Below, piece by piece: positions 1 through 35,153 of a DNA stretch of 35,153 nucleotides. Below the pieces are notes generated by a model, which was not told where the DNA came from, searched no databases, and saw only the letters and a list, made by a program, of their open reading frames with translations. Each line of letters opens with the position of its first letter. Within the stretch, counting starts at the first letter, position 1. This DNA comes from Microcaldota archaeon (GTDB lineage: Archaea; Micrarchaeota; Micrarchaeia; Micrarchaeales; CABMGC01), in the NCBI GenBank assembly GCA_023270015.1, contig JAGDXZ010000051.1, positions 1 through 35,153 on the forward strand. The letters run 5' to 3'. Both the position numbers and the translations under genes were made by a program.

Positions 1-590
1 TCGTTCAACCAAATTCATGGAATTTACCTTATCTTGGCGAACATATGATAATAAAAATAAGAGGTTCAAATTGGTTTTACTTTTTATGGTCAAATATTTC
101 AAACATCGCATAAGCCAGTTCTTACAGATAAATACTAAAATATACTCTACTTTACCTCGAATTTTATTTAATTTTAGCCCAAACACATTGGGCGGAGAAT
201 TTTGTTTGGTTCCTAATACGCCTTACGTTTATAAGGAATATTTGCTTTCAAAAGGTGGACATGTAACATGGATTTAAACCAACCTATACATGCATCTAGC
301 AGCGCCTTTGATGTATGTTTCTTTGATTTTATGCATTATTGCTCTAATGTGTCTAATGGCTCTTTACATTTATTTTTACTGAAGCCAAAGCTTTGAAATC
401 CTTTATTTGTTTTCTCTTAGAAGTGACTCATACGTAAATTAACTGATACATGCCTAATGTTTTTAAAAAATAGGTTTATTTTTCTTTTAGTATTACCATC
501 AACATATTTTCTATTTGATGTTACATACATGTAACAACTTAATTCTTAGGGCCTCAAATCTATTATAAAGAATTTAATTAATAAAAAGAG
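1..590. other. AT-rich stretch without a convincing gene
   Basis: This AT-rich DNA holds only one short open frame on the plus strand (17-277, 86 codons). Its translation is Lys/Phe/Tyr-rich, shows no recognisable domain and has no clear promoter or ribosome-binding site in view, so I do not call it a gene. It could be the decayed end of one. From 278 to 518 I see nothing beyond low-complexity A/T runs. A perfect inverted repeat with 8-base arms (TGTTACAT, AC, ATGTAACA) lies at 519-536, about 90 bases upstream of the next gene. Confidence 0.5.
519..536. promoter_or_regulatory. 18-bp inverted repeat, possible operator
   Basis: The arms TGTTACAT and ATGTAACA are perfect reverse complements separated by AC. 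The repeat lies upstream of the TATA-like box of the gene at 625. A dimeric regulator could bind there, but position is the only support, and short palindromes also occur by chance in AT-rich DNA. Confidence 0.25.
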
Positions 591-601
591 TAAAATTTAA
601 G
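591..601 (+). promoter_or_regulatory. TATA-like box for the gene at 625
   Basis: The sequence TAAAATTTAAG is centred about 28 bases before the ATG at 625. This is the spacing expected for an archaeal promoter giving a leaderless or nearly leaderless mRNA. No Shine-Dalgarno sequence precedes the ATG, which fits. The surrounding DNA is AT-rich, so a chance match is possible. Confidence 0.4.
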
Positions 602-624
602 TATTGTATTAATAAAACATAATT

Positions 625-1707
625 ATGGAAGAAGTAATAGGAATAGATTCAGTTTCAATCATTAGATCTTACGATGTGCACACTACTCTAGATGAAAATG
701 GCAAATCTATTCATAAATCATTTAAAACTCTCTTAGGTGCTGCCGTTTCAACAAAAAACTATGATAAATTTAAAGAAGCATACGATACTGCCATAAGCGA
801 AAGTTTTGATAAGTTGAGTATACCAAGAGTTCGCAGAATCTATTGTAGTTATGATCTTAATAGGTTATCTGGAGGAATTAATGCCTTGTTATATGAAGAA
901 TTTTTCAAAAGGATAAAAGATCAAATTGACGATCTCAACATTATATTTACTCTGTTTAAAAAAGACGCAGTTATGAAAACTTTAGGCAACATTAAAAAAA
1001 GAATTAAACGTCCACTATCCCAGGCAGATTTACCTTTTGATGAAATTCTCAACAAGTTAGCGCCTTTTTTCCCTATGGTTTGTGCATGGAGACTTAACAA
1101 GATGATAAAAGAAAACAACTCTACAGTTCTGCTTGATGGAATTACGCCTGTTGATTTCAATGGTCTCGTACATTTAAAGGGCACTAGAATAAAAATATTA
1201 TTTTCTGGAGATCGTTGCGACCCGTTGATTGCAACTGCTGATATAATATTAACACTTACTCAAAACAGATTAAAAAGAAATAGGTTATGGTATGGAAGGG
1301 ATGGCATAAAAAAGATATTTAAAGATCTAAGGTTTAGCCCAAAAGTACATGTATTAAACGAAAGAACATTTAAATTTATAGCCCCGTTAGACACACATAC
1401 TACAATGAATGATAAAATAGGGCATCCAATAGTGTTTGCGTTCAAAGAAAGGAATGAATTTATTAACAGCGATGAACTTAAAAATTCTGATGAATTTATT
1501 TCAGTATACAACTTCGCAGCAAAAAATGGGTTTTCCGTTAAATTTTATAAGCAAGGAGAAGATTTATCACTAGTAAAAAAAGGTGATTATTTAATATATT
1601 TAACCGAGGAGGGTAAGCGAGCGGGGGATATACTAAATGGAATGGGTAAAGAGATTACTCTAATGAGTTTAAAAGAGATAAGTAGTAAATATAAAGAAGT
1701 GTATTAA
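625..1707 (+). CDS. Hypothetical protein, weakly DUF3800/RNase H-like
   Basis: The predicted protein is 360 aa and soluble, with no signal peptide or membrane segment. It opens with a hydrophobic strand carrying an acidic residue (IGIDSVSI, residues 5-12), followed by a strand-helix pattern. Near residues 190-215 there is a strand and a DPLIATADIIL segment. An early Asp plus a late Asp in an 'ADxx' helix recalls DUF3800 proteins, which have an RNase H-like fold and often lie on mobile or defence islands. The resemblance is by eye and weak. Codon use is much more AT-rich than in the genes after 3.5 kb, suggesting acquired DNA. It stands alone, with its own TATA-like box. A diverged nuclease or a protein of unknown fold are both possible; I am confident only that it is a real gene. 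Confidence 0.6.
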   Translation: MEEVIGIDSVSIIRSYDVHTTLDENGKSIHKSFKTLLGAAVSTKNYDKFKEAYDTAISESFDKLSIPRVRRIYCSYDLNRLSGGINALLYEEFFKRIKDQIDDLNIIFTLFKKDAVMKTLGNIKKRIKRPLSQADLPFDEILNKLAPFFPMVCAWRLNKMIKENNSTVLLDGITPVDFNGLVHLKGTRIKILFSGDRCDPLIATADIILTLTQNRLKRNRLWYGRDGIKKIFKDLRFSPKVHVLNERTFKFIAPLDTHTTMNDKIGHPIVFAFKERNEFINSDELKNSDEFISVYNFAAKNGFSVKFYKQGEDLSLVKKGDYLIYLTEEGKRAGDILNGMGKEITLMSLKEISSKYKEVY

Positions 1708-2266
1708 GTAAGAGCAAAGTAAAGATTTTTATATCTGATTGTTTATCATATAATTACGATATACGCCTGACCGGGGGTATGTCTACCCAGAGCGAATAGC
1801 TCTGTATAAAAATGTTTATAGGGGCATCACTTCGGTGATGCCCCTACTAATATCATAATTTAATACTAATTTTAGGTAATTTCCAAGTTGAGAAAGAGCA
1901 TACGAAATTTAGATGGGCATGCTGGCATCTTAATAGGTGCTCTATTCAAACTTTGCATTCTGTTGATGTTGGCTGCACGATCTCTCTGACAAGTTAGAAG
2001 ATCATCGAGCCAGAGTGATCTTTGAAAATTCCGAAAAAACGTAAGCAAAACAACAAAGACGCAGTAATAAAAAACGTTTGCGTCTAATAATAAGTGTTCC
2101 TGCCTCTGATTCTTGTGGTTTATTAAAGAGATAGCGATGTATGCCGTTGGTGAGCCGATTAGTTTATAGGCGTCCCCTCCTGAGGCTTTTCATAATAGGA
2201 TCGATGCATTAAAAGATCTACACAAATGCCCTTGGATCTGGTTTGTCACCTAAAATTTAATGCATA
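1708..2266. other. Intergenic stretch with stacked hairpins and no intact gene
   Basis: There is no long open frame here. The left part (1773-1846) folds into three successive hairpins, the last very stable. The right part (1847-2266) has mixed composition with only short open stretches. One around 1990-2050 reads like a protein fragment (DKLEDHRARVIF) before a stop, and could be a remnant of a decayed gene. No tRNA-like cloverleaf was seen by eye. Confidence 0.45.
1773..1846. ncRNA. Candidate structured RNA or terminator: three hairpins
   Basis: Three inverted repeats follow each other. The first is GGGTA/TACCC at 1775-1779 and 1784-1788 with a TGTC loop. The second is AGAGC/GCTCT at 1789-1803 with a GAATA loop. 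The third is a 12-bp stem (TAGGGGCATCAC and its complement, 1819-1846) closed by a TTCG tetraloop. A TATA-like stretch, TGTATAAAAATG, sits between the second and third. The block is GC-rich inside AT-rich DNA. It may be the 3' structure of the 625-1707 transcript, a small RNA, or a mobile-element end. The strand is not determined because hairpins are symmetric. Confidence 0.4.
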
Positions 2267-2277
2267 CCTTTATAAAT
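2267..2277 (+). promoter_or_regulatory. TATA-like box setting the start of the next gene
   Basis: CTTTATAAAT overlaps the first possible ATG (2276) and is centred about 33 bases before the second ATG (2306). Transcription would begin near 2297-2300, downstream of the first ATG. The box therefore argues for translation from 2306. Confidence 0.5.
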
Positions 2278-2305
2278 GGAAAAACAACAATTTATCGTGG
2301 TAAAT

Positions 2306-3514
2306 ATGAATTTTTTTAATCGTTTTAAAGGTAAGGGTGTATCGAGTGTATCATATGAGAATGAGCGTCACCTGCTTGCAAACGGGACAGTGGAAGAAAG
2401 TGCCATGGTTTTAGAAAAGATTGCGAAAGATGCGAAAAATGGAAATTTAATGGCTTTTAAGGCAATCGCACCCTCCCTTATGGAACTCCCACAAGATAAG
2501 TGGAATTATATAAAGACTCGTGAAAGCCTAAAAGAGATACTTGGTGCTATTTTGGATGTGAATCCAAAGTTACTTACAGAAAAAATTGACGATAAACACA
2601 TTTTGGCTGAGGTGTTTATCGGAACCACAGCAGAAGAGGACTTATGGAGATATATAAAAGAGAAAAATAACTTTAATGTGCTTCAAAACAAAAGCTTTTT
2701 CAGTCAGTTAATAGCAAGAGGGTCTGAGACCGTTCTCAAAGACATGCTTAGCCTCTCCAAAAATAATAAAATATTGGAATTGATGAAGAGCGAAGCCGAG
2801 ACTGAGACAAGAGTAGACCCTATTCAACGCTTGCTGCTGAGCCTGTGCAACGGCAGTATGCATTTCATGAATTTGTTGCTTGCTGACAGGCCAAACCTAA
2901 TACCAGCCGTTATGAACTACGTCAAGAATTCGGGCCATCCTGAACTTTTGAAATTACAAATAGTAAAAATAGAAGACACACATTTTTACATTAACTTGAA
3001 TCAAGAGGAGGAAACTTCTGCAGCGGAGCAAATCTTTGAGATGGGCGATGCTCAAAGCGTTAAAGAACTACTCGACTACCTTTACGCTAATAATAGACCT
3101 CTACTCCATTCTATACTCCCAAGAATAACTTATAAATTAGCTCACAAGAAGAACGAAGAATTAACTTACAAGGATATGTTAGATCACAAGGCATTAGATT
3201 ATAAGCTAAGCAAGGAAAGTGAAAGAGAAAGAGAAATTCTAGAAAAACTATTCGATGTTGTCTTGAAAGATGAAAATCCGGATGCGGTGCTAACGTTAGA
3301 ATATCGTGACGAAACAGTCGCAGAATCCCTAATATGTGCTGCTAATAGGTTAAATTACACAGAACCTATTATTGAGCTTATAAGACGTGCCAATGGTGCA
3401 TTCTGGGCAGTTCACAAAGGGGTAACAGCGCTAGGAGAAGCAGCGACGCCTGATATGCGAAAAGCCTTGCAACAGAGGGTAAGAGAGCCATTAGGAAACT
3501 TACTAAGAGAATGA
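2306..3514 (+). CDS. Hypothetical all-alpha (solenoid-like) protein
   Basis: I do not recognise this family. From the ATG at 2306 the protein is 402 aa. An in-frame ATG at 2276 would add ten residues but lies inside the TATA-like box. The sequence looks entirely helical: repeated amphipathic segments of 15-25 residues rich in Leu, Glu and Lys, with blocks such as 'AVLTLEYRDETVAESLICAANRL' followed by another helix pair, as in ankyrin- or HEAT-like solenoids. No regular repeat length is visible. No signal peptide, membrane segment or catalytic motif was seen. Composition is AT-rich like the upstream hypothetical gene, and the gene ends 32 bases from the convergent pyrD stop. A protein-binding scaffold is a guess from the fold alone. 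Confidence 0.6.
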   Translation: MNFFNRFKGKGVSSVSYENERHLLANGTVEESAMVLEKIAKDAKNGNLMAFKAIAPSLMELPQDKWNYIKTRESLKEILGAILDVNPKLLTEKIDDKHILAEVFIGTTAEEDLWRYIKEKNNFNVLQNKSFFSQLIARGSETVLKDMLSLSKNNKILELMKSEAETETRVDPIQRLLLSLCNGSMHFMNLLLADRPNLIPAVMNYVKNSGHPELLKLQIVKIEDTHFYINLNQEEETSAAEQIFEMGDAQSVKELLDYLYANNRPLLHSILPRITYKLAHKKNEELTYKDMLDHKALDYKLSKESEREREILEKLFDVVLKDENPDAVLTLEYRDETVAESLICAANRLNYTEPIIELIRRANGAFWAVHKGVTALGEAATPDMRKALQQRVREPLGNLLRE

Positions 3515-3546
3515 AGTGTGTCCACTTATAGCAGTCATAAAAGACT

Positions 3547-4674
3547 TCAAGCCAGCCATGGTTTAAGGCTTTGAAGGTTTGTTTCATCGCGTTTTAGAAG
3601 CTCGTCTACTCGTTTTTCTATCTGTCTAAGAAGCCCAATGCCGTAGAAAACATACGGCGTAAAGCCCTCTATCATGTTTGCCCCTGCTTTGAAGGTCTCA
3701 TAGGCATCGTCGCCATCAAATATGCCACCTGTGGCTACAATAACAGCATCATCAAACTGTCGCCTTGCTTCCTTCACAGCCCTTAGCCTATATTTTTTCA
3801 ACGGCAGACCGCTAATGCCCGCAGAATTGTAGCCCCAGCTAAGTGCCGGAACTTCGCTTTTCGGCACTTGTTTTGTATTTACTAACACAGTACCGTCGCC
3901 GCCGTTGTCTATGAACGAACGGAGCAGCTGCATAAAGCTTTCCTTCTCTTCGCTTTCATACGGCCACATCTTAACAAGCCTAATTTTGTCGCCCGCATGC
4001 TTCCTGAGCAATTTTGCAGTTTCAGCGAAAACGTCTTTGTTCCGTAGCTGCTTAAGGCTTTCTGTATTTGGCGATGCAGGATTCCATACAAATCCATCAA
4101 CTAATCCATTAAGTTCTTTTACCATAACCTTAAGCTCTTCGAATGCGTTATCTAAATTTTGGATTGGGAGCCCGCAGATATTTGCAAACACAGGTTTTTT
4201 GCCCCCAAGGTTCCTGTAAGCTTGTAGGTTTGCTTTGAATGCTGCTAGGCCGCCGCTTGGAAAACCTTGTGCGTTGAAGGCGGTAAGCCTTGAAGGATCT
4301 GCAAACACGCGCGGCTTTGGATTACCAATCCTAGGTCTCAGCGTCACTGTGCCAGGCTCCAAAAAGCCGAAGAAATAGGATAGCGGCAGAAGGGCGGAAG
4401 CCTCTTTGTCAAAGCCTGCAGCTATGCCGAATGGCGCTAACCTTATGTTTCTTACGCTGATTTCAAGCCTGGGTGTTGGCCTGTACAGCTTTGCAAAAGG
4501 TTTAAGAAATTGTGATTCAGACCTTAGCAATTCTAGCATTGCGTTGTGTACTGCTTCTGCATCTTCGAACTTGCGGTAAAGCATCGGTCTAGTTTTTTCG
4601 ATGAAAACGTCTGGAGAGGCTGTGCCCAAAACAAGCAGCATCTTTTCGTTTGCTGAAAGGCGGTAGCTTAACAT
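3547..4674 (-). CDS. pyrD: Dihydroorotate dehydrogenase, class 2 type
   Basis: This FMN enzyme oxidises dihydroorotate to orotate, the fourth step of UMP synthesis. The 375-aa sequence follows the class 2 (quinone-linked, membrane-associated) pattern. It has an N-terminal helical extension with 'DAEAVHNAMLELL', then 'AAGFDKEA' for FMN binding, 'GTVTLRPRIGNPKPRVF', and 'NPASPNTESL', where the Ser of SPNT corresponds to the class 2 catalytic serine. The C-terminus has 'GISGLPLKKYRLRAV' and the phosphate-binding 'ATGGIFDGDDAYETFKAGA'. The usual 'NRMGFNN' motif is replaced by 'NAQGFPSGG'. The gene is divergent from carA-carB with 169 bases between, so the two may share control. Many archaea use class 1 enzymes, so class 2 here is of interest. 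The ATG at 4674 has a TTAAAAA box about 34 bases upstream. Confidence 0.93.
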   Translation of the reverse strand: MLSYRLSANEKMLLVLGTASPDVFIEKTRPMLYRKFEDAEAVHNAMLELLRSESQFLKPFAKLYRPTPRLEISVRNIRLAPFGIAAGFDKEASALLPLSYFFGFLEPGTVTLRPRIGNPKPRVFADPSRLTAFNAQGFPSGGLAAFKANLQAYRNLGGKKPVFANICGLPIQNLDNAFEELKVMVKELNGLVDGFVWNPASPNTESLKQLRNKDVFAETAKLLRKHAGDKIRLVKMWPYESEEKESFMQLLRSFIDNGGDGTVLVNTKQVPKSEVPALSWGYNSAGISGLPLKKYRLRAVKEARRQFDDAVIVATGGIFDGDDAYETFKAGANMIEGFTPYVFYGIGLLRQIEKRVDELLKRDETNLQSLKPWLA

Positions 4675-4832
4675 TGAAGACTTTTGCTAAGAAAATGTTT
4701 TTAAGCTTAATCAAAGAAAAATGATTAATGTTTGATTTGTGGGAAATTTTCGAGCACGAGAATAAATTGGGCACCTCTTTCCCTCTTTCCGTTTTTCAAT
4801 GTTTGCACATGTGCTGCTTTTGTGTATTTTTG

Positions 4833-4837
4833 GGTGG
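4833..4837 (+). promoter_or_regulatory. Ribosome-binding site of carA
   Basis: GGTGG, complementary to the CACCUCC end of archaeal 16S rRNA, sits six bases before the ATG at 4844 and supports that start. A perfect 10-base palindrome (GCACATGTGC) lies just upstream at 4805-4814 and could be part of a control site; that is speculative. Confidence 0.55.
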
Positions 4838-4843
4838 CGTTAA

Positions 4844-5923
4844 ATGGGTTTAGATGAAATTGGGCTTTATCTAGAGAACGGGCTGCAGATTAAGGGAACT
4901 GCTTTTGGAGCCAAGAAGGTTGCGAAAGGAGAGCTTGTTTTCTCCACAGCAATGAACGGCTATCCCGAAGCCCTTACGGACCCTTCTTACAAGGGCCAAA
5001 TACTCGTACTTACGCAGCCCCATATCGGGAACTACGGCGTGCCTAAGCCGCACAAGGATCACGGCATACTTGCTAATTTTGAATCAGAGCACATAATGGT
5101 GGAAGGCCTTGTAATAAGCCAGCTTACTTTTGGGAGCAAGTGGAATTCGGCAATGACGCTGGATGAGTGGCTAAAGAAAGAGGGCGTACCCGGCATATTC
5201 GGGGTAGATACAAGGATGCTTGTTAAAATGATCAGGGATAGAGGTAGCATGAATGCTGTGCTTGGTGACGTAAGCAAGAATGACTTAGAGTTCGAGGACT
5301 ATACAAAAATAAACTTTGTGGAGCAGGTGAGTACAAAGCAACCTATAATTTACCAAAACAAAAATAAAAGAAAACGCATAGTAGTGGTTGATTTCGGAAT
5401 AAAGCATGGCATACTTGCCGAGCTTTATGGGCTCGGATACACCCTTATACGGGTTCCTTACTCCTATACTGCAGACAAGATAATGGAGTATGAACCAGCA
5501 GGCATAGTATTGAGCAATGGGCCAGGTAACCCGCTGTTGTTAGATATGCAAACAAAGACCTTCTCAGACTTGCTTGAATATAAAATGCCGATGCTTGGCA
5601 TATGCCTTGGCCATCAAATAGCAATGCGTGCTCTTGGTTATAGAATAAGCAAGATGAAGTTCGGCCACAGGGCGATAAACAAAGCAGTTGTTGACATGCA
5701 CAATGGCAAGGCATACATTACCACGCACAACCACGGCTATGCGGTCTACGCCTCAGACATGCCTAAAAAAGAGATTTGGTTTATGGACCCTGATGACAAA
5801 ACAGTGGAAGGAACTTACTATCCAGACAAGAAGCTCATGACTACCCAGTTCCATCCAGAATCAAGGCCTGGCACAAATGATACCAAGTTTGTATTTGCTA
5901 TGTTCAAGAAATGGGTTGGCTAA
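4844..5923 (+). CDS. carA: Carbamoyl-phosphate synthase small (glutaminase) subunit
   Basis: CarA hydrolyses glutamine and passes ammonia to CarB for carbamoyl phosphate synthesis, feeding pyrimidines and arginine. At 359 aa it has near-standard length. The N-terminal CarA-specific domain shows 'FSTAMNGYPEALTDPSY' and 'GIFGVDTRML'. The C-terminal class I glutamine amidotransferase domain holds the catalytic triad: Cys254 in 'GICLGHQ', and His337 and Glu339 in 'FHPES', with 'THNHGYAV' before it. The gene is followed after one base by carB, so the two are surely co-translated. The N-terminus aligns well from this ATG, which has a GGTGG site. Confidence 0.97.
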   Translation: MGLDEIGLYLENGLQIKGTAFGAKKVAKGELVFSTAMNGYPEALTDPSYKGQILVLTQPHIGNYGVPKPHKDHGILANFESEHIMVEGLVISQLTFGSKWNSAMTLDEWLKKEGVPGIFGVDTRMLVKMIRDRGSMNAVLGDVSKNDLEFEDYTKINFVEQVSTKQPIIYQNKNKRKRIVVVDFGIKHGILAELYGLGYTLIRVPYSYTADKIMEYEPAGIVLSNGPGNPLLLDMQTKTFSDLLEYKMPMLGICLGHQIAMRALGYRISKMKFGHRAINKAVVDMHNGKAYITTHNHGYAVYASDMPKKEIWFMDPDDKTVEGTYYPDKKLMTTQFHPESRPGTNDTKFVFAMFKKWVG

Positions 5924-5924
5924 G

Positions 5925-8900
5925 ATGGAGAAGCCTAAGAAGATACTTGTATTGGGCTCTGGAGCCATAAAGATAGCTGAAGCCGCTGAGTTTGACTACA
6001 GCGGTAGCCAAGCTTTGAAGGCCTTTAGAGAAGAAGGCATAAAGACTGTGCTTGTCAATCCTAATATAGCTACTGTGCAGACAAGCCATGTAAGCGCAGA
6101 CAGGGTTTATTTGCTTCCTATAACAAAGGAGTTCGTAAAGAAGGTAATAGAACGGGAAAGGCCCGATGCAATAGCCCTCGGCTTTGGAGGCCAAAGTGCT
6201 CTCACTACAGGCGTAGAGCTTTACAAAAGCAGGATTCTTCAACGATACAATGTAAAGACTATAGGAACTGGCGTGGATGCGATAGAAAGGGCGCTCAGCA
6301 GAGAGAAATTCAGGGAAACAATGATGAAGGCAGGGGTGCCGATACCTAGAAGCATGTCTGCCAGAACTGAGGAAGAGGCCATTTACGCTGCAGAACGTAT
6401 AGGTTTCCCTATAATGATAAGAGTGAGCTTTAATCTTGGTGGCAGGGGCTCTACAGTAGCCAGGAACATGCAAGAGCTTAAGGCTTGGCTCAAGAAGGCC
6501 TTTGCCCAGACAAGCGTCCATGAAATTTTGATTGAGGAGTATTTGGAAGGCTGGAAAGAGATCGAGTACGAGGTAGTGCGCGACTCTTTTGATAATGTAG
6601 CTGTTGTGGCATGCTTAGAAAAGCTCGACCCGATGGGCGTTCACACTGGGGAAGGAACTGTTGTAACGCCCGCCCAAACCTTGGACAATTTTGAATACCA
6701 GAGCATGAGGAGCGCAGCAATACAAGTAGCCAGGGCTGTTGGCATTGTGGGTGAGTGCAATGTACAATTTGCACTTGACACTAAAAGCCGTAGGTTTTAT
6801 GCCATAGAGACAAATCCAAGAATGTCTAGGTCAAGCGCCTTAGCCAGCAAAGCAACTGGCTATCCTTTGGCATATGTGAGCGCCAAGCTTGCCTTAGGCT
6901 ACAGGCTTTATGAGATACAGAACAGCGTTTCTAGAGCAACTACTGCGTTTTTCGAGCCAAGCCTAGATTACATAGTTGTCAAAATACCTAGATGGGATTT
7001 CGCCAAATTCGAAGATGTGAAGGAGGAGATAGGCACCGAGATGAGGAGTATAGGCGAGGTCATGGGGATAGGCAGAAACTTCGAGGAAGCATTCCAGAAG
7101 GCTATACGCATGCTTGACATAGGCGAGCCTGGCATTGTAAATGGCAGAATCTACAAAGCTCGCATGAGCAAGCATGAGCTTGAGGAGGCGCTAAGAGCAA
7201 GAAGGCCATACTGGTTCCTTTACGCTGCAAAGGCATTCAAAGAGGGCTTTTCTGTAGAACAAGTAGAGAGGCTAACCCATGTAGATCCCTATTTCCTAAA
7301 TAAGATTAGGCAGCTAGTAGAAATGTTTGAAGAGGGCAAGAGGGGCGGCTTTAAAAATTATGAACTCCTAAAGCGATATGGCTTTAGCGATGATGAACTT
7401 GGAATTGGGAAGAGAACAAACAAGATAGTAGTTAAGCAGATAGACACCCTTGCAGGAGAATGGCCTGCAAAGGCGAATTACTTATACACCACACACGATG
7501 GCAGCGAAGACGACTTGACGTTTGATAAAGGCAAGCACAAGCTTCTTGTCCTCGGCGCCGGAGGCTTCAGGATCGGAGTGAGTGTTGAGTTTGACTGGAG
7601 TGTTGTTTCGCTGGTAAATGCCGCAAGGAAGTATTTTGGCGAGGTTGACGTGCTCAACTACAATCCTGAGACTGTTTCGACTGATTGGGATGTTTCAGAA
7701 AAGCTTTATTTCGATGAAGTAAATGCAGAGACAGTAAGCGGGATTGCGAAAAAGGAGGGCATCAAGGAGGTAGCAATCTTCGGCGCAGGGCAGATAGGCA
7801 ACAACATTGCGATAGCATTGAAGAAGGCAGGATTGAGGCTTATAGGAACCGATGCAAGGTCAATAGATATCGCAGAAGAAAGAAGCAAGTTTTCAAAGCT
7901 TCTTGCAGATCTTGGCATAAAGCAGCCAGAATGGGCTGTGGCAAGGAACAAAAGAGAGGTTGAGGAGTTTGTAGAAAGGGTGGGCTTTCCCGTCCTTATA
8001 AGGCCCAGCTATGTTTTGAGCGGTACAAGAATGAGAATAGCAAATAGCCAGGAGGAGCTTGAAAGATACATGCGTGATGTGCATAGCAACCATAAAGGTC
8101 ACTCTGTGGTAGTATCTAAGTTCATGAAGGATAGTACAGAGGCTGAGCTTGACTGTGCAACTGATGGCAAAAGCATTATTGGAGTTACCATGAGGCACAT
8201 AGAAGAGGCAGGGGTGCATAGTGGCGATGCAACCATTGTTACTCCTTTCGAATCCAATGCTACTGAAAAAATGCATGACATTGCGCTCGCCCTTGCGAAG
8301 GCTTTGCACATTAAAGGAGCATTTAACTTGCAGTTTGTCATAAGCAAAGGAGAGCCGTATGTGATAGAGCTCAACCTGCGGGCGAGCAGGTCGATGCCTT
8401 TTTCAAGCAAGTCTGTTGGCATAAACTTGATAGAGTATGCGATGAAAGGTATATACCAAAGCTTTGGCTGGAGCGGGTTCTACGAGCCTGAGCACAAGAG
8501 TTTCGTTGTTAAATCCCCACAATTCTCATGGTCACAGCTCAGAGGTGCTTATCCTTACCTGAGCCCTGAAATGAAAAGTACAGGAGAGGTTGCTGCCTTT
8601 GGCGATTCCCTGCACGATGCGCTTGTGAAGAGCTGGCTTGCTGCAACGCCAAACAAAGTGCCTAAAAAGGGCGTGCTAATCTATGGCCTTTCGAATGTAC
8701 AAAGCCTTGCGACAGCGGCAGAAAATCTGAAGCAGTATGCCGAGGTTTACACATTAGCCAACGCCAAAATAAACGGCGTAGAGGAGCTTAGCATGGAGAA
8801 TGCAATAGGCATGCTTAAGTCCGGAGGCATAGACTTGCTTGTTACTGACAACTATATGAAGGAGACAGACTACGAAATAAGGAGGCTTGCAGCAGACCTC

Positions 8901-9002
8901 AACATACCGCTTATCCTAAACGGAAGGCTTGGACAGGAAGTCTCTGCCTCTTTCTCTAGACTTTCAGATGGCCTGACCTTCAAAGAAATGCGCGAATATT
9001 AG
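5925..9002 (+). CDS. carB: Carbamoyl-phosphate synthase large subunit
   Basis: CarB makes carbamoyl phosphate from bicarbonate, two ATP and the ammonia released by CarA. From the ATG at 5925, one base after the carA stop, it is 1025 aa and begins with 'MEKPKKILVLGSGAIKIAEA'. An in-frame ATG at 5877 lies inside carA and would add a non-homologous tail. The N-terminal ATP-grasp half (carboxyphosphate site, about 1-400) has 'NPNIATVQTS' and 'ETNPRMSRSSALASKATGYP'. An oligomerisation region follows. The second, duplicated half starts near 537 with 'VLGAGGFRIGVSVEFDW', containing 'LNLRASRSMPFSSK'. The C-terminal MGS-like allosteric domain (about 913-1025) is somewhat shorter than in the 1073-aa E. 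coli enzyme. I see no frameshift. Confidence 0.97.
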   Translation: MEKPKKILVLGSGAIKIAEAAEFDYSGSQALKAFREEGIKTVLVNPNIATVQTSHVSADRVYLLPITKEFVKKVIERERPDAIALGFGGQSALTTGVELYKSRILQRYNVKTIGTGVDAIERALSREKFRETMMKAGVPIPRSMSARTEEEAIYAAERIGFPIMIRVSFNLGGRGSTVARNMQELKAWLKKAFAQTSVHEILIEEYLEGWKEIEYEVVRDSFDNVAVVACLEKLDPMGVHTGEGTVVTPAQTLDNFEYQSMRSAAIQVARAVGIVGECNVQFALDTKSRRFYAIETNPRMSRSSALASKATGYPLAYVSAKLALGYRLYEIQNSVSRATTAFFEPSLDYIVVKIPRWDFAKFEDVKEEIGTEMRSIGEVMGIGRNFEEAFQKAIRMLDIGEPGIVNGRIYKARMSKHELEEALRARRPYWFLYAAKAFKEGFSVEQVERLTHVDPYFLNKIRQLVEMFEEGKRGGFKNYELLKRYGFSDDELGIGKRTNKIVVKQIDTLAGEWPAKANYLYTTHDGSEDDLTFDKGKHKLLVLGAGGFRIGVSVEFDWSVVSLVNAARKYFGEVDVLNYNPETVSTDWDVSEKLYFDEVNAETVSGIAKKEGIKEVAIFGAGQIGNNIAIALKKAGLRLIGTDARSIDIAEERSKFSKLLADLGIKQPEWAVARNKREVEEFVERVGFPVLIRPSYVLSGTRMRIANSQEELERYMRDVHSNHKGHSVVVSKFMKDSTEAELDCATDGKSIIGVTMRHIEEAGVHSGDATIVTPFESNATEKMHDIALALAKALHIKGAFNLQFVISKGEPYVIELNLRASRSMPFSSKSVGINLIEYAMKGIYQSFGWSGFYEPEHKSFVVKSPQFSWSQLRGAYPYLSPEMKSTGEVAAFGDSLHDALVKSWLAATPNKVPKKGVLIYGLSNVQSLATAAENLKQYAEVYTLANAKINGVEELSMENAIGMLKSGGIDLLVTDNYMKETDYEIRRLAADLNIPLILNGRLGQEVSASFSRLSDGLTFKEMREY

Positions 9003-9240
9003 GCTCTTTAGTTTGCAAAAACAACAAAGGTTTTTGATTCGATAAGGAAAAATAAAGACATCAAGACTTGGAATATGTTGTTCCAGAATTTGTTTATAAG
9101 TTATACTGGCGCACAGCGAGATTTGCTTTCTATTGATTGAAATGGCGGGCTTTCTGCTATGCATTCTGTAAAAACCTGATTCTTTTTTCGGTAATTGCAA
9201 TTCCAATTTGTTGCACTAAAGCATCTAGAGGCTTTGCAAA

Positions 9241-9250
9241 AGTATAAAAG
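9241..9250 (+). promoter_or_regulatory. TATA box, leaderless promoter
   Basis: AGTATAAAAG is centred about 26 bases before the ATG at 9272, so transcription should start at or next to the start codon. No Shine-Dalgarno sequence is present. It is one of the clearest promoters in the window. Confidence 0.6.
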
Positions 9251-9271
9251 GTTGAAGCTGCTATTTGAATC

Positions 9272-9871
9272 ATGGCTTCTGCGGGCAAGGCATTGCTAGG
9301 CGGCATGATACTAGGAATTATAATCGTTATAGCGCTAGAGACGCTTGTCGCGCTTGCTTTTCTGAGTAGCCAAGGAGTCAAGAATCCTTTTCAATTCGTG
9401 AAATCAGTGCTCGGCTCCATTCCTCAGCTTTCCAGCTTAAACCTGTCTGCGATAAAGGGAATAAACATATCAAGCCTAAAGAATCTAGCAAACATAACTA
9501 AGCAAACATCGCAAAAAAGCTACGTAAACGTTAGCGAAGTAGTTATTGCGGCAAGGCTTAATGTGAACGAATCTCAGAAAAATGCTAGCGTGCTAGGCCT
9601 TCTTACCTACAAGCAAACAGGTAATGGGTTTGTATCCCAAACAGGCGGCATATCTAACTATACCTTCTCAATTCCTGACGACACCCAATTTCCTATGAAT
9701 ATAATAAGCGTCGAGGCAGAAACCCCTGGCTTTGAAGTGGCATATGTATTTCCAAAGCTACCGCACGAAATAAGCCCTGAAGGCGTTGGGAATTTTACAG
9801 TAATTATCAAAATGCCCAGCACAGGCTACAGCGGCAATTTGCTTTTGAACGTGTCTGCAAACGCGGGCTAG
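9272..9871 (+). CDS. Membrane-anchored extracytoplasmic protein, unknown function
   Basis: The protein is 199 aa with a single strong hydrophobic segment near the N-terminus (about residues 6-31, 'GGMILGIIIVIALETLVALA'). This is followed by a Ser/Asn-rich linker (about 45-85) and a beta-strand-rich C-terminal half with 'NFTVIIKMPSTGYSGNLLL', suggesting an immunoglobulin-like sandwich outside the cell. Several NxS/T sequons (for example NLS, NIS, NVS, NFT) could be N-glycosylation sites. I do not recognise the family. It does not show a clear pilin-type cleavage site, so an uncleaved signal anchor is most likely. It has its own leaderless promoter and converges on thrS with a 6-base gap. Confidence 0.75.
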   Translation: MASAGKALLGGMILGIIIVIALETLVALAFLSSQGVKNPFQFVKSVLGSIPQLSSLNLSAIKGINISSLKNLANITKQTSQKSYVNVSEVVIAARLNVNESQKNASVLGLLTYKQTGNGFVSQTGGISNYTFSIPDDTQFPMNIISVEAETPGFEVAYVFPKLPHEISPEGVGNFTVIIKMPSTGYSGNLLLNVSANAG

Positions 9872-9877
9872 CTTCGC

Positions 9878-11560
9878 TCAGAAGGTCAATGTGTTTGATC
9901 TGCTTGCTGCTTCCTTTCCAACAATCTCTGCCAGCTCCTCCACTTTCATCTCCTTTTGCTTGCTGCTTCTGCTTCTTACTGTAATGCTCTTTTTCTCAGC
10001 CTCCTTTTCGCCAACCACTACAATGTATGGCACTTTTTGGCCTATTGCCTGCCTGACTTTGTAGTCTATAGTCCTATCGCTCAGGTCAGCCTCAACCCTT
10101 ATGCCCTTTTTCTTAAGCTCAGCGTAAACGCTTTCGGCATAGGCGTTAGATTTTTCAGAAACCGAAACCACTATCACCTGAACCGGCGCTAGCCAGGTCG
10201 GGAACTTTCCTTGGTAGTGCTCTACAAGCACGCCTATAAACCTCTCTAAAGTGCCGTAGATTGCCCTGTGTATCACTACCGGCGTTTGCTGCTTGCCATC
10301 TTTGTCGGTATAGGTCAGCTTGAACCTTAGAGGCATTTGGTAGTCTAGCTGTATTGTGGCGCACTGCCAGGCCCTGCCCTGCGAATCGTAAACGTCAAAG
10401 TCTATCTTTGGGCCATAGAATGCGCCTTCCTTCTCCTTTATCTCATAATCCATATGGTTGTTCGCCAATGCAGCTTTGAGTGCATTTGTAGCCCTCTCCC
10501 ACAGCTTCTCATCGCCCATGTGGTTGTCTGGCATTGTTGATAGCTTTGCCTTGTATTTCATTCCAAATGTGGAATAAACTTCGTTAACCATTTTTAGCAG
10601 TTGTGTTATTTCGCTTTCTATCTGATCCTCTCTTGCAAATATGTGGCCGTCGTCTTGCGTGAACTCTTTGACTCTGAAAAGGCCTGTCGCAACGCCGCTT
10701 AGTTCGCTCCTATGCACTTTGTCGAAGATTGCAGTCCTGAACGGCAATTCCCTGTAGCTCCACTTTCTGGTCATGTATATGAGCATTGTAGAAGGGCAGT
10801 TCATGGGCTTGAGGCCCACAGTTCCTATGCTCGAGTCGAATATGAACATGTCGTTGCGATAGTGCTCAAGGTGACCGCTGACCTCCCAAAGGGCTATGTT
10901 TGCAAGCTCAGGCGTGCTTATTTCTTCATATCCGTACTCTGCTTCTTTCTCCCTCATGAACTCAACAAGCTGCTTGAAAAGTATGAAACCCTTAGGATGC
11001 CAGTAAACCATGCCCGGCGAGACTTCCTGGAAGCTGTATAAGTCAAGCTTCTCCCCTATTATCCTGTGGTCGGTCTCTGGCAAGCCTGACCAGTCGCTCT
11101 TCTTCACTATTGATGTGTCTATCTTCTGGCTTTTCTTAACTTCTCTCTTCTGCTTCCCGTAGCTTCTTGACTGCTCTGCCAGCGGATACCCTTTTACGCT
11201 AACGCTAAGCTGCTTGTTCCATCCAAATGGCGCTGCAAAGACCTCCAAACCTTTTCCCTCTGCCAGCTCCCTCATTTTCTTGAACAGGGCATACGATTCT
11301 TCAGGAGAGGCAAGGTCGCTGCTTAGATGGGCAAAAGGATAAAGCACGAGTCTGCCAATCTTCTGTTTCTTTGCAAAATTTACGGCATCGTCTATTGCCT
11401 GCTTGGCCTCTGTCTCTGTGTCTCCCTTTTCAACACACACAAACAAAGCAAGCGCATTCTCAACCGCTTGCCTTTTCTTGTCGCTTTCCTCGTAGACTTT
11501 CGATTCTGGCTTAACGAGCGCATATTCTATCTTATCGACATCTAGCTGTAGAATCCTCAT
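9878..11560 (-). CDS. thrS: Threonyl-tRNA synthetase, archaeal type
   Basis: This enzyme charges tRNA-Thr. The 560-aa protein has an N-terminal editing domain of the archaeal D-aminoacyl-tRNA-deacylase-like type (about 1-135, including 'YPFAHLSSDLASPEES'), which removes mischarged serine. A class II catalytic core follows, with Zn-binding residues in 'MNCPSTM' (Cys), 'DDGHIF' (His) and 'IHRAIYGTLERF' (His). Motif 2 is 'FRVKEFTQDDGHIF', and motif 3 lies around 'YGTLERFIGVLVEHY'. The C-terminal anticodon-binding domain (about 455-550) includes 'GIRVEADLSDRTIDYKVRQA'. It is somewhat shorter than many archaeal ThrRSs, which exceed 600 aa. The ATG at 11560 has TTTAATG-type sequences about 26-32 bases upstream. 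The gene appears monocistronic. Confidence 0.96.
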   Translation of the reverse strand: MRILQLDVDKIEYALVKPESKVYEESDKKRQAVENALALFVCVEKGDTETEAKQAIDDAVNFAKKQKIGRLVLYPFAHLSSDLASPEESYALFKKMRELAEGKGLEVFAAPFGWNKQLSVSVKGYPLAEQSRSYGKQKREVKKSQKIDTSIVKKSDWSGLPETDHRIIGEKLDLYSFQEVSPGMVYWHPKGFILFKQLVEFMREKEAEYGYEEISTPELANIALWEVSGHLEHYRNDMFIFDSSIGTVGLKPMNCPSTMLIYMTRKWSYRELPFRTAIFDKVHRSELSGVATGLFRVKEFTQDDGHIFAREDQIESEITQLLKMVNEVYSTFGMKYKAKLSTMPDNHMGDEKLWERATNALKAALANNHMDYEIKEKEGAFYGPKIDFDVYDSQGRAWQCATIQLDYQMPLRFKLTYTDKDGKQQTPVVIHRAIYGTLERFIGVLVEHYQGKFPTWLAPVQVIVVSVSEKSNAYAESVYAELKKKGIRVEADLSDRTIDYKVRQAIGQKVPYIVVVGEKEAEKKSITVRSRSSKQKEMKVEELAEIVGKEAASRSNTLTF

Positions 11561-11613
11561 GCAAAAGCCTAGTTAGGAATGTGCATTAAACATTAAAAAT
11601 TGTTTTGTGCAGG

Positions 11614-13332
11614 CTATTCCTTTGTAACGAAGAAATTGCCTATTGCTAGGTATTTTGCCCCTGTGTTGTGCAAAGTCCAAAGTGCATCCTCAGGTGTCAT
11701 GACTATTGGCATGCCGTGTTTGTTGAAGCTTGTATTGAGCACGGCGCCCAATCCTGTCTTTTTCTTAACTGCCTCTATCAGCTCCCTATAGAGCTTGTTC
11801 TCGCTGCCGAGTATCTGGGGCCTAGTTGTCTTGTCTATGTGTGATGCTGCGACAAGCTTCGGAAACTCCTCGGGCTTTATTTTGTAGCCTACTGTCATGA
11901 ACCTGTTGGGCCTAGGATACGGATTGAGCAGCTTTGCTGCATCTTCCTCAAGTATTGTGCTTGCAAAAGGCTGATAGTAAGGCCTTCTCTTTATTATTAT
12001 GTTTACCTGGTCCCTATTCTCAGGATAATTCGGTAATGCAAGAACGCTTCTATTGCCAAGTGCTCTAGGGCCATATTCCATTCGCCCTTGAAACCACAAA
12101 ACTATTTTGTTTTCCTCAGCAATCTTCTCAGCAGTGTATTTTGCAATGTCTTCTACTTCCTCATATTCTATCTTCTTCTCCTTTGCCTCTTTCTTGAGAA
12201 GTTCCTCTATTTCCAAGTTTGAATATTCGGGGCCGAAATAGAGGTCTTTTATGCCTTTGCCCAATCTTCCATGTTCCATGAAGTCTGCATATAACGCTGC
12301 CCCTGCTGCAAGCCCGCCGTCGCCCATGTGCGGAAATACAAAGAAGTCTTTGACCTCAGGAGACTCGTTGATAAGCATATTTATTATGATATTTGAAAAG
12401 AGACCGCCGGCAACACACACGTTCCTTATTCCTGTTTCCTTTATGAACTGGTTTACTATCTTCATCACCTGTTCTTCAACATATTTCTGCACACCATAGG
12501 CAAGGGCTTCTCTGTTGTACTTCCACAGCAAGTGGTCTTTTATGTATTCAGCCAATTCAAACTCATATTTGACTCCAAAATTGCTCACAAGCTGCTTCTT
12601 TTTCTCATCATACCTTACTATCTTCTCGAGCTCCGGTATTGTCTCTGGGTATGAGTAGGCAGCAAGAGACATGAGCTTGCCCTCGTCTTCGCTGTATTTG
12701 AGGTCACAGGCCAATGTTGCAGCTCCATATAGAAGGCCAAGGCTTGCACTGGCTTTGAAAGATGCAAGCCTTTCAAGCTTGCCGTTGTCTCCTATGCTTA
12801 CAGTGCCGCTAAGCCCGTCTCCAGCGCCATCGAGTGTTATAACCAAGGCTTCCTTGAAGCCAGAGGCGTAGTAGGCTGAAGCAGCATGGGCAAGATGGTG
12901 CTCTACAAATACAATCTTCTTGTCCAAGCCTGCATCCTTTAGACGCCTTGCAATAATGCTGCCGCCAATGTGGGTGCCCATGTACCTCCATAGGGCGTGA
13001 GGTCTCTGGTCCTGTATTAGCCTGAACACGAAGTTATGCAGGTGCATGCGTATTCTGCCGGGCTTTTTTGCTGCCTTTCTCCATAAGTCCCTTCTCTTTC
13101 TTTCTAGGCTTGGCATGACCCTGGCAAAAAGTGCGCTGCCGCCATACCATGCAACTGCCACTTTTTCTATCTCTTCGCCTTGCTTAGCCAAATACCTTAC
13201 TGAGTTTACCGGAAAGCCGACATCGTTTTTCCTTTTTGTGAATCTTTCCTCATTTATTGCAGCTATGATGCTGCCGTTATTTACAAGCGCGGCACCAGCA
13301 TCATGTGCATCGTGAATGCCTAAAATTGCCAT
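11614..13332 (-). CDS. Carbamoyltransferase, NodU/CmcH/TobZ family
   Basis: Family members transfer a carbamoyl group from carbamoyl phosphate, via carbamoyl-adenylate, to a hydroxyl of a sugar or natural product. The 572-aa protein has the N-terminal Kae1/TsaD-like domain: 'GIHDAHDAGAALVNNG', 'EERFTKRKND', the metal-binding 'EHHLAHAASAYYASGF', and 'TLDGAGDG'. The C-terminal carbamoyltransferase domain has 'WFQGRMEYGPRALGNRS' and 'NTSFNKHGMPIVMTPEDA'. It is the last gene of the uS15-eS1-MEMO operon, 18 bases after the MEMO stop, with a GAGG-type site. The acceptor is unknown; in an archaeon a surface glycan or small metabolite is plausible. CarAB, the carbamoyl phosphate source, is encoded a few kilobases away. 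Confidence 0.92.
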   Translation of the reverse strand: MAILGIHDAHDAGAALVNNGSIIAAINEERFTKRKNDVGFPVNSVRYLAKQGEEIEKVAVAWYGGSALFARVMPSLERKRRDLWRKAAKKPGRIRMHLHNFVFRLIQDQRPHALWRYMGTHIGGSIIARRLKDAGLDKKIVFVEHHLAHAASAYYASGFKEALVITLDGAGDGLSGTVSIGDNGKLERLASFKASASLGLLYGAATLACDLKYSEDEGKLMSLAAYSYPETIPELEKIVRYDEKKKQLVSNFGVKYEFELAEYIKDHLLWKYNREALAYGVQKYVEEQVMKIVNQFIKETGIRNVCVAGGLFSNIIINMLINESPEVKDFFVFPHMGDGGLAAGAALYADFMEHGRLGKGIKDLYFGPEYSNLEIEELLKKEAKEKKIEYEEVEDIAKYTAEKIAEENKIVLWFQGRMEYGPRALGNRSVLALPNYPENRDQVNIIIKRRPYYQPFASTILEEDAAKLLNPYPRPNRFMTVGYKIKPEEFPKLVAASHIDKTTRPQILGSENKLYRELIEAVKKKTGLGAVLNTSFNKHGMPIVMTPEDALWTLHNTGAKYLAIGNFFVTKE

Positions 13333-13350
13333 AGTATCTGTTCCTCATTA

Positions 13351-14193
13351 CTATTTCATAAATGCTATGCTTGCATAAGCCACTACAGAGCTATAATCGT
13401 TTGTCATGTTCCCGGAGTTGCCATACTTCAGCAAAACCCCTTTACTGGCTCCCTTTGCCTTTGCAAAGAATGCTGCTGCTGAGATTGCCCCGTAGCCGCA
13501 AGCAGTGTCATCTGCTTCAGCAAGAAGCCTGTTGAATGAATGTATGTCAAGCTTCTCGAGAGCTTTTATAGCGGGCATGTCCTTGCTTTCTGCAACGCTC
13601 GCAGGCTCATAGTGGTCAAAGTCTGAGCTGGCAACTACAATAACCTCTCTGCCAAGCTCCTCGCTAGCTTTTAACAGCGCTTCTGCAACTGCTTTGCTTG
13701 CCTCTTCGCTCTGATCAGACATGCAGATAAAAAGGAAGCGATATTGGCCTAGCAGACGCTGAACAAACGGAACCTGCACCTCTACAGAGTGCTCCTCTTT
13801 TATTTCTGAAGAGTCTGTTGAAAAGCGCGGCTCTTCTTTGCAAAGCTCATTAGCAAGCTCTACATCATTTTTCGCAATTCCTAGAGGGGTCTCCCAATCT
13901 TCAAGCGAAACGTTGGCAAAATCTCCTAGCCCCATGTGGTTTGGGCCTATGATTGCAATAGTATCTATTTTTCTTTTTTTAGCAGTCTCAGAAAGAGCAT
14001 AGTATGTGTATGCAGCAACGTAGCCAGAATAAACATACCCTGCATGAGGCGCAACAAATGCAAGAGCTTTTGAAAAGTCAAGCTTTTCCAACCTGCTTTT
14101 GTCAACGCTGCTTAGCAGAAAATCTATAGTCTTTTCAAGCTCAGTTCTTGTGCCAGGATAGAAAGCACCTGCAACCGCAGGCTTCCTAGTCAT
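13351..14193 (-). CDS. MEMO1 family protein (AmmeMemoRadiSam B)
   Basis: The 280-aa protein matches the MEMO1/UPF0103 family, whose fold resembles class III extradiol dioxygenases. The archaeal function is not established. Typical motifs are 'RKPAVAGAFYPG' at the start, 'APHAGYVYSGYVAAYTY', 'GPNHMG', 'EEHSVEVQVPFVQ', and 'SSDFDHYEP' near the metal or active site. A late Cys lies in 'DTACGYGAI'. Its ATG overlaps the eS1 stop by four bases (ATGA), implying translational coupling with a ribosomal protein gene. In many archaea MEMO occurs beside AMMECR1 and a radical SAM gene; neither is adjacent here. Confidence 0.93.
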   Translation of the reverse strand: MTRKPAVAGAFYPGTRTELEKTIDFLLSSVDKSRLEKLDFSKALAFVAPHAGYVYSGYVAAYTYYALSETAKKRKIDTIAIIGPNHMGLGDFANVSLEDWETPLGIAKNDVELANELCKEEPRFSTDSSEIKEEHSVEVQVPFVQRLLGQYRFLFICMSDQSEEASKAVAEALLKASEELGREVIVVASSDFDHYEPASVAESKDMPAIKALEKLDIHSFNRLLAEADDTACGYGAISAAAFFAKAKGASKGVLLKYGNSGNMTNDYSSVVAYASIAFMK

Positions 14194-14768
14194 GCAATCT
14201 TTCTCGAAAACTCTACCCGCTTTATCTCAAACTTCGAAATTGGAGCAATTTTGTTGAGTATTTCTATGGCATCTTTCCTTATCTCCCCGTTAAGCAAGCC
14301 TTTTATTATCTCATCCTTTGTGTGTTTTGCGAAATGCTCCTTTAGTAGAGTGCTAACTGCTACCCTTATTGCATGGGTCTTGGAATACGGTACTTTGTTT
14401 CTTGTGGTTATGAGGAGCTTGACTACGGCTTCGGAGCCATCTTTGGACTTCAGCTTATCATAAGTATAGACAGCGTCAGAATGCCTTTTTACAAGCGATC
14501 TCAAATAGCTGAACTGGCTTTCAAGATACGCTACCTCTGTATCTGCTTTGCCGTTTGCTGCGTTTATGATCCTAAGGCCTGTAGTGTAGAAGGAATGCGA
14601 AGGGTCATGCGTTACCCAAGCAAGGCTCACCTTCATTATTCTTCCAGTTACTGCCTTCTCATCTGCCGCTGGCACGCTGCCTATGACTTCATTGCCCAGC
14701 ACAGCTGGCGTTTGCACATCAAACCATTGCTTGGCTTTCCATTTTTCAAGTCCTTTTTGCGTGGTCAT
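14190..14768 (-). CDS. rps3ae: Small-subunit ribosomal protein eS1 (S3Ae)
   Basis: This is a structural protein of the 30S subunit platform, found in archaea and eukaryotes. The 192-aa sequence shows 'KWKAKQWFDVQTPAVLGNEVIGSVPA', the family's opening, followed by 'RIMKVSLAWVTHDPSHSFY' and 'LKSKDGSEAVVKLLITTRNKVPYSKTHAIR' (all of it lies in about residues 8-135). Length is standard for archaea. It starts nine bases after the uS15 stop, with GGAGG nearby, and ends in a 4-base overlap with the MEMO-like gene, so it is the middle of an operon. Confidence 0.95.
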   Translation of the reverse strand: MTTQKGLEKWKAKQWFDVQTPAVLGNEVIGSVPAADEKAVTGRIMKVSLAWVTHDPSHSFYTTGLRIINAANGKADTEVAYLESQFSYLRSLVKRHSDAVYTYDKLKSKDGSEAVVKLLITTRNKVPYSKTHAIRVAVSTLLKEHFAKHTKDEIIKGLLNGEIRKDAIEILNKIAPISKFEIKRVEFSRKIA

Positions 14769-14777
14769 CTAAAAACC

Positions 14778-15236
14778 TTAGCCTCCCTTAATCAGCAATG
14801 CTGCCTGCTGCGGATCATAAGCCCAATCCTTTGGCAACTTGCCCACTCGCTTGTAATACTTTGTTAGCCTCCAAATTTTTGACTCTACCCTGTTAAGCCT
14901 GACTTTGTTGTGTACATCTTTGTGGTTCTTTGCCAAATGGTCTCTCATGTTGACTGCCTTCTTTACTAAATCCAGCAGATCCGGAGGCAAAGACCTCTTT
15001 AAGCCTTTGCTCTCAAGGAACTCATTGAGCCGCATCCCTATTATGGGCTTAACATATTTTACTCCATGCTTGTCCTTGAGGACCTGTCCTATTTGCGCAG
15101 GGGAAAGGCCCTGCTTGAAATACTTTACAATAAGCTCTTCTACTTCGGCCTTCCTGCTGGCGTCTGCCTTTATCTCTTCAGCAGGAGGCTTTCTCGATTT
15201 CGACCTGCCGTGCTTTCCTGTATGCATTCTTGCCAT
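14778..15236 (-). CDS. rps15: Small-subunit ribosomal protein uS15, archaeal type
   Basis: uS15 binds 16S rRNA and stabilises the central domain of the 30S subunit. The 152-aa length, with an N-terminal extension ('MARMHTGKHGRSKSRKPP'), is typical of the archaeal/eukaryotic form rather than the shorter bacterial one. The C-terminal core has 'HKDVHNKVRLNRVESKIWRL' and 'YYKRVGKLPKDW'. It is the first gene of the operon with eS1, the MEMO protein and the carbamoyltransferase. A promoter should lie in the 102 bases between it and valS; TTTATAG- and TTTAT-type sequences are present there. Confidence 0.96.
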   Translation of the reverse strand: MARMHTGKHGRSKSRKPPAEEIKADASRKAEVEELIVKYFKQGLSPAQIGQVLKDKHGVKYVKPIIGMRLNEFLESKGLKRSLPPDLLDLVKKAVNMRDHLAKNHKDVHNKVRLNRVESKIWRLTKYYKRVGKLPKDWAYDPQQAALLIKGG

Positions 15237-15338
15237 TTAACTCACTTTAACATTTTTCAAGTTGCAAGCAATAAACACTTAATCAGTGCCAAACAACTAT
15301 AAATATGTTATGCTTGCCTGGATTTATCGATTTTCCAT

Positions 15339-17702
15339 TCAATTTAGAATCTTAATCCTTATATTTGTTTCAGGTATCTGCAGCTCTCCAGTACCCTGCT
15401 TTATCTCGCCTATGTTCATTGCATTTTCTATGTCTGCGAAGGCAGACTCATCGATGCCCTCTATCACTACCTGCTTGATTGGCGCATTTAATGCAAGCTT
15501 GTTCGCATGCTTCCACTGCCTTATGTACGAAATTACGGTATAAGCTTCTGCGCCTGTTTTTGCTGCCTTCGCATCTACTGCTTTTTCTATCTCGCTTTCT
15601 TCTGGCCAGTTTAGAAGGTGCACGGATTCAGGGCCCAGCTTGTCTTTGTATATTCTCAGATAAATCGCCTCTGTTATGAAAGGAAGGAACGGCGCAAAGA
15701 GCTTCAGCAGGTTTAAGAATATGGTGTTTATCGTTTTGCTTGCAGAGACTTCTTTGCCGTATACCCTCTTCTTCACAAATTCGAGGTATTCGTTCGCAAA
15801 ACGCCAGAAATAGGCTTCTATTTCATTCCTGGCTTTGAAGTAGTCAAAGTCTTCGAAATATGCAATGGAGTCCTTTATTACCTTTGCAAGCTCCTGCAGG
15901 AAATAGTGGTCTATAGGCGTTAGGTCTTTTTCTATTCCAAAGCCTTGCTTATCTGTGCCTGTAAGCGTTATGAACTTGCCTATATTCCACAGCTTGTTCA
16001 CAAGTCTTGCACCTGCCACTATCTCCTTTTCCTGGAAGGAATTGTCCTCGCCCAGCGAGGATGAGCTTGCCCAATACCTTACAGGGTCTGCGCCGTATTT
16101 CTCAATGTATGTTTTTGGGTCAACCACATTGCCCCATGACTTGTGCATCGGCCTGCCATGAGGGTCGAGCCCTTGGCCTGAGATCATCAAATGCTGCCAA
16201 GGTATGTTGTTTGTGTGGAGCAGCGACTTTACTATGGTGGTAAAGTCCCAGAATGAAATTATCTCATAGGCATTAGACCTCATGCTCATTGGGTAAACCT
16301 TTGCATACTTGTTGTCAAGCCCCCATCTTGCATTTATCAGCGGCGTCAAAGAGGAAGTCGCCCATGTGTCCATTACATCTGTCTCAGGAACAAATTCATC
16401 AGAACCGCACTCGCATTTCTCCTTTGGCTTGTCTACAAAAGGATTTACAGGCAAGTCCTCTTCTTTAGCTATCTTGGGCCTGCCGCATTTCTTGCAGTAC
16501 CAAACAGGAAAATACACTCCGAAATACCTCTGCCTGGATATGCACCAGTCCCATTTTAGCCCATTTACCCAGTTCTCATACCTTACGCGCATATATTCTG
16601 GATGCCACTTGACCTTTCTACCCTGCTCTAGAAGCTTTTCCTTAAGATCCAGATAGGTTATGTACCATTGCTCCTTCATTAAGTATTCTATCTCTGTTCC
16701 ACACCTTTCATGCACGTTGACAGAATGCTCAATTTCTTCCTCTTTTACAACTAGCCCCGCCTTTTTCAAGTCTTCTACGATCTTTTCTCTCGCCTCTTTT
16801 ATGCTCAGCCCTTTATACGGCTCAACATTCAGCCTGCCCTTGCCATCTATTACCATCCTGAGGTCTAGGTTGTATGCCTTGTAAAGAGCTATATCATTTT
16901 GGTCTCCAAACGTGCAACACATCTCTGCCCCAGTACCAAACTCCGGGTTTATGCTATCGTCTGCATAAACCTTGACTTCGTAGCCGAACAAAGGCACCTT
17001 TATGCTTTTTCCAACAAAGCTCTTATAGCGCTCATCCTTCGGGTTTACAAACAAGCCTACGCATGCGGGAAGAAGCTCGGGCCTTGTAGTTGCAATGGTA
17101 AGGTCACCGAACTTTATGTAGACAAGCTTGCTTTTTAGCACCTTGTCTTCGAGCTCCATCTGCGAAACCACTGTCTTGCATTTCGGGCAGTAAAGCACAG
17201 GCGAGTTCTTTCTTACAATTCTTCCCATCTTGTAAAGGTCTATGAAGGATTTCTGCGAAATCTTTTGCACATCTTTGCTTATGGTCTCATAGGTCAGGCT
17301 CCAGTCTATGGAAAGGCCAAGCCTCTTGAAGAGGTTTATGTACTGCTCATTGTACTCCTTGACATCATGCATTACTAGCTCTACGAACTTATCCCTTCCT
17401 AGGTCTTCTGCAGCAATGCCATGCTTTTTCTCTATAAGCAGCTCAGTTGGCAGGCCGTTGTTGTCAAGGCCGAATGGGTAAAACACGTTGAAGCCGCGCA
17501 TGCGCTTATACCTTGCTATGAACTCTGCTTGCGAGTAAGAGAACACATGCCCCATGTGTATGTCTCCAGACACTGTAGGCGGCGGCGTATCTATGGAGAA
17601 TATAGGCTTGCTACTTTGCTCGTCAAACTTGTAGATTTTGTGCTCTTCCCAGTAAGCAAGTATCTTGGGCTCCTCTATGCTCGCGTCATATTTGTCTTCC
17701 AT
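15339..17702 (-). CDS. valS: Valyl-tRNA synthetase, compact form
   Basis: This class I enzyme charges tRNA-Val. The 787-aa protein has a HIGH-type motif (HMGH, residues 49-52), a CP1 editing domain with 'IATTRPELLPACVGLFVNP', a zinc knuckle 'CPKCKTVV', and a second Cys cluster (CKKC ... CEC). The KMSKS region reads 'GRPMHKSWGNVVDP', keeping the second Lys-Ser but not the first Lys. The anticodon-binding helical domain follows ('HYFLQELAKVIKDSI' onward). There is little sign of the C-terminal coiled-coil arm found in bacterial ValRS, which explains the short length. A GGAGA site lies three bases before the ATG, and a TTTTTAAATTAT box lies about 33 bases upstream. WYCKKCG in the insert and the Val/Ile-specific signatures argue for ValRS over IleRS. 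Confidence 0.93.
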   Translation of the reverse strand: MEDKYDASIEEPKILAYWEEHKIYKFDEQSSKPIFSIDTPPPTVSGDIHMGHVFSYSQAEFIARYKRMRGFNVFYPFGLDNNGLPTELLIEKKHGIAAEDLGRDKFVELVMHDVKEYNEQYINLFKRLGLSIDWSLTYETISKDVQKISQKSFIDLYKMGRIVRKNSPVLYCPKCKTVVSQMELEDKVLKSKLVYIKFGDLTIATTRPELLPACVGLFVNPKDERYKSFVGKSIKVPLFGYEVKVYADDSINPEFGTGAEMCCTFGDQNDIALYKAYNLDLRMVIDGKGRLNVEPYKGLSIKEAREKIVEDLKKAGLVVKEEEIEHSVNVHERCGTEIEYLMKEQWYITYLDLKEKLLEQGRKVKWHPEYMRVRYENWVNGLKWDWCISRQRYFGVYFPVWYCKKCGRPKIAKEEDLPVNPFVDKPKEKCECGSDEFVPETDVMDTWATSSLTPLINARWGLDNKYAKVYPMSMRSNAYEIISFWDFTTIVKSLLHTNNIPWQHLMISGQGLDPHGRPMHKSWGNVVDPKTYIEKYGADPVRYWASSSSLGEDNSFQEKEIVAGARLVNKLWNIGKFITLTGTDKQGFGIEKDLTPIDHYFLQELAKVIKDSIAYFEDFDYFKARNEIEAYFWRFANEYLEFVKKRVYGKEVSASKTINTIFLNLLKLFAPFLPFITEAIYLRIYKDKLGPESVHLLNWPEESEIEKAVDAKAAKTGAEAYTVISYIRQWKHANKLALNAPIKQVVIEGIDESAFADIENAMNIGEIKQGTGELQIPETNIRIKILN

Positions 17703-17812
17703 ACTTCTCCTTTCTTTTTTAGCTTGAATAATTTAAAAAATCCCTTCTTTTCCGCTTTTCCGCCAATGTTGAATATTGTCTGCTTCGTCAGTAGATTTTA
17801 CGCCTATGATTC

Positions 17813-19396
17813 CTAAGGTCGAAGATCAAGGCGATTTGTTGCATCTAGGTCCAATTCATATATCTTCTTTCCGTTTACTTCGAGAAGGTCTAGCGAATTG
17901 ACGTATTTCTTGACTACAAGGTATAGCCTGTCTATGATTTCCTGCGGTCGCGCCTTAGGATTAGAGTCAACAAAAGAAAGTCTTTCAAACACCTTTTTCT
18001 TTGGGTATTTCCTTAGCAGTATGTTGACAAAATCCTCTTGCAAAAATCTTGCAAGGCGGTGGAATAAAGGCCTTGAAATTTCAGGCTTTGATGAGGCGTT
18101 ATCAGTTATATAAGCAATGGTCCTTTTTACTCCATCTTCGAATCCTTCTACGTCTCCCTTAAGAATCGCACTCTTCAGGTTTCGTATTAGTGTACGCCCC
18201 TCGGGGTCTAATTTCTTTGTCCACTCAGGCATCTTACCCAAAGCAATCTCTGACTTGTCAAGAATCTCTGTAACTCTTGGCTTCGGAATAATGATTCTGC
18301 TGTTGTTGGCGTCTAGGATTACTTCATCAAAGTCTCCCGCATATCTTGAAAGTGCTTTTAAATTAACGCCTACTATGCAAGGTATCCTTTTTTCGCGTGC
18401 CAGTATTGCAACATGCGAGTTTATGGAGTTTTCCTGCGCTATTATCCCCTTTGCCTTTGATATCACACCATCATATTCTGGAGAAAGGAGCAAAGTAGCA
18501 AGTATGTTCCCTCTCTTGAATGCCTTTTCAGCTTCCTCTGCAGGCACATCGTCAAAGATGTATTGCACTTTACCTTTTGCGTAGCCTAATGATGCTGTTG
18601 TTCCACGAAGCGTCACTGTATTCTTCGACTGCACCATTATGCTTTTGAAGCTTCCGCCTTTCAATGTCGTTATCGGGCGCGATTGAAAAATCCAATATAG
18701 CTTCCCATCGTACGCCCACTCTATGTCTTGCGGGCTTGCAAAAAACTCTTCTATTTCCTTTGCGATCCTATAAAGTCCGCTAAACATTTTTGATTTATCG
18801 GTCAGTATTGTCCTATTTGCATGTTCCTCACGCCCCGAAACCAAATTCCACGGTACGCCTTTTACATATTCTAAGACCATCTCGTCGTTTCCGTTTACCG
18901 GATTTCTGGTAAATAAAACTCCAGAGTATTTCGAATTTATTTGCTTTTGGACTAATGCCGCCATTTCCACCTTTTCAATACTTATTTTATGAAGCTTGCA
19001 GTAGTTAGTAACCCGATTAGAATTTGCATCAGAGTAAACCTTTTCTATTCTTTTGATTACGTCTTCTATTGAATTTGCGTTAGGGTAGGAGGTAAATATG
19101 CCTGCAAAACTGGCCTTTTTAGTGTCCTCTACAGTAGCCGAGCTGCGGACTATCAGGGGGTACTGCATAGAGTAGCTAAACCAATCGAGATATTTTCGCA
19201 GCTCACCAAAAAGCCCTTTTGGCAATTTTCCTTTTTCTTTCCAATACCTATAGACTCTTGTGGTAACGACAAATCCATCTGGAACATTGTAATTGGCATG
19301 TTTGAGTTTCATGAGATTGTAAGCTTTACTGCCGACCTCATTTTGCCCTGCGTAACTGCTTAATGGTATTATGTACTCATTCTTAGGTCCTGCCAT
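17813..19396 (-). CDS. PEP synthase-like phosphotransferase lacking the PEP/pyruvate barrel
   Basis: The 527-aa protein has two of the three domains of PEP synthase/pyruvate phosphate dikinase. Residues 1-245 form the ATP-grasp domain: 'EVGSKAYNLMKL', 'VPDGFVVTT', 'LIVRSSATVEDTKKASFAG', 'SGVLFTRNPVNG', 'QDIEWAYDGKLYWIFQSRPI'. About 260-370 is the swivelling phosphohistidine domain with the expected catalytic His328 in 'INSHVAILAREKRIPCIVG'. The remaining roughly 155 residues are helical and do not resemble the PEP/pyruvate TIM barrel. The enzyme may therefore move phosphate from ATP through His328 to another acceptor, as rifampin phosphotransferase does, though in a different domain order. 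Its ATG overlaps the end of the radical SAM gene by 14 bases, so the two are translationally coupled. The acceptor is unknown; the neighbouring peptide is one candidate. Confidence 0.82.
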   Translation of the reverse strand: MAGPKNEYIIPLSSYAGQNEVGSKAYNLMKLKHANYNVPDGFVVTTRVYRYWKEKGKLPKGLFGELRKYLDWFSYSMQYPLIVRSSATVEDTKKASFAGIFTSYPNANSIEDVIKRIEKVYSDANSNRVTNYCKLHKISIEKVEMAALVQKQINSKYSGVLFTRNPVNGNDEMVLEYVKGVPWNLVSGREEHANRTILTDKSKMFSGLYRIAKEIEEFFASPQDIEWAYDGKLYWIFQSRPITTLKGGSFKSIMVQSKNTVTLRGTTASLGYAKGKVQYIFDDVPAEEAEKAFKRGNILATLLLSPEYDGVISKAKGIIAQENSINSHVAILAREKRIPCIVGVNLKALSRYAGDFDEVILDANNSRIIIPKPRVTEILDKSEIALGKMPEWTKKLDPEGRTLIRNLKSAILKGDVEGFEDGVKRTIAYITDNASSKPEISRPLFHRLARFLQEDFVNILLRKYPKKKVFERLSFVDSNPKARPQEIIDRLYLVVKKYVNSLDLLEVNGKKIYELDLDATNRLDLRP

Positions 19397-20525
19397 TTAA
19401 TCCTGTTTTTATTTTATAGTTGCACGCTTCTTTAGCAGCGTACAATCCGTTAAATATGCACCCTTCACAGTAGCTCTGTAGAGGGCATGTATCGCAGATT
19501 TCTTTCGAAGGCGCTGGAATATAGTAATATTTGATTACTTCCTGATCTTCGAATAGACTTAGCCCCCTTTCAAACACATTGCCATATGTATGGGTGATAG
19601 GAAACAAGGCACATGGGCGTGCATTGCCTTCTGGATCTATTGCAGTATGGCGGAGCACTAGACCGCAATTGAAGCTTGAGTCCCACTCGGCGTCTCCTAC
19701 TTGGGCTGGTGCTTCGGCTTTGGTTTTCAAATATCGGGCAACATCAGTTACACCTATCCCCCGGCCTATTGGCTTCGCTATGTTATATTCAATATCCGAT
19801 GCCCCGTAATTTTTTAATGCTGCTAACAACATATTCCAAACCTTTTGGTCAAATATATAATCTGTGGCCAATATACGAACTGGTAGGTACCTACTTAATA
19901 CAGAGATGGTTTTGTTGAGATAGTGCTTGCCATCCAAGAACGCAATATATTCGTGTGCCCATCTGTTGAAACTTATACTTAAGTTTAGCTTTTTTCTATC
20001 TTCTGGATTTATTTTTGATATCGCATCCTCCAAAACGTCTGTATTTGTACCGTTGGAAATGACTTCTACCTGTTCAAAGTTTTCGCAAACATATTTCAAT
20101 ATTCTGGAAAAATCTGGGTGAAGTGTGGCTTCACCACCTGTTATCCCTATTTCGGTCATGCCTGCCTTCTTCAAGTTTTCTAGTAAGGTTCTCAATTTTA
20201 ACCATGAAATATACTTGGAATGCCGTATATCTGAATTTGAACTTCTATAGCAGTACTCACAATGTAAATTACAGGCTTCGGTGAGCTCGACTTGGATGTG
20301 GATTGGATGTATAAAATGTTCGTCACCTGTGATTTTTATAGGGTATACCTGCATGACTTTTTGTAACAAAAATTTGAATTTTGGGTAATAGTCTAAGAGC
20401 CCTTCCTCTAAGACCCTTACTGCATCATTGTTTATATAAAGCCGTTTTACTTCTCTAAATCCTTTCCCATCATTAAAATACTCTAATAGTATTCCACCGC
20501 CGACGAATTTGTGAAGTATAGGCAT
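19383..20525 (-). CDS. Radical SAM/SPASM enzyme, probable peptide maturase
   Basis: From the ATG at 20525 the protein is 380 aa; a TTG at 20543 would add six residues. The first 65 residues form a small strand-helix region that could be a PqqD-like peptide-recognition domain (inference). The radical SAM core begins with 'TEACNLHCEYCYRS' (Cys85, 89, 92 bind the SAM [4Fe-4S] cluster), followed by 'GITGGEATLHPDF'. The C-terminus carries the SPASM signature: C-x12-G-x4-C, then C-x2-C-x5-C-x2-C (residues 344-356) and a further Cys368, ligands for two auxiliary clusters. SPASM enzymes commonly modify ribosomal peptides (PqqE, AlbA, MftC) or proteins (anSME). It lies 69 bases after a small Cys-containing peptide gene and overlaps the PEP-synthase-like gene. 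No clear ribosome-binding site was seen. Confidence 0.88.
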   Translation of the reverse strand: MPILHKFVGGGILLEYFNDGKGFREVKRLYINNDAVRVLEEGLLDYYPKFKFLLQKVMQVYPIKITGDEHFIHPIHIQVELTEACNLHCEYCYRSSNSDIRHSKYISWLKLRTLLENLKKAGMTEIGITGGEATLHPDFSRILKYVCENFEQVEVISNGTNTDVLEDAISKINPEDRKKLNLSISFNRWAHEYIAFLDGKHYLNKTISVLSRYLPVRILATDYIFDQKVWNMLLAALKNYGASDIEYNIAKPIGRGIGVTDVARYLKTKAEAPAQVGDAEWDSSFNCGLVLRHTAIDPEGNARPCALFPITHTYGNVFERGLSLFEDQEVIKYYYIPAPSKEICDTCPLQSYCEGCIFNGLYAAKEACNYKIKTGLNGRT

Positions 20526-20594
20526 ATTAAAACTTTTAATCAAATAGCAGAGTAGTGTTACAAAAACAACGTTGGAACTATATTTTGCCTGGCT

Positions 20595-20765
20595 TCAACT
20601 ATATTCGCCCTTGCAAGGTTTAGTTCCACAGTATTGTCTCGACCACATGACTTTCGGTCTAAGATCTGCTATTATCTTTGGTTCTAAGTTTTTGGTAGAA
20701 GCCTGTTTCATGTCTTCTTGTTTTTCATTTGATCCAACTTTCCCCGCTTTATCCATTATATCCAT
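20595..20765 (-). CDS. Candidate RiPP precursor peptide
   Basis: This short gene encodes 56 aa from the ATG at 20765 (in-frame GTGs at 20777 and 20774 would add a few residues). GGTGG ends five bases before the ATG and is a good ribosome-binding site. The first 35 or so residues are charged and helical (Lys, Glu, Gln, Met), like a leader. The C-terminal part, 'LRPKVMWSRQYCGTKPCKGE', holds two cysteines (46 and 51), a Trp and a Tyr, like a core. It is immediately upstream of the SPASM enzyme on the same strand, behind TTTAAA-type boxes. The opposite strand is also open over this region, but its hydrophobic product has no promoter or partner. Function is inferred from layout, and no known precursor family was recognised. 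Confidence 0.55.
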   Translation of the reverse strand: MDIMDKAGKVGSNEKQEDMKQASTKNLEPKIIADLRPKVMWSRQYCGTKPCKGEYS

Positions 20766-20790
20766 TATTGCCACCACTTCGCCTGTCTTT

Positions 20791-20815
20791 TGTTTAAATC
20801 GTTGACTTTAAATTT
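20791..20815 (-). promoter_or_regulatory. TATA-like boxes for the peptide-radical SAM unit
   Basis: On the minus strand, AAATTTAAAG (20806-20815) and GATTTAAACA (20791-20800) lie about 46 and 31 bases before the ATG at 20765. The upstream box would give an mRNA that includes the GGTGG site. The downstream box would give a nearly leaderless mRNA. The gene diverges from TFB, whose promoter lies around 20873-20907. Confidence 0.4.
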
Positions 20816-20872
20816 TAATTGCATTCGCTGGGCTGGGCTAAAAGAGAAACATTTAAATATCTTTTTGCACTA

Positions 20873-20925
20873 TTTTTAAATACCTCATTTTAGAAAGCTT
20901 TAAAAAGTTTTCTCATGCTTGGTGA
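20873..20925 (+). promoter_or_regulatory. TFB promoter and ribosome-binding site
   Basis: Two TATA-like boxes, TTTTTAAATA (about 20874-20883) and GCTTTAAAAAG (20898-20908), precede the gene. GGTGA at 20921-20925 lies four bases before the ATG at 20930. This favours that start over the in-frame ATG at 20915. Confidence 0.5.
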
Positions 20926-20929
20926 GACA

Positions 20930-21979
20930 ATGGCTAAGAATGCAAAATCAAAGAAGGAGGCTGAAAACAAGGAGGCAGAGGCAAAAACAGAGGAGCTTCA
21001 AGAAACGCCCAGTGAGCATGCAGAGCACTCCCATGAGCTAGGCAGTGTTACAGAGCCTTCGCCTGCAGGCGAAAGACCAAGAGTCTGCCCTAGCTGCGGC
21101 AGCACAGACATAGTCTACGATGCTGTGCGTGGCGAATACGTATGCAACAACTGCGGCCTTGTGATAGAGGCAAACGTTGTCGATACTGGGCCAGAATGGC
21201 GTGCCTTTGACGCAGACCAGAGGAACGAACGTGCAAGGACTGGTGCGCCTATCAAATACATGAAGTCCAACAAGGGGCTTGTTACCGAGATTGACATGTA
21301 TAACAAGGACATTCGCGGCGCCAAGTTACCTTCAAAGCGCCAGGCTCAGCTTTACAGGATAAGGAAGTGGCACAAGCGTGCAAGCATAGCAAGTTCTAGC
21401 GAAAGAAACTATTTAGTGGCATTGCCTGAGCTCAGCAGGGTAGGCAGCTACCTTGGCTTGCCTGAGAACATAAGGGAAAGCGCAGCCCTTCTCTACAGGA
21501 AGTGCGTGAAGAACAACCTGATAAGGGGCAGGCCTATAGAGACTGTAGTCAACGCCGCCCTCTACACTGTTTGCAGGCAGGCTGGCATGCCAAGGACCCT
21601 TGACGAGATATCCCAGATTTCAGGAGTGCCAAAGAAGGAAATAGGCAGAACCTACAGGATCATAGTGCATGAGCTTGGGCTTAAGATACCACTTACCAAC
21701 CCTATAAGCTACGTGCCTAGGTACGTTGCAGCGCTCAAGCTAAGCAGCGAAGTGCAGGAAAAGGCAGAAAGCCTGCTAAAGCAGGCAATGAAGAAAGGCC
21801 TTGTCAGCGGTAGAAGCCCTACAGGCGTGTGCGCAGCTGCAGTATACATAGCCAGCGCACTGGTTGGCGAGAGAAGAACTCAGAAGGAAGTTGCAGAGGT
21901 TGCAGGAGTAACAGAGGTAACAATAAGGAACCGCTACAGGGAGCTCAAGAAGGAGCTGAACATAGACGTCAACCTCTGA
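20930..21979 (+). CDS. tfb: Transcription initiation factor B (TFB)
   Basis: TFB binds the TBP-TATA complex and recruits RNA polymerase. From the ATG at 20930 the protein is 349 aa. Residues 1-50 are an unusual Glu/Ala/Lys-rich extension. The zinc ribbon follows (Cys53, 56, 72, 75: 'CPSCGSTD ... CNNCG'), then the B-reader and linker ('DTGPEWRAFDADQRNERART', 'GAPIKYMKSNKGL'). Two cyclin-like repeats span about 145-349 ('GRPIETVVNAALYTVCRQAG' and 'GRSPTGVCAAAVYIASALVG'). The final helix-turn-helix ('TEVTIRNRYRELKKEL') contacts the BRE. Most archaeal TFBs are about 300 aa, so the N-terminal tail accounts for the extra length. A short membrane protein gene follows after nine bases. Confidence 0.97.
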   Translation: MAKNAKSKKEAENKEAEAKTEELQETPSEHAEHSHELGSVTEPSPAGERPRVCPSCGSTDIVYDAVRGEYVCNNCGLVIEANVVDTGPEWRAFDADQRNERARTGAPIKYMKSNKGLVTEIDMYNKDIRGAKLPSKRQAQLYRIRKWHKRASIASSSERNYLVALPELSRVGSYLGLPENIRESAALLYRKCVKNNLIRGRPIETVVNAALYTVCRQAGMPRTLDEISQISGVPKKEIGRTYRIIVHELGLKIPLTNPISYVPRYVAALKLSSEVQEKAESLLKQAMKKGLVSGRSPTGVCAAAVYIASALVGERRTQKEVAEVAGVTEVTIRNRYRELKKELNIDVNL

Positions 21980-21988
21980 AGCGGTTGA

Positions 21989-22447
21989 ATGCACAGCCTG
22001 GTTTTAATATTTCTTTTGCTTCCTTTCTTTCTTATTCTACTTTTTGGTAAAGAAGGCATAATCAGCTTGGCAAACAGCACTCTTAACTCCGCTTCGAGCC
22101 TTCAAGCAAACGCGACAATAGCAAAAGTCAAAGCGTATGTAGACATGTTGAACACAAGCGGTTACCTGGTATTTTCTCCAAACCTTACGCTGGCCTACAA
22201 GTACCTCCAGATGGCTGAAAAGGCCGAGAATACATCTCCAGAACGTGCAATAGCATATGCCCAGCTTGCATACAACGAGGCCACACGAGCCTATGCTAAG
22301 CTCGATCAATACAGGGCTGGGTCTGCAATAGTAATGCTTGCGCTCACCATAGCCTTTGCAGCGATCCTCTACCGCATAATGAAAAAACAAAAGCCTTCGG
22401 GGAAGAAGCAGAGCAGAGGCTCAAGCCCGATCCAAAGACAAAGATAA
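21989..22447 (+). CDS. Small two-helix membrane protein, unknown function
   Basis: The 152-aa protein starts with a hydrophobic segment (about 3-19, 'SLVLIFLLLPFFLILLFG') that could be a signal peptide or anchor. A roughly 90-residue helical, Ala-rich extracytoplasmic stretch follows ('AIAYAQLAYNEATRAYAKL', TPR-like in feel). A second membrane helix (about 108-127, 'GSAIVMLALTIAFAAILYRI') leads into a short, strongly basic cytoplasmic tail. I do not recognise the family. It lies nine bases after the TFB stop and probably shares its transcript. The TFB stop is close, and 'GGTTGA' directly before the ATG is only a poor ribosome-binding site. Confidence 0.65.
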   Translation: MHSLVLIFLLLPFFLILLFGKEGIISLANSTLNSASSLQANATIAKVKAYVDMLNTSGYLVFSPNLTLAYKYLQMAEKAENTSPERAIAYAQLAYNEATRAYAKLDQYRAGSAIVMLALTIAFAAILYRIMKKQKPSGKKQSRGSSPIQRQR

Positions 22448-22480
22448 ATTAACTTTTTCTGACAAGTCTAAATTGGTATT

Positions 22481-22891
22481 ATGGCAAACGATACTAGCAC
22501 AGATATAAACACGCTCACCTACCTGCAGGCGGCATATACGCAAGAATACCAGGCAGTGCTCGAAGCAATAACATCGCAGCTTGCAGCTACAGAGTCCATA
22601 GCAAAAAGCAGGGAGTTCCTTGAACACCTCCCTGAGCTTTACGGCAAAAAAACATTTGCAGCGAATGGGGTCTTGCTCTATGACACCACAATAGACAAAT
22701 CTGAGAAGGTTGCTGTTTATGTCGGCGCAGGCTATTTTGTAGAGAAGGGAATAGATGAGGCAAAGGCTTTCCTAGATACGCTTGCCAAGGAGAATGACGA
22801 AACGCTCAAGCGGCTTTACGAGGAGAAGCAGCTTATAGAAAAAGAGCTTACAAAGATAGGCTACCAGATTGCCAAGTTACAGAAGGGCTGA
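22481..22891 (+). CDS. pfdA: Prefoldin subunit alpha
   Basis: Prefoldin is a hexameric chaperone that holds unfolded proteins and hands them to the thermosome; two alpha subunits form its core. The 136-aa sequence has the expected order: N-terminal coiled coil (about 10-50, 'LQAAYTQEYQAVLEAITSQL'), a beta-hairpin region ('VLLYDTTIDKSEKVAVYVGA', 'GYFVEKGIDEAKAFL'), and a C-terminal coiled coil ('LKRLYEEKQLIEKELTKI'). It is followed after five bases by ftsY, a common archaeal pairing. An AAGATAAATTA stretch about 34 bases before the ATG may be its TATA box. Confidence 0.92.
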   Translation: MANDTSTDINTLTYLQAAYTQEYQAVLEAITSQLAATESIAKSREFLEHLPELYGKKTFAANGVLLYDTTIDKSEKVAVYVGAGYFVEKGIDEAKAFLDTLAKENDETLKRLYEEKQLIEKELTKIGYQIAKLQKG

Positions 22892-22896
22892 GCTGG

Positions 22897-24042
22897 ATGT
22901 TTGAAGGCATAAAGAACAAGCTCAAGGCTTTTGCAGAAGCTTTTGCAAAGAAGGAGGAGGCAGAGGAGAAGGAAAAGGAAGAGAAGAAGCAAGAGCTTGA
23001 GAGAAAGGAGGAAAGCAAAGAAGAAAAGACAGAGGAAAGAGAGCTAGAGCACAGGGAAGAGGCTGAGAGAGAAAAGGAAGCCAAGCAGGCTGCACAGAAA
23101 GAAAAAGAAAAGGAAAATAAGGAGAAGGAAGCCAAAGCAAAGGGGGAGGCAGATATTACTTTTAAAAGCAAAGTCAAGGGCGTATTGCTCGGCAAGGTGA
23201 GGGTAACTGAAGAGGATGTAGAGCCCTTCATAGACTCGCTGAAAATAGATCTCATAAAGTCCGATGTTGCCTACGAAGTGGCGGAGAAGCTGGCTGAGAA
23301 GATAAAATCGAACATGCTTGGCAAGGAAATCGATGCAAGGAATGCGAAAGAGGCCATGGAGGAAAGCATAAGGAAGGCGATGCTTGACATGCTGCCAAGC
23401 ACAAGCATAGATTTCGTAGCCAAGGTGCTTGAGCTCCGCAAGAACGGCGTGGTGAAGATTCTTTTTCTTGGCCCAAACGGGGCAGGCAAGACCACCACAA
23501 TAGCCAAGCTCGCACATATGCTCAAGCAGCACGGGCTCAACTGCGTAATTGCGGCAAGCGACACGTTCAGGGCTGCTGCGATAGAGCAGTTGGAGCATCA
23601 TGCCCGCGCTTTGGGGGTAGAGCTGATAAAAGGAAAGTATGGAGCTGACCCTGCAAGCGTTGCCTTTGATGCAATCGCGCACGCAAATGCAAAAGGCCTT
23701 GACTGCGTGCTTATCGACACAGCAGGCAGGCAGGAAACAAACAAGAGCCTTCTGGAAGAGCTTAGGAAGATTGCGAGGGTTGCAAAGCCCGACTTCGTGG
23801 TGTTCGTTGGAGAGGCAATAACGGGCAACGCCCTTCTTCAGCAGATAAGGGAGTTCAACGAAGTGGTAAAGATTGACGGCATTATACTAACCAAGCTGGA
23901 TTGCGATGCAAAAGGAGGCGGCTCGATTTCAGTGCTGAGCGAGGCAGGGATCCCTATTCTTTTCTTCGGCATAGGGGAGAAGCACACCGACCTAATGCCA
24001 TATAGCAAGGAGTTTGTTGTAGACTCTATGCTTGGCTCTTGA
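22897..24042 (+). CDS. ftsY: Signal recognition particle receptor FtsY
   Basis: FtsY is the SRP receptor GTPase that delivers ribosome-nascent chain complexes to the membrane. The 381-aa protein has a highly charged N-terminal A region (about 15-90, almost entirely Glu, Lys, Ala and Arg), then the N domain and the GTPase G domain. Motifs are G1 'GPNGAGKTTTIAKLA' from about residue 192, 'DTFRAAAIEQLEHHA', G3 'DTAGRQETN', G4 'TKLDCDAKGG', and the closing 'GIGEKHTDLMPYSKEFVVDS'. The 'RAAAxEQL' and 'DTAGR' forms favour FtsY over SRP54, and there is no M domain. The stop is directly adjacent to the stop of the convergent DUF99 gene. Confidence 0.96.
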   Translation: MFEGIKNKLKAFAEAFAKKEEAEEKEKEEKKQELERKEESKEEKTEERELEHREEAEREKEAKQAAQKEKEKENKEKEAKAKGEADITFKSKVKGVLLGKVRVTEEDVEPFIDSLKIDLIKSDVAYEVAEKLAEKIKSNMLGKEIDARNAKEAMEESIRKAMLDMLPSTSIDFVAKVLELRKNGVVKILFLGPNGAGKTTTIAKLAHMLKQHGLNCVIAASDTFRAAAIEQLEHHARALGVELIKGKYGADPASVAFDAIAHANAKGLDCVLIDTAGRQETNKSLLEELRKIARVAKPDFVVFVGEAITGNALLQQIREFNEVVKIDGIILTKLDCDAKGGGSISVLSEAGIPILFFGIGEKHTDLMPYSKEFVVDSMLGS

Positions 24043-24597
24043 CTAAAGCCTTGTTGTGGACTCGCCATTGCCAATGGCGCTTGCGAATATGTGCACAAGC
24101 CTCAGTAGGCTTGTTATGTAGCTTGCAAGGCCGTGCACTTCTTCCTTTGTCGGGCCAGTTGATAGGAAGTAGAATCCTGAATCGCTGAACTTCTTAGCTT
24201 TTGTGTATATGTGCATTATTGCCTCTTTCTTTTCCTCTGCTCCTTTAGGCTTGGCAGCGTCTATTGCCCTTAGAAGCTCTTGCACATCAGGTTTCTTCCT
24301 GGTCACAGCTATGCATTCTATTCCCAAAGCCTTCTTTACTTCAAACAAGTCAATATAATTAAGCCCGCCAAGCATCATGCTCTGGGTAGTTATGAGTTTT
24401 ATCTGCTTGCTAAACCTTGAAGAGCTGAGCCTGCTTATCAGCCTTTTTGTTGCATCGTTGCCATCGTGCTGTATATTAAAGGAGATTGCGCCTTCTACCA
24501 TGCCAAGCTTGCCAACTGCACCAATAACGAGAACGCGCTTGTCTTTTGGCTTAAAGGAGGCGTCATCAAGGGCGAGTATCCTTATTCCGCTCTTCAT
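24043..24597 (-). CDS. DUF99 (UPF0215) family protein
   Basis: The 184-aa archaeal protein belongs to a family with a fold related to endonuclease V. Its function is not established. Motifs seen are 'IRILALDDASF' at the start, 'DGNDATKRLISRL', 'LITTQSMMLGGLNYIDLFEV', and the closing 'LVHIFASAIGNGES'. The early Asp pair and later residues resemble the metal-binding set of endonuclease V-like proteins, but I cannot tell whether activity is kept. It lies two bases after the rpoL stop and is surely co-transcribed with it. Its stop abuts that of ftsY with no gap. Confidence 0.88.
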   Translation of the reverse strand: MKSGIRILALDDASFKPKDKRVLVIGAVGKLGMVEGAISFNIQHDGNDATKRLISRLSSSRFSKQIKLITTQSMMLGGLNYIDLFEVKKALGIECIAVTRKKPDVQELLRAIDAAKPKGAEEKKEAIMHIYTKAKKFSDSGFYFLSTGPTKEEVHGLASYITSLLRLVHIFASAIGNGESTTRL

Positions 24598-24599
24598 GC

Positions 24600-24863
24600 T
24601 TATTTCTCCTTGGCCACAAGGCCTTGAAGCTCTTTGAGCTCCTTGCTAAGCTCCTCGATTGCCTTCTTGACAGCTTGCTTAGCATTCTTGTCCTTTACTA
24701 CCAGCCTCGGCTTCCCTACCTGTGGATGGTCTAGCTCAACGCTGGCAAACTCAACGCCCATCTCAAAGAGCTTTGCCTTTATAAGCTCTGCAACGCTCCT
24801 GTCTATTCCCTCAAACTCAATGGCAAGTGTTTTCCCTTCATCCTGCGTTATTTTTACTTCCAT
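24600..24863 (-). CDS. rpoL: DNA-directed RNA polymerase subunit L
   Basis: RpoL (homologous to eukaryotic Rpb11/AC19) pairs with subunit D to form the assembly platform of archaeal RNA polymerase. The 87-aa length is standard. The sequence shows the family pattern: a first strand and helix 'EGIDRSVAELIKAKLF', then 'VEFASVELDHPQVGKPRLVV' where the HP-x-hydrophobic region is typical, and a C-terminal Lys/Glu-rich helix. AGGAG lies five bases before the ATG. The gene diverges from the eS19 operon across a 156-base spacer. Confidence 0.93.
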   Translation of the reverse strand: MEVKITQDEGKTLAIEFEGIDRSVAELIKAKLFEMGVEFASVELDHPQVGKPRLVVKDKNAKQAVKKAIEELSKELKELQGLVAKEK

Positions 24864-24972
24864 TTAAACTCCTCGTTACATTTCATTATTAATTGAAATG
24901 CTGAATATTAAATAACTATTTGTGCCGAAATTTCAGCAAAGCTTTCAAGATTCGAAATTGAATTCGCTAAAG

Positions 24973-25014
24973 TATATAAATGTTTTTTATGCTAAAGATA
25001 AAGTTAACAAGGTG
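24973..25014 (+). promoter_or_regulatory. Promoter and ribosome-binding site of the eS19 operon
   Basis: TATATAAA at 24973-24980 is a strong TATA box, predicting transcription from about 25002. GGTG at 25011-25014 lies five bases before the ATG at 25020. It therefore supports that ATG over the in-frame GTG at 25017. Confidence 0.6.
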
Positions 25015-25019
25015 TAGTG

Positions 25020-25436
25020 ATGGTTAGCATAAATGAGGTAAACGCCCAGCAGCTTATCAAAGCAGTTGCAAAGAAGCTCCAGGAGCAGGCAATGCCAAAG
25101 CCTAGATATGTAGGGCTTGTCAAAAGCGGTGCAGGAAAGGAGCGCGTGCCTTTGCAAGACGACTTCTGGTATGTGCGCTCGGCAGCAATTCTAAGGCAGC
25201 TTTATCTAAAGGGCCCTGTAGGCATTTCAAGGCTTAGGACCTATTTCGGGAACAGAAGAAGGCACTTGAGGATCTTCAAGCACCACCACTACAAGGCCGG
25301 TGGAAGCCTTATTACCGATTCGCTAAATGCTCTTGAGAAGCTTGGCTATGTGGCTAAAACAAAGAAGGGCAGGGCCATAACGCCAAAGGGCAGATCCCTG
25401 CTTGATAAAACCGCAAACGAGCTTGTATCTGGCTGA
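25020..25436 (+). CDS. rps19e: Small-subunit ribosomal protein eS19
   Basis: This is a head-region protein of the 30S subunit found only in archaea and eukaryotes. The 138-aa sequence shows 'DDFWYVRSAAILRQLYLKGP', 'GISRLRTYFGNRRR' and a winged-helix-like C-terminus with 'GGSLITDSLNALEKLGYV' and 'GRAITPKGRSLLDKTA', all family hallmarks. The ATG at 25020 is set by GGTG. It opens the run eS19-PDCD5-eL39-eL31, with five bases to the next gene. Confidence 0.96.
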   Translation: MVSINEVNAQQLIKAVAKKLQEQAMPKPRYVGLVKSGAGKERVPLQDDFWYVRSAAILRQLYLKGPVGISRLRTYFGNRRRHLRIFKHHHYKAGGSLITDSLNALEKLGYVAKTKKGRAITPKGRSLLDKTANELVSG

Positions 25437-25441
25437 TCAAA

Positions 25442-25753
25442 ATGGCAAACGCTGAAGAAGGCACAGATGAGAACGAGAGGCTGCAGAAGATTCTCGCAAA
25501 GAGGTACAGGGAGCTGCAGATAGAGGAGCAGAAGAAGGCAGTCGCAAGGCAATTGCTTGAGCCTGCAGCGTATGAGCGCCTTATGAACATAAGAGTTGCC
25601 AACTACGAGCTCTACAAGCAGCTTCTGGACTTGCTTGTGGCAATGGCCCAGAACAACAAGATTGGAAGGAAGCTAAGCGAGGAGGAGTTCAAGCAGCTTC
25701 TGGTCAGGCTGACAAGCAAGCCCGAGACCACTATTCATATTCAACACAAGTAG
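25442..25753 (+). CDS. PDCD5 family DNA-binding protein
   Basis: The 103-aa protein matches the archaeal PDCD5/TFAR19 family, small helical proteins that bind DNA and possibly ribosomes or chaperonins. The archaeal role is not settled. It shows a charged N-terminal helix ('LQKILAKRYRELQIEEQKKA'), 'LLEPAAYERLMNIRV' and 'RKLSEEEFKQLLVRLT', in the usual order. It lies between eS19 and eL39, as is common in archaea. The stop overlaps the AGGTG site of eL39. Confidence 0.93.
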   Translation: MANAEEGTDENERLQKILAKRYRELQIEEQKKAVARQLLEPAAYERLMNIRVANYELYKQLLDLLVAMAQNNKIGRKLSEEEFKQLLVRLTSKPETTIHIQHK

Positions 25754-25761
25754 GTGCTATT

Positions 25762-25923
25762 ATGAGCAAGAAGTCTTTGAAAAAGAAGCTTATGCTGGGA
25801 AAGAGGCTAAAACAAAACAGAAGAATTCCAGTGCTTGCATTGCTGAGAACTCATAGGCGCATAGCGTTCAACAAGTTCCAGCGCGACTGGCGACACAGAA
25901 AGCTGAGATTGCACGTTGACTAG
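25762..25923 (+). CDS. rpl39e: Large-subunit ribosomal protein eL39
   Basis: This very short gene (53 aa) encodes a basic protein that lines the exit tunnel of the large ribosomal subunit. The translation has the family pattern: 'KKLMLGKRLKQNRRIPV', then 'LLRTHRRIAFNKFQRDWR', then 'RKLRLH'. This includes the conserved QNRR-x-P block and the Arg/Trp-rich middle. AGGTG (25752-25756) is placed five bases before the ATG and overlaps the PDCD5 stop. It ends 11 bases before the eL31 start. Confidence 0.93.
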   Translation: MSKKSLKKKLMLGKRLKQNRRIPVLALLRTHRRIAFNKFQRDWRHRKLRLHVD

Positions 25924-25934
25924 CGGGTGGTTGC

Positions 25935-26477
25935 TTGCAGTCCATGGTAGTCAATCTGGCTAGAAAGCTTAGGGTGCTTCACAAGGGAAACAGGAGAAAG
26001 AGGTCTAGCGAATACCTTAGGCAGGAGCTGGCAAGGTTTGCAAAGCTCGACAGGCGCAGCATAAAGATATCTGGTGAGGTAAACAAGGTCTTGCTCAGGG
26101 GCAAGCTTTCAGAACTTAGGAAGCTTGAGATAAACATAGAGCAGAAAGAAGGAAAGAATTTTGTAACGCTGAAAAAGCCGCCTGCTGTTGCACAGGCTCA
26201 GCAGCAAGCGAAAGCCCAGCAGGAGAATAAGGGCAAGGAAGAAGGCAAAGGAGCAAGCGTAGAGTTGCACGCAGGTTCAAAGCCTGCCAAAGAAGCAGAG
26301 AAGGAAAAGAAACAGCAGGCAGAGAGCAAAGTCAAGGCTGATGCTGCAAACAGCACTAGCATCAAGCCCAACGCCAAGCCCGAGGCCGCTGGCAAAGCTA
26401 ATGCAAGACAGGCAGGCCAAGGCGAAAAGCGGCAGCCTGGTGGCAAGCAGGCAGGCGGTGCTGAAAGTAAAATTTAA
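25935..26477 (+). CDS. rpl31e: Large-subunit ribosomal protein eL31 with a long C-terminal tail
   Basis: eL31 lies near the exit tunnel of the large subunit. Residues about 4-80 match the family ('RRKRSSEYLRQELARFAKLD', 'EVNKVLLRGKLSELRKLEI'). Archaeal eL31 usually ends there, at 80-95 aa. This protein continues for about 100 residues of low-complexity sequence rich in Ala, Lys, Gln, Glu and Gly, with no frameshift visible. The start is probably TTG at 25935, since GGGTGG (25925-25930) lies four bases upstream; an ATG at 25944 is the alternative. It is last in the eS19-PDCD5-eL39-eL31 run. The aIF6 and LX genes that often follow in archaea are absent here. Confidence 0.87.
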   Translation: MQSMVVNLARKLRVLHKGNRRKRSSEYLRQELARFAKLDRRSIKISGEVNKVLLRGKLSELRKLEINIEQKEGKNFVTLKKPPAVAQAQQQAKAQQENKGKEEGKGASVELHAGSKPAKEAEKEKKQQAESKVKADAANSTSIKPNAKPEAAGKANARQAGQGEKRQPGGKQAGGAESKI

Positions 26478-26519
26478 TTAAATTTCTAATATAAGTCTGT
26501 TATAAAACATAGTGGGATT

Positions 26520-28208
26520 ATGGCAAAGTATGTCCTAATTTCAGACACTTCGCTAACTGCACCTTTTAGGAATTTTCCTCTTTTGCAGTTCCTACCCAGT
26601 GCCCCAAATTCTGTGCCGCCTGCGATCTATTACTTTCTTAAGGGCAAGCCTTTCCCAGCCCTTCCAAACGGCGAAGCAAAATACGCCCCTTACGCGGTGA
26701 GAAAGCTAGAAGCTGCGTTGCTAAAGAGGTTCAGGAGGGAAGACGTTGTAGTGGCGCACCAGGACCATCTTGAAAAATTCATAACTGACGATACTGAGGT
26801 TATAGGCGTGTCGACAATGGATCCCCTGGGCCTGGGTCCATTGACAATGTCATATAACGTGCTTCTTGGCCTGAAGGGCAAGCCTTGGGTGCAGGTAGAA
26901 TGGGAAAAGCTGATAGAGCGCATAAACAGGGCAAGGAAAGGAAAGAAGGCAAAGCTGCTCGTTGGCGGCCCGGGTGTTTGGGATTTTACCGTAAGGCCGG
27001 AAGAGCTTGAAAATGAGGGCATAGATTACGCTTTCCAGGGCGAAGCAGATGACATTGCTCCTGATCTGTTCGAGCAGGTCGCAAGCGGCAACTTCGATTC
27101 AAACGAGTTCTTCAACGGCTACCTATTCATAGACGACAACTTCAGAAGGACCTTCATTCCGCACAGCAAGTTTATAGTTAGGAGGCAAATCTACAGGACG
27201 GCGCCGCCCATAGAGGAGATACCTGAAATTGTAAGGCCTTCCATCATGGGCCTCACTGAAGTCATGAGGGGCTGCGGCATAGGTTGCGACTTTTGTGAGG
27301 TCACTCTTAGGCCTTTAAGATACTATCCTGTTGAGAAGATAAGGAAGGAAATAGAGGTAAACGTTGCAGGAGGCATATCAAACGCATGGCTTCACAGCGA
27401 TGAGATATTCGGCTATAAGCACCTCAACGCAAGGTTCGAGCCAAACGAAGACGCGCTTGTGGAGCTTTTCCAGACTGTAATGAGCATACCAGGCGTTACA
27501 AGGACAAATCCGACCCACGCAAGGATCTCAATACCTGCAGCATACCCGGAGCTTATAGAAAAGCTGTCTAAGATAATAAAGGCAGGGCCCGACAATTGGA
27601 TAGGTGTACAGGTCGGCGTGGAGACAGGAAGCGACAGGCTTGCAATGAGGCACATGCCAAACAAAACCCTGCCTCTAAAGATAGGCCCGGACGGCACGTG
27701 GAAGGAGATAGTGTGGCAGGGCACTAGGAACTTCAACAAGTACTGGTGGAGGCCAGCGTTTACTGTTCAGGTAGGCCAAGCAGAGGAAACAGACGAAGAC
27801 AACTGGGACACTGTGGCGTTGATAAACCAGCTCAGCAACTCATATGTTGACGGAAGGCCTTTCGAATTCACGGTTACGCCTATGCAGAACGTGCCAATGG
27901 GGCTCATAAAGAGCAGGGGCTTCACAAACTTGCAGCTTACTCAGTCGCAGCTCGCTGTTTACTATGCCAGCTACAGGCACTTGGCAAAGATGGCGCTGCG
28001 GGATGCTAAGACAGAAAGCAAGAGAAACAACCCTATAGCAAGGCTAGGCGTGTTCAGCGTAATAACTTTTGGTGGCCTTTTGGTGCTCAAGCTGATAGAG
28101 CGCTTCGCAAAGAAAAGCCACGTGGACATAGACAAGGCAAAGAGATACGGACTTGCTTCAGAAACGCAGAAGATAACTGAATATGCAGAACTAAAGCAGC
28201 TCATTTGA
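26520..28208 (+). CDS. B12-binding-type radical SAM protein
   Basis: The 562-aa protein has an N-terminal region like a cobalamin-binding Rossmann domain ('VIGVSTMDPLGLGPL', 'AKLLVGGPGVWDF', 'YAFQGEADDIAPD'). I see no DxHxxG motif, so cobalamin, if bound, would be base-on or the site may be lost. The radical SAM core carries C-x3-C-x2-C at Cys252, 256 and 259 ('RGCGIGCDFCEV'), then 'NAWLHSDEIFGYKHLNARFE' and 'GVQVGVETGSDRLAMRHMP'. A hydrophobic segment near 515-533 ('VFSVITFGGLLVLKLIERF') may be a membrane-contacting helix. Related proteins are widespread in archaea with unknown substrates; methyltransferases and thioether-forming enzymes are in the superfamily. It follows eL31 by 42 bases, with TATA-like sequences before the ATG, so it may have its own promoter. 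Confidence 0.85.
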   Translation: MAKYVLISDTSLTAPFRNFPLLQFLPSAPNSVPPAIYYFLKGKPFPALPNGEAKYAPYAVRKLEAALLKRFRREDVVVAHQDHLEKFITDDTEVIGVSTMDPLGLGPLTMSYNVLLGLKGKPWVQVEWEKLIERINRARKGKKAKLLVGGPGVWDFTVRPEELENEGIDYAFQGEADDIAPDLFEQVASGNFDSNEFFNGYLFIDDNFRRTFIPHSKFIVRRQIYRTAPPIEEIPEIVRPSIMGLTEVMRGCGIGCDFCEVTLRPLRYYPVEKIRKEIEVNVAGGISNAWLHSDEIFGYKHLNARFEPNEDALVELFQTVMSIPGVTRTNPTHARISIPAAYPELIEKLSKIIKAGPDNWIGVQVGVETGSDRLAMRHMPNKTLPLKIGPDGTWKEIVWQGTRNFNKYWWRPAFTVQVGQAEETDEDNWDTVALINQLSNSYVDGRPFEFTVTPMQNVPMGLIKSRGFTNLQLTQSQLAVYYASYRHLAKMALRDAKTESKRNNPIARLGVFSVITFGGLLVLKLIERFAKKSHVDIDKAKRYGLASETQKITEYAELKQLI

Positions 28209-28252
28209 TTTCTTCATGTCTTTGTTGCAGCCTAATTTGGCTTTTAGCTTTA

Positions 28253-28275
28253 AAAATTAGTATTACACTAATTTT
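28253..28275. promoter_or_regulatory. 23-bp inverted repeat, candidate DtxR-type operator
   Basis: The arms AAAATTAGT and ACTAATTTT are exact reverse complements around a 5-base spacer (ATTAC). The site lies directly upstream of the TATA box of a DtxR-family gene. DtxR-type regulators bind palindromes of about this size, often with TTAG/CTAA half-sites, and frequently repress their own operon. Autoregulation is therefore the simplest reading. Confidence 0.6.
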
Positions 28276-28283
28276 ATTAGATA

Positions 28284-28293
28284 GATTTAAATA
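28284..28293 (+). promoter_or_regulatory. TATA box of the dtxR-transporter operon
   Basis: GATTTAAATA is centred about 27 bases before the ATG at 28317, giving a leaderless transcript. The inverted repeat just upstream would let a bound regulator interfere with TFB or TBP. Confidence 0.65.
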
Positions 28294-28316
28294 TTTGAAA
28301 AGCAGAAATATTAAGC

Positions 28317-28715
28317 ATGCAGCTCACAAGGAAGGAGAAAGATTGCATTATTGCGATAAAGGAACTGAGTAGCCAGTTTCCTGCAAGGCTCGTCAATTTG
28401 GCAGAAAAGCTTGGCATAAAGCCGCCGACTGCTCTGGCGCTTGTGAGGCGCCTTAAAGAGAAAGGGCTTGTAGCTGAAAATAGGGGCAATGTTGCGCTTA
28501 CTGAAAAGGGCGCAGAGGCATACAGGAACATAATGCTAGCACATAGAACCTTGGAGTATTTGCTTTGCAAGGCCGGCATATCAAAGGAGTGCGCATGCAA
28601 AGAAGCGAGCAAGATAGATTACCTTGTGGAGCCCTCGTATGCGAGAAGGCTTTGGGCTTACTTGGGCAAGCCTGCAAACTGCCCGCATGGCAAGCCCATA
28701 ATAGTAAGGGCGTAG
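28317..28715 (+). CDS. DtxR/MntR-family metal-dependent transcriptional regulator
   Basis: The 132-aa protein has an N-terminal winged helix (about 1-65, 'LVNLAEKLGIKPPTALALVR' as the DNA-reading part). The dimerisation/metal domain includes 'AHRTLEYLL' (His76, Glu80) and the family's closing 'CPHGKPI'. In the region where DtxR has Cys102/Glu105/His106 or MntR has Glu/His ligands, my by-eye alignment gives Ser98, Asp101 and Tyr102. Several cysteines (10, 84, 92, 94, 122) are present instead, so the metal preference may be unusual. There is no SH3-like third domain, as in MntR. The gene is one base from the start of a metal-transporter-like gene and has a palindrome upstream of its TATA box. 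Confidence 0.87.
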   Translation: MQLTRKEKDCIIAIKELSSQFPARLVNLAEKLGIKPPTALALVRRLKEKGLVAENRGNVALTEKGAEAYRNIMLAHRTLEYLLCKAGISKECACKEASKIDYLVEPSYARRLWAYLGKPANCPHGKPIIVRA

Positions 28716-28716
28716 C

Positions 28717-29709
28717 ATGAACTTGCTGCTTGTTGCAATAAATCTTTGGAATCCGCAGCATGTAACCTTTTGGCTAGCTTTGCTGCTCTCTTTTCTTCTG
28801 GGCCTTGTCCACGGGGCTACGCCGGATGAGCACACGTGGCCTATAACCTTTTCCTATGCCGTAGGCAGCTACAGCACGAAAAAAGGAATGAAAGCCGGGC
28901 TCATCTTCTCAAGCGGTTTCACGCTTCAGCGTGCGTTCCTGTCTGAGCTTGCATATTTTGCGCTAGTGGCGATTTTTACCACCTCGGTTGCTTTCGGAAT
29001 AACATATGTGGCAGTAGGAATTGCCATGGCAGCTGCAGGCTACTACCTCTCAAAGCGCAGCAAGTACTTGCATTGGCATTACTTTGAGAAAATCCTGGGC
29101 CAGTGGCTTGGAGTGCATGAGAAAGGCAGCAGGCAGCAACAGGAGGAGTTTGAGCACAGGCTTAACCCGATAAATTCCACAGACGCCAAGCCAGAGCTTC
29201 GCGAGGTGCCGCTTAGGCTCGCATTTGTTCATGGCCTTATTGCTGGATTTGGCTTTGGTGCTTTTGCTCTAATACTCGTTACTGTCATGGTGCCTGCAAT
29301 GCCAAATGCATGGCTTGCCTGGCTTCCTGGTGCACTCTTCGGCCTGGGTACAATGGTAATGCAGATAATCTTCGGTGCGTTCTTCGGTACATTCCTGACA
29401 AAGACAAAGAAGCTTACTCAGGAAGGCGTGGCGTTTGTCTCTAAGTACATCAGCAGGAGTGTACTTTTCTATGGCGGCATAGCGTTTGTTGTCGCTGGAC
29501 TGCTTGTCCTTGCATATCCAAACATACTCAACTTTAGCATACAAACAGGCATAAAGGTCCATAACCTAGACAGCCTTGACATCGGTTTCTTCCTTGTGAT
29601 CTTCGTAGTTGTGGTTATAGGAATAGCAGGCTACGTTCGCGGCATAAGGATTGCTGAGAAGCTAGGTTATGTCGCCAAGCCATCTCAATTCAAAGAAGCA
29701 AAAGGTTAA
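28717..29709 (+). CDS. NicO/RcnA-like metal transporter
   Basis: The 330-aa integral membrane protein has about six or seven hydrophobic segments in two halves, separated by a charged loop (about 115-165). The first half has 'LGLVHGATPDEHTWP', resembling the His/Asp motif (HAxxPDH) of nickel/cobalt transporters and RcnA/NicO-type exporters. The second half opens with 'FVHGLIAGFGFGAFA', a parallel His-Gly motif. It follows the DtxR-like regulator by one base, so translation is coupled and expression probably metal-controlled. Direction and metal cannot be told from sequence alone. Other possibilities in the same superfamily include cytochrome biogenesis or tellurium-resistance-like membrane proteins. 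Confidence 0.7.
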   Translation: MNLLLVAINLWNPQHVTFWLALLLSFLLGLVHGATPDEHTWPITFSYAVGSYSTKKGMKAGLIFSSGFTLQRAFLSELAYFALVAIFTTSVAFGITYVAVGIAMAAAGYYLSKRSKYLHWHYFEKILGQWLGVHEKGSRQQQEEFEHRLNPINSTDAKPELREVPLRLAFVHGLIAGFGFGAFALILVTVMVPAMPNAWLAWLPGALFGLGTMVMQIIFGAFFGTFLTKTKKLTQEGVAFVSKYISRSVLFYGGIAFVVAGLLVLAYPNILNFSIQTGIKVHNLDSLDIGFFLVIFVVVVIGIAGYVRGIRIAEKLGYVAKPSQFKEAKG

Positions 29710-29790
29710 CTAGCATTTTGCACATTAGACTATTGTTTAGCTAAACCATAATTTTCTTGCCAAAGCCTTTTGTAAATGGTGATAGTTTGT

Positions 29791-31218
29791 TCACTTGGAG
29801 TCCTGCCCCTTGACCAGCGGAAACAGTATGACCTCCTTTATCGAAGGGTTGTCGGTCAAGACCATTGCTATTCTTTCTATTGCAATGCCCATGCCTGCCG
29901 TTGGCGGCATGCCATACTCCATGGCCGCCAGGAAGTCGCGGTCGCTTGGCGGCGCTTCTTCGTCGCCCTTTTTGCGCTCAATTTCCTGCTCCTCAAACCT
30001 CTTTCTCTGCTCTATAGGATCGTTAAGCTCAGAGTAGCAATTGCCTGTCTCTATCCCGCCCATGTAGAATTCGAATCGCTCGGTGAGCTTAGGGTTTCCT
30101 CTTTTTCTTCTTGTCAGAGGGCTCATGTATACAGGGTAATCTATGACAAAAGATGGCTGCACAAGCTTAGGCTTTATGTACTTGTCTAATAGTGCATCTG
30201 CTACATGGGAAGCATTAGGTATTGATGTAGTGAGGTTTTCCTGCTTGGCAACGATCTTTGCCTTTTCATCGTCCAAGTCGGCAACATCTATGCCTGTCTG
30301 CTTCTTTATTTCATCAACCCAATAAATCCTTTGGAAAGGCTTGCCGAAATCCAGCTTTTGGCCTTGGTATGTTATTGTTTCAGTGTTGAATATGTGCTTT
30401 ACCATTCCCCTGAACAGCTCCTCAGTTAGCTTCATAAAGTCCTCATAATCCTTATATGCCTGATAAAACTCTACTTGCGTAAATTCTGGGTTGTGCGTAG
30501 AGTCTATGTCTTCGTTTCTGAAATCCTTTGACACCTCGTATACCGCCTCGTATCCACCTATAATGAGCCTTTTCAGATAAAGCTCATCGGCGATTCTCAA
30601 GTACATTTTCTGGTTCAGGGCGTTCAGATGGGTTATGAAAGGCTTTGCAAATGCGCCGCCATAAGTTGGTTGAAGCACTGGTGTTTCAAACTCTATGAAG
30701 CCGTGAGAGTCAAGAAAAGACCTGATGTAGGTTAAGATCTTAGCCCTTGTTTTGAATATCTCCCTAACCTTTAAGTTGGTAATAAGGTCTAGAGTCCTGT
30801 TTCTATATCGCTCTTCCACGTCAGTAAGGCCGTGAAATTTTTCTGGAAGCGATCTGAGGTTCTTTGCGAGTATTGTGGCTTCTTTGCAGCTCACGCTTAT
30901 TTCCCCTGCATTGCTTTTTGTCACAATTCCCCTGACGCCTATTATGTCTCCTCTGCCTATAGAATCAATAGTTTCTTCCATTTCCTTTGTGAGGTTATTC
31001 CTGAGTATCATTATCTGTATGTCTCCTTTCTCGTCCCGCAAATCAAAGAAGCGGACACCGCCCAAGCTTCTTATTTGCATAATCCTTCCTGCAACTGAAA
31101 CCTCCTTCCCTTCGAGCTTTTCATAATTGGCTTTTATGTCAACGCTGTCATGAGTCTTGTCATACCGGTAAGGAAAATTGTCAGTTTCAGCCGAATTCGA
31201 ATCTTTTGCAACGTTCAT
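29791..31218 (-). CDS. lysS: Lysyl-tRNA synthetase, class II
   Basis: This enzyme charges tRNA-Lys. From the ATG at 31218 the protein is 475 aa. An in-frame TTG at 31239 lies directly downstream of the TATA box and is unlikely. The N-terminal OB-fold anticodon domain has 'VSVAGRIMQIRSLGGVRFFD'. The class II core has motif 2 'FRNEDIDSTHNPEFTQVEFY', the LysRS segment 'GGIETGNCYSELNDPIEQ', and motif 3 'GMGIAIERIAMVLTDNPSIK'. The closing 'EVILFPLVK' is also typical. Many archaea use the unrelated class I LysRS, so this bacterial-like class II gene may reflect lineage or transfer. Confidence 0.95.
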   Translation of the reverse strand: MNVAKDSNSAETDNFPYRYDKTHDSVDIKANYEKLEGKEVSVAGRIMQIRSLGGVRFFDLRDEKGDIQIMILRNNLTKEMEETIDSIGRGDIIGVRGIVTKSNAGEISVSCKEATILAKNLRSLPEKFHGLTDVEERYRNRTLDLITNLKVREIFKTRAKILTYIRSFLDSHGFIEFETPVLQPTYGGAFAKPFITHLNALNQKMYLRIADELYLKRLIIGGYEAVYEVSKDFRNEDIDSTHNPEFTQVEFYQAYKDYEDFMKLTEELFRGMVKHIFNTETITYQGQKLDFGKPFQRIYWVDEIKKQTGIDVADLDDEKAKIVAKQENLTTSIPNASHVADALLDKYIKPKLVQPSFVIDYPVYMSPLTRRKRGNPKLTERFEFYMGGIETGNCYSELNDPIEQRKRFEEQEIERKKGDEEAPPSDRDFLAAMEYGMPPTAGMGIAIERIAMVLTDNPSIKEVILFPLVKGQDSK

Positions 31219-31240
31219 AACTCTTTTATACGATTGCAAG

Positions 31241-31250
31241 CTTTTTAAAT
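31241..31250 (-). promoter_or_regulatory. TATA box of lysS
   Basis: On the minus strand ATTTAAAAAG is centred about 27 bases before the ATG at 31218. This places transcription start at the start codon and rules against the TTG at 31239. Confidence 0.55.
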
Positions 31251-31399
31251 GAGAAAGATTAAGGCTGAATTTATCAAAAAGATGATTGGATTATACTGCT
31301 ATCTTATTGTCTAGATCTTCCTGCCAGCCGATCATAAAATTATAAGCAATTCCACAATCATCTTTATTAATTGATTTTGCAATAAAATTTTGTGAGCCT

Positions 31400-32602
31400 G
31401 TGAAGGAAAGAAACCTGGCATTAATAGTAATGGACACGATGCGCCTCGACGAGTTCAACAGGCTTGAGCAAAGGCACAGATTGTTCTCTTCTCTTGGCCA
31501 CGCTGCCTTTGTTGAAAAATGCATAGCGCCTTCCCCTTGGACCCTGCCTTCACACGCTTCCATTTTCACCGGCCTATACCCAAGCGAGCATGGCGCTCAT
31601 GAAACAAAGCGCATAAAAGCCTTGGACATTGATCACATAAAGCTTAAAATGCCAACATTTGTTTCAGAACTAAACGCGCTTGGCTACAACACCTATGCCA
31701 TTTCAGCAAACCCCTACGTAACCCCTATCTATGGCTTTTCCGACTTTTCCCATTTCTATGAGGAATCCTATTTCACAGATATTTTTGGAAGCGTGGTAGA
31801 GGTATCAGACAGGCTCAAGCCGCTTGTTGCGAAGTACAGGAACCTTTACGGTACAAACCTTCTCAAGATCTCGCTGGCAGTTCTCAACAATGAGCCAGAC
31901 CTTTTCCTTGAGCTTCTTGCAAGCGCTTCTCTAAGAACGCCCATAGCGGCATTGAAAAAGATAAAGGCTAAGGTTTTCGAAGGCTGGCCCATAGAGAAAG
32001 GAGGTTCAAGGATTGTAAAGAGGATAAAGCAGGAGCCGCTCGAAGAGCCGTATTTCCTTTTTGTGAACCTGATGGAAGCCCACGAGCCTTATGTGGAAAA
32101 GAAGGGCATGGACTTGAACTGGGCAACACCTTTCCTCAAGAAAGGACCCGACCAGAAGACTATAAATCTTTGGAAAAGGCTTTATGCTAAAGCGGCATCG
32201 AAGGCTTACGCCTATGCGGCAGAGATTGCCAAAACGCTTCTCAAGGGGGCTGACAACGAGACGATGGTGGTAGTGACAAGCGACCACGGCCAGGCGTTCG
32301 GCGAGCATGACTTCTTCGGCCACGGCGCTGTGCTTTACGACGAAGTTGTAAGAGTGCCGCTTGTATTACTCAGTAGCAGGCAGGTGGATAAGGTAAGACC
32401 CGGCTACTGTTCGTTGGTTAACCTCAAGGAATTTATTATGGAATATGTAGCAGGCAAAGAGTCTATGCAGAAGCTTTATTCAAAAACAGTCTATGCCCAA
32501 AGCTTTGGGGTCCCTGCCAACATAAACATAACCAATGCAATAGACATAAAGAAGCTAAGAAAATTTGATAGAAAGTCTGTGAGAAGATTCACTTACGCTT
32601 AA
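31400..32602 (+). CDS. Alkaline phosphatase/sulfatase-superfamily hydrolase
   Basis: The 400-aa protein starts at GTG 31400, directly before the first metal strand ('ALIVMDTMRLDEF', Asp12). The nucleophile motif reads 'PWTLPSHASIFTGLYPSEHG', with Thr48 where sulfatases have Cys/Ser. Thr suggests a phosphodiesterase or phosphoglycerol-transferase-type activity rather than formylglycine-dependent sulfatase. Other metal ligands are Asp295-His296 ('TSDHGQAFGEHDFFGHG') and the His of FGHG. There is no signal peptide or membrane helix, so it seems cytoplasmic. The substrate is unknown; lipid or polysaccharide head groups and nucleotide sugars are options. It is divergent from lysS. A TTTATTAATTG stretch around 31363-31373 fits a promoter. 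Confidence 0.8.
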   Translation: MKERNLALIVMDTMRLDEFNRLEQRHRLFSSLGHAAFVEKCIAPSPWTLPSHASIFTGLYPSEHGAHETKRIKALDIDHIKLKMPTFVSELNALGYNTYAISANPYVTPIYGFSDFSHFYEESYFTDIFGSVVEVSDRLKPLVAKYRNLYGTNLLKISLAVLNNEPDLFLELLASASLRTPIAALKKIKAKVFEGWPIEKGGSRIVKRIKQEPLEEPYFLFVNLMEAHEPYVEKKGMDLNWATPFLKKGPDQKTINLWKRLYAKAASKAYAYAAEIAKTLLKGADNETMVVVTSDHGQAFGEHDFFGHGAVLYDEVVRVPLVLLSSRQVDKVRPGYCSLVNLKEFIMEYVAGKESMQKLYSKTVYAQSFGVPANINITNAIDIKKLRKFDRKSVRRFTYA

Positions 32603-32641
32603 ATATGCTTTTTCAAATTCATACTTTTGATTTGGGTTAGG

Positions 32642-33085
32642 TCATATTTTGCCAATGAAGCTGTCCATGCCTTTTGGCACAAGCTTAACCTTTCCGTTTT
32701 TGACCTTTTCTATGCTCACCCAAAACATGTCAAATTCACGTCCATCAAGCTCCTTGCAATGAATTCTGCCACTTTTGTAGGCAAGCTTGCTTTTCAAATC
32801 GGCCTTGTAGACAAACACTATTTCGTGATGCAACTCGCCGCCAGGATCCCTGAATATGTTTTCCAAGGTGCCAAGGCGCCTAAGATTTGCTAAGCCAATT
32901 CCCATTTCCTCCTTCGCCTCCCTCTTTACAGTGTCTGCGCTGTATTCCCCGTATTCTACGTGCCCGCCCGGAGGCCTGACCATGTCGTTTTCTCTCCTGT
33001 TGCTTAATACCTTGTGCACTAGCACCTTGTCTTTGTTTCTGACCAGGAAATAAGCCTTCACTACTATCTGGCGTTTTTCAGTCAC
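32642..33085 (-). CDS. Nudix hydrolase
   Basis: Nudix enzymes hydrolyse nucleoside diphosphates linked to another group. The 147-aa protein contains a complete Nudix box around residues 40-62: 'GGHVEYGEYSADTVKREA' followed by 'KEEMGI'. This fits G-x5-E-x7-R-E-x2-E-E-x-G-hydrophobic, with the three catalytic glutamates present. The 'RPPGGHVEYGE' form is typical of general MutT/ADP-ribose-type proteins. The substrate cannot be assigned. The start is GTG at 33085, with a TATA box at 33123-33134. It converges on the phosphatase-superfamily gene with 39 bases between stops. Confidence 0.88.
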   Translation of the reverse strand: MTEKRQIVVKAYFLVRNKDKVLVHKVLSNRRENDMVRPPGGHVEYGEYSADTVKREAKEEMGIGLANLRRLGTLENIFRDPGGELHHEIVFVYKADLKSKLAYKSGRIHCKELDGREFDMFWVSIEKVKNGKVKLVPKGMDSFIGKI

Positions 33086-33122
33086 AATATCGCATGCTCG
33101 TTTTGCTTTACTCGAGGGTTTG

Positions 33123-33134
33123 AAAATTTAAATA
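33123..33134 (-). promoter_or_regulatory. TATA box of the Nudix gene
   Basis: On the minus strand TATTTAAATTTT is centred about 44 bases before the GTG at 33085, giving a leader of roughly 18 bases. It overlaps the end of the upstream remnant. Confidence 0.5.
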
Positions 33135-33337
33135 ACCATCAGTTCCACTAAACCAAAAATTTTTCCTTTGTTTCTTGTTAATACAAAAACCAAGGTCTTC
33201 GGAAAAGCGGTCGCGGCATCTACTGAGAAAACTGGAGGGTCTAGCGGGCGAAGCCTGCTGACGAGGTCATCAGCGTTCGTGAATTCAATATTGCTCCAAT
33301 AGTTAGCAGCATATTTAAGTTTATGCTTTTTGATTTG
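33128..33337 (-). pseudogene. C-terminal remnant of an unrecognised gene
   Basis: An open frame of about 68 codons runs from just after a stop at 33338 to a stop at 33128, with no usable start codon in its first part. The translation looks protein-like, not random: 'AANYWSNIEFTNADDLVSRL', 'RPLDPPVFSVDAATAFPKTL', then 'VFVLTRNKGKIFGLVEL'. Its GC-rich middle sits inside AT-rich DNA, as expected of former coding sequence. I do not recognise the family. It could also be a small gene using a rare start, but no start or ribosome-binding site supports that. Confidence 0.4.
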
Positions 33338-33468
33338 TTATATTATCAAATGATATTTATAAGAGCATAAAATAGAGAGAATGCATTCGTGCATACTTGC
33401 TTGCCATATGCCTGCTATACAATTTATCATAATTCCTGTATAGTCTACTATATAACTTGGACAATTTG

Positions 33469-33611
33469 CTATCTGCCCAGTACCTCCTCAATAGCATCAA
33501 GGCCGAAAAGGAGCACAGGCTCCTCTTTGCAAGCTTTTCCATTTTATCGGTAAAGCCGGATTTGCTGAAGAGCGCGAAGCCAAACAGGGCTGCAAGTTGA
33601 CCAAAACTTTC
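33469..33611 (-). pseudogene. Frameshifted C-terminal remnant, archaeal ATPase/DUF234-like
   Basis: Reading from 33611, one frame gives 'QLAALFGFALFSKSGFTDKM' and then 'EKLAKR'. Near 33520 the sensible reading moves to another frame, giving 'EEPVLLFGLDAIEEVLGR' and a stop at 33469. Joined, this resembles the end of archaeal AAA ATPases carrying a C-terminal DUF234 nuclease-like domain ('SKSGFT...' followed by a strand and a final helix). The match is by eye. Stops upstream show that the rest is gone or scrambled. Confidence 0.4.
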
Positions 33612-33722
33612 TTAGCTTAGAAGTATTATGGTTTGTGGAGATGCAAAGCCATTCGCAGAAAGGCTTATCTAGTGCTTATATTCCAGCCCTTTTCGGCAAG
33701 AGGACCCGCACTCGATAGGCTT

Positions 33723-33741
33723 ATAAGGGCTTCGCCCTTAT
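33723..33741. terminator. Hairpin downstream of the LRV-repeat gene
   Basis: ATAAGGGC and GCCCTTAT form an 8-bp stem around a TTC loop. It lies 133 bases past the stop of the minus-strand repeat gene and could end that transcript or stabilise its 3' end. Archaeal terminators are usually plain T-runs, so the role is uncertain. Confidence 0.35.
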
Positions 33742-33873
33742 GTCATATCATCATAAATATTTTATGAAGATAAATAAAGATATTCATAAGCCCCTATTCC
33801 TTAATTTGGAGCCTATTTTCAACTGCCTAACTGCACAAATTATGGACAACTACACAAATCTATAGACAAAGAT

Positions 33874-35153
33874 TTATTTTCGCAGCAACTCTCTTTTATT
33901 TAAGGCCTCTCGCGCTGCCATTCTGACATACCCATCCTCATCATTGCTCAACTTTTCCAATACCTCTTTTGGAGTTTTTGGATTCTCTGCAACCGCTTCT
34001 CTTACACGCCACTTCTCATCCTTGCTCAACTCTACCAATATTTCTTCTGGAGTATTTTGATTCCATGCAACCACTGCCCTGACATATGGATTCTCATCCT
34101 TGCTCAACCTTTCCAATACCTCTTTTGGAGTATTTGGATTTCCTGCAACCGCTTTCCTGACATACAGATTTTCATCCTTGCTCAACTCTTTCAATATCTC
34201 TTCTGGAGTATTTGGATTTCCTGCAACCCCTTTTCTAACCTCCCAATCTTCATTCTTGCTCAACCTTTCCAATGCCTCTTTTGGAGTATTTGGATTCCAT
34301 GCAACCTCCGCCCTGACACGCCAATCCTCATCCTTGCTCAACTCTGCCAATACCTCTTTTGGAGTCTTACGATTCCTTGCAACCGCTTCCCTGATCTCCA
34401 GATCTTCATCCTTGCTCAACTCTTTCAATGTCTCTTCTGGAGTATTTGGATTTCCTGCAACCGCTTCTCTTACACGCCAATGCTTATCCTTGCTCAACGC
34501 TTCCAATACCTCTTTTGGAGTTTTTGGATTTCCTGCAACCGCTGCCCTGACCTCCCACTCTTCATTCTTGCTCAACCTTTTCAATGTCTCTTCTGGAGTA
34601 TTTGGATTTCCTGCAACCCTTATTCTAACCTCCAGATCTTCATTCTTGCTCAACCTTTTCAATGTCTCTTCTGGAGTATTTTGATTCTTTGCAACTCTTC
34701 TCCTAACCTCCAGATCTTCATCCTTGCTCAACCTTTCCAATACCCCTTTTGGAGTTTTTGGATTTCCTGCAACCGCTGCCCTGACATCCGAACTTCCATC
34801 CTTGCTCAACCTTTTCAATGTCTCTTCTGGAGTATTTGGATTCCCTGCAACTCCTGCTCTGACATCTGGATTCTCATCCTTGCTCAACTTTTCCAATACC
34901 TCTTTTGGAGTTTTTGGATTCCATGCAACCAGTAACCTGATATACCAATCCTCATCCTTGCTCAACTCTACCAATACCTCTTCTGGAGTTTTTGGATTCC
35001 TTACAACCGCTGCCCTGACATCACGACCATCCTTGCTCAACTCCACCAATACCTCTTTTGGAGTATTTGGATTTCCTGCAACCTCTAACCTGACACGCCA
35101 ATCTCTATCCTTGCTCAACTTTTCCAATGCCTCTTCTGAAGTATTTGGATTCC
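33874..35153 (-). CDS. LRV/HEAT-like repeat protein, N-terminus beyond the window
   Basis: The open frame runs from its stop at 33874 to the window edge, so the start is not in view. A TTG at 35127 is merely an internal Leu. At least 426 codons are visible. They consist of about 16 copies of a 26-residue unit, consensus N-P-N/K-T-P-E/K-E-V/T-L-x-x-L-S-K-D-E-D-x-x-V-R-x-x-V-A-G. This matches the leucine-rich repeat variant (LRV) pattern, a superhelix of alternating helices related to HEAT repeats that usually binds other macromolecules. The last copy degenerates into a basic tail ('ALNKRELLRK'). Neighbouring copies alternate between K-T-P-K-E-V-L-E and N-T-P-E-E-T-L-K types, pointing to two-unit duplications. 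There is no membrane segment in the visible part. The binding partner is unknown. Confidence 0.85.
   Translation of the reverse strand, partial: NPNTSEEALEKLSKDRDWRVRLEVAGNPNTPKEVLVELSKDGRDVRAAVVRNPKTPEEVLVELSKDEDWYIRLLVAWNPKTPKEVLEKLSKDENPDVRAGVAGNPNTPEETLKRLSKDGSSDVRAAVAGNPKTPKGVLERLSKDEDLEVRRRVAKNQNTPEETLKRLSKNEDLEVRIRVAGNPNTPEETLKRLSKNEEWEVRAAVAGNPKTPKEVLEALSKDKHWRVREAVAGNPNTPEETLKELSKDEDLEIREAVARNRKTPKEVLAELSKDEDWRVRAEVAWNPNTPKEALERLSKNEDWEVRKGVAGNPNTPEEILKELSKDENLYVRKAVAGNPNTPKEVLERLSKDENPYVRAVVAWNQNTPEEILVELSKDEKWRVREAVAENPKTPKEVLEKLSNDEDGYVRMAAREALNKRELLRK
33910..35153 (-). repeat. 78-bp tandem repeat array (coding)
   Basis: The DNA encoding the LRV units repeats every 78 bases, with near-identical blocks such as CCTTGCTCAAC and TTTTGGAGT recurring in each copy on the plus strand. 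Alternate copies are more alike, giving a weaker 156-base period. The array reaches the window edge, so total copy number is unknown and it may vary between strains. Confidence 0.8.

Follow-up and report, generated by a model that had tools for sequence, protein, structure and literature searches.

A candidate archaeal RiPP-like cassette encoding a small Cys-containing peptide, a radical SAM/SPASM enzyme and a barrel-less PEP-synthase-like dikinase

A three-gene operon of a reduced archaeon probably represents a RiPP-like cassette, in which a small Cys-containing peptide is encoded directly upstream of a radical SAM/SPASM enzyme and of a PEP-synthase-like dikinase without a PEP/pyruvate barrel. 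Dikinases of this kind recur beside small Cys peptides, radical SAM enzymes or both in the phylum. The window (the whole stretch of 35,153 nucleotides that was analyzed) is a 35 kb contig of a 0.79-Mb archaeal assembly of 54 contigs. Its genes include an archaeal ThrRS, tfb and ribosomal proteins, and this gene content and the reduced relatives indicate that the host is a DPANN-type archaeon, presumably Micrarchaeota-like. The first-pass annotation had described three tightly packed genes on one strand, with a 14-base overlap between the dikinase-like and the radical SAM gene. All three were found on the minus strand at the positions it gave, and the overlap was as described. The genes and domains are as follows.

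20595..20765, minus strand: candidate precursor peptide (ORF; codon score in the true-gene range)
19383..20543, minus strand: radical SAM/SPASM enzyme (Pfam and NCBIfam scans, motifs, one close relative)
17813..19396, minus strand: barrel-less PEP-synthase-like dikinase, 527 aa (Pfam matches, tree position, 14-base overlap)
18656..19384, minus strand: ATP-grasp (PPDK_N) domain, residues 5-247 (motifs; confident AlphaFold model; fold matches)
18302..18615, minus strand: phosphohistidine swivel domain, residues 262-365 (His328 in NSHVAILARE)
17816..18265, minus strand: C-terminal helical domain, residues 378-527, in place of the PEP barrel (predicted helices)

Pfam matches of the dikinase are PPDK_N (4e-45) and the PEP-utilizers mobile domain (1e-14); no PEP/pyruvate barrel model of the scan matches it, which bears out the earlier statement that this domain is absent. 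The ATP-grasp motifs are complete (VRSSATVED, SFAG, GVLFT, PQDIEW and QSRP) and His328, a catalytic-type residue, is invariant in nine barrel-less dikinases. The predicted fold matches PPDK, RPH and the ATP-grasp of HpeI, with lone-domain matches spanning the ATP-grasp and His domains. The RPH family score is 128 of 999 bits, and the His domain is central, not C-terminal. It is followed by about 150 residues that are predicted to be helical (AlphaFold pLDDT mostly 65-81 at residues 400-460 and lower elsewhere). This C-terminal domain has no detectable sequence relative and is regarded as a putative acceptor-binding module. Profile comparison revealed no kinship to the tails of other dikinases or to helical partner proteins; of the three dikinase tail families, two are related to each other.

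When 301 genomes of the phylum were searched with the dikinase, two kinds of match emerged: canonical PEP synthases, and a distinct set of dikinases that are barrel-less or split. The ATP-grasp domains of the latter mostly stand apart from those of the PEP synthases in a tree, in a 29-row group (support 89/80). Within this tree the window protein falls together with the split dikinases of G264, G198 and G008 (98/82), a tentative placement because of its long branch (1.88). A broken piece of the window dikinase (residues 7-117, 63% identity) was observed in G042 (L075:7584-7958), beside another dikinase and without a radical SAM gene. Other dikinase architectures were also encountered. Two loci (L144:1-8340 and L145:1527-8415) encode a lone ATP-grasp protein and two or three HpeH-like proteins of ~470-520 aa with a C-terminal His domain, and are possibly archaeal two-component small-molecule dikinases; L144 also carries HTH_10 regulators. 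G006 (L076:260-4279) encodes a permuted PEP-synthase-like fusion of 1339 aa, in which two His swivel domains are combined with an ATP-grasp at the C-terminus.

The radical SAM enzyme comprises 386 aa when started from TTG, or 380 aa from the ATG at 20525. It matches PF04055 (5e-14) and carries CxxxCxxC at 91-98 (Cys 91, 95 and 98) and GGE at 136-138. The SPASM signature reported earlier was confirmed at the level of residues: seven cysteines (293, 311, 350, 353, 359, 362 and 374) are present and all are kept in a 50% identical relative in G289, although the Pfam SPASM match itself is weak (17 bits, below the cut-off of 21.5). The closest named family in the NCBIfam scan is AlbA, the subtilosin maturase (NF012164; 111 bits against a cut-off of 850). 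The G289 protein is the only close relative in the 301 genomes; it is cut upstream by the end of its contig, and no dikinase lies downstream. Wider scans of genomes and viruses yielded only remote radical SAM proteins. The N-terminal region is predicted to be beta-beta-alpha-alpha at low confidence (pLDDT ~40), and no significant match to an RRE leader-binding domain was found in this enzyme. An identity as viperin was rejected, the weak pVip match in PADLOC spanning only the shared core.

The candidate precursor (MDIMDKAGKVGSNEKQEDMKQASTKNLEPKIIADLRPKVMWSRQYCGTKPCKGEYS) is 56 aa long from its ATG, or 60 aa if the GTG at 20777 is the start, and a G-rich GGTGG lies 5 nt ahead of the ATG. The N-terminal part is Lys/Glu-rich and leader-like, while the C-terminal part, with Cys46 and Cys51, is core-like. 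The codon log-odds score is 4.6 over the 56 codons. For comparison, the 5-95% range of true genes is 3.3-22, and the 95th percentile of wrong frames is no higher than 0.9; the first half of the peptide is coding-like and the core half is weak. Shuffling the gap gave an ORF of this length in 8% of cases, and length alone is therefore no evidence. The putative maturase gene thus has a neighbour of the precursor kind, a short, coding-like frame of 56 aa located 51-69 nt upstream of the radical SAM gene. The peptide has no homologue in the 301 genomes and, in pairwise shuffles, no significant homology to the other candidate peptides described below. The earlier proposal of a RiPP-like cassette therefore draws its support mainly from related loci in the phylum, and the window peptide taken alone is still a candidate precursor.

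The peptide and the radical SAM gene share a reading frame and are separated by one TGA and a linker of 17-23 codons. This arrangement would also suit a single longer gene broken by an in-frame TGA, through mutation or assembly error, in which case no free peptide would be made. The linker scores as non-coding, which makes two genes likelier than one interrupted gene, and the score becomes positive again at the ATG at 20525. In a joined protein, moreover, the radical SAM core would lie ~42 residues further in than in AlbA, judged from alignment positions. A broken gene is thus considered very improbable.

The first-pass annotation had also asked whether homologous dikinases ever adjoin a small peptide gene. 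Barrel-less or split dikinases do lie beside small Cys peptides in G252, G051, G198 and G224. In G252 and G051, which represent two genera, a 49-aa Cys/Ser-rich peptide, ending in G252 in CSHSCSGCCSGTCSSSNCCV, directly precedes a barrel-less dikinase (L157:7512-9665 and L078:226-2377), at a distance of 13 bp from the dikinase start or overlapping it. No other enzyme gene lies between or directly beside the two, and no radical SAM gene adjoins them. The two peptides are 96% identical, and seven of the nine codon differences between them are silent. This pair is a cleaner test case than the window. The same dikinase was found in G250 at the start of a contig, without the peptide.

In G198 (L132:8727-11384) a peptide, a lone His domain, a helical protein and a lone ATP-grasp follow each other in one run that lacks a radical SAM gene and amounts to a three-part dikinase. 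The G198 peptide is homologous (E 3e-7) to a 48-aa peptide of G012 ending in GYSGPCSWCV, which stands at the head of a cluster encoding an arginase-family enzyme, possibly a peptide arginase, along with three radical SAM enzymes (L077:6062-11289). This RiPP-like cluster of G012 also holds a 118-aa RRE-like protein. A further match of the G198 peptide, in G259 (E 0.04), was discarded as an implausible precursor gene lying across genes on the other strand. By codon score the candidate peptides of G224, G012 and G008 are gene-like and those of G198 and G252 are not; support for the latter two comes from homology and silent changes instead.

Radical SAM enzymes accompany such dikinases at other loci. 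G224 contains a tightly packed series of a 41-aa peptide, a radical SAM/SPASM enzyme, a His domain, a second radical SAM/SPASM enzyme and an ATP-grasp, an arrangement kept in part in G011 and G245; 164 genomes of the order contain no relative of the G224 peptide. In the cluster of G008 (L072:4809-11548), both parts of a dikinase accompany a SagD-type YcaO, a C39-peptidase-like protein, a radical SAM enzyme and a 29-aa candidate peptide. An intact radical SAM/SPASM gene directly precedes a 700-aa dikinase in G037. Decayed radical SAM genes lie directly upstream of intact barrel-less dikinases in G048 and G007 (L082:5100-8141 and L079:699-2840), a hint that the radical SAM step may be dropped.

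In an unbiased set, the 60 nearest genomes, the pairing of radical SAM genes with these dikinases exceeds chance only modestly. An intact radical SAM gene lies within 3 kb at 3 of 17 barrel-less dikinase loci, where 0.66 are expected (P 0.03). Adding the two decayed genes brings this to 5 loci, set against a background counted without decayed genes. No count underlies the association with peptides, which is based on the two conserved peptide families. Several barrel-less dikinases in the phylum have neither a peptide nor a radical SAM neighbour, and the many that lack a peptide neighbour may have small-molecule substrates.

Both enzymes of the window might modify a small molecule, a lipid or a nucleotide, the 56-aa frame then having arisen by chance or encoding some unrelated small protein. 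The absence of peptide homologues, the frequency of such frames in the shuffles and the weak matches between the radical SAM protein and pVip (viperin) would agree with this. Against it speak the codon score of the peptide, which falls outside the wrong-frame range, the full set of SPASM cysteines, common among peptide-modifying enzymes, and the peptide neighbours of related dikinases. This explanation is considered unlikely.

Several studies offer a basis for the chemistry of a peptide-modifying cassette. In RPH and its two-component relative HpeHI a swivelling His domain carries the beta-phosphate of ATP to a hydroxyl that another domain holds (PMC4844700, PMC12167813), and AlbA forms thioethers via abstraction of an alpha-carbon hydrogen (PMC8326336). 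The anatomy of the barrel-less dikinases, split forms included, fits the RPH/HpeHI reaction with another acceptor, and by this analogy a phosphoryl-transfer step in the cassette is plausible. Since the runs of G252, G051 and G198 offer only the peptide as a partner, it is the likeliest phosphate acceptor; that the window peptide is a substrate of its dikinase is given about an even chance. The operon may accordingly be read as a small archaeal RiPP-type system in which the peptide receives a crosslink at Cys from the radical SAM enzyme and a phosphate from the dikinase, a reading for which the balance is equally even. The 56-aa peptide would be translated and bound by the AlbA-like radical SAM/SPASM enzyme, which would introduce a crosslink; its most likely form is a thioether that joins Cys46 and/or Cys51 to a neighbouring residue. 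The dikinase would then move the beta-phosphate of ATP via His328 onto a hydroxyl, or possibly a carboxyl, of the peptide, held by the helical C-terminal domain as RPH holds its drug in the rifampin-binding domain. We infer that the peptide is a substrate of both enzymes, as well as the order of the steps, the type of bond and the residue phosphorylated.

It might be argued that the radical SAM enzyme matures the peptide alone, yielding a sactipeptide or ranthipeptide, and that the dikinase serves in RPH-like self-protection or as a small-molecule kinase, placed in the operon by chance or for immunity. The nearest characterized barrel-less dikinases, RPH and HpeHI, do act on small molecules (PMC4844700, PMC12167813), and the radical SAM gene is AlbA-like. 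However, peptide and dikinase occur together in G252, G051 and G198 in runs without a radical SAM gene, so that the dikinase tracks with the peptide rather than with the radical SAM enzyme. A sole role for the radical SAM enzyme is therefore held to be improbable, and phosphorylation of the peptide is preferred. More tentatively, and with the balance somewhat against it, a DPANN-type RiPP class may be proposed that is defined by swivel dikinases, in one piece or as two or three genes, phosphorylating small Cys peptides as the main or only step, sometimes with radical SAM or YcaO enzymes. On this view the Ser/Cys-rich core of the G252 and G051 peptides might even undergo dehydration by way of such phosphoesters.

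The cassette had also been proposed to be inserted between housekeeping genes, and this was supported in part. In G005 and G020 rpS15 directly adjoins tfb, and in G002 a single other gene separates them, while in the window valS and the cassette sit between the two. The cassette is AT-richer than its surroundings (GC 0.36-0.42 versus 0.43-0.52 in flanking genes), and the codon use of the radical SAM gene departs from that of typical genes (0.02 per codon versus ~0.23). Position, AT-richness and codon use would fit a cassette that was acquired from elsewhere.

RiPPs of tiny symbiotic-type archaea have been little explored, and the open literature searched contained no PEP-synthase-type dikinase linked to RiPP biosynthesis. 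If correct, the proposed pathway would add a new type of phosphotransfer enzyme to peptide maturation and provide a handle for genome mining, namely the presence of a barrel-less or split dikinase next to a gene for a small Cys peptide. It would also suggest that these reduced archaea make peptides with which to deal with hosts or competitors.

Parts of the cassette resemble several known systems. The first two domains of the dikinase are homologous to those of PEP synthase (PpsA) and PPDK, with complete motifs, but the PEP/pyruvate barrel is absent and the barrel-less clade stands apart from the canonical PpsA of the phylum. TOMM/YcaO clusters are approached by the relative G008, which joins a SagD-type YcaO to a split dikinase of the same kind and a radical SAM enzyme, whereas the window cassette has no YcaO. 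With AlbA and other sactipeptide maturases the window enzyme shares the radical SAM core, the seven-Cys SPASM domain and a small Cys-containing peptide gene directly upstream; it differs in its low family score (111 of 850 bits), its archaeal origin, its pairing with a dikinase and its lack of adjacent transporter and protease genes. RPH, HpeHI, CreHI and PpsAB, like the window dikinase, combine an ATP-grasp with a swivelling phospho-His domain and have no PEP barrel, and the split forms of related loci (a lone ATP-grasp with a lone or fused His domain) resemble two-component dikinases. The domain order of RPH is ATP-substrate-His, while that of the window enzyme is ATP-His-helical. Unlike the RPH/HpeHI group, the window dikinase ends in a C-terminal domain unrelated by sequence, and its genomic partners are a peptide and a radical SAM enzyme.
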